The notes beneath the pieces are model-generated. The model saw nothing but the letters and a program-made list of their open reading frames with translations, made no database searches and was not told the origin of the DNA. 64,000 nucleotides of DNA. Origin: Tractidigestivibacter montrealensis (lineage in GTDB: Bacteria > Actinomycetota > Coriobacteriia > Coriobacteriales > Atopobiaceae). How positions within the stretch are numbered: position 1 is the stretch's first letter; every line of letters starts with the position of its first letter. The stretch covers positions 124,001 to 188,000 of the forward strand of contig NZ_JANSKA010000003.1 of the NCBI RefSeq assembly GCF_024741235.1, written 5' to 3'. The position numbers were made by a program, and so were the translations under genes. Positions 1 through 64,000 of the stretch are shown piece after piece.

Positions 1-1475
1 CCTGCGCCCTTGGCAACCTCCAGATTCTCCTGGGCTTCTCCGCCGCTACGGTCTTTGGGGGCAACCCCTACCTCGGCGCCTCGCTCGGCGCGCTGCTCAT
101 CAGCTCCGACTTCATCAACGCATACAGTGCCAGCACCGCCATCGCCGAGGGCACCATGGTCACGCTCGACGTGATCCCCGGCATCTACAGCATCGACTGG
201 GTGGGCTACCAGGGCCACGTCATCCCCATCCTGGTGGGAGTGTGGATCCTCTGCTTCTTCGAGAAGCGACTCCACAAGGTCGTCCCCGAGATGTTCGACC
301 TCTTCCTCACCCCGCTGCTCTCGGTCTCTCTTGCCGCCTATATCACGATCCTCTTCGTCGGCCCCATCTTTGTCTGGCTTGAGAACAACATCCTCGGCCT
401 GCTCATGTGGCTGCTCCAGGTGCCCTTCGGCATTGGCTACATCATCATCGGCCTGATCTACTCGCCCTCCGTTGTCACCGGCCTGCACCAGATGTACACC
501 GCCATCGACGTCTCCATGCTCGCCCAGTACGGCGTCACCTACTGGCTGCCCATCGCCAGCGCCGCCAGCATCGCCCAGGGCGGTACCTGCCTGGCCGTTG
601 CGCTCAAGACCCACTCCGAGAAGACTAAGTCCCTCGCCGTTCCCGCCGGCATCTCCTGCCTGCTCGGCATCACCGAGCCCGCAATCTTTGGCGTGAACCT
701 GCCCAACATGAAGCCCTTCGTGGCAGGCATGATTGGCTCTGCTTGCGGCGCCCTGTGCTGCTTCATCTTCAACCTCGCCGCATCCGGCACTGGCGTCACC
801 GGCATCTTTGGCATCCTGCTCTGCATCGCGCAGCCGCTGCAGTACGTCATCATGTTCGCCGTCGCCTTTGGCGTGGCGTTCGCAATCTCCTCGGCGGTGT
901 ATCGCGACAAGGACGCCACAGCGGCACCCGAGAAGGTCGCTGCCCAGACCGCTGCGGCGGCCGACGAGGCACGCGCTCTCGAGGCAGACGAGAAGGCCGA
1001 GGCCCCCGCAGCCCAGGCCCCCAAGCCCGAGACCATCGGCGCCCCCGCAACCGGCACCGCCGTCTCCCTGACCGACGTCTCCGACCCCGTCTTTGCCTCG
1101 CTCGCCATGGGCAAGGGCATCGCGGTCGAGCCCACGGATGGCAAGATCGTCTCGCCTGTCGACGGCACCGTGACCGTAGTCGCCGAGACCGGGCACGCCC
1201 TTGGCCTGCTCTCCGACTCCGGCGCAGAGATTCTCATCCACATTGGCATCGATACTGTCGAGCTCAAGGGTGCGCCATTCACGCCCCTGGCCAAGGTGGG
1301 CGACCACGTGAGGCGCGGCGACGTCCTCATGGAGGCAGACCTTGGCGTCATCGAGGCGGCAGGCAAGAAGGCAACCACGATGCTCGTGATCACCAACACC
1401 GACGCATACTCCTCGGTTGACCAGCTCGCAACCGGCGCGGTCAAGGCCGGTGACGCCGTGGTGGCCACGCGCTAG
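1..1475 (+). CDS. scrA: PTS sucrose/beta-glucoside-type EIIBCA permease, 5'-truncated by window edge
   Basis: The reading frame is already open at the first complete codon (base 3) and ends TAG at 1473-1475, so the N-terminal IIB domain and part of IIC lie outside the window. What remains is a hydrophobic IIC permease with conserved stretches such as GITEPAIFGVNLP. An Ala/Glu/Pro-rich linker (around 900-1080) follows, then a C-terminal IIA domain of the glucose type. In that domain the phosphorylatable His lies in LIHIGIDTVEL, with DGTV and GDVLMEADL around it. The family transports and phosphorylates sugar at the cytoplasmic membrane. Sucrose is inferred because a GH32 sucrose-6-phosphate hydrolase follows 82 bp downstream on the same strand. 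A beta-glucoside or trehalose permease would look similar, so the symbol is provisional. Confidence 0.85.
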   Translation, partial: CALGNLQILLGFSAATVFGGNPYLGASLGALLISSDFINAYSASTAIAEGTMVTLDVIPGIYSIDWVGYQGHVIPILVGVWILCFFEKRLHKVVPEMFDLFLTPLLSVSLAAYITILFVGPIFVWLENNILGLLMWLLQVPFGIGYIIIGLIYSPSVVTGLHQMYTAIDVSMLAQYGVTYWLPIASAASIAQGGTCLAVALKTHSEKTKSLAVPAGISCLLGITEPAIFGVNLPNMKPFVAGMIGSACGALCCFIFNLAASGTGVTGIFGILLCIAQPLQYVIMFAVAFGVAFAISSAVYRDKDATAAPEKVAAQTAAAADEARALEADEKAEAPAAQAPKPETIGAPATGTAVSLTDVSDPVFASLAMGKGIAVEPTDGKIVSPVDGTVTVVAETGHALGLLSDSGAEILIHIGIDTVELKGAPFTPLAKVGDHVRRGDVLMEADLGVIEAAGKKATTMLVITNTDAYSSVDQLATGAVKAGDAVVATR

Positions 1476-1557
1476 GCGCAACCACTGCTCCACATACGGG
1501 CGGTCGCCTCTGGTGGCCGCCCGTCTCGCATATCCGCACCCACTTGAGAGGAGCCCC

Positions 1558-2988
1558 ATGTCCCCCACGCACGAGCGCTGGACGCCCCACTTCCACCTGG
1601 CCCCACGCCAGGGGTGGCTCAACGACCCCAACGGCCTCTGCCAGTTCCACGGTACCTACCACGTCTTCTACCAGTCGGCGCCCGCGTGGCCCGCTCCCGG
1701 AAAGAAGGGCTGGGGGCACTTCGCCAGTCGTGACCTGGTGCGCTGGGAGGACCTGGGCGAACCCCTCGTGCCCTCCATCCCCGAGGACGCCGATGGCGTC
1801 TACTCCGGCTCGGCGCTGGTGGTCACAGGCGGCGCGCAGGACGGAGGCGACCTCCTGCGCCTTTACTACACCGGCAACGTCAAGTACGAGGGCGACCACA
1901 TCCACAACGGCCGCGACTCCAACCAGGTCATGGTCACGAGCGATGATGGCGTCTCGCTCTCCGAGAAGAAGGTTCTGCTCCGCCCCAAGGACTACCCCTC
2001 CGACCTCACGCGCCACGTGCGCGACCCCAAGGTCTGGGAGCAGGACGGACGCTACTACATGGTGCTGGGTGCCCGCCGCTCTGACGACGTGGGCGACGTC
2101 CTTCTCTACGAATCCTCTGATGCCGTGGAGTGGGCATATCGCGGACGCATCGAGTCCACGCATTCCTTTGGCTACATGTGGGAGTGCCCCAACGTCATCC
2201 AGGTGGACGGCCATGATTACCTCGTGGTTTGTCCGCAAGGCCTGCCCAGCGAGCCCACGCGCTGGCAGAACCTCTACCAGGCCGGATACTTTCCGCTGCC
2301 GCAGGGCATCCTTGCTACCACGCAGGTGGACGAGACGAGCTTCGTCGAGCTCGACTGGGGCTTCGACTTCTATGCGCCGCAGGTCTTTGAGGACGAGAAG
2401 GGCCGCTGCATCCTCATCGGCTGGATGGGCATGCCAGACGCGGACTACACCTCGGCACCGGACGGGCTTGCCTGGTGCCACTGCCTCACCGTCCCGCGCG
2501 AGGTAACGGTTGGGGAGGACGGCCTTCTCCGACAGTGGCCCGTTACCGAGATTGACGGCCTTCGCGGCTTTGCCCAGCCAGTGAGCCCATCGGCGGGCGC
2601 GATTCTCCCCCACCACTACGCCGACATCGAGCTTCTGGGCATCGAGGGCAACCTCGAGATGGGGTTCGACGGACAGCTGCAGCTTTCCTTCTCGGCAGAA
2701 GATGGCCTGCTGAGAATGGCGTTTACGGACGAGAAGGCCGCCTCCGGCCGCACCGAGCGCGTGCTTCCACTTGCAGCGCTGCACGAGCTCCGCGTGCTGG
2801 TGGACGGCTCCACCGTGGAGGTCTACGTGAACCACGGCGAGGAGGTCCTCTCGACCAGGTGGTTCCCCACGGCAGACACGCTGCTGGTCACCCTGCATGC
2901 TACCTGCGAGAGCGCCCGCTCCTGGGAGATGGGCGGCGAGCCTCCGCGCGCGTTACGACGCTTCCGGCACGTGGCGCCTGGCGCGTGA
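1558..2988 (+). CDS. scrB: Sucrose-6-phosphate hydrolase (GH32 beta-fructofuranosidase)
   Basis: The 476-aa enzyme is predicted to hydrolyse sucrose 6-phosphate to glucose 6-phosphate and fructose in the cytoplasm; there is no signal peptide. The GH32 landmarks are all present: WLNDPNG with the nucleophile Asp23, the RDP motif (Asp156), and WECPN with the acid/base Glu209. A C-terminal beta-sandwich with SFSAEDGLLRM and VDGSTVEVYVN follows. The ATG at 1558 is chosen because GAGAGGAG lies just upstream and the protein then starts like its family; the longer open frame back to 1417 overlaps the PTS gene and has no such signal. It probably forms an operon with the PTS permease and ends at the hairpin at 3059. 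A plain invertase acting on unphosphorylated sucrose is less likely beside a PTS. Confidence 0.93.
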   Translation: MSPTHERWTPHFHLAPRQGWLNDPNGLCQFHGTYHVFYQSAPAWPAPGKKGWGHFASRDLVRWEDLGEPLVPSIPEDADGVYSGSALVVTGGAQDGGDLLRLYYTGNVKYEGDHIHNGRDSNQVMVTSDDGVSLSEKKVLLRPKDYPSDLTRHVRDPKVWEQDGRYYMVLGARRSDDVGDVLLYESSDAVEWAYRGRIESTHSFGYMWECPNVIQVDGHDYLVVCPQGLPSEPTRWQNLYQAGYFPLPQGILATTQVDETSFVELDWGFDFYAPQVFEDEKGRCILIGWMGMPDADYTSAPDGLAWCHCLTVPREVTVGEDGLLRQWPVTEIDGLRGFAQPVSPSAGAILPHHYADIELLGIEGNLEMGFDGQLQLSFSAEDGLLRMAFTDEKAASGRTERVLPLAALHELRVLVDGSTVEVYVNHGEEVLSTRWFPTADTLLVTLHATCESARSWEMGGEPPRALRRFRHVAPGA

Positions 2989-3058
2989 CACCCGATGCGC
3001 GACGTCTCTCGCGTGACGCCCGAAGGCCTTTCTCGTACGGGTTTTCCGCTATTCCCCA

Positions 3059-3093
3059 CGCTCCGGCGTCATTTTGGCGCCGGAGCGTTTACT
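3059..3093 (+). terminator. Rho-independent terminator after scrB
   Basis: A perfect 10-bp stem, CGCTCCGGCG and CGCCGGAGCG, encloses a 9-nt loop and is followed by TTTACTTTG. It lies 70 bp past the scrB stop and should end the sucrose operon. Confidence 0.75.
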
Positions 3094-3154
3094 TTGTACG
3101 CGCCTACTGCCAAAACGGGCCTTCCGGCGGCGGGCGGTAGCACCCCACTCCCCT

Positions 3155-3981
3155 TTACGAGTACGTAACCCTCACAGTAGGCAAGATCCCGTTCATGGCA
3201 TTGGAGTTGACCACCACGTAGAGGTACCGATGCACCGATCTGTGCAGGTTGTTGAGGGTATAGGCGCTTCTCGGATCATCGACGGTACCCATTGCGGCAG
3301 TCGCCAGCATGAGGTCCGTCCCGGCGGCAATCCCCTGGTCGTGGTCCATGTAGTAGTCATCCACGTTGAAGTCCGAGAGGACAACTCCGTCAAAGCCCCA
3401 CTCGTCACGCAGCAGGCCCGTCTGAAGGTCCTCTCGGCCACCGCCCCAAGTGTTTCCAAGGAAGCTGTAGCAGCTCATGATCGAGAGCGGCACATTCACC
3501 TTGGTCTGTGCCTGCTCCCCCGTCGACACGTCCAGCGCGGGCACCGCGCGCCGCGAGGATGACTTGACCACCATCTCGAACGGTCGCGCATAGATCTCGC
3601 GGACGGCCTGCTCGGTGGCCCAGGTGCACAGATGCTCCCTGCGGCTGGTCTCCTGGTCGTACACGCAGAAGTGTTTGAGCATGTTGACCATGCCGCACGA
3701 GGCGCCACCATCCACCATGGCCCGGGCAAGGGCCCCCGTAAGCAGTGGGTCTTCCGAGTAGTACTCGTAGTTCCTGCCCGAGAAGGGCGAACGGTGCATG
3801 TTGATTGCCGGACTCCACCAGCCAAAGATGCGTCAAGTGCCTCGATGCCCTGCACGCCGCTGGGCTCCTCGAAACCATTCCCCCCGTTCCGCGTCGTCGT
3901 AGCTGCACAGCCCGCCTGCGCGCAGGCGGCAAGCGCACCGGCAGCAAGGCCGAGCGCCTGTCGACGTGTAACATCCCGCAT
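3155..3981 (-). pseudogene. Decayed Tat-exported GH3 beta-glucosidase remnant
   Basis: Two pieces of one gene are visible in different frames. The 5' piece starts at 3981 with a good Shine-Dalgarno. It encodes a twin-arginine lipoprotein-like leader (TRRQALGLAAGALAACAQAGC) and about 20 more residues. Near 3830 the frame is lost. The second piece then runs to the stop at 3155 in another frame and is clearly GH3: NMHRSPFSGRNYEYYSEDPL, MLKHF, LRDEWGFDGVVLSDF with the catalytic Asp motif, and AGTDLML. Most of the N-terminal catalytic barrel is missing, and the (alpha/beta) and fibronectin-like C-terminal domains are absent. The locus therefore looks like a deletion plus frameshift relic, not a working enzyme. 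A sequencing error could explain the frameshift but not the missing domains. Confidence 0.8.
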
Positions 3982-4092
3982 AATGACCCCTCACCCAAGC
4001 CCAGCATGAACGCACTCCGCGCGCGTTCCGGAAAGGGTATCCGCCATACGGCAGCCAGTCCCAGACTCGTCGCGATTGGTCGACGCCTTAAC

Positions 4093-4133
4093 GCAAAATG
4101 CCGTGCCCGCCACCGGGTGGCAGGCGCGGCATT
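4093..4133 (-). terminator. Terminator of the asnS-corA transcript
   Basis: Read on the minus strand, a long imperfect hairpin with outer arms AATGCCG and CGGCATT and inner GCCACC/GGTGGC pairing is followed by TTTTGCG. It sits 31 bp beyond the corA stop. Confidence 0.6.
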
Positions 4134-4163
4134 GAGACGCGCTTCTGGGCCCCGCGCCGGCGG

Positions 4164-5144
4164 CTACCTGACAACGCGGCTCTTCAGAATCCAGAACGTC
4201 GCAAACACGGAGAGCCCTATGGAGAGAATGACCGGGAACACCCATGTCTCGTCCATGGGAAGCCCGGTGTTCATGCCGTAGAACGAGAAGACCGTGGTGG
4301 GAACGGAAAGCACAAGCGTGATGATGGCGAGGGTGCGCATTGTGAGGTTGAGGTTGTTGTTGATGATCGAGCCAAACGTTTCCATGGTCTCGTTGTAGAC
4401 CTGCGTGTATATCTCGCACATCTCGATGGCCTGCTTGACCTCAACGGACGTGTCGTTCAGAAGGTCTCGGTCCTCGTCGTAGAGCTTGAGGATACGTCCG
4501 TAGCTTATGCGCTGGATGGTGGTGTCGAGTGCCTTGAGCGATGTCGAGAAGTACACCAGCGACTTCTCGAACCCCAGCATCTTGATGAGCTCCTCGTTGC
4601 GCATGGACCTCCGAAGCTCGCGCTCGTTCTCGCGAAACTGGCGGTTCACCGAACGCAAGTCAATCTGGTAGCGCCTGGAGATGTGCAGCAGAATCTGCAG
4701 CAGGAAGCGCGTGCGCTGTGCCGTATTGATGTCGCGGACCCGGCCACTCTCGAAGGCGGAGATGGTCCAGTTCTCCTTGAGGCTCACGGTCATGACCAGG
4801 TCCTTCTCGGGCAGGAAGAGCACGGCGAGCGGATGGGTGTCGTACTGGACGATCGAGGCGCTCTCGGCCTCGCTCTTGTCCTCCACGAAGGGGCAGTCCA
4901 TAATCACGAGCACCTGCCTGGTCTCGTCGTCCCGCTCGATGCGCGAGCTCTCCTCGTCATCGAGCGCAGAGGCGACAAAGTCCGGTATGACGCCCATCTC
5001 GCTTTGCATCCAGGCGCGCTCCCGCTTGGTGGGGGCCACGACGCTTACCCAGCATCCCGGGCAGGGCCCCGCCACTCGTGAGGTGAGAAAGACCTTCTCA
5101 CCGCTCTCGTCCTCCTCGACGGATGTCTTGAAGCACTCGATCAC
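4164..5144 (-). CDS. corA: CorA-family divalent cation transporter
   Basis: This 326-aa protein matches the CorA magnesium channel family. It has a large acidic cytoplasmic N-terminal domain, a long helical stalk (about residues 140-260), and two C-terminal membrane helices. The first helix ends in the diagnostic YGMN (GMN at 290-292), and a short basic tail (KSRVVR) closes the protein. Family members form pentamers that carry Mg2+ (or Co2+/Ni2+) across the cytoplasmic membrane. The start is GTG at 5144, with GGGGCAGGG upstream; no ATG lies in a better position. Only 26 bp separate it from asnS on the same strand, so the two are probably co-transcribed. The exact metal cannot be read from the sequence. 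Confidence 0.9.
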   Translation of the reverse strand: MIECFKTSVEEDESGEKVFLTSRVAGPCPGCWVSVVAPTKRERAWMQSEMGVIPDFVASALDDEESSRIERDDETRQVLVIMDCPFVEDKSEAESASIVQYDTHPLAVLFLPEKDLVMTVSLKENWTISAFESGRVRDINTAQRTRFLLQILLHISRRYQIDLRSVNRQFRENERELRRSMRNEELIKMLGFEKSLVYFSTSLKALDTTIQRISYGRILKLYDEDRDLLNDTSVEVKQAIEMCEIYTQVYNETMETFGSIINNNLNLTMRTLAIITLVLSVPTTVFSFYGMNTGLPMDETWVFPVILSIGLSVFATFWILKSRVVR

Positions 5145-5170
5145 AGGCCCTGCCCCTACTCTTAGCGCCC

Positions 5171-6610
5171 TTAGAAGTCCGCGTTGCCCACGGTGCGCGG
5201 GTGCGGCAGCACGTCACGGATGTTGTCGACGCCCGTGAGGTACATGACCAGGCGCTCGAAGCCCAGGCCAAAGCCCGCGTGGTGGCAGCCGCCATAGCGT
5301 CGCAGGTCAAGGTAGTACTTGTACTGCTCGGGATCCATGCCCAGCTCCTGGATGCGGCGCTCGAGCACGTCCAGGCGCTCCTCGCGCTGAGAGCCGCCGA
5401 TGATCTCGCCAATGCCGGGGACTAGGCAGTCCGCAGCGGCAACGGTCTTGCCGTCGTCGTTCAGGCGCATGTAGAACGCCTTGATGTCGCGCGGGTAGTC
5501 CGTCACGAACGTGGGGCGCTTGAAGTGCTTCTCGGTGAGGAAGCGCTCGTGCTCGGTCTGGAGGTCAACGCCCCAGGAGACGGGGTATTCGAACATCGTG
5601 CCGGAGTTCTGGGCGTCCTCGAGGATCTTCACGGCGTCGGTGTAGCTCACGCGCGCGAAGTCGCTCGTGGCAACGTGCTGCAAGCGCTCCTTGAGGCCCT
5701 TGTCCACCCACTTGTTGAAGAAGTCCAGCTCGTCGGGGCAGTGCTCCATCACGTAGGTGATGACGAACTTGAGCATCTCCTCCGAGACGTCCATCTCGCC
5801 CTCGAGGTCGCAGAAGGCCATCTCGGGCTCGACCATCCAGAACTCGGCGGCATGACGGCGCGTGTTGGAGTTCTCGGCGCGGAAGGTGGGGCCAAAGGTG
5901 TAGACGTCGCCAAAGCTCATGGCAAAGTTCTCGGCCTGGAGCTGACCGGAGACCGTGAGGTTGGTGGGCTTGCCAAAGAAGTCCTTGCTGTAGTCCACCT
6001 TGCCGTTCTCGGTGAGGGGCGGGTTGGCCGGGTCGATGGTGGTCACGCGGAACATCTCGCCCGCGCCCTCGGCGTCCGACGCGGTGATGATGGGAGTGTT
6101 CACGTAGAGGAAGCCACGCTCCTGGAAGAAGCGGTGGATGGCAAAGGCGGCCACGCTGCGCACGCGGAAGACCGCACGGAAGAGGTTGGTACGGCTGCGC
6201 AGATGCTGCTGGGTGCGCAGGAACTCGCGCGTCTGGCGCTTCTTCTGCATGGGGTAGTCGGGCGCGGAGGCACCCTCCACCGTGACGGTCTCTGCCTGCA
6301 GCTCGAAGGGCTGGGGACGGTCCGGCGTAAGCTCGAGCGTTCCGCGCACGATGAGGGCGGCGCCCACGTTCTGCGAGACAATCCCCTCGTACGTCTCGTC
6401 CCCCAAGCGCTCGCGGTTGACCACAACCTGCAGGTCCTTGAAGCAGCTGCCGTCGTTCAGGGTGACAAAGCCAAAGTTCTTCATGTCGCGGATGGAGCGC
6501 ACCCAGCCTGCGACGGTGAGCTCGGTGCCACCCAGCTGCTCCATGTCCGCGTAGAGCGCGGCGATTCTCGTGCGATTCAAGGGACGTCCTTCCTCTTGGA
6601 ATTGTGTCAT
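5171..6610 (-). CDS. asnS: Asparaginyl-tRNA synthetase
   Basis: This 479-aa class IIb aminoacyl-tRNA synthetase charges tRNA-Asn with asparagine. The N-terminal OB-fold anticodon-binding domain ([20 protein letters not shown]) occupies about residues 30-125. Motif 2 is [21 protein letters not shown], written here in its core [15 protein letters not shown], and motif 3 is [15 protein letters not shown]. The C-terminus, [13 protein letters not shown], is typical of AsnRS as opposed to AspRS. The ATG at 6610 is preferred over the in-frame start at 6670 because AGGACGG lies upstream and the longer form would run into the divergent msrC promoter region. The 77 bp between the two divergent genes must hold both promoters. 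Confidence 0.96.
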
Positions 6611-6687
6611 GCTCGTTAACCGTCCTATCTTATCGCGACGAGCTGGCACCGCATCCATCATTCTCCGCACTGGAAGGAGACGCCATC

Positions 6688-7215
6688 ATGGACAACCCGC
6701 AGACCACAGACTACGAACTTCTCGCTCAGCAGGTAGGCTCACTTGCCGAGGGAACGCCGGGTTGGCTGCCCGCCCTTGCCAACGCGGCCGCCCTCCTGGG
6801 CGAAAGTCTGTCAGACATCAACTGGGTGGGCTTCTACGTGGCCGTCGCAGGTCCCACAGGCAAGCAGGACCTTGTCCTTGGCCCCTTCTGGGGACGTCCC
6901 GCCTGCGTGAGCATCCCCTATGGCGCCGGCGTCTGCGGAAGGGCCGTCGAGACAAACGAGCCCCAAATCGTGCCCGACGTCCACGCCTTCCCGGGCCACA
7001 TTGCCTGCGACGCCGCTTCGCGCTCGGAACTCGTGGTGCCCATCGACGTAACCGCCGCTGACGGCAGCACCACCGTCTGGGGCGTCCTCGACTGCGACAG
7101 CCCTGTCCCCGCGCGCTTCTCGGCGGCGGACCTCGACGGATTCGCGCTCATCGTACGCGCGCTGGAGAAGTTTGCAGACCTTGTCAATCCTGCCGTGCGC
7201 CCCGCGCGCTCGTAG
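6688..7215 (+). CDS. msrC: Free methionine-(R)-sulfoxide reductase (GAF domain)
   Basis: The 175-aa single GAF-domain protein reduces free methionine-R-sulfoxide, repairing oxidised methionine in the cytoplasm. All three family cysteines are present: PACVSIPYG, GVCGRA and the catalytic HIACDAASRSELVVPI. The core NWVGFYVA is also typical. The ATG at 6688 has GGAAGGAGA upstream; the frame is open back to 6604 but that part overlaps asnS. It is divergent from asnS and sits 50 bp upstream of pyrE, with which it may be co-transcribed. An oxidant-repair enzyme fits an anaerobe that meets transient oxygen. Confidence 0.9.
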   Translation: MDNPQTTDYELLAQQVGSLAEGTPGWLPALANAAALLGESLSDINWVGFYVAVAGPTGKQDLVLGPFWGRPACVSIPYGAGVCGRAVETNEPQIVPDVHAFPGHIACDAASRSELVVPIDVTAADGSTTVWGVLDCDSPVPARFSAADLDGFALIVRALEKFADLVNPAVRPARS

Positions 7216-7265
7216 TCGCGTAGAATCTCATGCGAGACGATCGTCACCACCGAGAGGAGACGTCA

Positions 7266-7928
7266 ATGGAGGAGTACAAGCGCCAGTTCATCGACTTCAT
7301 GGTCGAGAGCAAGGTGCTCAAGTTTGGCGAGTTCACCCTCAAGAGCGGCAGGAAGTCGCCATTCTTCATGAACGCGGGAGCCTACGTCACGGGCTCACAG
7401 CTCAAGCGCCTGGGCGAGTTCTATGCCCGTGCCATCCACGACAACTTTGGCCTGGACTTCGACGTGCTCTTTGGGCCCGCCTACAAGGGCATCCCCTTGG
7501 CGGTCTCCTGCGCCATCGCCTTTCACGACCTCTACGGCAAGGAGGTGCGCTACTGCTCCAACCGCAAGGAGGTCAAGGACCACGGTGCCGACAAGGGCAA
7601 CCTCCTTGGAAGCGAACTTAGAGACGGCGACCGCGTGGTTATGATTGAGGACGTCACCACCTCCGGCAAGTCCATCGACGAGACCTACCCCATCGTGACC
7701 GGCGCGGCCGCGGTCGAAGTCAAGGGCCTTATCGTCTCGCTCAACCGCATGGAGGTGGGCAAGGGCGGCAAGGTGAGCGCCCAGGAAGAGATCCAGGAGC
7801 GCTACGGCTTCCCCGTCGCAAGCATTGTGACCATGGCCGAGGTCGTCGAGGCGCTCAACGGCACCGTCATTACGCCAGAGCTCAAGGCCGCCATTGACGA
7901 GTACTACGAGAAGTACGGCGTAAAGTAG
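7266..7928 (+). CDS. pyrE: Orotate phosphoribosyltransferase
   Basis: This 220-aa enzyme joins orotate to PRPP to give orotidine 5'-phosphate in pyrimidine synthesis. The PRPP-binding signature VVMIEDVTTSGKSI is intact, as are the phosphate loop FGPAYKGIPLAVS and the flexible catalytic loop with KEVKDHG. The ATG at 7266 is preceded by GAGAGGAGAC; upstream in-frame codons have no ribosome-binding site. No other pyr genes are nearby, so the gene is detached from a pyrimidine operon here. A GC-rich hairpin follows at 7967. Confidence 0.95.
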   Translation: MEEYKRQFIDFMVESKVLKFGEFTLKSGRKSPFFMNAGAYVTGSQLKRLGEFYARAIHDNFGLDFDVLFGPAYKGIPLAVSCAIAFHDLYGKEVRYCSNRKEVKDHGADKGNLLGSELRDGDRVVMIEDVTTSGKSIDETYPIVTGAAAVEVKGLIVSLNRMEVGKGGKVSAQEEIQERYGFPVASIVTMAEVVEALNGTVITPELKAAIDEYYEKYGVK

Positions 7929-7966
7929 CGCGCGGATACAAGCGCCGCTTCACGCGGCACAGAAAC

Positions 7967-7996
7967 GCGGGGCGTCAGCACAAGCTGGCGCCCCGC
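7967..7996. terminator. Convergent hairpin terminator between pyrE and the DUF5692 gene
   Basis: GCGGGGCGTCAGC pairs with GCTGGCGCCCCGC (one T-G wobble) around an ACAA loop. It lies between two converging genes and has only a weak T-run on the minus side (GTTTCT), so a bidirectional role is inferred. Confidence 0.6.
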
Positions 7997-8031
7997 ATGC
8001 GTTGCGAGCGGCTTGTCTTGCCCTGCTCGTC

Positions 8032-9024
8032 CTACGCGGCCAGATCGGCGCGACGGGCCGTGGCCTCCTCGAAGTCGCGGGTGCCCACAAAGACGTCCTG
8101 CTTGTAGGGGTTGACGCCCAGCTTCTTGGCACGGTAGGCAATGTAGCAGATGGCAGTCACATTGGCCGCGAGCGCGATCACAGAGACCACGGTCGCCGTG
8201 GTGGGGTTGAGCGTGGAGTGCGTCACGAAGACGGACTCCTCCTGGAACGCGGGGAAGACCTGCGCGAACATGCACCAGATGGCAAGCGTGTTGGCGCGGT
8301 TTTGGATCCAGCCGCCCTTGTTCCAGAGCGCGTTTGCCACCGTGGGGGCAAGGAGCAGCGCCAGGCCGCAGTACCAGGCGTGGTGCGGCAGGCAATTGTA
8401 GGTGTAGCAGAAGTTCCAGATGTCGTAGGCACCAATGAAGACCCAGGTCATGTCGGGCCAGAGCATGTCTCGCCCGTCCTTGGAGGAGTAGACGTTCCAC
8501 CAGGCCGTCATGCAGAAGATGTTGATGATGCCGGCAATGCCGTTGAAGACGTTGTTCCAGCCCGCGAGCTGCGTCGCGCCCTCTGAGGTCACCCACGTGC
8601 TCTGACCGAGCGCAAAGAAGTGGTAGGCGCTCTCGAAGTCGGAGCAGACGGCAATGAGGATGTTGATCGCGACGATTGCAAAGGGGAAGGCGCGGAACCA
8701 ATGCGCGCGGCCAAGGCTTCCCCACTGGTACTTGATGACCATGAAGCCGATGCAGCCGGCAAGCGCGGCGTAGACCTTGGCGTAGTGGAACCAGCTGTTC
8801 TGGTAGATGTGGGTTGGGTTGGTGAGCGCCCACTCCTGACCCTGCGCCACGCCCACGGCAATGGCAATGCAGTAGATGGTCATTGCCACGGGCAGCACAC
8901 CAAACATGATGAGCCCCCCGACCTTTGACCTGCGGGCAAACTCGTTGAGCACGATGAGCCCAACGAAGACCATCACCCACCCCAGGAGCTGGAACGGCAG
9001 ATTGGCGCTGTGGTCGAACAACAT
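8032..9024 (-). CDS. Multi-pass membrane protein, DUF5692-like
   Basis: The 330-aa product is almost wholly hydrophobic, with about nine predicted membrane helices and many Trp and aromatic residues (for example WWNVYSSKDGRDMLWPDMTW and CYTYNCLPHHAWYCGLALLL). I believe it belongs to the DUF5692 family of Coriobacteriia, whose function is unknown; the family name is from memory and was not checked. The C-terminus is a short charged tail. The gene starts at ATG 9024 with AGAGAGGAAG upstream. It lies 57 bp behind the broken tetR gene on the same strand, so it was probably the regulator's target or co-transcribed with it. No transport or enzyme motif is visible. Confidence 0.7.
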   Translation of the reverse strand: MLFDHSANLPFQLLGWVMVFVGLIVLNEFARRSKVGGLIMFGVLPVAMTIYCIAIAVGVAQGQEWALTNPTHIYQNSWFHYAKVYAALAGCIGFMVIKYQWGSLGRAHWFRAFPFAIVAINILIAVCSDFESAYHFFALGQSTWVTSEGATQLAGWNNVFNGIAGIINIFCMTAWWNVYSSKDGRDMLWPDMTWVFIGAYDIWNFCYTYNCLPHHAWYCGLALLLAPTVANALWNKGGWIQNRANTLAIWCMFAQVFPAFQEESVFVTHSTLNPTTATVVSVIALAANVTAICYIAYRAKKLGVNPYKQDVFVGTRDFEEATARRADLAA

Positions 9025-9081
9025 GGCACTTCCTCTCTCTTGCTGTCTTTGGGAAAACGCTACCGTCGCGCCGTGGCGCGG

Positions 9082-9728
9082 CTAGTCCTGTTGGGAGCCA
9101 AGGTCGAGGTGGAGCGTGTCAGTGATGAGGTCGGCCACAAGCTCGTCCGAGGCGTCGGGGTGGGTCCTCATGTAGCTCATGAGGCCAATGATGAGCAGGT
9201 AGAACTCCTCGTAGGGATGGCGTATCTCCACGCGGTGGTACCTTGCGTACTCGGTGACGGTGTCACGGTCGCCCAATCGACCAGTCTGGGCGCTGGGTGG
9301 TACCTTGCGTACTCGGTGACGGTGGTACGGGTGAGGTACTCGGCAAGAGTGTGGGCCGTCTGCTGACTAAAGCGCTGGTAGAGCAGGGCGTTCTGGCTCT
9401 TGAGAAGATCGGTCCTAAAGCTGTCCTCGTCAAAGAGGTGGCGTCGAAGCATGGCGACGCAGGTCTTGAGGGCGCCGGCGACGTCCCCGCGCACACGCTG
9501 CGCGTTCCACTCGCGCACGGCAGCCACAAAGGTGTCGACATAGGCGTCGAGAATGGCGTCGGTCACCTCATCGCGACCCGAGAAGTAGTGATAGAAGAGG
9601 CTGCGCGTGATTCCCGCCCGATCGGCAATGTCCTTTACCGAGGTGCGGTCGATTCCCTTCTCCTCGTAGAGGGAGCGAGCAGCGGCAATGATCTGCTCGC
9701 GCCGCGTCTCTGCAATCTCGCCGCGCAT
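9082..9728 (-). pseudogene. TetR-family regulator disrupted by a 62-bp partial duplication
   Basis: The N-terminal 125 residues are a normal TetR regulator. The helix-turn-helix reads TSVKDIADRAGITRSLFYHY, and ATG 9728 is preceded by a strong AAGGAGGTGG. Around 9234-9324 a 29-bp segment is present twice, 62 bp apart. Because 62 is not a multiple of three, the frame breaks after TVTEYARYH. The true C-terminus (RVEIRHPYEEFYLLIIGLMS to the stop at 9082) continues in another frame from the second TVTEYARYH. Removing 62 bp would restore one uninterrupted protein of about 194 residues. The altered frame runs on to 9177 and would give a protein with a wrong ligand-binding C-terminus. An assembly error or phase-variable repeat is possible. 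Confidence 0.8.
9234..9324. repeat. 29-bp direct repeat (62-bp period) inside tetR
   Basis: Identical 29-bp copies run from 9234 to 9262 and from 9296 to 9324. Both begin GGTGGTACCTTGCG and end CTCGGTGACGGTG. The 33-bp spacer contains the small inverted repeat CGCCCA / TGGGCG. The repeat causes the tetR frameshift. Confidence 0.9.
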
Positions 9729-9744
9729 CGACTCCACCTCCTTA

Positions 9745-9761
9745 GTTGACACCATGTCAAC
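9745..9761. promoter_or_regulatory. Perfect palindromic operator upstream of tetR
   Basis: GTTGACA and TGTCAAC are separated by CCA, a 7-3-7 dyad 17 bp upstream of the tetR start codon. This size and position are typical of a TetR autoregulatory operator. The left arm also supplies a TTGACA-like -35 element. Confidence 0.65.
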
Positions 9762-9857
9762 GAACGGGCCAATAATAGGATGTGAAGAGAATGTGTGGCA
9801 ACAAACAGTTTGCGAAAAACGTCAACGATTCCCAGCCCAGAGGTGGTGCTGCGGACG

Positions 9858-9889
9858 AAAAAACGCGGCTGCCTGCTTGGGCAACCGCG
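9858..9889 (-). terminator. Rho-independent terminator of the ferritin gene
   Basis: On the minus strand CGCGGTTGCC and GGCAGCCGCG pair (one T-G) around CAAGCA and are followed by six T residues. It lies 30 bp beyond the ferritin stop codon. Confidence 0.9.
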
Positions 9890-9918
9890 CTCCTTGCCAC
9901 CAATTGTGTTGCAGAGGC

Positions 9919-10434
9919 CTACATGGGCATTGTGGGGGCAACAAAGGTGCGGGCCTGGTACTCGCGATCCAGGTCGTAGAGGCCCTTGGGGTCGGAGCCA
10001 AAGAGCTCCATGTTCTTGATCATGTCGGAGGCGTTGGTCTCCTCCTCGCCCTGCTCCTTCACGAACCAATCGAGCAGCTGCATGGTACGGAAGTCGTGAA
10101 CGTCGTAGGCGGCCTGGTAGCACTCGTTGATCGCGGCCGTGATGTAGCGCTCGTGCTCGAGGCCAGCCTGCAGCGGCGCAAGGTCGTTGGTGAAGGTCTT
10201 GTCGGGCTCGGCGATGGCTGCCATCTTGACCTGGTAGTCGTTGTCCAGTAGGTAGCGGCGGAGGATCTTGGCGTGGGCAATCTCCTCCTGCACCTGCACC
10301 ATGTACCAGTTAGCGAACCCCTTGAGGCCGCGGTCCTCGTAGTAGTCGGCAAACGTGAGGTAGAGGTATGCCGAGTAGAGCTCCTTGTTGATCTGGGCGT
10401 TAAGGGTGTCGCCGACCTTCTTGTCGAGTGCCAT
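9919..10434 (-). CDS. ftnA: Non-haem bacterial ferritin
   Basis: The 171-aa four-helix ferritin stores iron and consumes oxidants in the cytoplasm as a 24-mer. The diiron ligands are recognisable in ELYSAYLYLTFADYY (helix A Glu), VQEEIAHAKILRR (helix B EEIAHA), and FVKEQGEEETNASDM (helix D). There is no haem-coordinating Met of the bacterioferritin type, so it is FtnA-like. The ATG at 10434 is used because AAAGAAGG lies upstream; ten more in-frame codons exist but have no ribosome-binding site. The gene appears monocistronic, with its own terminator at 9858. Confidence 0.93.
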   Translation of the reverse strand: MALDKKVGDTLNAQINKELYSAYLYLTFADYYEDRGLKGFANWYMVQVQEEIAHAKILRRYLLDNDYQVKMAAIAEPDKTFTNDLAPLQAGLEHERYITAAINECYQAAYDVHDFRTMQLLDWFVKEQGEEETNASDMIKNMELFGSDPKGLYDLDREYQARTFVAPTMPM

Positions 10435-10530
10435 GACAACCTTCTTTCCTGCCCCGCGGGGCATGTAAGCGTCTGTGCCAGTGAAGAGTTTACCCAGTGC
10501 GTCAGAAACCAGTCTCGCGACACGCCACCG

Positions 10531-11523
10531 TCACACGAACAGGCCGATGAGCGCGCAGAACGCCGCCCCAAGGCACATGGTGACCGGCAGGGTGACAAAC
10601 CATGAGGTCACAATCTTGCGCGCCATAACCCACCGCACGCCGGCGCGGCGCTTGGCGCTGCCGGCGCCCATGATTGAGGTGGTGACCACCTGCGTGGTCG
10701 AGACGGGAGCGCCCAAGGCGGTCATGGTCTCAATTGCTATCGCAGTGGCCATGTTCGCCACAAAGCCAATGGAGGGCTCCAGGCGAAAGACCCCTCGCCC
10801 CAGCGTCTTCATGATGCGCTGCCCGCCAATCGCCGTGCCAAGTGCCATGGTGGCGGCACAGAAGAGCTTGACCCACAGCGGCACGCCCCCATCCTGGGAG
10901 AGCAGCCCCTCCGTTGTGAGCGCCAGCGTGATGATGCCCATCGTCTTCTGTGCGTCATTGGAGCCGTGGCTGTACGCCATGAAGGCAGAAGAGGCGATCT
11001 GCAGTCGGTGAAAGAGACCGTTCGCGTTTGCCGGAGTCCAGTTTGCAAAGAGCTCAAAGACAAGCCGCATGAAGGCAAAGCCCAGCACAAATCCTATGAG
11101 CGGCGAAGTGAACAGGGGAATGACGACCTTCTCGACCACGCCCTCCCACCTAACGTCCGAAAACCCGTGGGTATAGGCGATGGTTGCCCCAATGAGGCTG
11201 CCAATAAGGGCGTGGGAGGAGCTGCTAGGAACCGTAAGCCACCAGGTGAGAAGGTTCCAGAAGATGGCACCGAGCAGCGCGGCGAGAATGACGTAGAGCT
11301 CAAGCTGGACGTCGACGAGTCCGCTCGAGATGGTGCGCGCAACGCTCTCGTTGGTGAGCGCGCCTACGAAGTTCATGACGGCGGACATCGCAATTGCGAC
11401 CCCAGGCGAGAGGGCGCGCGTGTAGACCGTGGTGGCAATGGAGTTTGCCGTGTCGTGGAAACCGTTGATGAGCTCGAACGCAAATGCGACAACGAGCAGC
11501 ATGACGAGAAGGACGCTAGGCAT
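10531..11523 (-). CDS. pit: PiT-family inorganic phosphate transporter
   Basis: This 330-aa integral membrane protein of the PiT family carries phosphate, as a metal-phosphate complex with protons or Na+, across the cytoplasmic membrane. Both family signatures are visible: the N-terminal GFHDTANSIATTVYTRAL and the C-terminal repeat GFVANMATAIAIETMTALGAPVS, whose core GAPVSTTQ is diagnostic. The central YSHGSNDAQKTMG is also typical. The ATG at 11523 lies inside the end of the upstream DUF47 gene (8-nt overlap), so translation is coupled and phosphate uptake and its accessory protein are made together. Confidence 0.93.
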   Translation of the reverse strand: MPSVLLVMLLVVAFAFELINGFHDTANSIATTVYTRALSPGVAIAMSAVMNFVGALTNESVARTISSGLVDVQLELYVILAALLGAIFWNLLTWWLTVPSSSSHALIGSLIGATIAYTHGFSDVRWEGVVEKVVIPLFTSPLIGFVLGFAFMRLVFELFANWTPANANGLFHRLQIASSAFMAYSHGSNDAQKTMGIITLALTTEGLLSQDGGVPLWVKLFCAATMALGTAIGGQRIMKTLGRGVFRLEPSIGFVANMATAIAIETMTALGAPVSTTQVVTTSIMGAGSAKRRAGVRWVMARKIVTSWFVTLPVTMCLGAAFCALIGLFV

Positions 11524-12136
11524 TCTTCACTACCACGCCCTGCACGATGTTGCCCACGGACTTGCAGCAGTCGAGCGCGGCCTCCATCCTCTCGAAGAGC
11601 ATGACCCACTTCAGCGTCTCCATTGGGTCCGTCCCCGCAAAGAGGTCCCCCAGGGCACCGCGATAGACTACGTCACCCTCGTCCTCGAGCATCCCAACCG
11701 ACCTCACACGCTCCATGACCACGGGATCCTTGTGAAAGTTGGGCAGGTGGTCGAAGAGCTCTCCAAGCTGCATGCAGGCGCTCGCGGTGAGGTCTGCCAT
11801 GCGGACGGCCTCGGGATGCATCTCCTCGATTCGGAAGAGCTCGAAGCGGCGAGAAGCACCCTCGATCTGGTCGACCACGCCATCCATCGTGCGTGCGAGC
11901 ATCGCGATGTCCTCGCGGTCGAAGGGGGTCACGAAGGACCCATAGAGCTCGGTCAGAATCTTGGCAACGTGGTGGTCGCAGTCGACCTCGTACTCCTTCA
12001 TCTTGGCGACAAGGTCGCGCGACTGAGGGTAGTTGCGCACGAGCGTTGCGTAGTCCTGGCCGACCTCGGCAATCTTGTGGCCAAAATCCGAAAGGAGCCC
12101 GTAGAAGACGTCTTCTCTATGTTTGACGCGACTCAA
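11516..12136 (-). CDS. DUF47 (PhoU-like) accessory protein of the Pit transporter
   Basis: The 206-aa, all-helical protein resembles the DUF47/PhoU-like partners that precede pit genes and are thought to control low-affinity phosphate uptake. Acidic metal-binding helices (YEVDCDHHVAKIL and GVVDQIEG) fit the family. The start must be TTG at 12136: AAGGGA lies upstream, and the only nearby ATG (on the minus strand at about 12151) is in another frame. Its stop codon overlaps the pit start by 8 nt. The 249 bp upstream, to the divergent HAD gene, hold both promoters and the short palindrome GCTGCCGGCAGC near 12246. Confidence 0.87.
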   Translation of the reverse strand: MSRVKHREDVFYGLLSDFGHKIAEVGQDYATLVRNYPQSRDLVAKMKEYEVDCDHHVAKILTELYGSFVTPFDREDIAMLARTMDGVVDQIEGASRRFELFRIEEMHPEAVRMADLTASACMQLGELFDHLPNFHKDPVVMERVRSVGMLEDEGDVVYRGALGDLFAGTDPMETLKWVMLFERMEAALDCCKSVGNIVQGVVVKNA

Positions 12137-12385
12137 TGGCGTATCCCTTCATGCGATGCATTGCTCGGTTGGGCAGACGTCGAGGCCTCTCGTTCTCCCA
12201 CAGCTGTCTGCCCCAGCGGCCGCAAGGATGTTAGCAGTTTGTAAGCTGCCGGCAGCGAAGCGAAGCATACCGCCTGCCGAATGACGCAATACAAACGAAA
12301 CGTTTTGCTTGTTGGAGTCGATTAGTTATGCTCGGTTTTGGAGTTGGCAAGACGATTGGCGACCAACAACGGGAGAGTGCACCAG

Positions 12386-12868
12386 ATGACCAAGCTCATG
12401 GAGTATCTGCTGGAGCCGCAGACCGCCGTGGTCTTTGACATCGACGGCGTTCTCGCGGTCTACGAGTTTGGCGAGCTCTCGCACAGCGCATGCCCCGACG
12501 AGGACTGGGAGGACTACGTCCGCACCCACGACCCTTATGCCAGCTCGCGTCCGGTCCCGCAGATTAAGCGTTTTATCAAGGACAAGGGCGAGAGCCGTGT
12601 GTGGGCCTGCTCGCAGGCAAGCGACGTCGAGGCGCCCGGCAAGCGTGCCTTTGTCACGCGCTGCTACGGCCTTGTCCCCAGCCACGTGGTGACCGTTGCT
12701 CAGAAGGCTGAGAAGGTCGAGTTTCTCCGCCGGCTGGCACAGGAGCTAAAAGTTCCCGAGAGCCGCGTGGCCATCGTCGAGGACACCGTGAAGACGCTGG
12801 ACCTTGTCAACCGCGAGACCAACTGTGTAACGGTGCACGTCTCGTCCTTCTTCGACTACGGGATGTAG
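12386..12868 (+). CDS. HAD-like hydrolase family protein
   Basis: The 160-aa protein has the HAD phosphatase motif I, VVFDIDGVLAVYE, with the nucleophile Asp and the acid/base Asp two residues on. A motif II-like ACSQAS, a conserved Lys (AQKAEKVEFLRRL) and an acidic motif III-like VAIVEDTVKTL follow. It lacks a large cap domain, so the substrate could be a small phosphate ester or a nucleotide, but nothing defines it. The ATG at 12386 is chosen because GGGAGAG precedes it; ATG 12401 is a weaker alternative. It is divergent from the pit operon and stands alone. Confidence 0.7.
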   Translation: MTKLMEYLLEPQTAVVFDIDGVLAVYEFGELSHSACPDEDWEDYVRTHDPYASSRPVPQIKRFIKDKGESRVWACSQASDVEAPGKRAFVTRCYGLVPSHVVTVAQKAEKVEFLRRLAQELKVPESRVAIVEDTVKTLDLVNRETNCVTVHVSSFFDYGM

Positions 12869-12914
12869 CCCCGGGCACACACGCAGTCCCGCACCCACCT
12901 GCACGCCGAGACGC

Positions 12915-13136
12915 CTACGCCCTCTCCTCGTGGACCTCGCGCTCAACCCCGTCGGCATCGCGAATGACCTCGATCCAGCGCTCGATACGCTCCCCGTCGA
13001 GCATGCGCGCCGCATCGTCAATCTTGTCTGCGAGAAGGTCGAGCGACTCTGGCGAGACGGAACCGTTTGCCGCCTGAAGGGACAGCGCTCTGGCAATGTC
13101 TGCGCATCCGTACAGCGCTTCTTGTGGACTTTCCAA
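12915..13136 (-). CDS. Small acidic hypothetical protein, divergent from an XRE regulator
   Basis: I do not recognise this short ORF (73 aa from TTG 13136, or 95 aa from ATG 13202). The TTG start is preceded by AGCAGGTGATACC, a better ribosome-binding site than anything before the ATG. The predicted protein is charged, with Ala- and Asp-rich helices (LLADKIDDAARMLDGERI), and has no membrane segment. It faces the XRE gene across a 90-bp space full of dyads, an arrangement often seen for a regulator and its partner. The coding call is moderate because the opposite strand is also open through most of this stretch. Confidence 0.45.
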   Translation of the reverse strand: MESPQEALYGCADIARALSLQAANGSVSPESLDLLADKIDDAARMLDGERIERWIEVIRDADGVEREVHEERA

Positions 13137-13226
13137 GGTATCACCTGCTAGATAGCGTCGTTTTCCTGGCAGATACCAGAATATTCTATTTTTGAATGTC
13201 ATGCGCGCGGGTCTACATTCCGGCGC
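13137..13226. promoter_or_regulatory. Dyad-rich divergent control region of the XRE gene
   Basis: Three symmetric elements lie between the small ORF and the XRE gene: CTGG(CAGATA)CCAG near 13168, the perfect AGAATATTCT near 13179, and CATGCGC ... GCGCATG flanking 13199-13230. The last covers the XRE start codon. XRE repressors commonly bind such sites; which one is used is unknown. The XRE gene has no Shine-Dalgarno and may be leaderless. Confidence 0.5.
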
Positions 13227-13472
13227 ATGTACGAGATTGCCGACAGACTCGTGGGAAAGGTCCTCCGTAAGCTGAGGATGGAATCTGGCCTCAAGCAGGA
13301 CCAGGTCGCGGCACGTCTTGGCATCAACCAGTCGATGGTCTCGAAGTTCGAGTCTGGCGAGCGCTCGCTCCACCTGGGCGAGGTCTACGCCTACGCAAAG
13401 GCGCTCGACACCACACCGGAGCGCATCCTTCAGGAGGTCTGGGACAACCGACTGCCCCGACACGGCAACTAG
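13227..13472 (+). CDS. XRE-family helix-turn-helix regulator
   Basis: This 81-aa protein is essentially one Cro/CI-type HTH domain: LRKLRMESGLKQDQVAARLG followed by INQSMVSKFESGERSLHLGE. In family terms the QDQVAARLG and SMVSKFE helices form the HTH that reads DNA. No sensor or catalytic domain is present. No ribosome-binding site precedes the ATG at 13227, so the mRNA may start at or near the AUG. It lies next to a divergent small ORF and may regulate that gene or itself. It could equally be a relic of a toxin-antitoxin or mobile element, but no toxin fold is seen nearby. Confidence 0.85.
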   Translation: MYEIADRLVGKVLRKLRMESGLKQDQVAARLGINQSMVSKFESGERSLHLGEVYAYAKALDTTPERILQEVWDNRLPRHGN

Positions 13473-13568
13473 GTACGGCGAGACACGCCCCTCCCTGGCA
13501 ACCCAGCAATCGCTCCCCGCGCTACCCTTAGGGGACAAGCCGCACGGGAGACGGGGAGCACCAGCACC

Positions 13569-13982
13569 ATGAACACAGGAACGCACGCCACGGGAACGCG
13601 GCTTGTGCGCATAGCAAGCGCTCAGGACCTTCTCGCCAGCCCTGGGGGCGACCTTCCTCACCTGCTCACGCCAGCCGAACTCGCACAGGCCAACGCGCGC
13701 GAGAACCCCGCCGAGTACATGGCCGGCCACCTTGCCGCCAAAGGTGCGGCAACGGACGCCCTAGCGCAGCTCCTCCCCCCGAGCACGGGAATTGACCCCC
13801 AAGAGCTGGAGACCCTCGACGCTTCCTCCGGCGCGCCGGTGTGCACGGTCCACGGACGCCTGGCCGCCGTCCTTGCCGCGCACGGCATAGAGCCGCCGCG
13901 CATCTCCATCACCAACGAGGCCGGCGCCGCGCTGGCTACGGCCGTGGCATGGGCTCCCGCGGTGGGAGGCGAAGGGGCGTGA
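13569..13982 (+). CDS. AcpS-like (holo-ACP synthase superfamily) protein with degraded active site
   Basis: The 137-aa protein aligns by eye with holo-ACP synthase along its length: GTRLVRIAS for the usual GxDxVEIxR, LTPAELAQA for FTxxELxxx, HLAAKGAATDAL for RFAAKEAxxKAL, and ISITNEAGAALATAV for VSLSHExxxAxAxV. The residues that make the enzyme work are changed. The Mg-binding Asp near the N-terminus is Arg, and the Glu of KEA is Gly. If AcpS is the right family, the protein should not transfer phosphopantetheine and may instead bind or regulate. Its TGA stop overlaps the GTG start of the downstream flavoenzyme, so the two are translationally coupled. Confidence 0.6.
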   Translation: MNTGTHATGTRLVRIASAQDLLASPGGDLPHLLTPAELAQANARENPAEYMAGHLAAKGAATDALAQLLPPSTGIDPQELETLDASSGAPVCTVHGRLAAVLAAHGIEPPRISITNEAGAALATAVAWAPAVGGEGA

Positions 13983-14998
13983 TCTTTGACCAGCCACTCG
14001 CCGTGAGCGATCTGATGCTCAAGAACCGCCTGGTCATGGTACCCATGGCCACGAGGAAGGCGGGAGCGCGCGGCCAGGTAACCCAAGCGCTCTGTGACCA
14101 CTACGCCACCCGTGCGCACGGCGGCTACCTGGGCCTCGTCGAGTGCGGCCATCACTTTGTCTGTGAGGAGGGCCGCGCAACCGCAGGCCAGGCGTCAATC
14201 GCGCACGACGAGGACATCGAGGGTCTCAAGCGCGAGGCGGCAGCCGTCCACGATCAGGGAACTCCTGTCTTTGTGCAGCTCTCGCATGCAGGTTCGGCAG
14301 CAACCGAGAGACTCACGGGCACGCAGCCGCTGGCACCCTCGGCCGTCACGTGCCCAGGCGCCAAGGTGGGCCACCCCATCCCCCGGGCCATGAGCGCGGA
14401 TGACATCGCGCGCATGCCGGAGCTCTTCTCGGCAGCGGCACGGCGCGCCTACGCGGCCGGCTTCGACGGCATCGAGATTCACGCGGCTCACGGGTACCTT
14501 CTGGACCAGTTCCTCTCGCCCCTCACCAACCTACGCAAAGACGCCTACGGAGGCTCGCTCGAGAACCGTGCGCGGCTCCTTCAAGAGGTGCTCTGTGCCG
14601 TGCGAGCAGAGCTGCCCTCAGGCTACCCGGTCTCCGTGCGCCTGGGCGGCTGCGACTACATGCCCGGCGGCAACACTATCGACGATGCCGTGGCGCTCGC
14701 GCGCATGGCAGAGGCGGCGGGCGCGAGCCTCATCTCCGTGTCGGGCGGCATGTGCTACTACGGCAGGCCCGGCCACGAGGACACCGCCGGCTGGTTTGCG
14801 GACTCGTCGGCGCCCATCCGTGCGGGCGTGGGCGTGCCGGTGCTTCTGGCGGGCGGCATAAAGACGGGCGCGGCGGCGGAAGCGCTGCTCGAGCAAGGCG
14901 CCTGCGACCTTGCGGGCATCGGACGTGCAATACTGAACAGGCCCGCATGGGCGCGGCGCGAGACCACCAAGCTCCGCGCTGCCAGCGCGCCCACGTAA
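13979..14998 (+). CDS. Old Yellow Enzyme-family NADH:flavin oxidoreductase
   Basis: The 339-aa TIM-barrel FMN enzyme belongs to the OYE family, which reduces activated C=C bonds or related electrophiles with NAD(P)H. Signatures are LKNRLVMVPMAT near the N-terminus, VQLSHAG, FDGIEIHAAHGYLLDQFLSP (His-Ala-Ala-His contact residues), NLRKDAYGGSLENRARL and a C-terminal phosphate loop (LLAGGIKTGAAAEAL). It is the short, single-domain form and lacks the 4Fe-4S and second flavin domains of 2,4-dienoyl-CoA reductase. The GTG at 13979 is used; GGGAGGCGAAGGGG precedes it and the start overlaps the upstream stop. The substrate cannot be inferred. Confidence 0.9.
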   Translation: MIFDQPLAVSDLMLKNRLVMVPMATRKAGARGQVTQALCDHYATRAHGGYLGLVECGHHFVCEEGRATAGQASIAHDEDIEGLKREAAAVHDQGTPVFVQLSHAGSAATERLTGTQPLAPSAVTCPGAKVGHPIPRAMSADDIARMPELFSAAARRAYAAGFDGIEIHAAHGYLLDQFLSPLTNLRKDAYGGSLENRARLLQEVLCAVRAELPSGYPVSVRLGGCDYMPGGNTIDDAVALARMAEAAGASLISVSGGMCYYGRPGHEDTAGWFADSSAPIRAGVGVPVLLAGGIKTGAAAEALLEQGACDLAGIGRAILNRPAWARRETTKLRAASAPT

Positions 14999-15048
14999 GG
15001 CACCACAAGATAGCGAGAACACCGGCCGCGCAGGCCGAGGAGGACAGC

Positions 15049-15357
15049 ATGGACGAGAGCGACATGAAGCTCGCGGAGCAACTGCGCGAGCAGCTCGAGG
15101 CAAACGGGGCAAAGACGGCCTTTGGCGCGCCAGCAGCAACGCCGGAAGCAGCGCCGAGCAAAGCCACCCCGCAGGGCGAGCAGGACGACGCAGGCAGCCT
15201 CGTAGAGGGGCCGTTTGCCCAGGCAATGGCCGCCTACCGCAAGGCAAAGCGCTCGGGCGACGCCGAGGCAACAGCGGCAGCCGAGCGCCACCTCCAGGAC
15301 GTGGTGCGCGCCGAGCTTGCCGGCGGCGCCGAGCCCTGCTCGGGAGACGAGCGATGA
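15049..15357 (+). CDS. Small Ala/Glu-rich hypothetical protein upstream of helicase
   Basis: A 102-aa hydrophilic protein of unknown function. It has two predicted helices, MKLAEQLREQLEANG near the start and AMAAYRKAKRSGDAEATAA near the end, joined by a low-complexity Ala/Pro linker. The start ATG 15049 has GAGGAGGAC upstream. The TGA stop overlaps the helicase start (ATGA at 15354), so it is translationally coupled to the helicase and may be its partner or adaptor. I see no known domain. Confidence 0.65.
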   Translation: MDESDMKLAEQLREQLEANGAKTAFGAPAATPEAAPSKATPQGEQDDAGSLVEGPFAQAMAAYRKAKRSGDAEATAAAERHLQDVVRAELAGGAEPCSGDER

Positions 15358-17963
15358 GCGCGGAGGAGACCGGCGCCACCGCCAGCGCGTCCAACCCCAC
15401 TCCCGTTGACCTTGGCCCCAATGGCCCGGGCTCGCTGGGGCGCCTCATCCCCTGGCCGGATGACGAGACGTATCCAAACATCCCCGCCGAGGACGCCCTC
15501 GAGCTCTTCCTCGGTTGGGTCGAGTCGCGCGGCATGCAGCTCTGGGACCATCAGGAGGAGGCACTTCTCGACCTTGCATCGGGTGACCACGTGATCTTGG
15601 GCACACCCACGGGCTCGGGCAAGAGCATGGTTGCCGTGGGCATGTTCTTCATAGCCAACTGCACCAACCGCCGCGCCTACTACACGGCGCCCATAAAGGC
15701 GCTGGTCAGCGAGAAGTTCTTCAACCTGGTTGACCTTCTCGGCAAAGACAACGTGGGCATGATCACCGGTGACGTGGTGATAAACAGCGAGGCTCCCGTG
15801 ATCTGCTGCACAGCCGAGATCCTTGCCCAGGACGCGCTGCGCTTTGGCGAGCACGCAGACATCGGTTGCGTGGCCATGGACGAGTTCCACTTCTACAGCG
15901 ACCGCGACCGCGGCTGGGCCTGGCAGGTGCCGCTGCTGGCGCTGCCCCACACGCAGTTCCTGCTCATGTCCGCCACGCTGGGCGACGTCACCGACATTGC
16001 CACCGCACTCGAGGAGCACACCGGACGCGCCGTCGACAAGGTGCTCGACGCCCCCCGGCCGGTACCCCTCTCCTACGAGTTCGTGGAGACTCCGCTCGAG
16101 GGCACGGTCGAGCTGGCCCTGCGTGACGGCGACGCGCCTCTCTACATTGTGCACTTCTCGCAGGAGGCTGCCCTCAAGAGCGCGCAGGCCCTCTCGAGCT
16201 ACGGCGTCTCGTCGAAGGAGCAGCGCGAGGCCCTGAAGGACGCCGTCAAGGGCGTGCGCTTCACCACTACGTTTGGCAAGACCCTGAAGCGGCTCATCCT
16301 CACGGGCGTGGGCGTGCACCACGCCGGTATGCTGCCGCGCTACCGCCTGCTGGTGGAGAAGCTCGCGCAGCAGGGCCTCCTGCCCGTAATCTGCGGTACC
16401 GACACGCTGGGCGTGGGCATCAACGTCCCCATCCACACCGTGCTTCTCACCCAGCTCACCAAGTTCGATGGCCGGCACATGCGCCGACTCAACGCGCGCG
16501 AGTTCCACCAGATTGCAGGGCGCGCCGGCCGCGCCGGCTTCGATACCGAGGGCCGCGTGATCGCAGAGGCCACCGAGTACGACATCGAGCGCGCAAAGGC
16601 GCTGGCCAAGGCAGGTGGAGACCCCAAGCGCGCCCGCAAGATCAAGGTGAAGACGCCACCCTCGGACTTTGTGGGCTGGAACAAGCAGACCTTCGAGCGC
16701 CTCATTGCGGCAGAGCCCGAGAAGCTCCGTCCGCGACTGCACATCACGCACTCCATAGTGCTCGCCGAGATCGAGCAGGGCGGGGACGCCTGGGCGCGCA
16801 CGCACAAGCTCATAGAGGACTCCGCCCAGACGCCTGAGGAGAAGGCTGCGCTCTCGCAGCGCACCGACGAGGTCTTTGCCACGCTCATCGACGCCGGCGT
16901 GGTCGAGCGCCATGAGGAGGAAGACGGCTCCACCTCCTACCTGCTCACCGTTGATCTGCCCGAGGACTTTGCGCTTGACCAGCCCCTCTCGCCCTTCCTT
17001 CTCGCCGCCATCGAGCTGCTGGACCCCGAGAGCGAGACCTACGCGCTCGACCTCATCTCGATGGTGGAGGCCACGCTCGAGGACCCGCCGCAGATCCTGC
17101 GCGCCCAGGAGCGCGAGGCCCGCGGCGCCGCCATCGCGGCCATGAAGGCCGAGAGCATCGAGTACGAGGAGCGCATGGAGCGCGCGCAGGAGGTCACCTA
17201 CCCCAAGCCGCTCGAAGACCTTCTCAGCGCTGCCTTTGCGGAGTACTGCGAGAAGGTCCCCTGGGCAAGCGACTACTGCCTGCGGCCCAAGAGCGTCCTG
17301 CGCGACATGGTCGAGACGGCAAGCGACTTCAAGACCTACATTGGCCGCTACAAGATCGCCCGCTCGGAGGGCACGCTCCTGCGCTACCTCTCCGACGCCT
17401 ACCGCGTGCTTGACCGCACGGTGCCCGCCGAGAAGCGCGACGAGCGTCTGGATGACATCGTGACCTGGCTCAGGCTGGTCGTGCGTACCACGGACTCCTC
17501 GCTCGTGGACGAGTGGGAGGGCGCCGGCACCGAGGATGGCGCCGCGGTTGCCGCGCCCAGTGTGGACGAGGTCGTCCATGACAGGCGCGGCCTCACCCTG
17601 CTCGTGCGAAACGCCCTCTTCGCCCGGGTGCGCCTGGCGGCGCTGGGCAAGGTCGAGGAGCTGGGCGACCTCGATGCGGATTGGGGCTACCGCTCGGTCG
17701 TGTGGCAGCAGGCGCTCGACGCCTTCCACGCGGAGCACGAGCAGATCCTGCTGGACGCAGACGCCCGCTCCTCCGCCTACCTCGACATCGACGAGAAGGA
17801 CGAGAAGGCAGACCACGTCTGGCACGTCCATCAAATCTTCCGCGATTCCGACGATGACCACGACTTTGGCATATGGGGCGATGTCGACCTTGACGCCACG
17901 CAGGACGAGGGCGCCGTGGTGTTCAAGACCTACCGCGTGGGGTTTGTGGACACGGTTGCATAG
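15354..17963 (+). CDS. Ski2-like DEAD/DEAH-box helicase with DUF3516-type C-terminus
   Basis: This 869-aa superfamily 2 helicase has all core motifs. Walker A is GTPTGSGKSMVA (about residue 83), motif II is MDEFHFYS (about 175), motif III is SATLGD, and the second RecA domain contains CGTDTLGVGINVPIHTV and HQIAGRAGRAGFD (about 389). A long alpha-helical C-terminal region (about 480-869) resembles the DUF3516 part of actinobacterial HelY/Ski2-like proteins. The family unwinds structured RNA with ATP and is tied to RNA turnover or ribosome biogenesis; the exact role is unproven here. The gene overlaps the upstream small ORF by 4 nt and ends at a strong terminator (17996). Confidence 0.92.
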   Translation: MSAEETGATASASNPTPVDLGPNGPGSLGRLIPWPDDETYPNIPAEDALELFLGWVESRGMQLWDHQEEALLDLASGDHVILGTPTGSGKSMVAVGMFFIANCTNRRAYYTAPIKALVSEKFFNLVDLLGKDNVGMITGDVVINSEAPVICCTAEILAQDALRFGEHADIGCVAMDEFHFYSDRDRGWAWQVPLLALPHTQFLLMSATLGDVTDIATALEEHTGRAVDKVLDAPRPVPLSYEFVETPLEGTVELALRDGDAPLYIVHFSQEAALKSAQALSSYGVSSKEQREALKDAVKGVRFTTTFGKTLKRLILTGVGVHHAGMLPRYRLLVEKLAQQGLLPVICGTDTLGVGINVPIHTVLLTQLTKFDGRHMRRLNAREFHQIAGRAGRAGFDTEGRVIAEATEYDIERAKALAKAGGDPKRARKIKVKTPPSDFVGWNKQTFERLIAAEPEKLRPRLHITHSIVLAEIEQGGDAWARTHKLIEDSAQTPEEKAALSQRTDEVFATLIDAGVVERHEEEDGSTSYLLTVDLPEDFALDQPLSPFLLAAIELLDPESETYALDLISMVEATLEDPPQILRAQEREARGAAIAAMKAESIEYEERMERAQEVTYPKPLEDLLSAAFAEYCEKVPWASDYCLRPKSVLRDMVETASDFKTYIGRYKIARSEGTLLRYLSDAYRVLDRTVPAEKRDERLDDIVTWLRLVVRTTDSSLVDEWEGAGTEDGAAVAAPSVDEVVHDRRGLTLLVRNALFARVRLAALGKVEELGDLDADWGYRSVVWQQALDAFHAEHEQILLDADARSSAYLDIDEKDEKADHVWHVHQIFRDSDDDHDFGIWGDVDLDATQDEGAVVFKTYRVGFVDTVA

Positions 17964-17995
17964 GGACGTGGTTGCGCAGGGTATTGCCGTTCAGG

Positions 17996-18024
17996 GGCGC
18001 GGGACGCACGTCCCGCGCCTTTTT
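17996..18024 (+). terminator. Rho-independent terminator after the helicase gene
   Basis: A perfect 10-bp stem (GGCGCGGGAC and GTCCCGCGCC, loop GCAC) is followed directly by TTTTT. It lies 33 bp beyond the helicase stop. Confidence 0.93.
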
Positions 18025-18111
18025 CGTCCGCTTGGGTGTCCAGGCGGGTAGAACCATGCCGTAGGGCAACGCATGGGCGTTGTCCCCGGCTCGCACACAA
18101 GGGAGGACGCC

Positions 18112-18573
18112 ATGGCAGAGACAAACCAGACCTACCAGGACCTCGGTTACGACAAGATCTTTGTGTCGCTTGACGGAACGGAACGCCAGTCCAAGGTGCT
18201 CCACCGCGCCATCGTGATGGCGGCGAACGACAACGCGGAGCTCTACATTGGCCACGTGATTGACTCCACCGCGCTCGAGACCGCGGGGACTTACCCCGTC
18301 GACCTCATCCCCTCGCTCGAGAAGGACTTCCGCGAGTCCATCGCCGACCAGGTCGCCGAGGCCGAGGCGGAGCCGCAGATCAAGAGCGTCAAAGTCATCG
18401 TGAAGGCGGGGCGCATCCGCGAGACCCTGAAGGACGACATGCTGGACGTGATCAAGCCCGACCTTGTCATCTGCGGGGCGCGCGGCCTCTCGTCCATCAA
18501 GTACGCGATTCTCGGCTCCATCTCCACCTTCCTCACGCGTTCCACGACCTGCGACGTGCTTGTGGTGAAGTAG
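18112..18573 (+). CDS. Universal stress protein (UspA family)
   Basis: The 153-aa single-domain Usp protein has the Rossmann-like ATP-binding signature GARGLSSIKYAILGSIS, the usual G-2x-G-9x-G-(S/T). The first strand, YDKIFVSLDGTERQSKVL, is also typical. Such proteins bind ATP/AMP and protect non-growing cells in the cytoplasm; the partner is not deducible. ATG 18112 has AAGGGAGGAC upstream, and the frame extends to 18073 without another ribosome-binding site. It stands alone between a terminator and a 300-bp non-coding stretch. Confidence 0.9.
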   Translation: MAETNQTYQDLGYDKIFVSLDGTERQSKVLHRAIVMAANDNAELYIGHVIDSTALETAGTYPVDLIPSLEKDFRESIADQVAEAEAEPQIKSVKVIVKAGRIRETLKDDMLDVIKPDLVICGARGLSSIKYAILGSISTFLTRSTTCDVLVVK

Positions 18574-18603
18574 CGCGCCTGGGATGCACATCATGCCGTT
18601 CAC

Positions 18604-18642
18604 GGATTTCTTTGGTACCTTCACGGTATCCCACAGAAATCC
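18604..18642. repeat. Hairpin downstream of the usp gene
   Basis: GGATTTCT and AGAAATCC enclose a second stem GGTACC/GGTATC, giving a near-continuous 14-bp hairpin with a TTCAC loop. No T-run follows, so it may be a weak terminator or an mRNA-end structure. Confidence 0.55.
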
Positions 18643-18714
18643 CACAGCTTGTTCCCCCGCTCGGTGGTAATTCTCAATGACTTTGTAAAGTCGCAGGTAA
18701 TTATCGTATTTTTC

Positions 18715-18747
18715 GTTGCGGCCCCTCTTGCGCGGCGGGGCCGCAAC
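18715..18747. repeat. Perfect 11-bp hairpin in the leader of the secreted hydrolase gene
   Basis: GTTGCGGCCCC and GGGGCCGCAAC pair perfectly around TCTTGCGCGGC. It lies 127 bp upstream of the TTG start, inside a 300-bp gene-free stretch (18574-18873). I found no c-di-AMP (ydaO) riboswitch consensus there; apart from two hairpins I see nothing else. Confidence 0.6.
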
Positions 18748-18873
18748 CCTATATGACGACTTGAGACTTTTGCAGGAACCGTGATACCTCACTTTTCACG
18801 CTAAGGTTATCTAGCTGCGCTGTTGGCATGTTCTCGCCCGGCGCTCCGTCAACGTCGGCCACGGAGGTAACCT

Positions 18874-19965
18874 TTGTCGCTCTCGTCTACAACCCGATCA
18901 GGAGTCCTTGCGCTTGCACTCGCCTGCACCATGGCGGTTGGTATTGGCGCCGCAAGGCCAACCATCGCCTGGGGCGATACGCTCGACGACCTTGAGGCAA
19001 AGGTCGAGCAGACCAACGACGAGCTCACCGCCGCCAACGACAAGGTTGCCCAGCTCCAGCAGCAGATTGACGACAACCAGCAGCGCATCTCCGAGATCGA
19101 GGCCCAGCTGCCCGACGCGCGCGCGACCGCGGCGCAGAGCATCCGCGCCCAGTACAAGATGCAGCAGGGCTCACAGGGTCTCGTCGAGCTGATTCTCTCG
19201 TCCGACAGCTTCTATGATTTCCTGTCGGCCATCCAGTTCCTTGACTCCGTGACGTCGTACAACACCGACCAGATCCAGTCCCTCGTCGACCTTACGACCG
19301 AGCTCTCGAACACGCAGTCAGACCTCAACTCCCAGCTTTCCCAGGCCGAGACCGAGCGCCAGAACGCTCAGGACGCGCTCGACTCCGCCGTTGCCGCACG
19401 AGAGGCGCTGCAGCAGCAGATGGCGGAGGAGCAGGCCGAGCAGGAGGCTGAGGCCCAGGCCGCGCTCCAGGAGGCAGCCCAGAGCGAGGGCCAGACCTTC
19501 CAGACCGAGTCGGGCAACACGACAACCGTCGAGGTTCCCCAGTCTTCCAGCAACTCATCGAGCAATTCGAGCAGCTCTAGCGAGAGCGTCAACTGGCAGA
19601 GCGACAAGGACAGCTTCGTGTCCCAGTGGAGCGCCCGCATCGACGCCTACCTGGCGGGGTCCCCGCTTGCGGGCTACGGCAGCACCTTCGCCGCCGCGGC
19701 TTGGGACTACGGCATCGACCCGCGCCTCTCGCCCGCGATTGCGGCCGTCGAGAGCAGCAAGGGCCTCTATTGCGCCTACCCCCACAACGCGTGGGGCTGG
19801 GGCAACGTGAGCTGGAACAGCTGGGAGACGGCCATCTACGCTCACACAGCCGGCCTTGCCTCCGGCTACGGCGGCTACCTCACCTACGCCATGGCACAGA
19901 AGTACTGCCCGCCCAACTCGTCGGCGTGGTACTCCTCTGTTGCAGCCAACATGGCAATGATCTAG
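18874..19965 (+). CDS. Secreted coiled-coil protein with C-terminal lysozyme-like domain
   Basis: The 363-aa protein starts with a Sec signal peptide (SGVLALALACTMAVGIGAARP). A long coiled coil rich in Gln, Glu and Asn follows (about 36-215), like the PcsB/CwlO N-terminal regulatory region. A Ser/Asn linker (about 216-245) leads to a C-terminal domain (about 250-363) with FAAAAWDYGIDPRLSPAIAAV, ESSKG and NAWGWGNVSWNSW. That domain resembles glucosaminidase/lytic transglycosylase-type lysozyme folds, with ESSKG probably holding the catalytic Glu. It should cut or remodel peptidoglycan outside the membrane, with the coiled coil controlling it. The start is TTG (18874), five bases after GGAGGT; no ATG is available. 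Confidence 0.8.
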   Translation: MSLSSTTRSGVLALALACTMAVGIGAARPTIAWGDTLDDLEAKVEQTNDELTAANDKVAQLQQQIDDNQQRISEIEAQLPDARATAAQSIRAQYKMQQGSQGLVELILSSDSFYDFLSAIQFLDSVTSYNTDQIQSLVDLTTELSNTQSDLNSQLSQAETERQNAQDALDSAVAAREALQQQMAEEQAEQEAEAQAALQEAAQSEGQTFQTESGNTTTVEVPQSSSNSSSNSSSSSESVNWQSDKDSFVSQWSARIDAYLAGSPLAGYGSTFAAAAWDYGIDPRLSPAIAAVESSKGLYCAYPHNAWGWGNVSWNSWETAIYAHTAGLASGYGGYLTYAMAQKYCPPNSSAWYSSVAANMAMI

Positions 19966-20067
19966 GGGCGTTTCAAGAACAAGAACACCGCAATTTTATG
20001 GCAAGGCGAAGGGCCCGGTGGCAGTATGCGCTTCTCGCATGCTCCGGAATCGGCTTTCTCGCCAGAC

Positions 20068-20115
20068 CTGCAGATTCCGATCGATTAGCAGCCTCTAACC
20101 GATCGGAATCTGCAG
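20068..20115. repeat. Conserved-loop hairpin family, copy A
   Basis: A perfect 16-bp stem, CTGCAGATTCCGATCG with CGATCGGAATCTGCAG, closes a 16-nt loop ATTAGCAGCCTCTAAC. Copies B (20134) and C (45662) have different stems but nearly the same loop. It lies between the hydrolase and the DMT gene, in a 243-bp gene-free stretch. Confidence 0.85.
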
Positions 20116-20133
20116 CTTCACTCTCAACTTGTA

Positions 20134-20171
20134 TTTTTCGATCGTTTAGCAGCCTCTAACCGATCGAAAAA
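20134..20171. repeat. Conserved-loop hairpin family, copy B
   Basis: Stem TTTTTCGATCG with CGATCGAAAAA, loop TTTAGCAGCCTCTAAC. A 27-bp core (GATCG, loop, CGATCG) repeats copy A 61 bp downstream with one base change. The A/T-rich outer stem could also act as a bidirectional terminator for the converging hydrolase and DMT genes. Confidence 0.85.
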
Positions 20172-20208
20172 CGCATCGTTGCGAGGGCTAATTAGCGGTC
20201 ACACGCCT

Positions 20209-21174
20209 CTATGCCGTGAGATACACCATCGCAAGCACCAGCGCAAAGCCCACAAGGTCCGCCGCCGAGAAGCTCGTTCCCAGCCACAAAACCGAGGTCA
20301 CTGTGGCGGTGAGGGGCTCGATGGTCCCCAAAAGGCTCGCACGCATCGAGCCTGCATCCTTTACGCCCTGCAGGTAGAGCGCGTATGCGCCAAACGTCCC
20401 CACGACCACCATGAAGGTGAGCAGCGCCACGGCAGCCACGTCAAGCTGCGGCATGTGCTCCCAAGGCCTATACGCAACAAGCAGGATGACGCCCGAGAAG
20501 AGAAACGCCAGCCCGTTCACCACGAAGTTGCCCCACTTTGCCAGCTGGCGAGCAGGCAAGATCGAGAGGCACGCCGAGGCTGCCGCGCAGAGAAGTCCCC
20601 ACGCCAGGCCACCCAGAGGCAGGCTGAGCTGCCCAGGATTGCCTCCCGTTGCCAGCAGATAGGTCCCCGCCAGGGCAAACACGATGCCCAGCACCTCTCG
20701 CCGCTTTGGTCCGCGGCGCATCTTCACGCATACGTAGGCGAGCACGGCAAGCATTCCCAGGCTCTGCATCACCGTGGCCGTGGCAGAGTTGGTCCAGCTG
20801 ATGGCCTCGAGGTAGGCCACCTGCGAGAAGAGAATTGCCCCAAGGCTCACGCCAAAGATCCCCACCAGGGAGCGCGGGTCGCGCAGGGCACGGGTGACCT
20901 GCCCCTTGTTGGTGACGCGCGCCGCGGCGAGAAAGAGCCAGCAGGCAGAGAGCTCGCGAACGCACGCGAGCCACAGCGGGTCGACCTCGTACGCGTCCAT
21001 GAGCAGCTTCGCTGCCGTGCCGTTGATGCCCCAGAACGTGCCGCCCACAAGTGTGCACACCACACCGCGCAGGATGCGCTTGCGACGCTGCTCATCGCTG
21101 GGCGGCACGGTGTCAGCCACCTTGGGGTGGTTGTCCCTCTCGTCGCGCGAGCCGTCCTCGAGCGCCTCTGCCAT
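20209..21174 (-). CDS. EamA/DMT-superfamily transporter
   Basis: The 321-aa protein has ten predicted membrane helices in two EamA repeats: GVVCTLVGGTFWGINGTAAKLL opens the first (core TFWGINGTAAKLL), and the second begins near GLAWGLLCAAASAC. The second half holds the usual SLLGTIEPLTATVTS motif. These drug/metabolite transporters export or import small metabolites or amino acids; the substrate is not evident. ATG 21174 is chosen because GGGGAA lies upstream; the open frame continues to 21501 but crosses the palindrome at 21199 and lacks a signal. A short charged N-terminal segment (about 35 aa) precedes the first helix. Confidence 0.85.
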   Translation of the reverse strand: MAEALEDGSRDERDNHPKVADTVPPSDEQRRKRILRGVVCTLVGGTFWGINGTAAKLLMDAYEVDPLWLACVRELSACWLFLAAARVTNKGQVTRALRDPRSLVGIFGVSLGAILFSQVAYLEAISWTNSATATVMQSLGMLAVLAYVCVKMRRGPKRREVLGIVFALAGTYLLATGGNPGQLSLPLGGLAWGLLCAAASACLSILPARQLAKWGNFVVNGLAFLFSGVILLVAYRPWEHMPQLDVAAVALLTFMVVVGTFGAYALYLQGVKDAGSMRASLLGTIEPLTATVTSVLWLGTSFSAADLVGFALVLAMVYLTA

Positions 21175-21198
21175 TACGCGTTCCCCGTCTTTCTCGGA

Positions 21199-21227
21199 TG
21201 AGACAAAGGGACTGTCCCTTTGTCTCA
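21199..21227. repeat. 29-bp dispersed palindrome, copy 1
   Basis: Arms TGAGACAAAGGGA and TCCCTTTGTCTCA flank CTG. It lies between the DMT gene and the M16 peptidase gene, which diverge. Four other copies occur at 27421, 53738, 61790 and 61863. Confidence 0.9.
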
Positions 21228-21367
21228 CAGCGACATGTGATTCTACAGCGGAACGCCACACCCGCCGCACGCGGGTCTGCATGCTGGGGAAAACGGGCAC
21301 CATACCATGCGTGTTAAGCTTCTTCTCGAAATACGATATCGGCGGCCAAAGGCCGCAAGGAGGAACC

Positions 21368-24337
21368 ATGGCATCCGAAGGCATCACCGCAACACCCCAG
21401 CGTGACTTCCTCACGCCCGACCCGTCCCTCGCCCCCGGCAGCGTGCACGCCGGCTTCGAGGTTGTCTCCGCGACCCCCGTCCCCGAGGTCTCCGGCACCA
21501 TCTACGTGCTGCGCCACCAGGCGTCGGGCGCCCGCGCCATGTGGATCGCGTGCGCCGACACTAACAAGTCCTTCTCGATTGCCTTCAAGACGCCGCCCGC
21601 GGACGACACGGGCGTCTTCCACATCATCGAACACTCCGTACTCTGCGGTTCCGACGCCTACCCCGTGAAGGAGCCCTTCGTCAACCTGCTCAAGACGTCC
21701 ATGCAGACCTTCCTGAACGCCCTCACGTTCCCGGACAAGACCATGTACCCGGTGGCCTCCACCAACACGGCAGACCTCGAGAACCTCATGGGCGTCTACC
21801 TTGACGCCGTCCTCCATCCCGCCATCTACCACCGCCGGCGCATCTTCGAGCAGGAGGGCTGGCACCTCGAGGCGGCAGACGACGGCTCGCTTTCGTACAA
21901 CGGCGTGGTCTTCAACGAGATGAAGGGCGCCCTCTCAGACCCAGACGAGGTCCTGGGCCTGGCGCTCTCTCGCTCGCTCTTCCCCCAGAGCCCCTACCGC
22001 TTTGAGTCCGGCGGCGCGCCACGCGCCATCCCCACCCTCACCTACGAGGGCTTCCTTGACGCACACGCCCGCCATTACGCCCTGCCCAACAGCTACACCA
22101 TCCTCTACGGGGACATGGACATAGACCGCGAGCTGGCCTTCATCGACAAGCGCTTCAGCGGTGCCGAGAACCGCAATGCAGGCGAGCCCAACCCCCTTCC
22201 GCTCCAGCCGGCGGTCACCGCCGCCCCGGTGAAGGTCGAGATGGCAACTACCCCCGATAACGCCTCGGTGTGCCTGGCGTATGTCGTCGCCACGTCCAAC
22301 CAGCGCGAGCGCGTGCTCGCCGTGGACGTGCTGCTCGACGCGCTCTGCGGCTCCAACGAGGCCCCGCTCAAGCGCCGCGTCCTCGACGCCGGCCTTGCCA
22401 ACGACTTCCAGGCCGCGCTCATCGACGGCGTCGCCCAGCCCGAGGTGGTCTTTCAGCTCAAGGGCACCCGTGCGGACGTGGCAGACCGCTTCCGCAAGCT
22501 CATCGAAGACTCCTGCCGCGAGTTTGCCGAGAACGGCATTCCTCGCGACAAGCTCGAGGCCTCTCTTGCCCAGGCGGAGTTCAACCTGCGCGAGCGCGAC
22601 TTTGGCTCCTGGGCAACAGACGGCGTGGCCCTCTCGATGCAGGCGCTCTCGAGCTGGCTCTACGACGACAACCACCCCTTCGACTACCTGCAGTACGAGG
22701 ACGCGCTGGCCGACCTCAAGAAAGGCCTGGACAACGGCCTGTTCGAGGGCCTGCTCAAAGAGACCGTGTGCGAGAACCCCCATTCCGCGCTGGCCGAGCT
22801 CGTTCCCACCGAGGGCGGTGACGCTGCCGAGGAGGCAGAAGAGCTCTCCCGCCTGCGTGCGCAGATGAGCGACAAGGACGTCGAGGCCGTGCGCCGCGAG
22901 GTCGAGGCTCTCCGTGCCGAGCAGGAGGCACCAGACTCCCCGGAGGCCCTGGCCACGCTGCCCACGCTCACCGTCGCAGACATCGAGCCGGCACAACCGG
23001 ACCCGGAGGTCGCAGACGTAAAGGCGCCGCTCTCCTGCCTTGCCCATGAACTTGACACCCGTCACATCGACTACGTCTACCACTACTTCGACCTGCGTCG
23101 CGTTGGCTTTGCCGAGCTGCCCTACGTGGGCGTGCTCACAGACCTTCTCGGCAAGCTCGACACCAAGCTCCACACCGCCTCGGACCTCGACACGCTGGTC
23201 GAGGCAAACCTTGGCAACCTCGGCTTTGGCTACGAGACCTACGGCCGCGACGACGATCTCTCGTTTGCCCGCCCCATGCTCGTGGTGAGCGCGAGCGCCC
23301 TCTCCGAGAAGGTCGACGCCCTGGCAAGCATCCCGCAGGAGGTCTGGGGCAAGACCCTCTACCTCGACGGTAATCGCATGCGCGACATCCTCACGCAGCG
23401 CAAGGTGGCGCTCGAGCAGTACTTCGTGAACTCTGGCCACACGGCGGCGGCAGCCCGTGCAACAAGCTACTTCTCGTCCGCTTCGGTGGCGTCGAGCCAG
23501 ATGGGCGGCATCGACTACTACCTCTTCCTCAAGCGCCTGCTTGCCAACTGGGACCGCAGGCTCCCTGCGCTCCAGGAGATCCTCCCCAACCTGGCAGACC
23601 GCATCTTCACCGCAGACGAGGTCACGGTAAGCTTCACCGGCCCCGCCGAGGACCGCAAGCGCTTCTGGGAGCTTGGCGGCACGCTGGGCCTCGAGGAGCA
23701 GGGCGAGAATGTCTGCGAGCACAGGCTCCAGATTCCTGCCCCCAAGGTCGCTCGCGAGGGCTTTGTGATCCCCTCCAACGTCTCCTTTGTGGCGCGCGCT
23801 GCCGCGCCAACCACGAAAGACGCAGGCACCCTGGGCACCTGGCAGGTGGCAACCCGTGCGCTCTCCTTCGACTACCTCTGGAACGAGGTCCGCGTGAAGG
23901 GCGGCGCCTACGGCGTGGGGTTTAGCCACACCACCGAGGGCATCCGCAGGTTCTGGTCGTTCCGCGACCCCAACGTTGCCTCCACGCTCCAGCGCTACGA
24001 CGGCGCCGCCGCGTGGCTTGCCAACTGGACCCCCACGGACGACGAGCTCTCCGGCTACATCGTCTCCTCCGTGGCCACGCAGGACGCTCCCGAGAAGCCC
24101 CGCGCGCTTGCCCGCAGGCAGGACATGCAGCGCTTCAACGGCAGGCCCGCCAACTGGCGAAACATCATCCGCCAGCAGGAGCTCGACACCACCGCCGAGG
24201 CCGTGCGCGCTCTCGCGCCGGCGCTCGAGCCCACCGCCGCTCCCGCGGGCGTCTGCGTCTTTGGTCCGCGTGAGGCCATCGAGGCATCCGGGCTCGACCT
24301 TACCGTGCACGAGCTCGTCGGCAGCGAGGGGGCGTAG
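21368..24337 (+). CDS. M16C zinc metallopeptidase (insulinase/presequence-protease family)
   Basis: The 989-aa protein is a full-length M16C peptidase with two homologous halves. The inverted zinc motif HxxEH is HIIEH (His85, Glu88, His89), followed by CGSDAYPVKEPF and FLNALTFPDKTMYPVAS, both typical of PreP/Cym1-type enzymes. A coiled, acidic linker (about 490-560) joins the halves. It has no signal peptide, so it likely degrades peptides in the cytoplasm. The start at ATG 21368 follows AAGGAGGAACC; the frame stays open far upstream but only by chance in GC-rich DNA. The next gene starts 2 nt beyond its stop, suggesting an operon with the dehydratase genes. Confidence 0.92.
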   Translation: MASEGITATPQRDFLTPDPSLAPGSVHAGFEVVSATPVPEVSGTIYVLRHQASGARAMWIACADTNKSFSIAFKTPPADDTGVFHIIEHSVLCGSDAYPVKEPFVNLLKTSMQTFLNALTFPDKTMYPVASTNTADLENLMGVYLDAVLHPAIYHRRRIFEQEGWHLEAADDGSLSYNGVVFNEMKGALSDPDEVLGLALSRSLFPQSPYRFESGGAPRAIPTLTYEGFLDAHARHYALPNSYTILYGDMDIDRELAFIDKRFSGAENRNAGEPNPLPLQPAVTAAPVKVEMATTPDNASVCLAYVVATSNQRERVLAVDVLLDALCGSNEAPLKRRVLDAGLANDFQAALIDGVAQPEVVFQLKGTRADVADRFRKLIEDSCREFAENGIPRDKLEASLAQAEFNLRERDFGSWATDGVALSMQALSSWLYDDNHPFDYLQYEDALADLKKGLDNGLFEGLLKETVCENPHSALAELVPTEGGDAAEEAEELSRLRAQMSDKDVEAVRREVEALRAEQEAPDSPEALATLPTLTVADIEPAQPDPEVADVKAPLSCLAHELDTRHIDYVYHYFDLRRVGFAELPYVGVLTDLLGKLDTKLHTASDLDTLVEANLGNLGFGYETYGRDDDLSFARPMLVVSASALSEKVDALASIPQEVWGKTLYLDGNRMRDILTQRKVALEQYFVNSGHTAAAARATSYFSSASVASSQMGGIDYYLFLKRLLANWDRRLPALQEILPNLADRIFTADEVTVSFTGPAEDRKRFWELGGTLGLEEQGENVCEHRLQIPAPKVAREGFVIPSNVSFVARAAAPTTKDAGTLGTWQVATRALSFDYLWNEVRVKGGAYGVGFSHTTEGIRRFWSFRDPNVASTLQRYDGAAAWLANWTPTDDELSGYIVSSVATQDAPEKPRALARRQDMQRFNGRPANWRNIIRQQELDTTAEAVRALAPALEPTAAPAGVCVFGPREAIEASGLDLTVHELVGSEGA

Positions 24338-24338
24338 C

Positions 24339-25658
24339 GTGGCGGGCGGCTCGGCAGGCGAGCGCCTCATAGGCTGGTACGGAGGCGTGGCCGAGAAGAA
24401 CCTCTCGACGCGCCCGGACTTTGTGCGCAACTGGCTCATGCTTGGCTTCCAGGCCATGCGCGGCAAGGTCCACCTTGTCCCCTACGGCGACCTTTTGCCC
24501 TCGGGCAACCACGGCTACCAGCTCTTCATGGACTCCGTGGTGGGCACGCTCGCAAACTTCGACAATGCGGTGGTCACGAGTGTCTTCACCCCCAACGAGA
24601 TCTTCCACGCCCTGGACGCTCACCCCGTGACGGCGGAAGCCGTCGCCTCCTTTGCGAGCGGCGCCCAGGCGGAAGGCGCGTTCATCTCCGCAGCGGAGGG
24701 ACGCGGCATTCCCGAGACGTACTGCTCCTACCACCGCATCCTCATGGGCATGGCGACCTCGGGGGTGCTCGGCAAGCCCCGCATGCTCGCCAGCTGCTCG
24801 GTTGCCTGCGACGCCAACAACCTCACCTTCAAGGCCCTGGGCCGCTTCTGGGGCGTCCCGCACGTGTACGTGGATGTCCCCTACGACGTCTCGCGCGACT
24901 CGGCTCTCTACGTGGCAGACGAGCTGCGCGAGCTTGCCCGCGTCACGGAGGACGCGTTCTCGCGCAAGCTCGACGAGGGTCGCCTGCGCGAGGTCTGCGC
25001 ATGCTCCGAGCGCACGATGCATGAGCTTGCCGCAACGCTTCCCACGCGCCGCGGGCGCTACCTGGCAAACACCATGACCATCGACATGATGGAGATGCTC
25101 GACCTCCACCTCTCGCTGGGACTCCCAGAATGCGAGGCCCTGGCGCGAGAGATGCAGCACGACTTTCTCGCCGCCTCCCCGTACGAGGGCGTGAACCTGG
25201 TGTGGGCGCACGTCTCGCCCTACTTCCTGGAATCTCTGGGCGAGCTCGTGAACACCAGCCAGACGTCGCAGATCGTGGCATCGGACATGATGTTCGAGCA
25301 CGTGAGTGCAGGAGATGCATGGTTTGACGCCTCGAGCCCCTACGAGTTCATGGCCGAACGCCTGGTGCGCAGCTGCTTCAACGGCCCGGCGACGCGCCGG
25401 GCAGACTGCATCGAGCATCTCGCACGCGAGACAGGCGCGGATGCCGTGGTGCTCTTCTGCCACTGGGGCTGCAAGCAGACGGCGGGTGCGGCGCAGCTCA
25501 TCCGCCGGCAGCTCGAGGGGGCAGGCTGGCCCGTGCTGGTACTCGATGGCGACGCCTGCGACCGCGCCAACTGCATGGAGGGCCAGATGTCCACGAGGTT
25601 CTCGGCCTTCCTCGAGATGGTCGAGAAGCGCAAGGAAGCTGAGAAACATGGCAGCTGA
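24339..25658 (+). CDS. 2-hydroxyacyl-CoA dehydratase-family subunit (HgdB/FldB/BcrC-like)
   Basis: This 439-aa protein resembles the subunits of 2-hydroxyacyl-CoA dehydratases and benzoyl-CoA reductases, oxygen-sensitive cytoplasmic 4Fe-4S enzymes. Family features include the N-terminal GWYGGVAEKN, a Cys-containing loop CSYHRILMGM, MLASCSVACDANNLTFK, and a late Cys segment VVLFCHWGCKQTAGA followed by VLDGDACD. The GTG at 24339 lies 2 nt after the peptidase stop and is preceded by GCGAGGGG. Its end overlaps the next gene by 11 nt. The substrate is not known; the pair could act on a hydroxyacyl-CoA, or be one of the paralogous families with another reductive role. Confidence 0.85.
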   Translation: MAGGSAGERLIGWYGGVAEKNLSTRPDFVRNWLMLGFQAMRGKVHLVPYGDLLPSGNHGYQLFMDSVVGTLANFDNAVVTSVFTPNEIFHALDAHPVTAEAVASFASGAQAEGAFISAAEGRGIPETYCSYHRILMGMATSGVLGKPRMLASCSVACDANNLTFKALGRFWGVPHVYVDVPYDVSRDSALYVADELRELARVTEDAFSRKLDEGRLREVCACSERTMHELAATLPTRRGRYLANTMTIDMMEMLDLHLSLGLPECEALAREMQHDFLAASPYEGVNLVWAHVSPYFLESLGELVNTSQTSQIVASDMMFEHVSAGDAWFDASSPYEFMAERLVRSCFNGPATRRADCIEHLARETGADAVVLFCHWGCKQTAGAAQLIRRQLEGAGWPVLVLDGDACDRANCMEGQMSTRFSAFLEMVEKRKEAEKHGS

Positions 25659-27423
25659 ACAGCAGAAACATAACGAACTCTTCTACGCGTGCAAGTACAC
25701 GCCCATCGAGCTCCTTGCGGGATTTGGAGCCGCACCACGCATCGCCGAGGCGGACGTTGCCTCCTTTGCGTACGCCGACGCGTTGGCTCATCCCAACCTC
25801 TGCGGCTACGGCAAGGGCCTCATCGAGCGCATGATGGCGGCCGACGTGCACGAGGCAGTGCTTGTGACCTGCTGCGATGTGGTGCGCCGCGTCTACGACG
25901 TGCTGCAGGCCTCTGGCCGTATGGACTTCCTCTACCTGCTTGACCTGCCGCACCGGCGCGGGCCCGCGGAGATTGCGCTCTTCCGTCGCCGTCTGCGGGC
26001 GCTCGCAGACGCCTACGCCGCATACAGTGGAGCGCAGTTCGACGTGAGCGCGGCATGCGCCGCCTGCGGGACGGGCGTGGCGCGCGCGGACGACCGCGTG
26101 ACGCTCATGGGCGCGCACGCTTCGGCATCGCTTGTCGCCGAGGTGGAGAAGGGCGTGGGCATGCCGGTGGAGAACGCCACCTGCACGAGCCGGCACCTCA
26201 AGGTCTCTCCCCCGCCCCAGCTCGCGCGGATGGCTACGGGTCCTGCCTGCGGCGTGTGCTGCGATGGCGGTGCAACCCCCGCGGCCGACCCCCTCGACGC
26301 TTTTCTCGACTGGTACGCACCGGCGCTTCTCGGCCAGATTCCCTGCATGCGCATGGATGACATTGCCGAGCGGAGCGAGCTTGTGGGCGAGCGTGGCCAG
26401 CAGGGCGTGGTCTACCACACCATGAAGTTCTGCGACTACTATGGCTTCGAATACGGGGCCCTTGCGGAGAAGGACGAGATTCCCATGGTCAAGATTGAGA
26501 CGGACGGTACGTCGCAGAGCGAGGGCCAGCTGCGCACAAGACTCGAGGCCTTTGGCGAAACCCTGCGGGCCCGCGGCGGTGCCGCGCACCAGGTACAGCC
26601 CGCGCCGACGGCGTCAGGTGACGCACCCGTAGGCCCCAAGGCAGCGGCCTACGTCATGGGCGTGGACTCCGGCTCCACCTCGACCGACGTCGTGATCATG
26701 GACGCAGACAAGCACATTGTGGCCACGGCCATTGTGCCAACCGGTGCCCGCGCGGCAGACGCCGCGGCCCGTGCGATGGACGAGGCACTCTCCCAGGCAG
26801 GCATTGCTGCGAGCGACGTGGCCCTGCGCGTCTCGACGGGCTATGGCCGTGACAACATCGAGGGCATGGACTCCTCGGTTACCGAGATCACCTGCCACGC
26901 GCGCGGCGCCCACTACCTCGCGCCGGATGCGCGTTCGGTCATCGACATTGGCGGACAGGACTCAAAGGTCATCCACCTGAACGCCAACGGCAGCGTGGCG
27001 GGCTTCGTGATGAACGACAAATGCGCCGCAGGTACCGGGCGTTTTATGGAAGCCATGGCGCGCGTGCTTGAGATGGACCTCGACGAGTTCTGCCGCCGGG
27101 GCCTCGAGTGGCGCCATGAGGTGCGCATCACAAGCATGTGCACCGTGTTTGCCGAGAGCGAGGTCGTCTCGCTTGTTGCCGCAAACACCCCCACCCCCGA
27201 CGTGATCCACGGGCTCGATGTCTCGGTGGCGAGAAAGACCGCCACGCTCGCAAGCCGCGTGGGTGCCGAGCCGCCCTACCTCATGACCGGCGGTGTCGCG
27301 CAGAACGAGGGTGTGGTACGCGCGCTCTCCGAGGTGCTCAAGGCGCCAGTCGCCACGCACGAGGACTCGCAGCTCTGCGGCGCCATCGGCGCGGCCCTTA
27401 TCGGCCTCGACTCGCTGGGATGA
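25648..27423 (+). CDS. Fusion of a dehydratase-like subunit and a BadF/HgdC-type activase
   Basis: The 591-aa protein has two parts. Residues about 1-310 resemble a second dehydratase subunit, with YACKYTPIELLAGFG, VLVTCCDVVRRVYDVL, and a late CDYYGFEYG. Residues about 330-591 form an ASKHA ATPase activase: the phosphate loop VMGVDSGSTSTDVVIMD, DIGGQDSKVI, and the two Cys that bridge its 4Fe-4S cluster in DKCAAGTGRF and TSMCTVFAESEVVS. In the classic systems the activase (HgdC) is a separate protein that hydrolyses ATP and injects electrons into the dehydratase. Here it is fused to one subunit and translated from a start that overlaps the other. ATG 25648 has AAGGAAGC upstream. The TGA stop is supplied by palindrome copy 2. 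Confidence 0.85.
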   Translation: MAAEQQKHNELFYACKYTPIELLAGFGAAPRIAEADVASFAYADALAHPNLCGYGKGLIERMMAADVHEAVLVTCCDVVRRVYDVLQASGRMDFLYLLDLPHRRGPAEIALFRRRLRALADAYAAYSGAQFDVSAACAACGTGVARADDRVTLMGAHASASLVAEVEKGVGMPVENATCTSRHLKVSPPPQLARMATGPACGVCCDGGATPAADPLDAFLDWYAPALLGQIPCMRMDDIAERSELVGERGQQGVVYHTMKFCDYYGFEYGALAEKDEIPMVKIETDGTSQSEGQLRTRLEAFGETLRARGGAAHQVQPAPTASGDAPVGPKAAAYVMGVDSGSTSTDVVIMDADKHIVATAIVPTGARAADAAARAMDEALSQAGIAASDVALRVSTGYGRDNIEGMDSSVTEITCHARGAHYLAPDARSVIDIGGQDSKVIHLNANGSVAGFVMNDKCAAGTGRFMEAMARVLEMDLDEFCRRGLEWRHEVRITSMCTVFAESEVVSLVAANTPTPDVIHGLDVSVARKTATLASRVGAEPPYLMTGGVAQNEGVVRALSEVLKAPVATHEDSQLCGAIGAALIGLDSLG

Positions 27424-27449
27424 GACAAAGGGACAGTCCCTTTGTCTCA
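27421..27449. repeat. 29-bp dispersed palindrome, copy 2
   Basis: TGAGACAAAGGGA and TCCCTTTGTCTCA flank CAG. Its first three bases are the stop codon of the activase fusion gene, and one base past its end lies the stop (TAG) of the converging nitroreductase gene, so it is the whole intergenic space. A bidirectional terminator role is likely. Confidence 0.9.
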
Positions 27450-27450
27450 T

Positions 27451-28035
27451 CTACACGAGAAGGTCCTCCAGCGCGAGCTTGGGCACGTGGTGGATGCCCT
27501 CGTCGTCGCGCCAGTACGCAAGCCCGTGCTCGGTCTCGCTCGTCGCCAGCGCCACGCGCTCGCCGCGCTCTCCCAGGGCCAGGACCAGCTCGGTGACGTA
27601 GTCCACAGCCGAGACGCCCATGACGTCGTTCAAGTCTGGGTCAAAGCTCCTGAGCATGCAGCAGCCAAGCCCACGCGACGCCGCTGCCAGCGCAATCGTC
27701 TGCGCCGCAATGCCCGTGTCAATCAGGCGGATGGGGTTTGCCGCAAGCGCCTTGGGCGCGCACACGGCAATGTAGCCCGTGGGCCTCTCGCCCGCGGCCG
27801 GACCGTTCCAGTCGCGCAGCTGCGCAGCCCAGTGCAGACGGGAGAAGACCGCCGAGCGCTCCGCGGGCTCAACCGCAATGTGGAAGCGCAAGGTCTGCAT
27901 GTTGTTCCCCGAGGGCGCAAATCGCGCGGCGTTCACCAGCGCAGCGAGGTCCCCGTAGCTCAGCGGCTCGTCCTCCGCGAACCGCCGATACGAGCGAGAA
28001 GATCTCACCAGGTCCTGGAAGTTCTTCGAGTTCAT
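27451..28035 (-). CDS. Nitroreductase-family FMN oxidoreductase
   Basis: The 194-aa protein has the nitroreductase fold: the N-terminal SSRSYRRFAEDEPLS phosphate-binding Arg segment, ARFAPSGNNMQTLRFH for FMN contact, and DTGIAAQTIALAAASRGLGCCML in the core helix (core GIAAQTIALAAASRGLG). The end, LALGERGERV, is family-typical. These enzymes use NAD(P)H to reduce nitro groups, quinones or other electrophiles; the natural substrate is unknown. ATG 28035 has AGGGGG upstream. A perfect 16-bp palindrome (GCCGGGCATGCCCGGC) lies at 28049-28064 in its 5' region. The gene converges with the dehydratase operon. Confidence 0.88.
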   Translation of the reverse strand: MNSKNFQDLVRSSRSYRRFAEDEPLSYGDLAALVNAARFAPSGNNMQTLRFHIAVEPAERSAVFSRLHWAAQLRDWNGPAAGERPTGYIAVCAPKALAANPIRLIDTGIAAQTIALAAASRGLGCCMLRSFDPDLNDVMGVSAVDYVTELVLALGERGERVALATSETEHGLAYWRDDEGIHHVPKLALEDLLV

Positions 28036-28048
28036 CTCAACACCCCCT

Positions 28049-28064
28049 GCCGGGCATGCCCGGC
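28049..28064. repeat. Perfect 16-bp palindrome between aminotransferase and nitroreductase
   Basis: GCCGGGCATGCCCGGC is fully symmetric. It may be an operator for the nitroreductase gene or the hairpin ending the upstream aminotransferase mRNA; no T-run supports a terminator. Confidence 0.5.
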
Positions 28065-28141
28065 TGACTGCCGCCGAGGCCGCTCCCCGGCAGCGACAAC
28101 GCGCTCGGTGCCACACCCGCGCTTCCGCAGACGCGACCCCG

Positions 28142-29302
28142 CTAGATCCCGGACTCTCCAATCCTCTGGCATGCCTCGCGCAGGCGCTCCGGAGGCATGA
28201 CCAGGGCAAAGCGCACGTAGCCCTCACCCGAGGGACCAAAGCTCGCGCCCGGCGTCACAATGACGCCGGCCTTCTCCATGAGCTCGAGCGCAAACGCCTG
28301 GGAGTCCATGCGGCCATGCGGTATGCGCGCCCACACGAACATCGACCCGTGCGCGTTGGGTCGCTCCCAGCCAACAGCCTCCAAGCCGTCGCACAGTGCA
28401 TCCCTGCGCTCCTGGTAGAGCAGGCGCTGGCGCTCAACCGAGTCGCGCGGGCCCGTAAGCGCGGCAATGGCCGCGTCCTGCTCGGGCAGGAACATGCCAA
28501 AGTCCACCTGGCTGCGAAGCTTGCGCGTGGCAGCCACGATGTCCTCGCGCCCCACCAAAAACGAGAGGCGGGCGCCGGTCACGTTGAAGGACTTGGAGAG
28601 CGAGAGGAACTCCACACCCACGTCGAGCGCACCGGGGTAGTCGAGGAAGCTTCCACCGGCCGGCCCGTCGAAGATGATGTCGGAGTAGGCGTTGTCATGG
28701 ATGACCACGATGTCGTGCGCCTTGGCAAAGGCGATGATCTGCTCGTACACCTCGGGCGTCCCCACGGAGCCAACGGGGTTCGCGGGAAGCGAGACCACCA
28801 TGTAGCGCGCGGCGTCCGCAACGTCTGCGGGGATGCCCTCGACCCACGGGAGGAAGTCATGCTCTGCCGTAAGCGGGTAGTACCAGGGCTTCGCTCCCGC
28901 CAGAAGCGTGCCTGTGGCAAAGACCGGGTAGCACGGATCGGGGATGAGAGCCACGTCGCCAGGATCTGCCAGCGCCGCGCACACGTGGCCCATGCCCTCC
29001 TGCGTCCCGCGGCAGCTCATGACCATCGAAGGCGTGATGCCCTCGACGCCAAAGCGCGTACGGTAGTAGTCGCAGACGGCCTGGAGCAGCTCGTCCTTGT
29101 CGTGCAGGGCATACTTCCAGTTGGCGGGGTCTTCCGCGCTCTTTCGCAGCGCCTCGACCACGTGATGCGGCGGCTCGAAGTCCGGCGTACCAACAGAGAG
29201 GTCAAAAACCTCGCGACCCTGTGCCTCCAGCTCGCGACGCTTGGCGTTAAGCGCAGCGAAGACCTCGTCGCCAAACAGGTCGAGCCTCTTTGAGAACTGC
29301 AT
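28142..29302 (-). CDS. Class I/II PLP-dependent aminotransferase
   Basis: The 386-aa fold-type I aminotransferase has SVGTPDFEPP near the N-terminus, YALHDKDELLQAVCDYY, DPCYPVF, SLPANPVGS, VIHDNAYSDIIFDG, and the PLP lysine in SLSKSFNVTGARLSF. The C-terminal phosphate Arg lies in GEGYVRFALV. It resembles the alanine/aspartate and LL-diaminopimelate aminotransferase branch, but the amino donor cannot be fixed by eye. The ATG at 29302 is chosen because GGGGAGGGG lies upstream; the open frame extends much further, in antisense to nrdD, and has no meaning. It is followed after 106 bp by the nitroreductase gene on the same strand. Confidence 0.92.
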   Translation of the reverse strand: MQFSKRLDLFGDEVFAALNAKRRELEAQGREVFDLSVGTPDFEPPHHVVEALRKSAEDPANWKYALHDKDELLQAVCDYYRTRFGVEGITPSMVMSCRGTQEGMGHVCAALADPGDVALIPDPCYPVFATGTLLAGAKPWYYPLTAEHDFLPWVEGIPADVADAARYMVVSLPANPVGSVGTPEVYEQIIAFAKAHDIVVIHDNAYSDIIFDGPAGGSFLDYPGALDVGVEFLSLSKSFNVTGARLSFLVGREDIVAATRKLRSQVDFGMFLPEQDAAIAALTGPRDSVERQRLLYQERRDALCDGLEAVGWERPNAHGSMFVWARIPHGRMDSQAFALELMEKAGVIVTPGASFGPSGEGYVRFALVMPPERLREACQRIGESGI

Positions 29303-29643
29303 GCGCACCCCTCCCCGGATGCAGGCGTAACGTACGCATGGGACTGTAGACCACCGGCGGCCGCAGGAACATCTCCTGAGGCAATGACGTGCCCGATTGT
29401 TACATTGGATGGCGCCGGCGGCAGCGCGTGGACGGGCCAACGGCAGTGAGCGGCCCACGCCGACCAAAAAAAACCAGCCATCCGGCCGCTTGCGCCACAC
29501 GGCGCACAAGGTCAACAAGACCCCGTGCCGTTCACCGAAAATCGGGTCGCCAGATGTCGCCGTTATCTTAAATGTTTGAACTTGCGCTCTTTTCTCACCT
29601 GCGATGATTCCGCAATGTTCCAACGCATTGTGAAATATCAAGA

Positions 29644-29690
29644 GACAATATCCGGTATTTATCTCGCACACTGGGCACAAGATATTGTGG
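29644..29690 (+). promoter_or_regulatory. Tandem NrdR-box-like sites upstream of nrdD
   Basis: The downstream site CACAAGATATTGTG (29676-29689) is a near-perfect dyad close to the NrdR box. A weaker site, ACAATATCCGGTATT, lies 31 bp upstream (29645-29659). Paired boxes spaced about three helical turns apart are the known arrangement for NrdR, the ATP-cone repressor of RNR genes. The rest of the 510-bp gene-free stretch (29303-29812) holds the small hairpin ACGCTGCA/TGCAGCGT (29710-29730), and I see no riboswitch. Confidence 0.6.
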
Positions 29691-29812
29691 CATAGTAGAC
29701 GACACCGCAACGCTGCACTCGCTGCAGCGTGAAGAGAAACAAGCCAGCCGCATTGCCAACAGCTGCACGTTTTCAGTCTGTTGTCAGGCAATACGCAAGA
29801 GGGAGTGAGCAC

Positions 29813-32035
29813 ATGAAGATTATCAAGCGCAATGGCTCTGAGGTCACGTTCGACGTCGCAAAGATCGAGAACGCCATCCGCAAGGCCAACATGGAGGTGC
29901 CCGAGGACGAGCGCCTCACCGAGCGCGAAATTCGCTTCGCTTCGCTCAACGTAACCGACGAGTGCATGGAGTCTGGCCACACGGTCACCGTCGAGGAGGT
30001 CCAGGACCTCGTCGAGGACCAGCTTATGGCCCTCGACCACTTTGAGGTGGCCCGCAAGTACATCATCTACCGCTACGTCCAGAACCAGAAGCGCCAGAAG
30101 AACACGACGGACGACAAGATCCTCTCCCTCATCGAGTGCAACAACGAGGAGGTCAAGCAGGAGAACTCCAACAAGAACCCCACCGTCGTCTCCGTCCAGC
30201 GCGACTACATGGCCGGCGAGGTCTCCAAGGACCTCACCATGCGCGACCTTCTCCCCGCCGACATTGTCCAGGCGCACGAGGAGGGCATCATCCACTTCCA
30301 CGATGCCGACTACTACGCGCAGCACATGCACAACTGCGACCTCATCAACCTCGACGACATGCTGCAGAACGGCACCGTGATCTCCGGCACGCTCATTGAG
30401 CGCCCGCACAGCTTCTCCACCGCCTGCAACATCGCCACGCAGATCATCGCCCAGGTGGCCTCCTGCCAGTACGGCGGCCAGTCCATCTCGCTCACGCACC
30501 TCGCGCCCTTTGTCGACGTCTCCCGCAAGAAGATCCGTCGCTCGGTCTACGCCGAGATGGAGACCATTGGCTACAAGGCCACGCCCGAGCAGATCGACGA
30601 GATGGTCGAGAAGCGCCTGCGCGACGAGGTCGCGCGTGGCGTCCAGACCATCCAGTACCAGGTTGTCACCCTCATGACCACCAACGGTCAGGCACCGTTC
30701 ATCACCGTGTTCATGTACCTCAACGAGGCCCGCAGCGCGCAGGAGAAGCACGATCTTGCCCTCATCATCGAAGAAATGCTCAAGCAGCGCTACCAGGGCG
30801 TCAAGAACGAGAAGGGCGTCTGGATCACCCCGGCGTTCCCCAAGCTCATCTACGTGCTCGAGGAGGACAACATCCACGAGGGCGACCCGTACTTCTATCT
30901 CACCAAGATGGCAGCCAAGTGCACCGCCAAGCGCATGGTGCCCGACTACATCTCCGAGAAGAAGATGCGCGAGTACAAGCTCTCCAAGGGCGAGACCGAG
31001 GGCCACGGCGACGTGTACACCTGCATGGGCTGCCGCTCCTTCCTCACGCCCGACCGCTCCGGCAACGGCTACGACAACGTTGCCAAGGCCAAGAACTACG
31101 AGCCCGGCAAGCCCAAGTACTACGGCCGCTTTAACCAGGGCGTCGTGACCATCAACCTGCCCGACGTTGCCCTCTCGTCCGACGGCGACATGGACAAGTT
31201 CTGGAAGATCTTCGACGAGCGCCTCGAGCTGTGCCACCGCGCCCTGCGCTGCCGCCACGACCGTCTCTGCGGCACCCTCTCCGACGCGGCGCCCATTCTC
31301 TGGCAGTACGGCGCGCTTGCCCGCCTCGACAAGGGCGAGAAGATCGACAAGCTCCTCTATGGCGGCTACTCCACCATCTCGCTTGGCTATGCTGGCCTCT
31401 ACGAGTGCGTGAAGTACATGACCGGCAAGAGCCACACCGACGAGGAGGCCAAGCCCTTCGCGCTCTCCGTCATGCAGCACATGAACGACAAGTGCGCCGA
31501 GTGGAAGGAAGCCGAGAACATCGACTACTCGCTCTACGGCACGCCGCTCGAGTCCACCACGTACAAGTTCGCCAAGTGCCTGCAGAAGCGCTTTGGCGTG
31601 GTCAAGGGCATCACCGACCACGGCTACATCACGAACTCCTACCACGTGAACGTGCGCGAGAAGATCGACGCCTTCACCAAGCTCAAGTTCGAGAGCGAGT
31701 TCCAGCGCCTCTCCCCCGGTGGCGCCATCTCCTACGTCGAGGTGCCCAACATGCAGGACAACCTCGAGGCCGTTATCCGCGTCATGCAGTTCATCTACGA
31801 GAACATCATGTACGCCGAGCTCAACACCAAGTCCGACTACTGCCAGGTGTGCGGCTACGACGGCGAGATCAAGATCGTGGAGGACGACGGCAAGCTCGTC
31901 TGGGAGTGCCCGCACTGCGGCAACCGCGACCAGTCCAAGCTCAACGTGACCCGACGCACCTGCGGCTACATTGGCACGCAGTTCTGGAACCAGGGCCGCA
32001 CGGAAGAGATCAAGGATCGCGTGCTGCACCTGTAA
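29813..32035 (+). CDS. nrdD: Anaerobic (class III) ribonucleoside-triphosphate reductase
   Basis: The 740-aa glycyl-radical enzyme reduces ribonucleoside triphosphates to deoxy forms without oxygen. An ATP-cone allosteric domain opens the protein (MKIIKRNGSEVTFDVAKIE). Family motifs follow, including HDADYYAQHMHNCDLINL and PTP-style MGCRSFLTP. At the C-terminus a zinc site (CQVCGYDGE and ECPHCGNRD) precedes the glycyl-radical loop TRRTCGYIG. The ATG at 29813 has AGAGGGAG upstream. The activase gene nrdG is 1.1 kb downstream, separated by a terminator and a toxin-antitoxin pair. NrdR-like boxes at 29644 suggest control by dATP/ATP levels. Confidence 0.97.
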   Translation: MKIIKRNGSEVTFDVAKIENAIRKANMEVPEDERLTEREIRFASLNVTDECMESGHTVTVEEVQDLVEDQLMALDHFEVARKYIIYRYVQNQKRQKNTTDDKILSLIECNNEEVKQENSNKNPTVVSVQRDYMAGEVSKDLTMRDLLPADIVQAHEEGIIHFHDADYYAQHMHNCDLINLDDMLQNGTVISGTLIERPHSFSTACNIATQIIAQVASCQYGGQSISLTHLAPFVDVSRKKIRRSVYAEMETIGYKATPEQIDEMVEKRLRDEVARGVQTIQYQVVTLMTTNGQAPFITVFMYLNEARSAQEKHDLALIIEEMLKQRYQGVKNEKGVWITPAFPKLIYVLEEDNIHEGDPYFYLTKMAAKCTAKRMVPDYISEKKMREYKLSKGETEGHGDVYTCMGCRSFLTPDRSGNGYDNVAKAKNYEPGKPKYYGRFNQGVVTINLPDVALSSDGDMDKFWKIFDERLELCHRALRCRHDRLCGTLSDAAPILWQYGALARLDKGEKIDKLLYGGYSTISLGYAGLYECVKYMTGKSHTDEEAKPFALSVMQHMNDKCAEWKEAENIDYSLYGTPLESTTYKFAKCLQKRFGVVKGITDHGYITNSYHVNVREKIDAFTKLKFESEFQRLSPGGAISYVEVPNMQDNLEAVIRVMQFIYENIMYAELNTKSDYCQVCGYDGEIKIVEDDGKLVWECPHCGNRDQSKLNVTRRTCGYIGTQFWNQGRTEEIKDRVLHL

Positions 32036-32249
32036 GGTCTGAAACCCTCGCCCCTTTGCCCGTGCTCAAACATCCTCGCACGCTATGCGCGCTGCGGAAC
32101 TGCGCCGGGACAAAGGGGCGAGGTCTCCCTTACGGGCAAAGCACGCAAAAGGCACCCTAAGAGCAGAGGGGCGAGGTCTCCGCAGCTGGTGGGGGCAGAA
32201 AAGGCTCCTTGCTCGAAAACTGCGACTTAATAGCAGCTCTCTTGGTAAC
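32036..32249. repeat. Repeat-bearing spacer after nrdD
   Basis: CCTCGCCCCTTTG (32046-32058) is the exact inverse of CAAAGGGGCGAGG (32111-32123). GGGGCGAGGTCTCC occurs directly at 32115 and again at 32168. CGGGCAAAG near 32133 also has an inverse near 32054. No gene is visible; the stretch could fold into a large 3' structure of the nrdD mRNA. Confidence 0.55.
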
Positions 32250-32275
32250 CGCAGGTATTCTACCTGCGATTTTTC
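32250..32275 (+). terminator. Rho-independent terminator downstream of nrdD
   Basis: CGCAGGTA and TACCTGCG pair around TTC and are followed by ATTTTTC. It lies 215 bp beyond the nrdD stop and would separate nrdD from the toxin-antitoxin genes and nrdG. Confidence 0.9.
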
Positions 32276-32551
32276 TCAGCACGCGATCGTCGGGGGACGA
32301 GTAGTTTGTGCGTCTCGTCAGTGTGTCTCCCCGGTACGCCTCGATGTGTCCACACCGGAGCGGAATTATTGCGCGTTATTTCTAGGTATCGATAAGCTCA
32401 ACTGGTCAAATGTCGTTCTTGTCAGGAATTTCGCGCAATGATTGCGATGGCATTAGGCTGCACCTTGCGAGAGACGAGTCACATCGCGCTTTCGTACGTG
32501 ATTTGGGACACAGTCATCCGTCGAATCACTCTGCGGTATTAATTTGATACT

Positions 32552-32581
32552 CAATTTGGTACCATATCTGGTATCGAATTG
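32552..32581 (+). promoter_or_regulatory. Dyad operator of the toxin-antitoxin operon
   Basis: CAATTTGGTACC and GGTATCGAATTG (10 of 12 symmetric) are separated by ATATCT in an A/T-rich stretch 20 bp upstream of the antitoxin start. Type II antitoxins usually bind such sites to autoregulate. The preceding 276 bp (32276-32551) contain no gene I can recognise. Confidence 0.65.
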
Positions 32582-32600
32582 CGTCTACAAAGGAGCCCCC

Positions 32601-32891
32601 ATGACTGCCATCTATTCCTCCGCAGCCCTCAAGACGCGCCAGCGCGAGATCAAGGACATTGCCCGCAAGGACGTGGTCCACATAACCGAGAACGGCAACG
32701 CAGCCTTTGTCTTCATGAGCGAGGACCTCTTCGAGGAGCAGCTCAACAATGCTGCCGAAGAAGCGGCGCTCACGGAGCGCATGCGCGCGTGCATTAAGGC
32801 CTCTGATGACTGCTTTGAACAGGGAGAATACATCGAGGGAACTGATGCATTCTTTAGCGCTCTCGACGAGAGGCTGGCAGCCAATGGCTAA
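32601..32891 (+). CDS. Type II antitoxin, Phd/YefM-like
   Basis: This 96-aa acidic protein looks like an antitoxin. The N-terminal part (IYSSAALKTRQREIKDIA, then DVVHITENGNAAFVFMSEDLF) matches the DNA-binding Phd/YefM fold, where a strand-turn reading ENGxxAFVxMS is characteristic. The C-terminal part is helical and acidic, suited to masking a toxin. ATG 32601 follows AAAGGAG. Its TAA stop overlaps the start of the next gene by 8 nt, so antitoxin and toxin are coupled. An A/T-rich dyad operator lies just upstream. The local base composition is lower in GC than the neighbours, which suggests acquisition. Confidence 0.75.
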   Translation: MTAIYSSAALKTRQREIKDIARKDVVHITENGNAAFVFMSEDLFEEQLNNAAEEAALTERMRACIKASDDCFEQGEYIEGTDAFFSALDERLAANG

Positions 32892-33153
32892 GATGCTTTA
32901 CGCCCTCACGTTTCTTGAGGACGCCGAAACCATCTACTCCCCTCGCGTTCGCAAGCATCTCGAATCAGTCCTCTCGATGCTCGAGACCTTCCCGGAAAGT
33001 GGAACGCTCGTCTCCTCGGAATACCTTAAAAGCAGGTATGGAGGAGAAGTACGCCGATGCGATGTTGCGCCGTTCTATATCGTTTACACCTATGAGCGTT
33101 CAACCGATACGGTGCGGATACGTGGCCTTGTCCCACAGCGCTCTACCCACTAG
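32884..33153 (+). CDS. Type II toxin, RelE/ParE superfamily
   Basis: The 89-aa basic protein has the small RelE/ParE fold: a first strand (MLYALTFLEDAETIY), a helix pair (RVRKHLESVLSMLETFPESG), and a C-terminal sheet (FYIVYTYERSTDTVRIRGL). The terminal strand with Val-Arg-Ile-Arg is typical. RelE-type members cleave mRNA in the ribosome and ParE-type members poison gyrase; sequence alone does not decide. It overlaps the antitoxin gene by 8 nt and is separated from nrdG by 28 bp, so nrdG may be transcribed from the toxin-antitoxin promoter. Confidence 0.7.
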   Translation: MAKMLYALTFLEDAETIYSPRVRKHLESVLSMLETFPESGTLVSSEYLKSRYGGEVRRCDVAPFYIVYTYERSTDTVRIRGLVPQRSTH

Positions 33154-33181
33154 CACGTCTCAATCCAAAAGGGGTCTTCCC

Positions 33182-33730
33182 ATGAACTACGCAACCATCA
33201 AGTACTGTGACATTGCCAACGGGGTCGGAGTGCGCACCTCGCTCTTTGTCTCTGGCTGCCGTCTGCACTGCAAGAACTGCTTCAACGAGGAGGCATGGAG
33301 CTTCTCGGCCGGCAAGCCGTTCACGCAGGAGACCGAGGAGGAGATCCTCTCGTCACTTGCCGCACCATACGTCGACGGCCTCTCCGTCCTGGGCGGAGAA
33401 CCCACAGAGCCGGAGAACGCCGCGGCCCTGGCACCCTTCCTCGAGCGCGTGCGGGCAACCTACCCCGAGAAGAACATCTGGATGTACTCCGGGCGCACCT
33501 GGGAGCAGCTCACCGGCAGCGGAGACCACGCCTCGCCCGATATGGACCGCATTCTCGCCTGCCTGAACGTCCTGGTAGATGGCCCCTTTGTACAGGAGCT
33601 GCACGATATCACGCTGCGCTTTCGCGGCTCGTCGAACCAGCGTCTCATCGATGTCCCCGCAACGCTTGCCACGGGCAAAGTCACCATATGGGAGGACGAC
33701 CCCCAGTTTGCCCAGCATGCGTGGGCATAA
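33182..33730 (+). CDS. nrdG: Anaerobic ribonucleotide reductase-activating protein (radical SAM)
   Basis: The 182-aa radical-SAM activase creates the glycyl radical on NrdD, using S-adenosylmethionine and a 4Fe-4S cluster. The cluster motif is CRLHCKNC, preceded by NGVGVRTSLFVSG and followed by the GGEP motif SVLGGEPTEPEN. Later motifs (MYSGRTWEQL and VDGPFV) fit NrdG. The ATG at 33182 has AAAAGGGG upstream. It normally follows nrdD directly; here a terminator and a toxin-antitoxin pair intervene. A perfect hairpin follows its stop. Confidence 0.95.
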   Translation: MNYATIKYCDIANGVGVRTSLFVSGCRLHCKNCFNEEAWSFSAGKPFTQETEEEILSSLAAPYVDGLSVLGGEPTEPENAAALAPFLERVRATYPEKNIWMYSGRTWEQLTGSGDHASPDMDRILACLNVLVDGPFVQELHDITLRFRGSSNQRLIDVPATLATGKVTIWEDDPQFAQHAWA

Positions 33731-33732
33731 AT

Positions 33733-33764
33733 AATGGCGCCCCGGCCGAAACCGGGGCGCCATT
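33733..33764. terminator. Bidirectional terminator between nrdG and hsp20
   Basis: A perfect 13-bp stem, AATGGCGCCCCGG and CCGGGGCGCCATT, has a CCGAAA loop. It sits 2 nt past the nrdG stop and 37 bp past the converging hsp20 stop. Confidence 0.8.
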
Positions 33765-33800
33765 GCATACTGCGCGCTGCATGGGGCAAAGCCTACGCTG

Positions 33801-34229
33801 CTAGTCGATTGCGACCTTCGTGACGTTGGACTTCTCGGCCTGCTTGGGGACATTGACGGTAAGGACGCCGCCGTCCATCTTTGCGGTGAGTCCATCCGTC
33901 GCGGCATCCTTCAGGTACACGCCACGACTTGCCTGCCACTCCGAGGTCTCCTTCTGCAGGTAGTTCTTGTTCTTCTCCTCGTCAGACTCCTTCTTGTCCA
34001 CCGAGATGGAGAGCCTGCCCTCGTTGAGCTCGACGCCGACCTCGTCCTTCTTGACGCCCGGGAGCTCGGCGGTGACCACGTACTTGTCGCCCGCGTCCTC
34101 GACGTTCATCTTGAAGGCGTCATCTGCGCTGATCGCTGCGAGAGGAGCGAAGAAGTCGTCGAAGGCTCCAAACGGCCAAGCCCTGCGAAGTGCCTTCTCG
34201 TAGTCACTATAAGGAACCATGCCAGCCAT
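33801..34229 (-). CDS. Hsp20/alpha-crystallin small heat-shock protein
   Basis: The 142-aa chaperone holds unfolding proteins in the cytoplasm. The alpha-crystallin domain spans about residues 40-140: KMNVEDAGDKYVVTAELPGV, core VVTAELPGVKKDEVGVELNE, then LSISVDKK and the terminal AKMDGGVLTVNVPK (GxLTVxVPK). The N-terminal arm is short (YSDYEKALRRAWPFGAFDDFF). ATG 34229 has AGAAGGAG upstream and is preferred over the longer frame from 34322, which runs through the control region. A HAIR-like inverted repeat at 34335 suggests heat-shock control by an HspR-type repressor. Confidence 0.93.
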   Translation of the reverse strand: MAGMVPYSDYEKALRRAWPFGAFDDFFAPLAAISADDAFKMNVEDAGDKYVVTAELPGVKKDEVGVELNEGRLSISVDKKESDEEKNKNYLQKETSEWQASRGVYLKDAATDGLTAKMDGGVLTVNVPKQAEKSNVTKVAID

Positions 34230-34324
34230 CGTTACCACTCCTTCTATGTGGTGGAAGCCCTTTCTTTGGGCTTCCTTGGGTTCACTCTTATATGTTCCCC
34301 GCTGCGATTCCTTTATACACACTA

Positions 34325-34355
34325 TCTAAGTTTTTCTAAGTCAATCGTACTTAGA
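34325..34355 (-). promoter_or_regulatory. HAIR-like heat-shock operator upstream of hsp20
   Basis: TCTAAGT and ACTTAGA form a perfect 7-7-7 dyad (34335-34355), with a third half-site TCTAAGT at 34325-34331. The geometry matches the HspR site of actinobacteria (CTTGAGT, 7 nt, ACTCAAG), though the bases differ. A TTGACT-like -35 element overlaps it on the minus strand. It lies about 100 bp upstream of the start codon. Confidence 0.6.
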
Positions 34356-34727
34356 TATTTCTCAAACCTCGAGGTACAGCAGCCCGCCTCTCTCACCCCA
34401 ACTACGCCAAACCACGCACGGTCGCGATTGAGCTTTGTGTGATGCTGGGCTTTTGCCCGTCTCGTCCCTCACCCGTGCGTAGTTCCAACGCCTGACGGGG
34501 TAGTGGAATCGCCTCACGCTTCCACCCTCTCTTCCCTCGAGGCATTTGTGGGGCAAGAATTCGACATCTTGCTGCTCATTCAACGCGAATTCTGTTCGAA
34601 AACGACCCGACAACGACAGGGGTTACAGGATGGTTGTTCTGGCACCCAGGCGTGAACGCCGCAGTGAGAATCGTGGGGAGAACCACAGCGTCTAGACTGG
34701 GAAGGCGGCGGACGAGAGGAGCGGCAC
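34356..34727. other. 372-bp gene-free stretch upstream of the DUF3810 gene
   Basis: I find no gene, tRNA or riboswitch here. The only structure noted is an inverted pair around ACGCACGG (about 34413) and CCGTGCGT (about 34475). Confidence 0.5.
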
Positions 34728-35846
34728 ATGGCAAGGGGCGGCCGAGAAAAGCAGGACCAGGCGACAAGGAACCGCCTTGTGGCAGCAGCCCTCCTGGCAG
34801 CCGCCTGCCCGCTGCTCGCAATGCTCTTTTCGCAGCCAAGCCTGCAGGCAATCCTCTTCCCCGGCTACCGACGACTCTCGGAGCTCCTGATGTCCGCGCT
34901 CGCCACCGCAACCTCCGTGGCCCCCTTTGCCATCTGGGACTGGCTCACGGCAGGCCTTGTGGTGGCGGCCTTCACGACGCTGGTGCGCCGCATCCGCCGT
35001 CACCGGCGCATGCTTCCGTGGTTCTCAGTTGTGGCACTGGTCGTCGCCGCAACGGCACTCCTGGGCACCGCCGGCTGGGCGCTCAACCACTATGCCCCGG
35101 AGCTCTCGCAGGACCTTGGCCTTGAGGTTGGCCAGTACAGCGAGGACCAGCTTGCCGACGCCACCTCGTACTACCTTAACCAGGCGGCCTCCCGCGCCCA
35201 GCTTGTTCCGCGCGAGGAGGACGGCACCCTCTCCCACCAGGACTTCTACGAGCTGGCACGCATCGCCGGGGCATCGTACGCACCGCTCTCCCAGCGCTAC
35301 GAGGTCTTCTCAGGCAGCACCGCCCCCGTCAAGTCGCTTCTGCTCTTTGGCGAGCCCCTGCTCTACAGCGGCCACACGGGAATCTTCTGGGCCGCAACCG
35401 CGGAGTCGAGCGTGCCCCTTCACACCGCGATCGCCGAGCTCCCCTTCACGATGTGCCACGAGGCCGCGCACCGGCTGGGCATAGCCAGCGAGCAGGAAGC
35501 CAACTTCTCGGCGTTTCTCGCATGCTCTGCCAGCGATGACGTGCGCTTCTCGTACTCTGGCTACTACTCTGCCTTCAACTACTGCGTAAATGCACTGCTG
35601 GCACAAGACCCGGAGCGCGCCCAGCAGTTGGTCTCGGACGCGCTCGCAGGTGCAAACGGCGCCGGCGTGGCACTCGTGCTGAAAGACCGCGCCGCCACCC
35701 AGAAGCACTACCAGGCCTTCGAAGGTCCCTTCGAGGACGTGGGCACCACGGTCAACGACACCTACCTCAAGAGCTTTGGCGAGAAGGACGGTGTGCGCTC
35801 ATACGGCCTGGTTGTTGACTACCTGCTCGCCTGGCTCGACGAGTAG
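34728..35846 (+). CDS. DUF3810 membrane-anchored metalloprotease-like protein
   Basis: The 372-aa protein has three N-terminal membrane segments (about residues 17-36, 70-90 and 98-125) and a large domain beyond. That domain carries the zinc-protease-like MCHEAAHRLGIASEQEANFSA, core CHEAAHRLG, with a second acidic residue in the ASEQEANF segment. This combination is characteristic of the DUF3810 family, whose function is unknown. ATG 34728 follows GAGAGGAGCGG. Its 3' end overlaps that of the converging alpha-amylase gene by 28 bp, with no room for a terminator between them. Confidence 0.85.
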   Translation: MARGGREKQDQATRNRLVAAALLAAACPLLAMLFSQPSLQAILFPGYRRLSELLMSALATATSVAPFAIWDWLTAGLVVAAFTTLVRRIRRHRRMLPWFSVVALVVAATALLGTAGWALNHYAPELSQDLGLEVGQYSEDQLADATSYYLNQAASRAQLVPREEDGTLSHQDFYELARIAGASYAPLSQRYEVFSGSTAPVKSLLLFGEPLLYSGHTGIFWAATAESSVPLHTAIAELPFTMCHEAAHRLGIASEQEANFSAFLACSASDDVRFSYSGYYSAFNYCVNALLAQDPERAQQLVSDALAGANGAGVALVLKDRAATQKHYQAFEGPFEDVGTTVNDTYLKSFGEKDGVRSYGLVVDYLLAWLDE

Positions 35847-37414
35847 CGCTCGGCGTCGCGCCGGATGCGGTCCCCCTCGCGACGCTCCTCCTCGGTAGGC
35901 GGCGGCAGGTGCGCGCCAAGGTCCGCGGGCACGTCGCGCCCATAGCGCACGATGTCGTTCTCGAGCACGCCAGCCGTATCCTCGGGCAGGTACACCGAGA
36001 GGCCCCCGCCCTTGCAGACAAACTCAGCGCATCCGTCGTCCCCCACGCTGGCGTCGGACTCCCCGCCAAGCACCGAGACCCACCGCTCGCCGGCGTGGCG
36101 CGACCCCACGTACATGCGCTTTGCTCCGCCTGCGCGATCGGTGAGCACGCACGCCACGCCGGAGCCGCCGTGGCGCCCGTCGCCCTCGCGCGTCCAGCCA
36201 ACAACATCCGGGTCGTCGAGGTAGTCGTGCTGCGGCCCGTAGGCAAAGCGACGCCGCAGCTCCATGAGCAGCGGCAGCTCGCGCACGGCGGGAATGTTGC
36301 CGTCGTTGGGCATGCCAAAGAGGTCACCGTAGAAGACGCACGGGTAGCCCGCCTCGCGCAGCAGGATGAGCGCGTATGCCGAGGGCTTGAACCAGCTCTG
36401 CACAAAGGACTGGAGCGCCTGCCCAGGCTGTGTGTCGTGGTTCTCGACAAAGGTCACGGCGCGCGTGGGATCGGCGCCCACAAGCGTACCGTCAAAGAGA
36501 TGTCGCAGGTCAGCGCTCCCAAACGAGCAGGATGCCTGGTACAGGTGGTAGTGGAGCGGCACGTCAAAGAGGCTCATCGCGCGCTCAGAGCCAAGGTAGG
36601 CCTTAAGCTCACCCACATCCGGAGACCAGTACTCCCCCACTGTGAAGAGCTCCTTGCCAAACTCCTGGCGCAACGCCGGCAGCCAGCGGAGAAAGAACTG
36701 GCGGTCCATGTGCTTGAGCGCGTCCAGCCTAAAGCCATCGAGGTCACAGGTCGAGAGGTACCACTCGCCCCAGCGCAGCAACTCGTCGTAGACGGGCTGG
36801 TACATCTCGTCCACGTCGCAGCCCATGAGGTAGTCGTAGTTGCCGTTGTCACGGTGGTCCACCTGCTCGCTCCAGTGCTTGCCGTCAAAAAGGTAGATGG
36901 CGTTCGCATGCGTTGTCTCGTCGTAGTCCACGCCGTGAAAGCAGGTCCAGTTCCACTTGAAGGCAGAGTACTTGTCGCCGCGCCCGGGAAAGTCGAAGCG
37001 CGTCCAAGCCGTGATGTCGCGCGGCGCCGAGACGGGCTGCTCGCGGTTGTACGAGGCAACCTCGGTCGCGCGTACGCGCTCCGTTCCGTCGGCGCCCATG
37101 CGGTGGTCGAGAACCACGTCGGCCACGGCCTGCATGCCCGCCGCGTGAATCGCGTCGATGGCGGCCAGGTACTCCTCCCGCGTGCCATACTTGGTGCGCA
37201 CGGAGCCCTTCTGGTCGAACTCTCCCAGGTCATAGGTGTCGTACACGCCATAGCCAACGTCGTTTGCGCCGGCCATGCCCTTGTATGCGGGCGGCAGCCA
37301 CACGGCGGTGATGCCATTGTCGGCAAAGAGCTGGGCATCCTCGGCCAGGCGGCGCCAGTGCCCGCCGTCCGCGTCGAGGTACCACGAGAAGCCTTGGAGC
37401 ATCGTGCCGTTCAT
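35819..37414 (-). CDS. Cytoplasmic alpha-amylase (GH13)
   Basis: The 531-aa alpha-amylase belongs to the intracellular GH13_5 type that cuts starch or maltodextrin alpha-1,4 bonds. Motifs are GYGVYDTYDLGEFDQKGSV, ADVVLDHRMGADG, GFRLDALKHMDRQF (nucleophile Asp), LFTVGEYWSPD (acid/base Glu) and FVENHDTQPGQAL (third Asp). No signal peptide is present; it starts directly at MNGTMLQGFSWY. The ATG at 37414 is preferred on family length, although its ribosome-binding site is weak and it lies 17 bp after the small membrane gene, suggesting translational coupling. It overlaps the DUF3810 gene tail to tail by 28 bp. Confidence 0.93.
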   Translation of the reverse strand: MNGTMLQGFSWYLDADGGHWRRLAEDAQLFADNGITAVWLPPAYKGMAGANDVGYGVYDTYDLGEFDQKGSVRTKYGTREEYLAAIDAIHAAGMQAVADVVLDHRMGADGTERVRATEVASYNREQPVSAPRDITAWTRFDFPGRGDKYSAFKWNWTCFHGVDYDETTHANAIYLFDGKHWSEQVDHRDNGNYDYLMGCDVDEMYQPVYDELLRWGEWYLSTCDLDGFRLDALKHMDRQFFLRWLPALRQEFGKELFTVGEYWSPDVGELKAYLGSERAMSLFDVPLHYHLYQASCSFGSADLRHLFDGTLVGADPTRAVTFVENHDTQPGQALQSFVQSWFKPSAYALILLREAGYPCVFYGDLFGMPNDGNIPAVRELPLLMELRRRFAYGPQHDYLDDPDVVGWTREGDGRHGGSGVACVLTDRAGGAKRMYVGSRHAGERWVSVLGGESDASVGDDGCAEFVCKGGGLSVYLPEDTAGVLENDIVRYGRDVPADLGAHLPPPTEEERREGDRIRRDAERYSSSQASR

Positions 37415-37431
37415 AAGCGCAGCCGCCGCAC

Positions 37432-37692
37432 CTACCCTATGCGCGTGGGGTGTGCGCAGGCCACAACTGCCGCAACTATGGCCACGAGGATGGCGGGCGC
37501 AAAGCCAATGAGCCCTAGCACCAGCGAGGCAAGGAAGAGCCACCACACCACTCGCAGCCCAGCGCCAATCGCCCAGCCCATCACGCGAAGTACGCCCACG
37601 ACAAGGGCAAACACAAGCCACACCGCGATAACCGCCAGCATGACCGACGCAAGCAGAACGGCAAGAAGCGATGCGAGAAGAAACGTAACCAT
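37432..37692 (-). CDS. Small hydrophobic membrane protein upstream of the alpha-amylase
   Basis: The 86-aa product is nearly all Val, Leu, Ala and Ile, with two to three predicted membrane helices (LLASLLAVLLASVMLAVIAV and a second stretch from WWLFLASLVLGLIGF). No known domain. ATG 37692 follows GGGAAGG. It lies 17 bp upstream of the amylase gene on the same strand. The extreme composition makes a chance ORF possible, but the start signal and spacing favour a real gene. Confidence 0.55.
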   Translation of the reverse strand: MVTFLLASLLAVLLASVMLAVIAVWLVFALVVGVLRVMGWAIGAGLRVVWWLFLASLVLGLIGFAPAILVAIVAAVVACAHPTRIG

Positions 37693-37891
37693 GGGAACCT
37701 TCCCTTCGGGACGCCAACGCGGCGTCCACCTGTTACGGGAATCCTACCCCTTTAGCCCAAAAAGCTTGCGCCAGCCACAATGCCCGCGTCCTGTTCAGCA
37801 TCGCGAAACACACTTGAAACAATATTGCCAACGTGTTACAACGGTCTTGTAAAAACTACAGGCCGTTTAAGAAAGTCGCAGGTGACGGCAT

Positions 37892-38071
37892 ATGTCCAGC
37901 ATTTCAGGTCCGCTCTTTATTCTCGCCGTGTTTCTCATCACAATCGCCCTGCTCGTTGGCGCCGTGCTCGTGGCGGCTGCGGCTCAGGCACTTGTGAACA
38001 GGGTGCGCGGCCAGCATGGTCCGCAGCAAAACGCGACCACCTATCCCACGATGCTCTATCCGCGCTACTAG
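37892..38071 (+). CDS. 59-residue single-pass membrane miniprotein
   Basis: This short ORF starts at ATG 37892 after AGGTGACGGCAT and ends TAG at 38069-38071. One strong membrane helix (PLFILAVFLITIALLVGAVL, extending into AAAAQALV) is followed by a polar tail with QHGPQQN, ending PTMLYPRY. It is too short for usual gene callers and has no recognised family. A GC-rich hairpin with a TTCTTG tail follows at 38109. It lies alone between the divergent amylase operon and the converging coaX gene. Confidence 0.55.
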   Translation: MSSISGPLFILAVFLITIALLVGAVLVAAAAQALVNRVRGQHGPQQNATTYPTMLYPRY

Positions 38072-38108
38072 CTACCTGCGCGCAGGAGAGGCGCACAGAC
38101 GACTCGCG

Positions 38109-38149
38109 ACGGCCCGGACGGGAAGTGCCCGCCCGGGCCGTTCTTGTGC
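38109..38149. terminator. Hairpin terminator downstream of the 59-residue ORF / coaX
   Basis: ACGGCCCGG and CCGGGCCGT pair, with inner GGG/CCC pairing, and TTCTTGTG follows on the plus strand. It sits between converging genes. Confidence 0.65.
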
Positions 38150-38172
38150 GCAACCCCGCTTGCCGGGCCCCA

Positions 38173-39051
38173 CTACCTCCTGCGAACGACCCCAAGGCGC
38201 AGCTGATGAAGTCCGCGCAGCGTGAGAGTCTTGTCCACCACGGCCGTATGAGACACAAGAGGCGCCAAGCGACCAGCACCGCTGCCCGTGAGCACGACGG
38301 GAGCCTCCTCGCCAAGCTCGGCAAAAACACGATCGAGAAGACCATCCACGCGGGCGACCTCGCCAAAGACCACGCCGGACTGCATGGCCTCGCGCGTGGA
38401 ACGACCGATGGCCGCCTTGGGTGCATGCAGCTCGATCACGGGCAGGCGGGCTGCGGCGCGGGAGAGCGCCTGCGCCCCAAGCGCAAGCCCCGGCGCGATA
38501 ATTCCGCCGAGAAACGCCCCCTCACCATCAATGACCTCGATATTCATGGTGGTCCCAAAGTCCACCGCCACGACCGGTGCCCCATAGGTGGCACGCGCGG
38601 CCACCACGTCTGCTATGCGGTCGGGACCAATCTCGACAGGGTCGCTGTAGCGCATGCGCAGCCCTGTCTTGAGACCCGGCCCCACTACCACGGGTCGCGT
38701 GCGGCAGGCCGTTTCCAGCGCCGCCGACCAGGCCTCCGTTAACGATGGGACCACGCAGGAGAGAACCGCGTCGAGTGGCGGCTCGGCAAAGGTCGCGGCA
38801 CGCGTGGGGGCGAGGGTGCGCTGCTCGGCAACGTCGCGCGCAAGCACGCCCAAGACCTGCGCCACCTGCATGCGGGCCTCGTCGGCCGTGAGTTTCTCGG
38901 GCGTGGTGAGCTCCCAGGTACCCAGCGGCTCATCCGTCTCGCCGGCGTCCGCCGAGAAGAGCCCAAAGCCGGTTGAGGTGTTGCCCACGTCAACGGCAAG
39001 AACACAGCGTCCCTCACCCGCAGCAGGGCTGGCCTGCTCACCCTTTCCCAT
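38173..39051 (-). CDS. coaX: Type III pantothenate kinase
   Basis: The 292-aa ASKHA-fold kinase phosphorylates pantothenate, the first step of CoA synthesis. Family motifs: the phosphate loop VLAVDVGNTSTGFGLF (DVGNT), the pantothenate site GPDRIADVVAA, and VVAVDFGTTMNIEV. Type III enzymes need a monovalent cation and are not inhibited by CoA. ATG 39051 has GAAGGGAG upstream; the longer in-frame start at 39084 has none. It is divergent from the OPT transporter gene. Confidence 0.94.
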   Translation of the reverse strand: MGKGEQASPAAGEGRCVLAVDVGNTSTGFGLFSADAGETDEPLGTWELTTPEKLTADEARMQVAQVLGVLARDVAEQRTLAPTRAATFAEPPLDAVLSCVVPSLTEAWSAALETACRTRPVVVGPGLKTGLRMRYSDPVEIGPDRIADVVAARATYGAPVVAVDFGTTMNIEVIDGEGAFLGGIIAPGLALGAQALSRAAARLPVIELHAPKAAIGRSTREAMQSGVVFGEVARVDGLLDRVFAELGEEAPVVLTGSGAGRLAPLVSHTAVVDKTLTLRGLHQLRLGVVRRR

Positions 39052-39199
39052 ATGCGCTCCCTTCGACGTCACCGCAGAGGCCATTCGCTATACTCTAGCA
39101 AGTCCGCGCGCATGTCCGGCGCACGGCACCGGTAACCCGACTCCTCGGCCCGCAACCGCCGGCCACCAGGGGGAGCGGATATACGCAAAGGAGAACAAC

Positions 39200-40918
39200 A
39201 TGGACAATCCCTCTGGCCGCGCCTCGTGGCGTGGGCAGCTGACGGCGCGCGGCGTCGTCATTGGCTGCATTGGCTGCGTCGTCATCACTGCTTCCTCCGC
39301 CTACACGGCGCTCAAGCTCGGCGCGCTGCCGTGGCCCATCGTGTTTGCGGCCATCGTCTCGCTCTTCTTCCTCAAGCTTCTGGGCAACGCCAGCCTGAAC
39401 GAGGCAAATGTCACGCACACTATCATGTCTGCCGGCGCCATGGTTGCGGGTGGCCTGGCCTTCACCATTCCCGGCGCATGGATGCTGGGATACGCCGACG
39501 AGGTGGGCTTTGCGCAGATGCTCGTTGTGGCGTTTGCCGGCACAGGCCTGGGCCTTGTTGCCACGGCAATCATCCACCGGCACTTCATTGTTGACGCGAA
39601 CCTGGAGTTTCCCATGGGTGCCTCCGCGGCGCAGACCCTGCGCGCAACCGAGGCCGGAGGCAAAACCGGACGCCGGCTCTTTGCCTCGATGGGACTAGCC
39701 GGCGTTTATGCTGTGCTGCGCGACGCACTTGGCGCCGTACCCTCCATGCTGGCGGCGCTCCCCATCCCCGGCGTGAGCTTTGGCATCTACAACTCTCCCA
39801 TGATGCTCTCGGTGGGATTTCTCGTGGGCGGCGTGGCCGTGGCCTGGTGGTTTGCGGGCGCCCTGCTCGCCAACTTTGGCATCGTGGTGGCAGGCAGCGC
39901 CGCAGGACTTTGGGCCGTCGACGCCGCACAGGGCATCGTGAAGAGCCTGGGCATGGGCCTCATGATGGGCGCCGGGCTTGCCGTGGTGGCAAAGGACATC
40001 GTGCCGCAGCTCGCGGGCATCGTGCGCGGCGTGCGGGGTGCCAGTAACGGCGCGGGCAGCGATAGCGATGGCGCGGGAGCGACGGAATCCCTGGTCACCG
40101 GCAATGTGCGCACCGACGCCGGCACGTTTGCGGTGATTGTCGCCGCCATCGTGGTTCTCATGTGCATGGGGCTTGGCCTTCCGCCGGTGGCGAGCATTGT
40201 GGTGGTGCTTCTCGCCTTTGTGACCACCGCGATGAGCGCGCAGTCATGCGGACAGACGGGCATCGACCCCATGGAGATCTTTGGCCTTATCGTGCTGCTG
40301 CTTGTCTCGGCATTTGCGCAGGTACGAGAGATGCAGCTCTTCTTCATTGCCGGCGTTGTGGCTGTTGCCTGCGGACTTGCCGGCGACGTGATGAACGACT
40401 TCAAGGCCGGAAGCATCCTTGGCACCGACCCGCGCGCCCAGTGGCTGGGGCAGGCCATCGGCGGCGTGCTGGGGGCAGTGGTCTCCGCTGCGGTCATGAT
40501 GGCGCTGGTGGAGGCATATGGACCGGACGCCTTTGGGCTGGGCAAGGAGTTTGTCTCGGCGCAGGCGAGCGTGGTGGCAACAATGGTCTCGGGCATCCCC
40601 AGCGTTCCCGCGTTTGTGATTGGCCTTGCGGCGGGCATCGCGCTCTACTGGGCGGGGCTGCCGGCCATGATGCTGGGGCTTGGCGTCTACCTGCCGTTCT
40701 ACATGTCGTTCACCGCTGCGCTGGGTGCGGCGCTCAAGTGGGTAATCGATCGCGTTCGTACCGCGCGCACGGCCAACCTGCCCGCAGACGAGCGCGCCGC
40801 GCGCGACGCCGACGCGCAGGAGGCGGGGGTGGTCATTGCCTCTGGCGTGCTGGGTGGCGAGTCGATCGTGGGTGTCATTATCGCAATGGTGAGCGTTATT
40901 GCGGGGCTTACGGCGTAG
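39200..40918 (+). CDS. OPT-family oligopeptide transporter
   Basis: The 572-aa membrane protein matches the OPT/YSL family, proton-coupled carriers for oligopeptides or metal-chelates. About 15 hydrophobic helices are visible, with LPWPIVFAAIVSLFFLKL, the conserved NEANVTHTIMSAGAMVAGGL (core NEANVTHTI) early on, and GIDPMEIFGL in the second half. The repeated GGxxxxxx-rich helices near the end are family-like. ATG 39200 follows AAAGGAG; the frame is open back to 38654, in antisense to coaX. It is monocistronic. Confidence 0.9.
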   Translation: MDNPSGRASWRGQLTARGVVIGCIGCVVITASSAYTALKLGALPWPIVFAAIVSLFFLKLLGNASLNEANVTHTIMSAGAMVAGGLAFTIPGAWMLGYADEVGFAQMLVVAFAGTGLGLVATAIIHRHFIVDANLEFPMGASAAQTLRATEAGGKTGRRLFASMGLAGVYAVLRDALGAVPSMLAALPIPGVSFGIYNSPMMLSVGFLVGGVAVAWWFAGALLANFGIVVAGSAAGLWAVDAAQGIVKSLGMGLMMGAGLAVVAKDIVPQLAGIVRGVRGASNGAGSDSDGAGATESLVTGNVRTDAGTFAVIVAAIVVLMCMGLGLPPVASIVVVLLAFVTTAMSAQSCGQTGIDPMEIFGLIVLLLVSAFAQVREMQLFFIAGVVAVACGLAGDVMNDFKAGSILGTDPRAQWLGQAIGGVLGAVVSAAVMMALVEAYGPDAFGLGKEFVSAQASVVATMVSGIPSVPAFVIGLAAGIALYWAGLPAMMLGLGVYLPFYMSFTAALGAALKWVIDRVRTARTANLPADERAARDADAQEAGVVIASGVLGGESIVGVIIAMVSVIAGLTA

Positions 40919-40969
40919 AGACGCGAGGGCACGTCGCCGGAAGGCGCATTTTGGCAGCGCTCGCATTCA

Positions 40970-41008
40970 AAAGGGCCCCTCCGGCGACTTTTTGTCTCCG
41001 GAGGGGCC
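40970..41008. terminator. Bidirectional terminator between the OPT and malY genes
   Basis: GGCCCCTCCGG and CCGGAGGGGCC pair perfectly (11 bp) around a 13-nt loop. On the minus strand the stem is followed by CTTTTGAATG. It lies 51 bp past the OPT stop and 87 bp past the converging MalY stop. Confidence 0.8.
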
Positions 41009-41095
41009 TGTGTGTTGCAAACGACGCAAAAGAGTCTCTTTGGCGACATTCATTGATGCGTCGCGCTGCCGGCACCCGCCGCCGACGCCGCACCG

Positions 41096-42304
41096 CTACG
41101 CGTTGAACACGTAGCGATCCAGCCGCTCAAACGCCTCTCGCACGCGCGAGAGCGGCAGCGCGAGGTTCATGCGCACGTGGCAGGGCCCGTGGAACGCGCG
41201 GCCATCCTGCCAGTCAACGCCCACGCGCCATCCTGCGCGCTCGACCCACTCGATGTCGCGGCCGTGGCGCTCGCACCACTCGCTGCAGTCAAGGAACAGC
41301 ATGTAGGTCCCCTCGGGCCTACTTACCTGTACGCCCTCGAAGTGCTCGCCGATAAAGTCGCACGCCCAGGAGACGTTGCCGTCCAGCACCTGCAGCAGCT
41401 CCTCCAGCCAGGCCTCGCCCTCACTGCTATACGCGCCGATAAGCGCGTGCATCGAGAGCACGCTCATCGAGTTGTAGCAGGACTTCATGCTCTTTGCCAC
41501 AACACGATCGCGCAGGTAGTCGTCGTAGATGATGTGGTAGCTCCCCACCAGCCCAGCCAGGTTGAAGGTCTTGCTCGGGGCGTAGAGCGCCACCGTGCGC
41601 CGGCGGGCGTCCTTGCTCACGGACTGCGTGGGCACGTGGGCGTGCCCGGGCAGCACCAGGTCGGACCAGATCTCGTCGGAAATCACCACGCAGTCGTGCT
41701 CGCGGTAGACCTCCATCGCGCGCTCAAGCTCCCAGCGCTCCCACACGCGCCCGCAGGGGTTGTGCGGCGAGCAGAACACCGCCACATGGATGTGGTTCTC
41801 CTCCAGCTTGGCGGCCATATCCTCATAGTCCATGCGCCAGACGCCCTGCTCGTCCTTGACCAGCGGCGACAGGACGATCCTGTAGCCGTTCTCCTTTATG
41901 CAGTGCGTGAAGCCAATGTAGGTTGGGCTGTGGAGAAGCACGGCGTCACCTGGCGCGGCAAAGGCCGTAAGCGTGGAGACCAGGCCGCCAAGCACGCCGT
42001 TCTCGTATCCAATGTGTGCCGGCTCAAGGCCGCGCACGCCGTTGCGCCGGGCCTGCCAGTCAATGATTGCCTGGTAGTACTCATCGCGCGGTGAGAAGTA
42101 GCCAAACGCCGGATGCTGGATGCGCTCGGCCATGGCGCGCGTGATGGAGGGTGCCGTGGGGAAGTTCATGTCGGCAACCCACATGGGAATGGCGTCGAAA
42201 CCCTCCGCCGGCGCGTCCGGCGCCATGCCGCCCGAGCCAAGCGCGTCGACCGCGATGGCATCCATGCCGTGTCGTTCCATGATTGATTTGAAGTCGTACG
42301 TCAT
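41096..42304 (-). CDS. MalY/PatB-family PLP enzyme (aminotransferase / cystathionine beta-lyase)
   Basis: The 402-aa fold-type I PLP protein belongs to the MalY/PatB group: PMWVADMNFPTAPSI near the start, VLLHSPTYIGFTHCI, FCSPHNPCGRVWER, VVISDEIWSDLVLPGH, and the lysine that binds PLP in LYAPSKTFNLAGL. These proteins are beta-C-S lyases that cleave cystathionine or cysteine conjugates; MalY is also a regulator. ATG 42304 has GGGAGGAG upstream and overlaps the ybaK stop (ATGA), so the two are translated together. The pair may handle sulfur amino acid metabolism and editing of misacylated tRNA, but that link is inference. Confidence 0.92.
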   Translation of the reverse strand: MTYDFKSIMERHGMDAIAVDALGSGGMAPDAPAEGFDAIPMWVADMNFPTAPSITRAMAERIQHPAFGYFSPRDEYYQAIIDWQARRNGVRGLEPAHIGYENGVLGGLVSTLTAFAAPGDAVLLHSPTYIGFTHCIKENGYRIVLSPLVKDEQGVWRMDYEDMAAKLEENHIHVAVFCSPHNPCGRVWERWELERAMEVYREHDCVVISDEIWSDLVLPGHAHVPTQSVSKDARRRTVALYAPSKTFNLAGLVGSYHIIYDDYLRDRVVAKSMKSCYNSMSVLSMHALIGAYSSEGEAWLEELLQVLDGNVSWACDFIGEHFEGVQVSRPEGTYMLFLDCSEWCERHGRDIEWVERAGWRVGVDWQDGRAFHGPCHVRMNLALPLSRVREAFERLDRYVFNA

Positions 42305-42783
42305 GCGGTCTCCTCCCGCCAGTCCTTGCACACGTCCACCCAGCCCTCGGACGCCGAGCAGCGCTCGAGCTCGGGAAGGGTGAGGCCAATCGCGCTGCTC
42401 TCGCTTCCCGCCGCGGGAAACACGCGGTCAAAGCGGCGCAGCGAGACGTCCAGGTACGTGCGCACGCCGGGCTTCACGGCAAACGGGCAGACGCCGCCCA
42501 TGGGGTGGCCCACCACCTGCGGCAGGTCGCTTGGAGCCACAAAGCGCGGCTTTGTCCCAAACTCGCACTTGAAGGCCGCACTCCACAGCTTGGCGTCGCC
42601 CGCGCACACCACGAGGACGGCACCCTCCCCAACCGCGCACGCCATCGTCTTGGCAATGCGCGCCGGCTCGCAGCCCAGGTCGCGCGCAGCCAGCTCCACC
42701 GTGGCGCTCGACTGGTCAAACTCGATGATCTTGTCGGCAACGCCAAAGGGCCCGAGGTACGCTCGGACGCTCTCGACGGACAT
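42301..42783 (-). CDS. YbaK/ProX-family aminoacyl-tRNA deacylase
   Basis: The 160-aa protein has the YbaK/EbsC/ProX fold that hydrolyses misacylated tRNAs such as Cys-tRNA-Pro. Visible motifs are SSATVELAARDLGCEPARIAKTM (core ELAARDLGCEPARIAKTM), VVCAGDAKL, and GGVCPFAVKPGVRTYLDVSL with the GG-CPF signature. ATG 42783 is preceded by GAGAGGGG at a workable distance. A second ATG three codons earlier exists but sits on the ribosome-binding site. Its stop overlaps the malY start. Confidence 0.9.
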   Translation of the reverse strand: MSVESVRAYLGPFGVADKIIEFDQSSATVELAARDLGCEPARIAKTMACAVGEGAVLVVCAGDAKLWSAAFKCEFGTKPRFVAPSDLPQVVGHPMGGVCPFAVKPGVRTYLDVSLRRFDRVFPAAGSESSAIGLTLPELERCSASEGWVDVCKDWREETA

Positions 42784-42863
42784 GGGCCACATCCCCTCTC
42801 GAACAGCCGTCCACTCGCAGGGCAGCATCACAAGAGAGTAGCCTACCACCGCCATCGGCCAAG

Positions 42864-43589
42864 TTACCACCGCTGGCCGTAGGACTGGCCGGCTCCGAGA
42901 ACGCCTTCCTCGTGCGAGGCGATGCCGTCGCTCTTGCGCAGTGCTCGCTTGTTGACCAGGTGTTCCTTCCAGCCGTACGAGAGCTGCGGCGGCGTGGGCG
43001 CCTCTAGCTCCACGTGGCCAAAGGCGTTGACCACCCGGGTTCCGCAGGCAAGTTCCCTCTCGCGCGAGAAATCCGTGATGTAGTTGGCATGCACGTGGCC
43101 GTGGACCATGAGGGCGGGCCGCCAGCGCTCGAGCAGCGTGTTGAAGCACTTGAAGCCGCGGTGCGGGAGGTCGTCCAGATCTCCCACGCCGCGCGCGGGT
43201 GCATGGGCGAGAAGCACGTCGAAGCCGCCCAGCAGGCGGATGCTCGGCTCGACCTTGCGGATGCGCCGGCGCATCTCCTGCTCGGTGGACATGTAGGTAC
43301 CGTCCTTGTAGCGCATGGAGCCACCCAGTCCAACAATGCGCAGGCCACGGTACACGTAGACCGAGTCGTCCACGCAGATGCAGCCCAAAGGCGGCTTGCG
43401 GCGGTAGCTCTCGTCGTGGTTGCCATGCACGTAGAGCACGGGACACGTGAGCATGGTGACGAGAAACTCCAGGTAGTCGGCATCGAGGTCGCCCGCCGCC
43501 AGGACAAGGTCAACGCCCTCGAAGCGCGAGCGGCGGAAGTTGTCCCACAGCATGCGCTCCTCGACGTCGGCAATCGCGAGGATCTTCAT
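42864..43589 (-). CDS. Calcineurin-like metallophosphoesterase
   Basis: The 241-aa protein has a two-metal phosphoesterase fold. The usual first motif is altered to KILAIADVEE, the second is VLAAGDLDADY (GD), the third is YVHGNHDES (GNHD), and the C-terminal metal ligands are LLAHAPARG (H) and MVHGHVHAN (GHxH). The first motif lacks the canonical D-x-H: Asp-Val-Glu stands where Asp-x-His is expected, so metal binding at that site may differ. ATG 43589 follows GGGGGAGG and overlaps the BMP gene's stop (ATGA). The substrate is unknown. Confidence 0.88.
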   Translation of the reverse strand: MKILAIADVEERMLWDNFRRSRFEGVDLVLAAGDLDADYLEFLVTMLTCPVLYVHGNHDESYRRKPPLGCICVDDSVYVYRGLRIVGLGGSMRYKDGTYMSTEQEMRRRIRKVEPSIRLLGGFDVLLAHAPARGVGDLDDLPHRGFKCFNTLLERWRPALMVHGHVHANYITDFSRERELACGTRVVNAFGHVELEAPTPPQLSYGWKEHLVNKRALRKSDGIASHEEGVLGAGQSYGQRW

Positions 43590-45538
43590 GGCCGCGCCTC
43601 CCCCGTGACGCCACCGGCGGAAAGGCCGCCTCCCAGCCCACCGGCCAGGGACGTCTCGTCAACGGGATGCCAGTTTGCAGGGAGAATGCCCTCCACATTG
43701 TCGTTGAGCCAGTCCATGGAAACGATGTCCAGCTCCCTCAGCCTGGGCGAACCCGCCGGCTGCACCACGCCCGTCTGGCTTCTGAGCTCGCCCGCAAAGG
43801 GGTCGAGCACGCCGCGCTCGATGCCGTGCGTGAGCTGGTCAACGAGCTTGCGCGAGTAGTAGGGCAGATCATCCGAGAGGCTAAGCCCAATGACCCCCGA
43901 CGACATGCCGTACCAGTAGCTTACCGCCTGCGGACGCGCAGCGTCGTCGGCGTCCTGCCAGGACCCGTTGAGAAGCCCCTGCACGATAAGCTCGTAGTAG
44001 CGGCCCCAGTTCCAAACCGGCAGGGCCAGGTTGTGCACGCGGCCGTTCACCATCTTGTAGAGGCCCAGCGCGAGCGGGTCGTCCCAGGGCGCGGTGACGT
44101 CCGAGCCCGACATCACGGTAACGCCCTCGTTAGCCATCCGGTGGTAGAGGGAGTCGCCGCCGCGCGTGGACCAGACCAGCCGCACCTTGACCTTGGGGTC
44201 CACCAGCGCCGCGCCAATGGCGAAGGCGTTTATCTCGGCAACCGAACCAAACATGGGGACGTTTGCCTGGTAGCCCACGCGATGGTTGGTGGCAAAGCTC
44301 GCCGCCAGCGCACCTGTCACGAACTTGGCCTCGTACATGCGCCCGTAGTAGGAGCGCACGCGGCTGTGTGGGAGGTTGCAGGAGCAGTTGAGGAAGTGCA
44401 CCTCGGGGTGGGTAATGGCCGCTTTGGCCGTGCTTGCCATGAGCGTGGGCGAGCAGGTGAAGACCGCGCGCACGCCCTGCTCGACGGCTGCGTCCACCAC
44501 CGCCGTGAAGTCGTCTGGGGAGGAGCAGTCGTCGTAGGCTACCGTCTGGACCGTGCCGCCAAAGCGCTTCTCGACCTCAAGGCGTCCGGCGTCGTGGGCA
44601 CGCGCCCAGCTCGAGGTTGCCAGGGATCTCTCGTAGAGAAACGCCAGGCGAAGCGGGTTGGCTGGCGAGTAGGGCGTGCGGTACGAGAACCGCGAGAGGA
44701 CGCCGCCGTGGGAGGTTGGCTCTGCCTCTGGCTCGCTCACCAGCACCACATCCTCGCGCGGACCCGCCAGCGCGAGCTCGGACCACAGGCGCCCCAGCCG
44801 CTCGACCACGATGGAGGGCGGCGTGTCCAGAAGGCGCTCGTCCGGGAAGTAGCTCAGGTATGCGAGAAGCGCGTCGCCGCAGGTTGCATCCAGGTGCGAG
44901 CCACCCGCGCGCTGGTAGAGCGAGCGGAAGTACTGGTAGGTGGAAGTGAGCTCGCGAACGGCTTCGTCGGGCCAGGGGGAGCCAAGGTCGCGGCCGAAAA
45001 GCGCGGCAAGGCGCCGGTAGGAGCCCTCGCGCGAGAACTCGATGTCGTAGGTTGGCACTGCTCGCCAGAACTCGAGGAACTCGCCGTAGAGGCGGCGCTC
45101 CGGCGCGTCCCACTGACGCGGGAGCAGACGCGTGACCTCGGCCTCGATGGAATAGGCGCCCAGATAGCGCATCACGGAGGTGCGCTTGTTGCCCTCCTGG
45201 ACGTAGAAGCGGTGCATGTACTCGTAGACCTTGACTGGGTCGCGGAAGCCCTCTGTGGTCTGGATGGTGTAGAGGTTCGACCACTTGGCCGCGAACTCCG
45301 TGGTGGGTGCAAGCACGGGCATAAAGGTGCGCGAGAAGGAGCGCTGCCTGCCCTCGGTGCGCGTGCCGGCCACCATATCGAGGGGGATCTCCATGGTGCC
45401 CAGACGCACCTCGCCGACGGTGTCACCGGGGGCAAGCACGGAATCAAGCGCGGGCAGGTAGGGGTAGATGCCAGCCGACGCGTCGCGGCGCAGGTCACGC
45501 TCGCCGCGACGGAGGGCCTTTCTGTACTCCTCGCTCAT
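43586..45538 (-). CDS. ParB-like N-domain fused to a BMP (basic membrane protein) ligand-binding domain
   Basis: The 650-aa protein joins two modules. Residues about 35-300 contain a ParB/Srx-like segment (GEVRLGTMEIPLDMVAGTR, then HRFYVQEGNKRTSVMRYLGA, where EGNKR is the hallmark). Residues about 310-640 are a BMP/PnrA-type periplasmic-binding fold: PLRLAFLYERSLATSSWARAHDAGR (core), AVFTCSPTLM, FVTGALAASFATNHRVGYQA and PLALGLYKMVNGR. Classic BMP proteins are exported nucleoside-binding lipoproteins, but this one has no signal peptide or lipobox, so it should act inside the cell, perhaps sensing a purine nucleoside. ATG 45538 follows AAAGGAG; a palindrome covers its -10 region. It overlaps the phosphoesterase gene. 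Confidence 0.82.
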   Translation of the reverse strand: MSEEYRKALRRGERDLRRDASAGIYPYLPALDSVLAPGDTVGEVRLGTMEIPLDMVAGTRTEGRQRSFSRTFMPVLAPTTEFAAKWSNLYTIQTTEGFRDPVKVYEYMHRFYVQEGNKRTSVMRYLGAYSIEAEVTRLLPRQWDAPERRLYGEFLEFWRAVPTYDIEFSREGSYRRLAALFGRDLGSPWPDEAVRELTSTYQYFRSLYQRAGGSHLDATCGDALLAYLSYFPDERLLDTPPSIVVERLGRLWSELALAGPREDVVLVSEPEAEPTSHGGVLSRFSYRTPYSPANPLRLAFLYERSLATSSWARAHDAGRLEVEKRFGGTVQTVAYDDCSSPDDFTAVVDAAVEQGVRAVFTCSPTLMASTAKAAITHPEVHFLNCSCNLPHSRVRSYYGRMYEAKFVTGALAASFATNHRVGYQANVPMFGSVAEINAFAIGAALVDPKVKVRLVWSTRGGDSLYHRMANEGVTVMSGSDVTAPWDDPLALGLYKMVNGRVHNLALPVWNWGRYYELIVQGLLNGSWQDADDAARPQAVSYWYGMSSGVIGLSLSDDLPYYSRKLVDQLTHGIERGVLDPFAGELRSQTGVVQPAGSPRLRELDIVSMDWLNDNVEGILPANWHPVDETSLAGGLGGGLSAGGVTGEARP

Positions 45539-45586
45539 GGTGGCGGACGTCTCCTTTCGTGCGCGGTGGCGCGCGGCGGGCGCGGG

Positions 45587-45604
45587 TACTTGTTCAGACA
45601 AGTA
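45587..45604 (-). promoter_or_regulatory. 18-bp palindrome overlapping the BMP-gene promoter
   Basis: TACTTGT and ACAAGTA flank TCAG in perfect symmetry. A TATACT -10-like hexamer on the minus strand overlaps one end. It lies about 50 bp upstream of the start codon and looks like a GntR/LacI-type operator. Confidence 0.55.
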
Positions 45605-45661
45605 TACTGCCGCAGGTGCCGGCCGGACCCCAAGCGAGAGGCGCGACTTTAGGCCGCCTGC

Positions 45662-45701
45662 AAATCCCGATTGTTTAGAGCACTTTAACCAATCGGGATT
45701 T
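45662..45701. repeat. Conserved-loop hairpin family, copy C
   Basis: Stem AAATCCCGATTG with CAATCGGGATTT, 12 bp perfect, closes TTTAGAGCACTTTAAC, a 16-nt loop related to copies A and B. At the closing pairs GATTG/CAATC replaces GATCG/CGATC, a compensatory change. Confidence 0.8.
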
Positions 45702-45748
45702 CCGCGATTCGGATTGCGTGGCGCTGGTCATGCGAACGCGGCCAAGCA

Positions 45749-45926
45749 TTGTTACCGGCTTGGAGCCTCTCGCAGCTCACAACTGCAGATATTCAGCAAC
45801 CACGCGACGAGCCGGTAACAAGCGCGCTGCTCGGCCACTGGCTCTGCCACCTGTTGTTACCGGCTCGACCAGACCCACTTACGTTCGCCCAGTTGACTGC
45901 TGACAACTTCAACGGGCCGGTAACAA
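45749..45926. repeat. Four-site inverted-repeat array on TTGTTACCGGC
   Basis: Four identical 11-mers lie at 45749, 45811 (inverted), 45854 and 45916 (inverted). Each inverted pair is separated by exactly 51 bp, and the two pairs by 32 bp. The array fills part of the 807-bp space between the BMP gene and ilvD. No repeat-spacer CRISPR logic applies. Confidence 0.85.
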
Positions 45927-46345
45927 CGCGCCACGCCGTCGGGAAGAGAAACGCCAGGACAGGCGAGGAGAACGTCGCAACGCCCGGCGCCGGCGCGTAA
46001 ATCACCTCGTCATCTCTGGAATTTACTTCCTCGTTACAGCACATCACCAGTACGTAGCGTAGAATCGTCCGCACAGTTTCAGAGCAAATGCGATGACAGG
46101 GCGAGTACTTGCCAAGCCATCCCACAGTAAGCGGGCGAGATGAGAACCCGCGGTGGTTGGCAAGGAACATTCCCTCGAGCTGCTCGGGCGAACGCGCGCC
46201 GCCTCTGGGCCACCCCCCACGCAGGCAGCAGCGCAACTACCTCGGGCCGGAGTCCACCGTAACGGGCATCGGGAGAACGCACCACGTCTCACCTGAAGTC
46301 GCATTTCTCACATGGAATAGGTTGTGCAGGAAGCGAGAGGTGACC
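45927..46345. other. ilvD upstream region without a recognised riboswitch
   Basis: About 420 bp without a gene I can support. A local hairpin GCGGG/CCCGC lies near 46131-46152. The sequence lacks the T-box tail (TGGNACCGCGG) in the correct orientation, and no leader peptide rich in Ile, Leu or Val codons is visible. Confidence 0.5.
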
Positions 46346-48010
46346 ATGGAACTTCGAAGCGATGCCATAAAGCGGGGCTTGGCCCGCGCTCCACACAGAA
46401 GCCTGCTCAAGGCCGACGGTCTTACCGACGAGGAACTCGAGCGCCCACTTGTGGCGGTTGTCTCGTCCCAGAACGAGGTAATCCCCGGCCACATCCATCT
46501 GGACAAGATCGCCGAGGCCGTTAAGGCCGGCGTCCGTATGGCCGGCGGCACTCCGATGCAGGTAAACACCATCGGCGTCTGCGACGGCATCGCCATGAAC
46601 CACGAGGGCATGCGCTTCTCGCTCACCAGCCGAGAGGTAATTGCAGACTCCGTCGAGTGCGCCATCCAGGGCCACCAGTTTGACGCCATGGTCCTCATCC
46701 CCAGCTGCGACAAGATCGTCCCCGGCATGCTCATCGCCGCGTGCCGCCTGGACATCCCCACCGTGCTGGTCTCCGGCGGCCCCATGCTCGCCGGCCGCGG
46801 CCGCCACGGCGAGGAGACCGACCTCAACAGCCTCTTTGACGCCGTGGGCCAGGTGACCGCCGGCACCATGACCGAGGACGAGATGCACTGGCTCGAGAAC
46901 ACCGCCTGCCCCACCTGCGGCAGCTGCTCGGGTATGTTCACCGCCAACTCCATCTGCTGCCTGGCCGAGGCCCTGGGCATCGCACTTCCCGGCAACGGCA
47001 CCATCCCCGCCGTCTACTCCGAGCGCATCCGCCTGGCAAAGCACGCCGGCATGAAGGTCATGGAGCTGCTCGAGAAGGGCATCACCGCCCGCCAGATCAT
47101 CGACGCCCGCGCCGTGCGCAACGGCATGGCGCTTGACCAGGCCTTTGGTGGCTCGACCAACACCATGCTGCACCTCACGGCCATCGCGCACGCAGCCGGC
47201 TGCCCCGTGACCATGGACGACTGGGACAAGGCCTGCTCGGCCACGCCCAACATCGTGCGCCTGGCCCCGGCCGGCCCGCTCCACATCCAGGACCTGAACG
47301 ACGTGGGCGGCGTCTCTGCCATCATCGGCGAGCTGGGCCGCTCCGGGCACCTTGACCTCACGGCCAACACCTGCCACGGCACCATGGCCGAGTGGGTCGA
47401 GCAGTGCCCGCCCGTCGACGGCACGGTGGTGCGCCACATCGACAACCCGTACTCCCCCGACGGCGGCCTCAAGGTCATGCGCGGCACCCTCGCGCCCGAC
47501 TGCGGCGTGGTCAAGAAGAGCGCCGTCGACCCCAGCATGTACAAGCACACCGGCCCCGCGCGCGTCTTCGACTCCGAGGAGGCCGCCTGCGAGGCAATCT
47601 TCGGCGGCAAGATCAACCCCGGCGACGTCGTGGTGGTTCGCTACGAGGGCCCCGCCGGCGGTCCTGGCATGCGCGAGATGCTCACCCCCACCTCCGCCAT
47701 CTGCGGCATGGGCCTGGCAAAGTCCGTCGCCCTCATCACCGACGGCCGCTTCTCCGGCGCGAGCAAGGGCCCCTGCGTGGGCCACGTGAGCCCCGAGGCC
47801 GCAGCCGGCGGCCCCATCGCCCTGGTGCACGAGGGTGACCAGATCTGCATCGACATCGAGGCCGGCACGCTCGACCTGCTCGTCGATGAGGACGAGCTGG
47901 CTCGCCGTCGTGCCGCCTGGGAGCCGCCCGCGCCCAAGTACACCACGGGCGTCCTCTCCCGTTACGCCAAGCTCGTGACCAGCGCAGACAAGGGGGCATA
48001 CCTCTCATGA
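46346..48010 (+). CDS. ilvD: Dihydroxy-acid dehydratase
   Basis: The 554-aa Fe-S enzyme dehydrates 2,3-dihydroxy-isovalerate and -methylvalerate to the 2-keto acids of valine and isoleucine. The signatures [11 protein letters not shown] and [15 protein letters not shown] hold cluster Cys residues, and the C-terminal [20 protein letters not shown] is family-diagnostic. ATG 46346 follows GAGAGGTGACC; the frame runs on to 46109 without a start signal. Its stop overlaps the ilvB start (ATGA), so it is the first gene of ilvD-ilvB-ilvN-ilvC. Confidence 0.97.
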
Positions 48011-49917
48011 CGAACACCGACAGCCACGCGGCGTCCGTCGCCGAGAAGCTCGCCCGCAAGCAGACGGCCATCGAGGGAAAGCCCTTTGGCATGGGCTCCC
48101 ACTCAGAGTACGAGGGCAAGACCATGACCGGCGCACAGGCGATCATCGCAAGCCTGGAGTGCGAGGGCGTCGACACAATCTTTGGCTATCCCGGCGGCCA
48201 GGCAATCAAGATCTACGACGCGCTCTATGACTCCAAGCGCATCCACCACGTGCTAGCCAGGCACGAGCAGGGCGCAACCCACATGGCCGACGGCTATGCC
48301 CGCGCCACGGGCAAGGTGGGCGTTGTTCTCGTCACCTCTGGCCCCGGCGCCACCAACACCGTGACGGGCATCATGACCGCATACATGGACTCCGTACCCC
48401 TGGTGGTTATCACCGGCCAGGTTACGCGCGGCGTCATTGGCACCGACTCGTTCCAAGAGTCGGACATCGTGGGCATCACCATGCCCATCGTGAAGCACTC
48501 GTTCCTGCTGCAGTCCACCGACGACCTTACGCGCACCTTCCGCGAGGCATTCTACATTGCCTCCACCGGCCGCCCGGGCCCCGTCCTCATCGACATCCCC
48601 AGCGACCTCTCCGGCTCGCAGATGGTCTTCCACTACCCGGACTCCATTAGCATCGCCAGCTACAAGCCCACCTACCGCGGCAACGCGCGGCAGGTCAAGC
48701 AGGCCGCGCAGCTCATCATGAAGGCCAAGCGCCCGCTCATTTACGCCGGCGGCGGCATTGTGACCAGCCACGCCTGCCAGGAGCTGGTCGAGCTCTCCGA
48801 GACCATGGACATCCCCGTGGTGACCTCGCTCATGGGCAAGGGCGCCATGCCCTGCTCGAACAAGCACAACCTGGGACCGGTTGGCATGCACGGCTCGAAG
48901 TACGCAAACATGGCCGTCATGGAGTGCGACCTGCTCATCGCCGTGGGCGCGCGCTTCTCGGACCGCGTGACCGGCAAGGTCTCTGAGTTTGCCCCGCACG
49001 CACAGGTCATCCACATCGATATCGACCCGGCCGAGATAGGCAAGATCGTGAACCCCACGGTGCCCATCGTGGGAGACGCCAAGGTGGTTCTCGCCTCGCT
49101 CAACGAGCGCCTGCACAAGGAGGACGCCAAGCCCGTGGACGACGGCTGGTTTGCCGAGGTCTGCTCGTGGCGCGAGCGCTGGCCGTTCTACACCGACAAC
49201 TTTGCCAGCACCATCGACTACCCGGACAAGATCGCACCCGAGGTCGTGCTCTCGATGCTCTCGGATAAGCTTGACCCCAATGCCTCCATCGTCACCACCG
49301 AGGTGGGCCAGCACCAGATGTGGGCGCACCAGAACATCCGCCGCGAGCACGCACGCACGTTCCTCTCGTCCGGCGGCGCCGGCACCATGGGCTTTGGCTT
49401 CCCTGCCGCCATTGGCGCCAAGATCGGCTGCCCCGACGACGAGGTGGTCTGCATTGCCGGCGACGGCTCGTTCCAGATGAACGTGCAGGAGATGGCCACC
49501 GCCATCCAGGAGAACGTGCCCGTCAAGGTGATGATCATCGACAACAGCGCCCTGGGAATGGTCTACCAGTGGCAGAAGCTCTTCTACCACGAGCGCTACT
49601 CGTTCACCAAGCTGCCTAACGTGCCGGACTTTGTGAAGCTGGCAGACGCCTACGGCTGGCGCGGCCGGCGCATCTCTCGCCCCGAGGAGGTCGAGGACGC
49701 GCTTGACGAGATGCTCGCCTCCAAGGAGCCGTACCTCTTGGACGTCGTGATCCCCACAGACCAGACGGTCTACCCCATGGTTGCCCCCGGTGCGCCCATC
49801 GACGACATCATTGGCGCGCTGGACGTGACGCTTGGCGGCGTGCGCGTCTCGGGCAAGGGCTTTGGCAAGGACGGACGCCCCGCCACCGCGGACGGCGAGA
49901 AGGACGGTGACGAATGA
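48007..49917 (+). CDS. ilvB: Acetolactate synthase large subunit
   Basis: The 636-aa ThDP enzyme joins two pyruvates, or pyruvate with 2-ketobutyrate, to make the first branched-chain intermediates. The catalytic Glu lies in [20 protein letters not shown], the FAD/quinone-like middle domain is present, and the ThDP motif starts [12 protein letters not shown] and ends with Asn-Ser-Ala-Leu-Gly. An N-terminal extension of about 38 residues precedes the usual start [12 protein letters not shown] (48124), so translation might begin there instead; the ATGA overlap with ilvD favours 48007. Its stop overlaps ilvN. Confidence 0.96.
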
Positions 49918-50399
49918 TGAAGCACATCCTCTCCGTGCTGGTCGAGAACAAGCCGGGCGTGCTCTCGCGCGTCACCGGCATGATTAGCCGGCGCGGGTTC
50001 AACATTGGTTCGCTCACCGTGGCCCCTACCGAGGACGAGAACCTCTCGCGCATGACCATCATCGTCGAGGCCGATGACGTGGGCTTCGAGCAGATCACCA
50101 AGCAGCTGCACAAGCTCGTCTCGGTCTTCAAGATCTCCGACCTCACCGAGGACGACGCCATCGAGCGCGAGCTGGTGCTCTTCAAGGTGCAATGCTCGCC
50201 GGAGCGCCGCCACGAGATCATCGAGATCGCGGGCGTCTTCCGCGCCAACATCGTGGACGTGGGCAAGAACACGCTCACGGTGGAGGCCACCGGCACCGAG
50301 AGCAAGCTCGATGCGCTTGAGGACCTCTTCCGCAGCTACGGCATTCGCCAGCTCACGCGCACCGGCAAGATTGCGATGTCGCGCGGGCACGACCAGTAG
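49914..50399 (+). CDS. ilvN: Acetolactate synthase small (regulatory) subunit
   Basis: The 161-aa regulatory subunit has an N-terminal ACT domain (ILSVLVENKPGVLSRVTGMI and RGFNIGSLTVAPTED) that binds valine for feedback inhibition. A C-terminal domain (ELVLFKVQCSPERRHEI and VEATGTESKLDAL) follows. Two tandem ATGs at 49914 and 49917 overlap the ilvB stop. It activates and stabilises IlvB. It is followed after 115 bp by ilvC. Confidence 0.96.
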   Translation: MMKHILSVLVENKPGVLSRVTGMISRRGFNIGSLTVAPTEDENLSRMTIIVEADDVGFEQITKQLHKLVSVFKISDLTEDDAIERELVLFKVQCSPERRHEIIEIAGVFRANIVDVGKNTLTVEATGTESKLDALEDLFRSYGIRQLTRTGKIAMSRGHDQ

Positions 50400-50438
50400 C
50401 ACCCCGTGGGCCGACGCCTGCGTCCGGCCCCACACACG

Positions 50439-50465
50439 GTTCAAACCGCCACCCGGCGGTTGAAC
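50439..50465 (+). repeat. Hairpin in the ilvN-ilvC spacer
   Basis: GTTCAA(A)CCGCC and GGCGGTTGAAC pair with one bulged A. Just downstream the string AAGGAAACGGCACAA is tandemly repeated before the ilvC ribosome-binding site. It may set the ilvC:ilvN expression ratio or mark an RNA-processing site. Confidence 0.55.
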
Positions 50466-50514
50466 ATAGAAGGAAACGGCACAAGGAAACGGCACAAACG
50501 AAAGGAAGTACGAC

Positions 50515-51519
50515 ATGGCCGTCACCATCTACTACGAGAAGGACTGCGACCCCTCGATCATCCAGGGCAAGAAGGTCGCCATTATCGGCTACGGCTCGCA
50601 GGGCCATGCCCACGCGCTGAACCTCATGGACTCCGGCGTCGACGTGCGCGTTGGCCTGCGCGAGGGTTCCAAGTCCGCCGAGAAGGCCCGCGAGCACGGC
50701 CTCAAGGTGACGGACATGGCGACGGCCGCCAAGGAGGCCGACGTCGTGATGATCCTGACCCCCGACGAGACCCAGCCGGCGGTCTACAAGGAGTTCATCG
50801 AGCCCAACCTCGAGCCGGGCAACACCCTGGCCTTTGCCCACGGCTTCAACATCCACTACGGCTACATCAAGGCTCCCGAGGGCGTCAACGTGATCATGGT
50901 TGCCCCCAAGGGCCCGGGCCACATCGTGCGCCGTCAGTACACCGAGGGCTCCGGCGTGCCTGACCTGGTCTGCGTTGAGACCGACGCCACCGGTGACGCG
51001 TGGCCGCTGGCCATGTCCTACGCGTGGGCGCTGGGCGGCGCCCGCTCCGGCCTCATCAAGGCGACCTTCGCCGAGGAGACCGAGGAGGACCTCTTTGGTG
51101 AGCAGGCCGTTCTCTGCGGCGGCCTGGTCGAGCTGGTCAAGGCCGGCTTCGAGACCCTCACCGAGGCTGGCTACCCCGAGGAGCTGGCCTACTTCGAGTG
51201 CTATCACGAGATGAAGATGATCGTGGACCTCATGTACGAGAAGGGCATCCACTTCATGAACTACTCCATCTCCAACACGGCCGAGTACGGCGAGTACTAC
51301 GCCGGTCCGCTGGTCATCAACGACAAGTCGCGCGAGGCCATGAAGTACATCCTCAAGCGCATCCAGGACGGCTCGTTTGCCCAGGAGTTCGTCGACGACT
51401 GCAACAACGGCCACAAGAAGCTGCTCGAGGAGCGCGAGAAGATCAACACGCACCCCATCGAGACCACCGGCGAGCGCGTGCGCTCCATGTTCTCCTGGCT
51501 CTCGAAGGACGAGGACTAG
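50515..51519 (+). CDS. ilvC: Ketol-acid reductoisomerase
   Basis: The 334-aa class I enzyme converts acetolactate to 2,3-dihydroxy-isovalerate using NAD(P)H and Mg2+. The Rossmann loop is [16 protein letters not shown], followed by a substrate loop ([10 protein letters not shown]), and the acidic metal ligands lie in [18 protein letters not shown]. The knotted C-terminal domain ([16 protein letters not shown]) completes a normal-length protein. The start ATG 50515 follows AAAGGAAG. It ends the ilv operon at a strong terminator. Confidence 0.97.
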
Positions 51520-51556
51520 TCGCGCGCTTGCGTAAGCTAGACTTTGCTGCTTGATT

Positions 51557-51593
51557 GCCCCGCCGGAACCCAGTTCCGGCGGGGCTTTTCTTG
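51557..51593 (+). terminator. Rho-independent terminator of the ilv operon
   Basis: GCCCCGCCGGAAC and GTTCCGGCGGGGC (13 bp perfect, loop CCA) are followed by TTTTCTTG. It lies 38 bp past the ilvC stop. Confidence 0.95.
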
Positions 51594-51726
51594 TGCGAGA
51601 CGGCCGCATAGCTTGATTGTGCAATTCTCCTGCCAGCATTGCGTCCGTCCTTCCTGCGCACGTTGCTCTAGGACAGCTGCCTGAGGGCAAAACAAAGGCT
51701 GGATGAGAACGTAAGACACCTAGTGC

Positions 51727-51976
51727 TGCACAAAATAGGTCTATCGAACGGGAAAAACGCTGGCGCTGCACAAAAACGGGCTATCGAACGGTGCCTCAGT
51801 TCCATTAGCATCAACTATTTAAATATCTATGCGTGTAAATGCAAATTTTGGATAGGCAATGCATCATTTTGCATGTTTAGTTGTATATTTGATAATTGCA
51901 GCAGAAACGCACCGTTCGATAGAGCATTTTTGTGCACGGAGTCCCAGATTTCCGTCCGATAGAGCGTTTTTATGCA
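51727..51976. repeat. Symmetric four-site array with an A/T-rich centre
   Basis: A 25-bp unit, TGCACAAAAA then CTATCGAACGG with a short variable middle, occurs at 51727 and 51767 directly and at 51912 and 51952 inverted. Both halves have a 40-bp period and the centre (51792-51911) is strongly A/T-rich, unlike the rest of the window. Copies differ by up to six bases. The array lies about 145 bp upstream of the macrodomain gene. Confidence 0.85.
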
Positions 51977-52119
51977 GCCCAACGTCCGGATTCAGTAGTT
52001 TCCCTAAGGTAACCAGCCTACTTGTAAGTGCGTACTTCCCTATGTGGAGTCAACAAGCCACACTGAGACCAGTGAATACGGCGGGCACCCCGGCGCCCGT
52101 CCAGCAAGGGGAGGAAACC

Positions 52120-52920
52120 ATGACGCAAGATGGACGGCTTGAATACCTCATAAACGCGCTGCTGGTAGACCCCGCCTGCGCATACGCCATCGGCGGCCCC
52201 ATCGACATTCCACCTTCGCGCGACGACCGTCGCCACTTGCTACGAGCCCTCATGAACGTCCGCATGCCGGAGCAAGCAAGCGAGGAGTTTCTCGCAATCC
52301 AAGACGCCTATCTCAAGGAACGCCTGGCAGAGCGGGGTGTTACGCGTGTCTCGGCCCTCCCCTTCACCGAAGACGGCATGGCAGTGTGGCGCGGCGACAT
52401 CACCACGCTTGACGCCGATGCCATCGTGAACGCGGCAAACAGCCAGATGCTCGGCTGCTTTGTCCCCAACCACCGCTGCATCGACAACGCCATCCACACC
52501 TACGCCGGCATCCAGCTGCGTCTTGCCTGCAAGCGTATCATGGACGAGCAGGGCCACGAAGAGCCAACCGGCGCGGCCAAGCTCACGCCCGGCTTCAATC
52601 TGCCTGCTGTGCACGTGCTCCAAACCGTGGGTCCAATCGTCCCCACAGGCATCCCCTCCGCGCACGACCGCGAGCTTCTTGCCAGCTGCTACCGCTCCTG
52701 CCTTGAGCTTGGCGCTGCACACGACCTGCGCAGCGTTGCTTTTTGTTGTATCTCGACCGGAGAGTTTCGCTATCCCAACCGCGAGGCGGCGCAGGTGGCG
52801 ATCAACACGGTGCGAGCCTTTAAGAGCGAGCAACCCAACCATTCCCAGATGAAGGTGATCTTCAATGTCTTCAAGCCAGTGGACGAGCAAATCTATCGAG
52901 ACCTCCTCGCAAGCCGCTGA
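52120..52920 (+). CDS. Zinc-type macrodomain protein (ADP-ribosyl hydrolase)
   Basis: The 266-aa protein has a C-terminal macrodomain (about residues 85-262) of the zinc-containing class: DAIVNAANSQMLGCFVPNHR, with Cys and His in the metal-binding loop, then CIDNAIHTYAG, and a phosphate loop CCISTGEFRYPN. The N-terminal 85 residues form the helical extension common to this class. These enzymes remove ADP-ribose from modified proteins. The ATG at 52120 follows GGGGAGGAAAC; the longer frame from 51859 crosses the repeat array. The next gene starts inside its end, 56 bp before the stop, and encodes the matching sirtuin transferase. Confidence 0.9.
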   Translation: MTQDGRLEYLINALLVDPACAYAIGGPIDIPPSRDDRRHLLRALMNVRMPEQASEEFLAIQDAYLKERLAERGVTRVSALPFTEDGMAVWRGDITTLDADAIVNAANSQMLGCFVPNHRCIDNAIHTYAGIQLRLACKRIMDEQGHEEPTGAAKLTPGFNLPAVHVLQTVGPIVPTGIPSAHDRELLASCYRSCLELGAAHDLRSVAFCCISTGEFRYPNREAAQVAINTVRAFKSEQPNHSQMKVIFNVFKPVDEQIYRDLLASR

Positions 52921-53740
52921 GCAAATCGCCACATGGCTTGACCAGAGCGACGCCGTGCTCATAGGCGCCGGCGCCGGCCTCTCGGTGGCGTGCGGGCCGG
53001 AGTTCGCCTACACCGGCAAGCGCTTCGAGCGGCTCTACGGCGACTTTGCGCAGCGCTACGGCTTCTACGACGAGTACTCCGGCGGCTTCTATCCCTACGA
53101 CTCGCAGGAGGAGTTCTGGGCCTGGTGGTCCCGCGTCATCTGGAACGAGCGCTACGCCGGAACGGTGGGGAACGCATACCTTGACCTGAGTCGCATTGTG
53201 AACGGCCGGGACTACTTTGTCCTCACCACCAACGTCGACCACCAGTTCCAGCGCGCCGGCTTCGACAAGAAGCGGCTCTTCTACACGCAGGGCGACTACG
53301 GGCTCTTCCAGTGTTCGGTCCCATGCCACCGCCGCACGTATGACAACTACGACGCCGTGCGCCAGATGGTCAATGCCGAGCAGGACCTTCGCATTCCCAC
53401 CGAGCTGATCCCACGTTGCCCCATATGCGGTGAGCCCATGACCATGAACCTTAGGGTGGACGGCCGTTTTGTGGAGGATGACGGCTGGCACGCAGCCGCG
53501 CGCCGCTACGACGCCTTCGTGCGCGAGCACGCCCACGACAGGGTGCTCTACCTGGAGATTGGCGTTGGCGCAAATACCCCGGGCATCATCAAGTATCCCT
53601 TCTGGCGACAGGTTGCCGAGAACCGCAACGCGCGCTACGTGCAGCTCAACATGGGCGGTGTGATTGCGCCCGCGCGCATCGCCGAGAGGTCCGCGCTGTA
53701 CGATGGAGACGCAGCAGAGGTGATTTCGAAGCTCGCATGA
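52865..53740 (+). CDS. SirTM-class sirtuin (predicted protein ADP-ribosyltransferase)
   Basis: The 291-aa Sir2-fold protein has the NAD motif AVLIGAGAGLSVACG and TTNVDHQFQRAGF where ordinary sirtuins have QNIDxLH; the catalytic His is not in its usual place. The zinc-binding Cys pairs are in LFQCSVPCHRR and RCPICGEPM. GVGANTPGIIKYPFW is a further SirTM-like feature. In Staphylococcus and Streptococcus, SirTM enzymes ADP-ribosylate lipoylated GcvH-L and the linked macrodomain reverses it. Here no gcvH-L, lplA or oxidoreductase partner is within the window. ATG 52865 lies inside the macrodomain gene and has AAGGTGAT upstream. The TGA stop comes from palindrome copy 3. Confidence 0.87.
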   Translation: MSSSQWTSKSIETSSQAAEQIATWLDQSDAVLIGAGAGLSVACGPEFAYTGKRFERLYGDFAQRYGFYDEYSGGFYPYDSQEEFWAWWSRVIWNERYAGTVGNAYLDLSRIVNGRDYFVLTTNVDHQFQRAGFDKKRLFYTQGDYGLFQCSVPCHRRTYDNYDAVRQMVNAEQDLRIPTELIPRCPICGEPMTMNLRVDGRFVEDDGWHAAARRYDAFVREHAHDRVLYLEIGVGANTPGIIKYPFWRQVAENRNARYVQLNMGGVIAPARIAERSALYDGDAAEVISKLA

Positions 53741-53766
53741 GACAAAGGAAGTTTCCCTTTGTCTCA
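53738..53766. repeat. 29-bp dispersed palindrome, copy 3
   Basis: TGAGACAAAGGAA and TTCCCTTTGTCTCA form the arms, with one arm changed from the consensus. The first bases are the sirtuin stop codon, and the SDR gene starts 15 bp after the repeat on the same strand. Confidence 0.85.
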
Positions 53767-53781
53767 TAGAGAGGCGGCGTC

Positions 53782-54576
53782 ATGCGCATAGCGTTGATTA
53801 CCGGCGCATCGAGCGGACTGGGCCGCGAATACGCACGCTGGGCAAGCGACCACGGCGGCTACGACCAGATCTGGGCCGTGGCCCGCAGGCGCGAGCGCCT
53901 GGAGGAACTGGCGGCCGAGCTCTCGACGCCCGTGCGGCCAGTTCCTCTCGACCTTACAGACAAGGCCTCGATTACGCAGCTCAGGGGGTTTCTCGACGAG
54001 GCGGCGGCGCAGGACAAGGCGCGTGGCGAGAAGTTCTCCGTAGACCTTCTCGTCAACGCGGCCGGCCTGGGGAAGTTTGGCACCTACGCCGACATGACCT
54101 GCGAGGAGGTCGACACGATGGTCGACCTCAACTGCCGCGCGCTTGTCGACGTGACGCAGGTGGCGCTTGCGCACATGGAGCGTGGCGGGCGCATCATCCA
54201 GATTGCGTCCAGCGCGTCGTTCCAGCCGCTGCCCGGACTCAACGTGTACGCGGCAAGCAAGGCGTTTGTCCGCAGCTACACGCGGGCGCTCCGCTTTGAG
54301 CTGCGCGGCCGCGGCATCTTTGTGACGGCGGTGTGCCCGCTGTGGGTGAAGACCGAGTTCATCGACGTTGCACGCCAGACGGCCAACGGCCAGACGGTGT
54401 GCCATCCCTTCCCCGTGCTGGGCGCGCGGCGGGTGGTGCGCTGGTCGATGCTGGTAAACGCCGTAAACTACCCCATCGCCACATGCTGCGTGACGGGATT
54501 CCTCATGAGGATTGCCGACAAGATCGTTCCTGCGCCGGTCATCATGTGGATCTGGGAGGGCGTGCGACGGATATGA
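53782..54576 (+). CDS. Short-chain dehydrogenase/reductase
   Basis: The 264-aa classical SDR has the NAD(P)-binding TGASSGLGREYA, NAAGLGKFG, the catalytic Ser in IASSASFQPL and YAASK. The C-terminus is hydrophobic (ADKIVPAPVIMWIWEG), which suggests peripheral membrane association, as seen in DltE-like SDRs. Substrate unknown. ATG 53782 follows AGAGAGGCGG. It lies downstream of palindrome copy 3, which may isolate it from the sirtuin transcript. The AzlC gene begins 158 bp further on. Confidence 0.9.
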   Translation: MRIALITGASSGLGREYARWASDHGGYDQIWAVARRRERLEELAAELSTPVRPVPLDLTDKASITQLRGFLDEAAAQDKARGEKFSVDLLVNAAGLGKFGTYADMTCEEVDTMVDLNCRALVDVTQVALAHMERGGRIIQIASSASFQPLPGLNVYAASKAFVRSYTRALRFELRGRGIFVTAVCPLWVKTEFIDVARQTANGQTVCHPFPVLGARRVVRWSMLVNAVNYPIATCCVTGFLMRIADKIVPAPVIMWIWEGVRRI

Positions 54577-54733
54577 GCACGGGTGGAGACGCGCCAAACG
54601 ACACCCGCCGTCGCCGGGGAGGATCTTTGCCGGAACCCAGGACCTGCCCCGATGTGTCAACGAACCCGAAAGGTTGGCCTCTGCGAGCCGGTGTACGATG
54701 ACAGCCCACCACCCGAACAGCTCAGGAGACCCG

Positions 54734-55507
54734 GTGCGAGAAGCAACGAGAACAACCGCCAGGAAGGTCCTGTCGGCCGCCTGGCCGGTCATGCTCTCCT
54801 ACGTGGCCGTGGGACTTCCCTGCGGCGTGCTGGCCGCCAAGGCCGGCATGACGCCGCTTATGAACTTTGTCCTCAGCCTCACGTTTCTCTCGGGCGGCGG
54901 TCAGTTCATGATGAGCAACCTGTGGCTGGCAGGAACCCCTTTGCTCTCGATCATCGCCTCGGTGGCGGCCATCTCTACGCGCTTTGCACTCTACTCGGCG
55001 TCGCTCGCGCCATACCTCAAGCGCTTTGGACGCAGGCAGTCCCTTGCCATCGCGTGCTGCTACACCGAGGAGGCGTACGGCATCACGCTCTCACGCCTTG
55101 CCTCGAGGGACGCGTGGACGGCGCACCACGCGCTTGGCCTCAACGTGTGCGTGCAGCTTACCTGGGCCGTGTCGTGCGCCGCCGGCGCCGCGCTTGGCTC
55201 TGTGGTCGACATCCCCACCGCCATCGCCGGCTTTGCGATGACCTCGCTCTTCATCTACCTGCTCTACGCTCAGCCCCACACCCGCGGCACCGTCTGCACC
55301 GCCTTGGGAGCAGCGGTCACGGTTGCGCTCTGCAAGTGGAACGGACTCGCCGGCGTGGCCGTGCCGCTCGCGGCGCTTGTGGGCGTGGCCGCAGGGATGA
55401 CTTCGGAGCTTGCGCCGCGACGCGGCGGCGGTGACGGCAGCAATGGCGAGGAGTCCGCCGCATCTGCAGAGCCCGCAGGGTCCGCCCCGGGAGGTGGAGC
55501 CCAATGA
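54734..55507 (+). CDS. azlC: AzlC-family branched-chain amino acid exporter subunit
   Basis: The 257-aa membrane protein matches AzlC, which together with AzlD exports branched-chain amino acids or analogues. Typical are PVMLSYVAVGLPCGVLAAKAG, SLTFLSGGGQFMM and SASLAPYLKRF. About six helices are visible, followed by a Gly/Ser-rich C-tail. The GTG at 54734 is preferred because AGGAGACCC is 5-8 bases upstream; ATG 54698 is in frame but has no ribosome-binding site. The stop overlaps the azlD start by 4 nt. It lies downstream of an ilv operon, though on a separate transcript. Confidence 0.88.
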   Translation: MREATRTTARKVLSAAWPVMLSYVAVGLPCGVLAAKAGMTPLMNFVLSLTFLSGGGQFMMSNLWLAGTPLLSIIASVAAISTRFALYSASLAPYLKRFGRRQSLAIACCYTEEAYGITLSRLASRDAWTAHHALGLNVCVQLTWAVSCAAGAALGSVVDIPTAIAGFAMTSLFIYLLYAQPHTRGTVCTALGAAVTVALCKWNGLAGVAVPLAALVGVAAGMTSELAPRRGGGDGSNGEESAASAEPAGSAPGGGAQ

Positions 55508-55827
55508 GCACCTCTCAGTTCCTTGTGCTCTGGCTCTCCTCGTTCGCGTTCATTCTCGCATGCCGCGTGGTGCCCGTGGTTGCCCTGCGCGGCCGTCCCC
55601 TCTCGCCGCGCGTGGTTGAGGCGCTGGGCTACATCCCGCCAGCCGCCTTTGCGGCACTGGTCGCAAACGACCTGCTCTCCCCCACCATGTTCGACGCCGG
55701 GCTATGGGCGGGGCTCATGCCGCTGGTTGCGGCCGGTGTGGTGGTTCTTGTGGCGTGGCGCACGCACTCGATGCTATGGTGCTGCGTGGCGGGAGTCGCG
55801 GCATATGTACTACTCTCGCTGGTTTAG
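55504..55827 (+). CDS. azlD: AzlD-family branched-chain amino acid exporter subunit
   Basis: The 107-aa protein has four helices and the family pattern: CRVVPVVALRGRPLSPRVVE with a short loop, then LGYIPPAAFAALVAND, and a hydrophobic end. AzlD is the small partner required by AzlC. The start overlaps azlC (ATGA). Normal length. Confidence 0.88.
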   Translation: MSTSQFLVLWLSSFAFILACRVVPVVALRGRPLSPRVVEALGYIPPAAFAALVANDLLSPTMFDAGLWAGLMPLVAAGVVVLVAWRTHSMLWCCVAGVAAYVLLSLV

Positions 55828-55853
55828 CGATGCCGGAACGCTGGAGGCGGGGC

Positions 55854-56603
55854 ATGGTCGAGCAGAGCTTTGATGTCGGAGGCGAGAAGGTCACCCTCCG
55901 CGCGACGGAACCGGCCGCGGGTGGCGGCGCTCGCCTGGCCAACGTTCCCGTTGTCTACCTGCACGTATTTGAGGGTGACGGGGCAGACGTGTGGCAGCGC
56001 CTGGGCGAAGGCGGCAGGCCGGCAGGCCGTCCGGCGATGTCCCTCGTGGCAATAGCCCCAAAGAGCTGGGACAACGACCTCACCCCGTGGCCGGCCCCGC
56101 CGGTATTTCGCGGCGGCAGGGCATACGAGGGTGCCGCAGTGGCGCAGTTCGCGCTTCTCGGACGCGAAATCATGCCGCAGGCCGAGACGCTTCTCGCACA
56201 GCATGGCATGGCACCGTCCTTCTCGGCGCTTGCGGGCTACTCGCTGGCAGGGCTCTTTACCGCATGGGCGGCAACGCAGTGCAGCCTCTTCGAGCGCATT
56301 GCCAGCGTTTCCGGCTCGCTGTGGTATCCGGACTTTGTCAAATACGTCGCAGCTAACAGGCCCAGTCCTTGCGTACGGCGCGCGTACTTCTCGCTTGGGG
56401 ACGCCGAGCCGCGCACGCGCAACCGCGTGATGCGGAGCGTGCTCGAGGACACGCAACAGGTGGCCAAGAGCTTCGAGCACGCGGGCGTCGCCACGCGCTT
56501 TGAGCTCAACCCCGGAAACCACTTTGTGGACGAGGACCTGCGCACCGCGCGGGGCATCCGCTGGCTGCTTGACGGCAGCGCGGACGCCGCCCCAACGGCC
56601 TAA
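55854..56603 (+). CDS. Alpha/beta-hydrolase esterase (enterochelin-esterase-like)
   Basis: The 249-aa protein has the nucleophile elbow GYSLAGLF (G-x-S-x-G) near residue 125, with acidic and His residues late in the chain (NPGNHFVDED) completing the triad. Related proteins are putative esterases that cleave siderophore or acyl esters, but this one lacks an obvious signal peptide. The ATG at 55854 follows GGAGGCGGGG; an in-frame ATG at 55830 adds eight residues. It follows azlD after 26 bp on the same strand. Its stop codon overlaps that of the converging MFS gene by 4 bp. Confidence 0.82.
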   Translation: MVEQSFDVGGEKVTLRATEPAAGGGARLANVPVVYLHVFEGDGADVWQRLGEGGRPAGRPAMSLVAIAPKSWDNDLTPWPAPPVFRGGRAYEGAAVAQFALLGREIMPQAETLLAQHGMAPSFSALAGYSLAGLFTAWAATQCSLFERIASVSGSLWYPDFVKYVAANRPSPCVRRAYFSLGDAEPRTRNRVMRSVLEDTQQVAKSFEHAGVATRFELNPGNHFVDEDLRTARGIRWLLDGSADAAPTA

Positions 56604-57919
56604 GCTGCCCGAGCCGGCCGCGCGGTGGCCCCCACCTGCGCCGCATTGACCACGGCTGTCACGACGCTGGTGCCAATTGCGCCCGCCAGCTGCTGCAGCG
56701 TGTTGATCACTGCGATGCCGTCGGCCTTGATGGCTGCGGGCAGAAACGAGAGGGACTCGGTCATGGTGTTGCCCACCATGAGGCTCTGGCCAAAGGCAAA
56801 GCACACGTAGATGGCAATGGCCGGCGCCGTGGGCGGGCTCTGTGAAAGCGCGGCAAAGAGCACCGTGCCGAGAAGGGCGCAGGTGGCGCCCACCAGGATT
56901 GGCCTTCTCGGCCCAAAGCGGTCGAGGACCTGGCCCGAGAGCGGCGCCATGCAGGCCCCCACCACGCAGCCGGGCAGCAGAATCGAGCCGGCCTCGGTCT
57001 CGCCGGTACCCATCACGAGCTGCGAGTAGTTGGGGATAAGAAACGAGAGTCCAAGCACAACAAACTGCAGGCAGACAAGAGCGACCACGCCCATCACAAA
57101 GCGGCGCTGAGAGAAGACGGCAAGGGAGATGAGCGGGTGGTCTGCTCGCCCTTCTCGGCGCACAAACAGGACGAGAAACACCACGAAAGCTGCAAGCAGG
57201 CAGAGCTCGGCGGGGCTAGTCCAGCCAAGGCTTGAGCCAAGGTCAACGGCAAAGACCAGCGTGGTAAAGGACGCGGCAATGGCAAGCCAGCCGGGAACGT
57301 CAAAGGGGTCGCGCGAGACCTCGTGGCTCTGGCGGATGGAGAACACGCCCAGGAGGAAGGCCACGCCCAGTACGGGCAGGAGCGCCGCGAAGATCATGCG
57401 CCATCCGTAGTTCTCCGCAAGCCAACCGCCCACGGAGGGACCAACGGCCGGTGCCATGGCTGTGACCAGCGTGCCAATGCCCATCATGACGCCCATGTTC
57501 TTCTTGGGCGCCTGCTCGGTGATGATGTTGAACATGAGGGGAAGCGCGATACCGGTGCCCACGCCCTCGAGGATGCGTCCGCACAAAAGCATGGGGAACG
57601 AGACCGCGGTGAAGCCGCACACTATGCCGGCAATGTAGAAGACCATGGCGGCAATGAACACGCTGCGAGTGCGGAAGCGTTTGTTGAGATAGGACGACGT
57701 GGGGACAACGGTGGCAAGAACCAGCAGGTAGGACGTGGTCATCCACTGGACGGTCGAGGTGGTGATGTTGAACTCGGCCATGAGCGAAGGGAACGTGACG
57801 TTCATGGCGGTCTCGACGGTCACGCCTGAGAACGACATGATGCCGGCGGCGATGACCGACAGGACGAGACGAGCGTCGAGCATGCGCTCGAAGCTGCTTG
57901 CGGTGGTGCTTTCTTTCAT
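56600..57919 (-). CDS. DHA2-type major facilitator drug exporter
   Basis: The 439-aa permease begins with VTVETAMNVTFPSLMAEF, STVQWMTTSYLLVLA and NKRFRTRSV, the pattern of EmrB/QacA-like multidrug efflux pumps. Motif C, GPSVGGWLAENYGWRMIF, is clear. About 13-14 helices are visible, but the protein is shorter than typical 14-helix pumps. The ATG at 57919 has CGGGAG at a suitable distance; that signal sits in the arm of a long inverted repeat (57923-58009). It is the last gene of a probable nitroreductase, MBL, MFS run on the minus strand. Confidence 0.9.
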   Translation of the reverse strand: MKESTTASSFERMLDARLVLSVIAAGIMSFSGVTVETAMNVTFPSLMAEFNITTSTVQWMTTSYLLVLATVVPTSSYLNKRFRTRSVFIAAMVFYIAGIVCGFTAVSFPMLLCGRILEGVGTGIALPLMFNIITEQAPKKNMGVMMGIGTLVTAMAPAVGPSVGGWLAENYGWRMIFAALLPVLGVAFLLGVFSIRQSHEVSRDPFDVPGWLAIAASFTTLVFAVDLGSSLGWTSPAELCLLAAFVVFLVLFVRREGRADHPLISLAVFSQRRFVMGVVALVCLQFVVLGLSFLIPNYSQLVMGTGETEAGSILLPGCVVGACMAPLSGQVLDRFGPRRPILVGATCALLGTVLFAALSQSPPTAPAIAIYVCFAFGQSLMVGNTMTESLSFLPAAIKADGIAVINTLQQLAGAIGTSVVTAVVNAAQVGATARPARAA

Positions 57920-57922
57920 GGG

Positions 57923-58009
57923 GCGACTCCCGGGATTGGCTAGTCCAGGAGGAAATGTCTCTGGTTCCGCTCGGGACAGTGGGAACTATAGCCAATGCAC
58001 GGGAGTCGC
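57923..58009 (-). promoter_or_regulatory. Long inverted repeat sequestering the MFS ribosome-binding site
   Basis: On the minus strand GCGACTCCCG ... ATTGGCTA (58009 to 57989) pairs with TAGCCAAT ... CGGGAGTCGC (57942 to 57923): 18 paired positions, a 2-3-nt internal bulge and a 46-nt loop. The right arm contains the GGGAG Shine-Dalgarno of the MFS gene. A TATAGT -10-like hexamer overlaps the left arm, so an operator or promoter role is an alternative. Confidence 0.6.
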
Positions 58010-58040
58010 GCTTTCAGTTTCGCGCGGGGTGGCAGCGGCG

Positions 58041-58763
58041 CTAGGCCGGGCGCGCGGACGGGTCGGGCAGCTCACACACGTCCTCGAAGTGCGTAATGCC
58101 TGCGTAGGGGGCTAGGCGCGCATCTGTCATAAGGGCGCGGGCGGTGTCGGCGTCATCCCAGTAGTGCATGGGGAAGAGCGCGCGAGCGCCAACCACGTCC
58201 ATAAAGGCTGCAATTCCGGCCGCTGGGTCTTTGAGGCGCGGGTCGAGCGGAACAAAGGCAAGGTCCACCGGACCGGAGGCAATGCGCGAGAGCTCCGTTC
58301 GGAAGAACTTCTCGGATGCGGCGTTTTGGTCGGCCGGACGGCGCCACTGCCAGGAGTTGAGGTCACCCGAGAAGTAGATCGAGGTTTCGCCAGCACGGAC
58401 GAGAAACGCCACGCCCTCGTCGTTGGACTCGAGGGTCTGGATGGAGAGCGTGGTGGGGGCAGCTCCCGGTGCGGCGGGCAGCCGCAGCTCGTAGGACGCG
58501 TGCGGCTCGACTGCGGTCACGCGGGCGTCTGCCGGCGCGTCTGCTGCGACGTCTTTGTCCAGCACGTAGCATGCGTTGGAGAACTGCTCGCGCAGCGGCC
58601 AGATGCAGCGACCGTAGTGGTCGTAATGCTCGTGCGAGACGAACACCACCAGCGGGAGGTCACGGCGGAGCTGGGGGAGCTCGCCCTTATACCAGTCGAA
58701 GAGCAGGGTACAAGCGGGTAGTTCCACGGCAAAACCGCTGTGGTAGATGTGCGTGACGCGCAT
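58041..58763 (-). CDS. Metallo-beta-lactamase-fold hydrolase
   Basis: The 240-aa protein of the MBL superfamily has VVFVSHEHYDHYG with the metal-binding HxHxDH-like pattern (His-Glu-His-Tyr-Asp-His), and YFSGDLNSWQW later. The first strand is THIYHSGFAVELP. It resembles UlaG-like and related small MBL hydrolases of unknown substrate. ATG 58763 follows AAGGAGGGA. It is close behind the nitroreductase gene (23 bp) on the same strand. Confidence 0.88.
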   Translation of the reverse strand: MRVTHIYHSGFAVELPACTLLFDWYKGELPQLRRDLPLVVFVSHEHYDHYGRCIWPLREQFSNACYVLDKDVAADAPADARVTAVEPHASYELRLPAAPGAAPTTLSIQTLESNDEGVAFLVRAGETSIYFSGDLNSWQWRRPADQNAASEKFFRTELSRIASGPVDLAFVPLDPRLKDPAAGIAAFMDVVGARALFPMHYWDDADTARALMTDARLAPYAGITHFEDVCELPDPSARPA

Positions 58764-58785
58764 TGAATCCCTCCTTACGAGCGTG

Positions 58786-59310
58786 CTACTCGGCCCAGAA
58801 GACGCGGCCGTCCTTGCGTGCTGGCTGGGCCTTCTCGGCGTCCGGATAGCCAATCACCACGTGGCCAATGCCCTCGTAATCGCCCTGCACGCCCAGGCTT
58901 GCCAGCAGCTCCTTGTAGCGGGGCTCCTCGAACTCCTCCTTGGCGCGATGGATCCAGTGGCCGCCCAGGCCAAGCGAATGCGCCGCAAGCAGCATGTTCT
59001 CGATGGTCGCCGAGCCGTCGTACACGCGCGTGGGGGCCGAGGCACTGGCGAGAACCACCAGGACGACGGGGGCGCCGTAGAACGGGTCCATGCTCTCGGG
59101 TGCGCCCATGATGCGGCGGTTCTCCTCAGCCAGCTCGTCGCGGAGCTTGCGGTTGGTCACGGCCACAATGATGGGAGACTGCTTGTTCATGCCGGAGGGC
59201 GCCCAAAGGCCGGCCTCGATGACGCGCTCGACCAGCTCGCGCGCCACGGGGACCTGCTTGAACCTAGGGGTGCTGCGACGCTCGCGGATGCACTTCTCGA
59301 CCTCGTTCAT
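58786..59310 (-). CDS. Nitroreductase-family protein
   Basis: The 174-aa FMN-binding nitroreductase has RERRSTPRFKQVPV, EAGLWAPSGMNKQSPIIVAV, DGSATIENMLLAAHSLGLGG and IGHVVIGYPD. It differs from the other nitroreductase in the window (27451) and is not a duplicate of it. ATG 59310 follows GGAGGAG. It may start an operon with the MBL and MFS genes; together they could form a detoxification unit (reduce, hydrolyse, export), which is inference. Confidence 0.88.
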   Translation of the reverse strand: MNEVEKCIRERRSTPRFKQVPVARELVERVIEAGLWAPSGMNKQSPIIVAVTNRKLRDELAEENRRIMGAPESMDPFYGAPVVLVVLASASAPTRVYDGSATIENMLLAAHSLGLGGHWIHRAKEEFEEPRYKELLASLGVQGDYEGIGHVVIGYPDAEKAQPARKDGRVFWAE

Positions 59311-59681
59311 GGCTCCTCCAATGCGGTTGGGAAAAGGCGCGGCCAGCCCTCGCGCAGCCTCGCTGCCCATGTTCTTCCCAAATCAGCGCCAGAAGTACCG
59401 TGGCGATGTTGGCAAACGGCGCCAAGAGGCCGCGACGCGATTCCTTCTCGCGCGCGACCCTGCAGAAAACGAGCCCTCCGGTGCCACCCCAAATCCCGAC
59501 GCCGACACGACCCGGGTAGCCGTCGGTGCCCCTCCGGAGAGAATAGCTCCCTTTCTTAAACGGCATCCACGTTTGCCCAGTTGGCGGCAATCGAGCCGCC
59601 CGACACTCGGGGGTACCTCGAAAACCGCATCCCAGCCGTCAATAGCTGCCAACGCAGCCTGCAGAACTGCCGGGCCAACCC
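59311..59681. other. 371-bp gene-free stretch between a nitroreductase gene and crcB
   Basis: The minus strand has open frames over much of this stretch (59264-59590 and 59383-59832), but they overlap or lack a start signal, and their predicted proteins match nothing I know. I see no gene, riboswitch or clear terminator. Confidence 0.4.
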
Positions 59682-60062
59682 CTATGCAGCCACCTGCTGG
59701 GCGAGAAGCACCGCGCCCATACCCAGACCGGCGCTCAGCATCACGTACGCAACGGCCACCAGAGGCTCGCCGCGCTGCACCAAGCCAACGCTTTCCAGCG
59801 CAAACGTCGAGAACGTGGTAAATCCACCACACACACCCACCTTGAGGAAGAGAACAAGGCGCGAGTCAAGTTCGTGACCTGCGGCAACGGCGGCAACGAT
59901 AAGCCCAATTACAAACGCGCCCACAATGTTGGTCACAAGTGTGGCTAGCGGGAATCCGGCATCGCCCACGCTCTTGAACGGGGCAACCGAGATGAGATAG
60001 CGTGCGAGAGACCCAAGGGCTCCCCCGGCGCAGACGGCAAGGCAATCGAGCAGCGCAGGCAT
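59682..60062 (-). CDS. crcB: Fluoride channel CrcB/Fluc
   Basis: The 126-aa, four-helix membrane protein exports fluoride. Family motifs: GGALGSLARYL, TNIVGAFVIG and the signature GVCGGFTTFSTFALE, whose two Phe residues line the fluoride path. It functions as a dual-topology dimer. ATG 60062 follows GAAGGGTCG. A fluoride riboswitch precedes it. In many bacteria two crcB genes occur together; only one is present here. Confidence 0.95.
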   Translation of the reverse strand: MPALLDCLAVCAGGALGSLARYLISVAPFKSVGDAGFPLATLVTNIVGAFVIGLIVAAVAAGHELDSRLVLFLKVGVCGGFTTFSTFALESVGLVQRGEPLVAVAYVMLSAGLGMGAVLLAQQVAA

Positions 60063-60085
60063 GGTCGCGACCCTTCAGATAAGAC

Positions 60086-60167
60086 GGGCGGCGAACCGCC
60101 CAACACAGAAGCCATCAGCACCATGCGGTTCGGCGAGCGCACCCGCCGGGGAGGCCTCATTCCCCAG
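60086..60167 (-). promoter_or_regulatory. Fluoride (crcB-motif) riboswitch
   Basis: On the minus strand GGGGAATGAGGCCTCCCC (the first stem with the invariant AUGAGGCC) is followed by a GGCG/CGCC hairpin, then AACCGC, and TGATGGCTTCTGTG, the conserved pseudoknot tail. The order matches the crcB motif. The hairpin GGGCGG-TTCG-CCGCCC (60101 to 60086) just after it is the likely expression platform, ending 23 bp before the crcB start codon. Confidence 0.85.
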
Positions 60168-60279
60168 CGGGCAGCGTAGCACAGCCGGCGACCGCCTACC
60201 CGCGTGGCCACTCGTTCGCACGGCTTTCGCACCCCGACCCACCCGAGCCCCGCGTTACCAAGCGTTTACATAACGACTC

Positions 60280-60309
60280 TTGCGGCGCGCGGCAAATCGG
60301 GCGTATAGT
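60280..60309 (+). promoter_or_regulatory. Sigma-70-type promoter of the trp-leader/ECF operon
   Basis: TTGCGG (60280-60285) and TATAGT (60304-60309) are separated by 18 bp. They lie 59 bp upstream of the leader-peptide start. The region 60168-60279 shows no other feature. Confidence 0.6.
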
Positions 60310-60367
60310 TCCCGACAACAAGCACAAGCCGCCCACGCGGCAGGAACTCACGAGAGGAGCGCCAGAG

Positions 60368-60448
60368 ATGAACCGCATCGCCACTAACGTCGCACGTATG
60401 TCCATGAACTGGTGGTGGCGCGATTCGCAAGCGGTCGGTCGATCGTGA
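60368..60448 (+). CDS. trpL: trp-type attenuation leader peptide
   Basis: A 26-residue ORF starts at ATG 60368 after GAGAGGAG and stops TGA at 60446-60448. It contains three consecutive Trp codons (60410-60418) in the local sequence M-N-W-W-W-R; three Trp in a row is far from chance in so short a peptide. Downstream the third Trp codon lies in an 8-bp arm, TGGCGCGA (60416-60423), that pairs with TCGCGCCA (60454-60461). A strong terminator at 60478 follows. This is the logic of ribosome-mediated trp attenuation, here in front of transporter genes, with no trp biosynthesis genes in the window. Confidence 0.85.
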   Translation: MNRIATNVARMSMNWWWRDSQAVGRS

Positions 60449-60477
60449 GTCTCTCGCGCCATAATTTCGCGAATTAA

Positions 60478-60512
60478 GAGGGCTCCCGGTTTGACCGGGG
60501 GCCCTCTTTCTT
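60478..60512 (+). terminator. Attenuator terminator of the trp leader
   Basis: GAGGGC and GCCCTC form the base of a stem whose inner part is CCCGG/CCGGG (one T and G unpaired), loop TTTGA, followed by TTTCTTG. It lies 29 bp after the leader stop codon. An alternative pairing of AATT (60463) with AATT (60472), plus GCC with GGC, could disrupt it. Confidence 0.85.
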
Positions 60513-60578
60513 GTGCAAGCACACCTTCCAAGCCATCCCAAACCACACCAGCGTCACCCAAGCAGAAAGGAACCAACC

Positions 60579-61151
60579 ATGTCAGAGAACACCAACACCC
60601 AGCAGGCCCGCACCGTCACCTCCAAGGACCACGGCAAGCTCGACGTTCGCGCCCTGGTGCTTCTCGCCGTGCTTCTCGCCGCCGGCTTCATCCTCAACTT
60701 CACCGTGGGGAAGGCAATCTCCAGCATCTCCGGCGGCATGATTAGCCCCGAGTTCATCATCTCGGCGTTCTGCCTTACCATCCTGGTCATTCGCCCCAAC
60801 GTCCCGCAGGCGCTGGTCATTGGCCTCATCTCCGCGGCCGTGATTCAGATCACCACCACCTCGCCCTTTGTCGACTTTGCCGCCGAGGGTGTGGCCGCCA
60901 TGCTCATGGCGATCATCGTGAGCGCCGGCATGCGCGGCGGCGCCAAGAAGGTCATCCCCGCCATCGGCACCTTCGCCACCACCGTTGTCTCCGGCGTCAT
61001 CTTCATGATCATCCGCATCGCAATGGTTGGCGCCGCCCAAGAGCTCGCCGCCGCCATGCTCCCCGTTGTCTTCGCGACCGCCATCTTCAACGCCATTCTC
61101 GTCCAGGCGCTCTACATCCCCGTGTGCAAGGCCCTCAAGGTCAACGACTAA
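60579..61151 (+). CDS. ECF transporter S component, first of two tandem paralogues (tryptophan-type, inferred)
   Basis: The 190-aa membrane protein has five to six helices typical of small ECF substrate-binding S components (LDVRALVLLAVLLAAGFILN; core LVLLAVLLAAGFILN; and TTVVSGVIFMIIRIAMVGAA). It resembles TrpP in length and layout. Substrate is suggested by the attenuator upstream, not by the protein itself. The ATG at 60579 follows AGAAAGGAACC. It should partner the ATPase and EcfT encoded downstream. The next gene encodes a paralogue. Confidence 0.8.
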   Translation: MSENTNTQQARTVTSKDHGKLDVRALVLLAVLLAAGFILNFTVGKAISSISGGMISPEFIISAFCLTILVIRPNVPQALVIGLISAAVIQITTTSPFVDFAAEGVAAMLMAIIVSAGMRGGAKKVIPAIGTFATTVVSGVIFMIIRIAMVGAAQELAAAMLPVVFATAIFNAILVQALYIPVCKALKVND

Positions 61152-61205
61152 CCGCCCGTCCGCAACCGTAGCCCTCACCAGCAGCGCAATCGAAAGGAAC
61201 CCACC

Positions 61206-61763
61206 ATGTCCGAGCAGAACGCATCCCAGGCGCGCACCGTCAACACCACCGAGCGCTCCGGCAAGGCCGACGTCTCCTCCCTCGTCCTTCTCGCCGTGCT
61301 TCTCGCCGCAGGCTTCATCCTCAACATGACCGTGGGCAATGCCCTTGCGATCGTGGGCATCAAGCCGCAGTTCATCATTGCCTCCTACGCGCTGGCGATC
61401 CTGCTCTCCAACGCCGGCTTTGGCCAGGCGGCCATCTTTGGCCTGGTCTCCGCCGCCGTCATCCAGCTCACCACTTCCATCCCCGGCCTCAACTTTGCAA
61501 CCGAGCTCGTCGCCGCGCTGGTGATGGCAGCCCTTATCCGCCGTCCCCTCAAGGTTGGCGGACGTGACGTCACCCCGCTCGTTGCGACCTTTGCGACCAC
61601 ACTCGTCTCCGGCGCGCTCTTCGCCGTGGCCGGCACGCTCATCATGGGCGCGGCCCTTGGCACCGTGGTCGTGAAAATCCCACTCGTCCTGGGCACCGCA
61701 GTCTTCAACGCAGTCGTGGTCCAGGCCCTCTACTTCCCCCTCAAGAAGGTCCTCAAGAAGTAA
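61206..61763 (+). CDS. ECF transporter S component, second tandem paralogue
   Basis: The 185-aa protein is similar along its length to the first S component: both begin with a short Gln/Thr-rich hydrophilic stretch, then VLLAVLLAAGFILN, and both have GLVSAAVIQ-like and PxxATFATT-like segments. They are a tandem duplication that has diverged. ATG 61206 follows GAAAGGAACC, an almost identical translation start. Each may bind a different ligand or the two may work together. Two palindrome copies lie between it and the ATPase gene. Confidence 0.8.
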   Translation: MSEQNASQARTVNTTERSGKADVSSLVLLAVLLAAGFILNMTVGNALAIVGIKPQFIIASYALAILLSNAGFGQAAIFGLVSAAVIQLTTSIPGLNFATELVAALVMAALIRRPLKVGGRDVTPLVATFATTLVSGALFAVAGTLIMGAALGTVVVKIPLVLGTAVFNAVVVQALYFPLKKVLKK

Positions 61764-61789
61764 GTTCGACTACGATAGTGAACCGCACG

Positions 61790-61818
61790 TGAGACAAAGG
61801 GACAGTCCCTTTGTCTCA
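61790..61818. repeat. 29-bp dispersed palindrome, copy 4
   Basis: TGAGACAAAGGGA and TCCCTTTGTCTCA flank CAG, a perfect copy 26 bp after the second S component gene. Confidence 0.9.
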
Positions 61819-61862
61819 CGCATAAGGCGGGGATTCACCTTGCCTCCACTCCAGCATTGACA

Positions 61863-61891
61863 TGAGACAAAGGGACTGTCCCCCTGTCTCA
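61863..61891. repeat. 29-bp dispersed palindrome, copy 5 (mutated)
   Basis: TGAGACAAAGGGA and TCCCCCTGTCTCA; the right arm has two T-to-C changes. It lies 73 bp after copy 4 and 12 bp before the ATPase start. Confidence 0.85.
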
Positions 61892-61903
61892 CGAAAGGCT
61901 CTT

Positions 61904-63724
61904 ATGACCGCACGGGAAGAAAAGCCAATCATCGAGATGAGCCATGTCACGTTCTCCTACGACGCGCCCGCCGAGGGTGCCGCCGAGAACAGCGAGGACG
62001 CCGCGCTGCGCGACGTGTCGCTGAGCATTGGCGAGGGCGAGTTCGTGGGCGTGATTGGCCCCTCGGGCGCCGGAAAGTCCACGCTTGCGTCCGTAATGTC
62101 GGGCGCCATCCCCCACCACTACCGCGGCGCGCTCTACGGCGCCACGCTGGTGGACGGGCACGACACCTGCGACGTGACGCTCACCGACATCTCGCAGGTG
62201 GTTGGCAGCGTCCTGCAGGACATCGACACCCAGATGGTGGCGTCGGTAGTCGAGGACGAGATGCTCTTTGGCCTGGAGAACTTTGGCGTCCCCCACGACC
62301 AGATCGAGGGGCGCATCGCCCAGACGCTTGAGACTGTGGGCATCTCCAACCTGCGCGAACGCGAGATAGCCACGCTCTCGGGCGGTCAGAAGCAGAAGGT
62401 GGCCATTGCCGCCATTCTCGCCATGCGCCCGCGCGTCCTGGTGCTCGACGAGCCCACAGCCGCGCTCGACCCCGCGTCATCGACCCTCGTCTTCGACACG
62501 CTGCGTAAGGTGCGCGAGGAGGGCGTCACCGTGGTGGTCATCGAGCAGAAGGTGGCGCTGCTCTCGGAGTACTGCGACCGCATCCTGGTGATGAGCAAGG
62601 GTTCGCTGGTGCTTGACGGCACACCGCGCGAGGTCTTCTCGCACGGCGACGAGCTGCGGCGCATTGGCGTCGACAGCCCGCGCGTGGCGCGCGTGTACAA
62701 CTCGCTTGCAAAGGACGGCCTGGTTTCGGGGGCGCCGTGCCTCACCGTGCCCGAGGCGGCGGAGGTCATAACAGGCCTGGTGCAGCCCGCGTCCAAGGCG
62801 AGCTGCCACGTAGCGAGCGCCGAGGAGGGGGCACGCGAGGCGGGCTTTCGCGCAGGCTCCAAGCACGTGGCCGCGCCGCGTCCGCACGCCGAGGGCGCCC
62901 AGCCCGTGGTGAGCCTTGAGGACGTGAGCTTTGCGTATCCAGGCGGGACGGCTTCCGTGGACCACCTGGACATGCGGGTGTATCCCGGCGAGGTCGTGGG
63001 CATCGTGGGCCAGAACGGCGCCGGCAAGACCACGCTCACCAAGCTACTCAACGGCCTGCTGCGACCGGCGTCGGGCACCGTGCTGATGGCCGGCCTCGAT
63101 ACGCACGAGGTTCCCACCAGCGCGATTGCCGCGCACTGCGCGACCCTCTTCCAGAACCCGGACTACCAGCTGTGCAAGGACACCGTTCTTGAAGAGGTCG
63201 CATTTGGCCTCACGTTGCAGGCCGTGGACGAGAAGGACGCGCACGAGCGTGCCGGTGCGGTGATTGAGCGCTTTGGGCTGTCTGCGGACGAGGCACCCTT
63301 CTCACTCTCGCGCGGCCAGCGGCAGATGGTGGCACTGGCGTCCGTGGTGGTGATGGAGCCGGAGGTGGTGCTTCTCGACGAGCCCACGAGCGGTCTTGAC
63401 TACCGCGAGTGCATGACCGTGATGGACACGGTGAGCGAGATGGCCGAGCGCGGCTGCGCCGTGATCATGGTCTGCCACGACATGGAGGTCGTCTCGGACT
63501 TTGCCGAGAGGATCGTGGTCATGGCAAACGGGCGCATCCTCGACCGCGGCGGCACGCTCGAGATGTTCTCCAACGCAAAGCTCATGCGGGAGGCAAGCGT
63601 GAGGGCGCCGCAGGTCATCGAGCTGTCCGGGGTTCTCGCACGCGATCTTTCACCTGAGTTTGCCGGTATCAGCCAGGTCTCTGGCATAGTCGACCTCACC
63701 GAGGAGATGGTTCGCCGTGGTTAA
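61904..63724 (+). CDS. ECF transporter tandem ATPase (EcfA-EcfA' fusion)
   Basis: The 606-aa protein contains two ABC ATPase domains. Domain 1: Walker A GPSGAGKST (residues 52-60), signature LSGGQKQK (about 157), Walker B VLVLDEPTAALD. Domain 2: Walker A GQNGAGKTT (about 366-374), signature LSRGQRQM, with Arg for Gly (about 467), Walker B VVLLDEPTSGLD. A linker (about 270-325) with LTVPEAAEVITGL joins them. It powers the S components upstream, through EcfT. ATG 61904 follows GAAAGG; an in-frame ATG at 61862 exists only because of palindrome copy 5. Confidence 0.92.
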   Translation: MTAREEKPIIEMSHVTFSYDAPAEGAAENSEDAALRDVSLSIGEGEFVGVIGPSGAGKSTLASVMSGAIPHHYRGALYGATLVDGHDTCDVTLTDISQVVGSVLQDIDTQMVASVVEDEMLFGLENFGVPHDQIEGRIAQTLETVGISNLREREIATLSGGQKQKVAIAAILAMRPRVLVLDEPTAALDPASSTLVFDTLRKVREEGVTVVVIEQKVALLSEYCDRILVMSKGSLVLDGTPREVFSHGDELRRIGVDSPRVARVYNSLAKDGLVSGAPCLTVPEAAEVITGLVQPASKASCHVASAEEGAREAGFRAGSKHVAAPRPHAEGAQPVVSLEDVSFAYPGGTASVDHLDMRVYPGEVVGIVGQNGAGKTTLTKLLNGLLRPASGTVLMAGLDTHEVPTSAIAAHCATLFQNPDYQLCKDTVLEEVAFGLTLQAVDEKDAHERAGAVIERFGLSADEAPFSLSRGQRQMVALASVVVMEPEVVLLDEPTSGLDYRECMTVMDTVSEMAERGCAVIMVCHDMEVVSDFAERIVVMANGRILDRGGTLEMFSNAKLMREASVRAPQVIELSGVLARDLSPEFAGISQVSGIVDLTEEMVRRG

Positions 63725-64000
63725 CGTGATTGACTACGTGCCGGGAGACACCCTGCTGCACCGGCTGAACCCCGTGACCAAGCTGGGCATTGCCGCGGCA
63801 ATCATCATTGCGATTTTCCTGGCCAACACCTACCCCATGCTGCTGGGGCTTCTCGTCCTCACCTTTGCACTGGGTGCCTACGCGCACACCACGTCCAAGC
63901 TGGTCTCGCTGCTCAAGCTGCTTGTGCCGCTGGCGGTGGTGATGCTGCTGCTTCAGACGGCGTTTGTGCGCGGCGGCGCGCCCGTGTTTGCATGGATGAC
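63717..64000 (+). CDS. ecfT: ECF transporter membrane coupling protein EcfT, 3'-truncated by window edge
   Basis: The frame starts at GTG 63717, overlapping the ATPase stop by 8 nt (GTG 63726 is also possible), and runs open to the last base. It begins with VIDYVPGDTLLHRLNPVTKLG, where LHRLNPVTKL is the hallmark of EcfT/CbiQ transmembrane proteins. Two to three hydrophobic helices follow. About 94 residues are visible; the coupling-helix motifs lie beyond the window. It completes the ECF transporter operon with two S components and a fused ATPase. Confidence 0.88.
   Translation, partial: MVNVIDYVPGDTLLHRLNPVTKLGIAAAIIIAIFLANTYPMLLGLLVLTFALGAYAHTTSKLVSLLKLLVPLAVVMLLLQTAFVRGGAPVFAWM

Follow-up and report, generated by a model that had tools for sequence, protein, structure and literature searches.

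The window, i.e., the whole 64,000-nucleotide stretch of Tractidigestivibacter montrealensis DNA analysed here, carries close to its 3' end an operon that encodes a transporter of the energy-coupling factor (ECF) type, preceded by a short leader. The preliminary description of this locus covered positions 60280-61763, which span the promoter region, the leader and two substrate-binding (S) components, S1 and S2; the operon extends further, to EcfT. The features are:

60280..60309, + strand: possible promoter, TTGCGG - 18 nt - TATAGT (spotted by eye, weak)
60354-60359, + strand: Shine-Dalgarno sequence GAGGAG, 8 nt 5' of the leader start codon
60368..60448, + strand: leader peptide ORF, 26 codons, MNRIATNVARMSMNWWWRDSQAVGRS; ATG start, TGA stop at 60446-60448
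60410..60418, + strand: sensor, three consecutive Trp codons; columns invariant across 53 aligned leaders
60416..60423, + strand: arm 1, TGGCGCGA, contains the third Trp codon; covaries with arm 2 (swap test, p=0.0001)
60437..60442, + strand: antiterminator 5' strand part a, GGTCGA (Gly-Arg codons); pairs with 60491-60496
60447..60452, + strand: antiterminator 5' strand part b, GAGTCT, overlapping the stop codon; pairs with 60480-60485
60454-60458, + strand: antiterminator tip UCGCG (first five bases of arm 2); alternative partner CGCGA at 60468-60472
60454..60461, + strand: arm 2, TCGCGCCA; exact complement of arm 1, covariation
60477..60507, + strand: intrinsic terminator hairpin, then UUUCUUGU; z -5.6, covariation
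60579..61151, + strand: S1, TrpP-like ECF S component, 190 aa; PF17099 E=4.6e-5, 23.7 bits
61206..61763, + strand: S2, TrpP-like ECF S component, 185 aa; PF17099 E=2.2e-7, 31.3 bits
61904..63724, + strand: fused EcfA-EcfA' ATPase; TIGR04520/TIGR04521 in two stretches
63717..64000, + strand: EcfT, 5' portion within the window; the whole 248-aa protein matches CbiQ/EcfT (PF02361, E=3e-26)

The family matches bear out the gene content proposed earlier, i.e., two tandem S components, a fused ECF ATPase and EcfT downstream of the leader. For the TrpP type, which the preliminary description had brought up, the outcome differs between the two S components: S2 scores above the gathering cut-off of PF17099 (TrpP; 27.2 bits) while S1 falls just below; among 16 relatives, 15 match this family at E<=0.001. 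No significant match was obtained when TrpP proteins of solved structure were searched for by sequence. In the structure predictions that had been called for, S1 and S2 both adopt the S-component fold, with ECF S components clearly ahead of all other matches (Z up to 16.2 for S1 and 16.1 for S2). The two proteins are about 50% identical to each other. A hairpin is found 3' of EcfT in the genome, which defines the operon as S1-S2-AA'-T, and this layout, where the S-component fold is combined with EcfA, EcfA' and EcfT in one operon, is that of an ECF transporter with a dedicated module (group I). Between S2 and the ATPase gene, at 61789-61819 and 61863-61892, there are two palindromic repeats, TGAGACAAAGGGACNGTCCCTTTGTCTCA; their core was found genome-wide 90 times in forward and 87 times in reverse orientation, with most sites counted on both strands. 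Similar palindromes are found at this gap in most congeners and a terminator-like hairpin occupies it in other genera (L109, L113); perhaps the intergenic hairpin sets the S-to-ECF ratio. At four loci (L045, L059, L062 and L064), S, EcfA and EcfA' are fused into one polypeptide of 803-880 aa, an unusual ECF architecture. On the minus strand, divergent from the operon, positions 59682-60062 encode a small membrane protein that has, by eye, the look of a CrcB-type fluoride channel.

The leader was described earlier as a 26-codon ORF with three consecutive Trp codons, which is borne out by the present analysis (ORF at 60368-60448, Trp codons at 60410-60418). A consensus promoter scan listed no promoter at 60280..60309. 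The combined pattern of three Trp codons (WWW), GGTC and TGAG occurs once in the 2.46-Mb window genome and not at all in a reversed control; neither the pattern search nor the covariance model built for the leader (R1) identified any further copy in this genome.

The 8-bp arm that had been noted around the third Trp codon (TGGCGCGA, 60416-60423) has a perfect complement in TCGCGCCA (60454-60461), and the strong terminator reported with it is confirmed both by folding, where the region 60458-60515 reaches -32.7 kcal/mol with a z of -5.6, and by covariation. The U-tract, UUUCUUGU, is weak and interrupted in the window genome, while most relatives have 4-7 consecutive Us; a pattern-based terminator scan of the + strand did not pick up the hairpin at 60477-60507. 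In an alignment of 53 leaders, 88.6% of the cells of the terminator and the 1:2 stem form pairs, double changes are seen at 15 of the 21 pairs, and the covariation is 0.316 as compared to 0.216 in shuffled alignments (reached in 0 of 500), while slid controls stay at or below 0.142. When the strands of the 1:2 stem were exchanged among 20 divergent leaders, the pairing was weakened (p=0.0001).

An antiterminator, which the preliminary description did not name, is proposed here to consist of three nested pairings, GGUCGA with UUGACC (60491-60496), GAGUCU with GGGCUC (60480-60485) and UCGCG with CGCGA, such that its 5' strand targets the 5' arm and the loop of the terminator. Folded alone, positions 60428-60498 form the antiterminator hairpin (-24.8 kcal/mol); upon addition of the 18 nt that hold the Trp codons, the 1:2 stem folds instead (-32.2 kcal/mol). 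The extent to which the 5' arm of the terminator is sequestered, calculated over 20 diverse leaders for the situation where the 3' arm has not yet been made, is 0.75 with a ribosome stalled on the Trp codons, 0.22 with a ribosome at the stop codon and 0.56 without a ribosome. With shuffled upstream RNA the value is 0.38, where the highest of 100 replicate means was about 0.45. For roughly half of these 20 relatives, the score obtained without a ribosome is near the stalled score, which indicates that the strength of the 1:2 stem is uneven.

When scored position by position, the antiterminator shows weak covariation (0.157 vs 0.140 in shuffled alignments, reached in 8 of 500), and double changes are not in excess; perhaps the sharing of these strands with the terminator and with the leader coding sequence limits their change. 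Because this measure is too weak to serve as the sole proof of an antiterminator, swap, shuffle and codon tests were also carried out. Strand exchange among the 20 divergent leaders weakens the antiterminator pairing (p=0.004). Among 57 distinct leaders, 56 have GGT as the Gly codon of the conserved motif, vs 8 of the 81 Gly codons in the operon, and the codon that follows is CGA in 43 leaders and CAA in 7 (together 50 of 57), where CGA accounts for 1 of 45 in the operon; the operons otherwise use GGC and CGC. This fixation against the codon usage of the operon implies that it is the bases rather than the residues that are conserved at the end of the leader. Furthermore, each of the 57 leaders has the GGT motif exactly 27 nt past its first Trp codon, in a search that allowed 24-30 nt. 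The preliminary description had made its proposal depend on a covarying antiterminator; an antiterminator is present, and the support for it is real, albeit weaker, also in terms of covariation, than that for the terminator and the 1:2 stem.

The region therefore displays a leader ORF with tandem codons, an intrinsic terminator, an antiterminator that excludes it and a 1:2 stem over the codons. From these elements, computed directly (the leader and its Trp codons, the stems, their conservation and mutual exclusion, and the identities of the genes), we consider it highly probable that the leader is a ribosome-mediated transcription attenuator, which would switch on an ECF importer of the TrpP type whenever charged tRNA-Trp runs short. 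At sufficient levels of Trp-tRNA, the ribosome would pass the three Trp codons and arrive at the stop codon, where it would cover GGUCGA...UGA-GUCU, the antiterminator's 5' strand, such that the terminator folds and transcription ends before S1. At low levels of Trp-tRNA, the ribosome would instead stall on the Trp codons, 21-27 nt 5' of the antiterminator strand, and mask arm 1, which prevents formation of the 1:2 stem and leaves the antiterminator strand free; the free strand would then capture the 5' arm and loop of the terminator, and transcription would continue into S1, S2, EcfAA' and EcfT. In the absence of translation, the 1:2 stem is expected to form first in the window genome, which would favour termination. 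Because a ribosome at the stop codon would yield termination and one stalled at WWW read-through, the operon would be induced by Trp starvation. In this scheme ribosome stalling, the efficiency of termination and the sign of the response are predictions, and Trp is the presumed substrate.

The leader is conserved well beyond this genome, as is the Trp signature on which the earlier proposal of a Trp attenuator was based: the Trp codons are kept in the homologous leaders. All three conditions named earlier for a refutation were addressed, and none went against the proposal. The window genome belongs to the Atopobiaceae (Coriobacteriia), with Tractidigestivibacter scatoligenes and Olsenella as the nearest relatives that carry a name. 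An S component is encoded in 69 of 140 genomes of this family, and in 64 of these 69 a WWW leader ORF (WW in one case) is found some 90-300 nt 5' of the first S gene; in the remaining genomes with the operon, two have a T-box instead and three (G008, G039 and G040) have an S gene with neither, i.e., with no recognisable leader. In another set of genomes, including Olsenella, Collinsella, Slackia, Thermophilibacter and Atopobium, where some strains overlap with the first set, the leader is present at 41 of 42 loci. All 64 strong matches of R1 in the family (E<1e-9) are located at TrpP loci. When the comparison suggested earlier was extended across Coriobacteriia, R1 matched 131 of 348 genomes, in 29 of 135 genera, where a few of the weakest matches are leaders of TrpB2 (see below); among weak matches (E 1e-4 to 1e-6) some are such leaders and others lack a Trp leader. 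At two loci (L055 and L056) the S gene has a similar terminator, GGCTCCCGGGTTGACCGGGAGCC, and no recognisable Trp leader ORF; this region is possibly a decayed attenuator. A copy 82% identical to S1, with no leader nearby, is found on a metagenome-assembled contig labelled Lachnospiraceae (L143), which may have been mis-binned or the copy transferred.

The weak R1 matches led to a second type of leader, located 5' of TrpB2 (NF009057/TIGR01415; L166-L194), which functions in indole salvage. A WWW or WW leader followed by a terminator is present at 28 of 30 TrpB2 loci, of which 24 were flagged by a script and 4 more are plain in the printed sequence; the other two (L193 and L195) have a UGG T-box instead. 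In a second family (f2, probably Eggerthellaceae), a WWW leader precedes a symporter of the SNF/NSS family at three loci (L196, L198 and L214) and carries the same conserved elements as the leader of the TrpP-ECF operon. The SNF family includes TnaT, which transports Trp. The leader logic of the TrpP-ECF operon recurs at TrpB2 and at the symporter, and its antiterminator folds in these leaders as well, with values of 0.66 in the stalled state and 0.26 with the ribosome at the stop codon. Trp biosynthesis loci (L154-L165) are preceded by T-boxes with UGG specifiers in all 11 cases scanned in the family (E 1e-9 to 1e-19 by Rfam, mostly under the gathering score); a search for Trp-leader attenuators 5' of trp biosynthesis operons yielded no convincing candidate, with T-boxes found there instead. 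Two congeners (G117 and G120) combine attenuators on TrpP-ECF and TrpB2 with a T-box on the trp operon. With fair probability, the TrpP-ECF and TrpB2 orthologues are under two unrelated sensors of one tRNA, a UGG T-box in some genera and a leader-peptide attenuator in others, and some cells, such as these two congeners, employ both devices together, the T-box for Trp synthesis and the attenuator for Trp uptake and indole salvage. Because one senses uncharged tRNA and the other ribosome stalling, their combination could order the responses to Trp shortage.

Other explanations of the leader were considered. One is a Trp-dependent arrest of the nascent peptide as in TnaC, where free Trp rather than uncharged tRNA would arrest the ribosome at the end of the leader. 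In its favour, the codons before the stop, which mostly encode Gly-Arg or Gly-Gln, are conserved, and the peptide has Trp residues further upstream, but the GGT, CGA and CAA counts given above place the conservation at the level of nucleotides, two leaders end within the GGT motif and the TrpB2 leaders have different ends. Three tandem Trp codons are also better matched by sensing of tRNA, and we therefore regard such an arrest as improbable. It is even more difficult to maintain that the ORF and hairpins are a product of chance or a relic, in an operon with constitutive expression or protein-based control. The imperfect U-tract of the window genome and the loss of the leader in a few relatives (L045, L055 and L056) are in line with such a view, but conservation, covariation and the constant spacing of the Trp codons in dozens of distinct leaders from several families make it exceedingly unlikely.

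The substrate is a separate question, for which the attenuator as described above can be combined with a different ligand. On the basis of regulation and family, the transporter would take up L-tryptophan, in agreement with the import of Trp proposed earlier. A search that covered trpA, IGPS and TrpB2 found none of these genes in the nearly complete 2.46-Mb window genome, which suggests that the organism is probably a Trp auxotroph that imports Trp; judged from its gene content, it very likely needs external Trp, and the lack of these synthesis genes fits import. Across the family, trpA is absent in 54 of 64 genomes with the leader vs 41 of 76 without it (p=1e-4, kinship ignored). Orthologous TrpP operons in two genomes (G068 and G074, the latter a clear TrpP with E=1.4e-13) have a UGG T-box in place of the leader, which constitutes an independent Trp signal for the substrate.

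Alternatively, the main substrate could be a precursor or derivative of Trp (indole, indole-3-pyruvate or another indole), or S1 could bind Trp and S2 another indole. This possibility, which we consider less likely, is linked to the history of the two S components. In a phylogenetic tree they form separate groups, each with distant genera (the deepest forks are poorly resolved), which indicates an old duplication that gave rise to ancient paralogues, retained in tandem across these genera. In one genome (G048) they are found apart, in two operons that both have a Trp leader (L039 and L065), i.e., S1 and S2 are each Trp-controlled in their own right. There are also near-fixed differences that change charge, E58 in S1 vs Q55 in S2 and M160 vs K157, which judged by position fall at the L1 loop and the start of helix 6, and TrpB2, which converts indole to Trp, carries the same kind of leader. 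These observations favour an indole or a second ligand, and binding of different ligands by S1 and S2, as suggested in the preliminary description, is possible. However, the conserved polar sites are mostly common to S1 and S2, which argues against two ligands, and in the window genome, without TrpB2, trpA and IGPS, indole alone would give no Trp by those enzymes.

When compared to known systems, the window leader gave only chance-level matches to sRNAs in an Rfam search at both gathering and relaxed thresholds (E up to 5); Trp_leader (RF00513) was unmatched at the gathering score and up to E=5, as was the T-box (RF00230), and the only two T-box matches in the window genome are weak, on contig C5 and elsewhere on contig C6. 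Within Actinomycetota, Trp attenuators were described on trp operons and trpS of Corynebacterium and Streptomyces (PMC1262725). These systems share with the present one the phylum, double or triple Trp codons, a GC-rich terminator with a U-tract and an alternative antiterminator, but their targets are biosynthesis and a tRNA synthetase, with no transporter reported in that survey of such genes; moreover, the conserved RNA elements are different here, and the biosynthetic operons are under T-boxes. The enterobacterial trp leader (RF00513) has the same tandem Trp codons and 1:2, 2:3, 3:4 pairing logic, whereas the present leader has uptake as its target, with a region 2 that extends over the stop codon and base-pairs with the loop of the terminator. 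According to a large survey, attenuator motifs of the Rfam type are essentially gamma-proteobacterial and are found on biosynthesis genes (PMC3766115). The UGG T-boxes that precede trp operons, TrpB2 and TrpP in other genera of Coriobacteriia respond to the same amino acid and tRNA and control orthologous targets, but they bind uncharged tRNA directly, without translation. A lineage-specific exchange between T-boxes and leader peptides is also known for His attenuators, which occur alongside or replace His T-boxes in some Firmicutes lineages (PMC9413887); there, the amino acid is histidine and the targets are his operons, while here the target is an ECF transporter. The likeness to TrpP (PF17099) comprises the family match, the S-component fold and the Trp-linked regulation, while the operon described here differs in that S1 is under the cut-off and in having a dedicated ECF module and two paralogues. 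In Bacillus, trpP is controlled by TRAP.

A literature search, with subscription journals mostly outside its coverage, did not reveal a Trp attenuator for any ECF transporter, nor one from Coriobacteriia. The mechanism as such is known, whereas the lineage is new and the regulon, which consists of transport and salvage, is unusual: a Trp attenuator that is linked to import and salvage rather than synthesis. For an S-component family that is widespread in gut bacteria of humans and animals, it offers strong regulatory evidence regarding the substrate class. Because two sensors of tRNA-Trp are found on orthologous genes, these organisms also provide a natural comparison in which the choice between a T-box and a leader peptide becomes testable.
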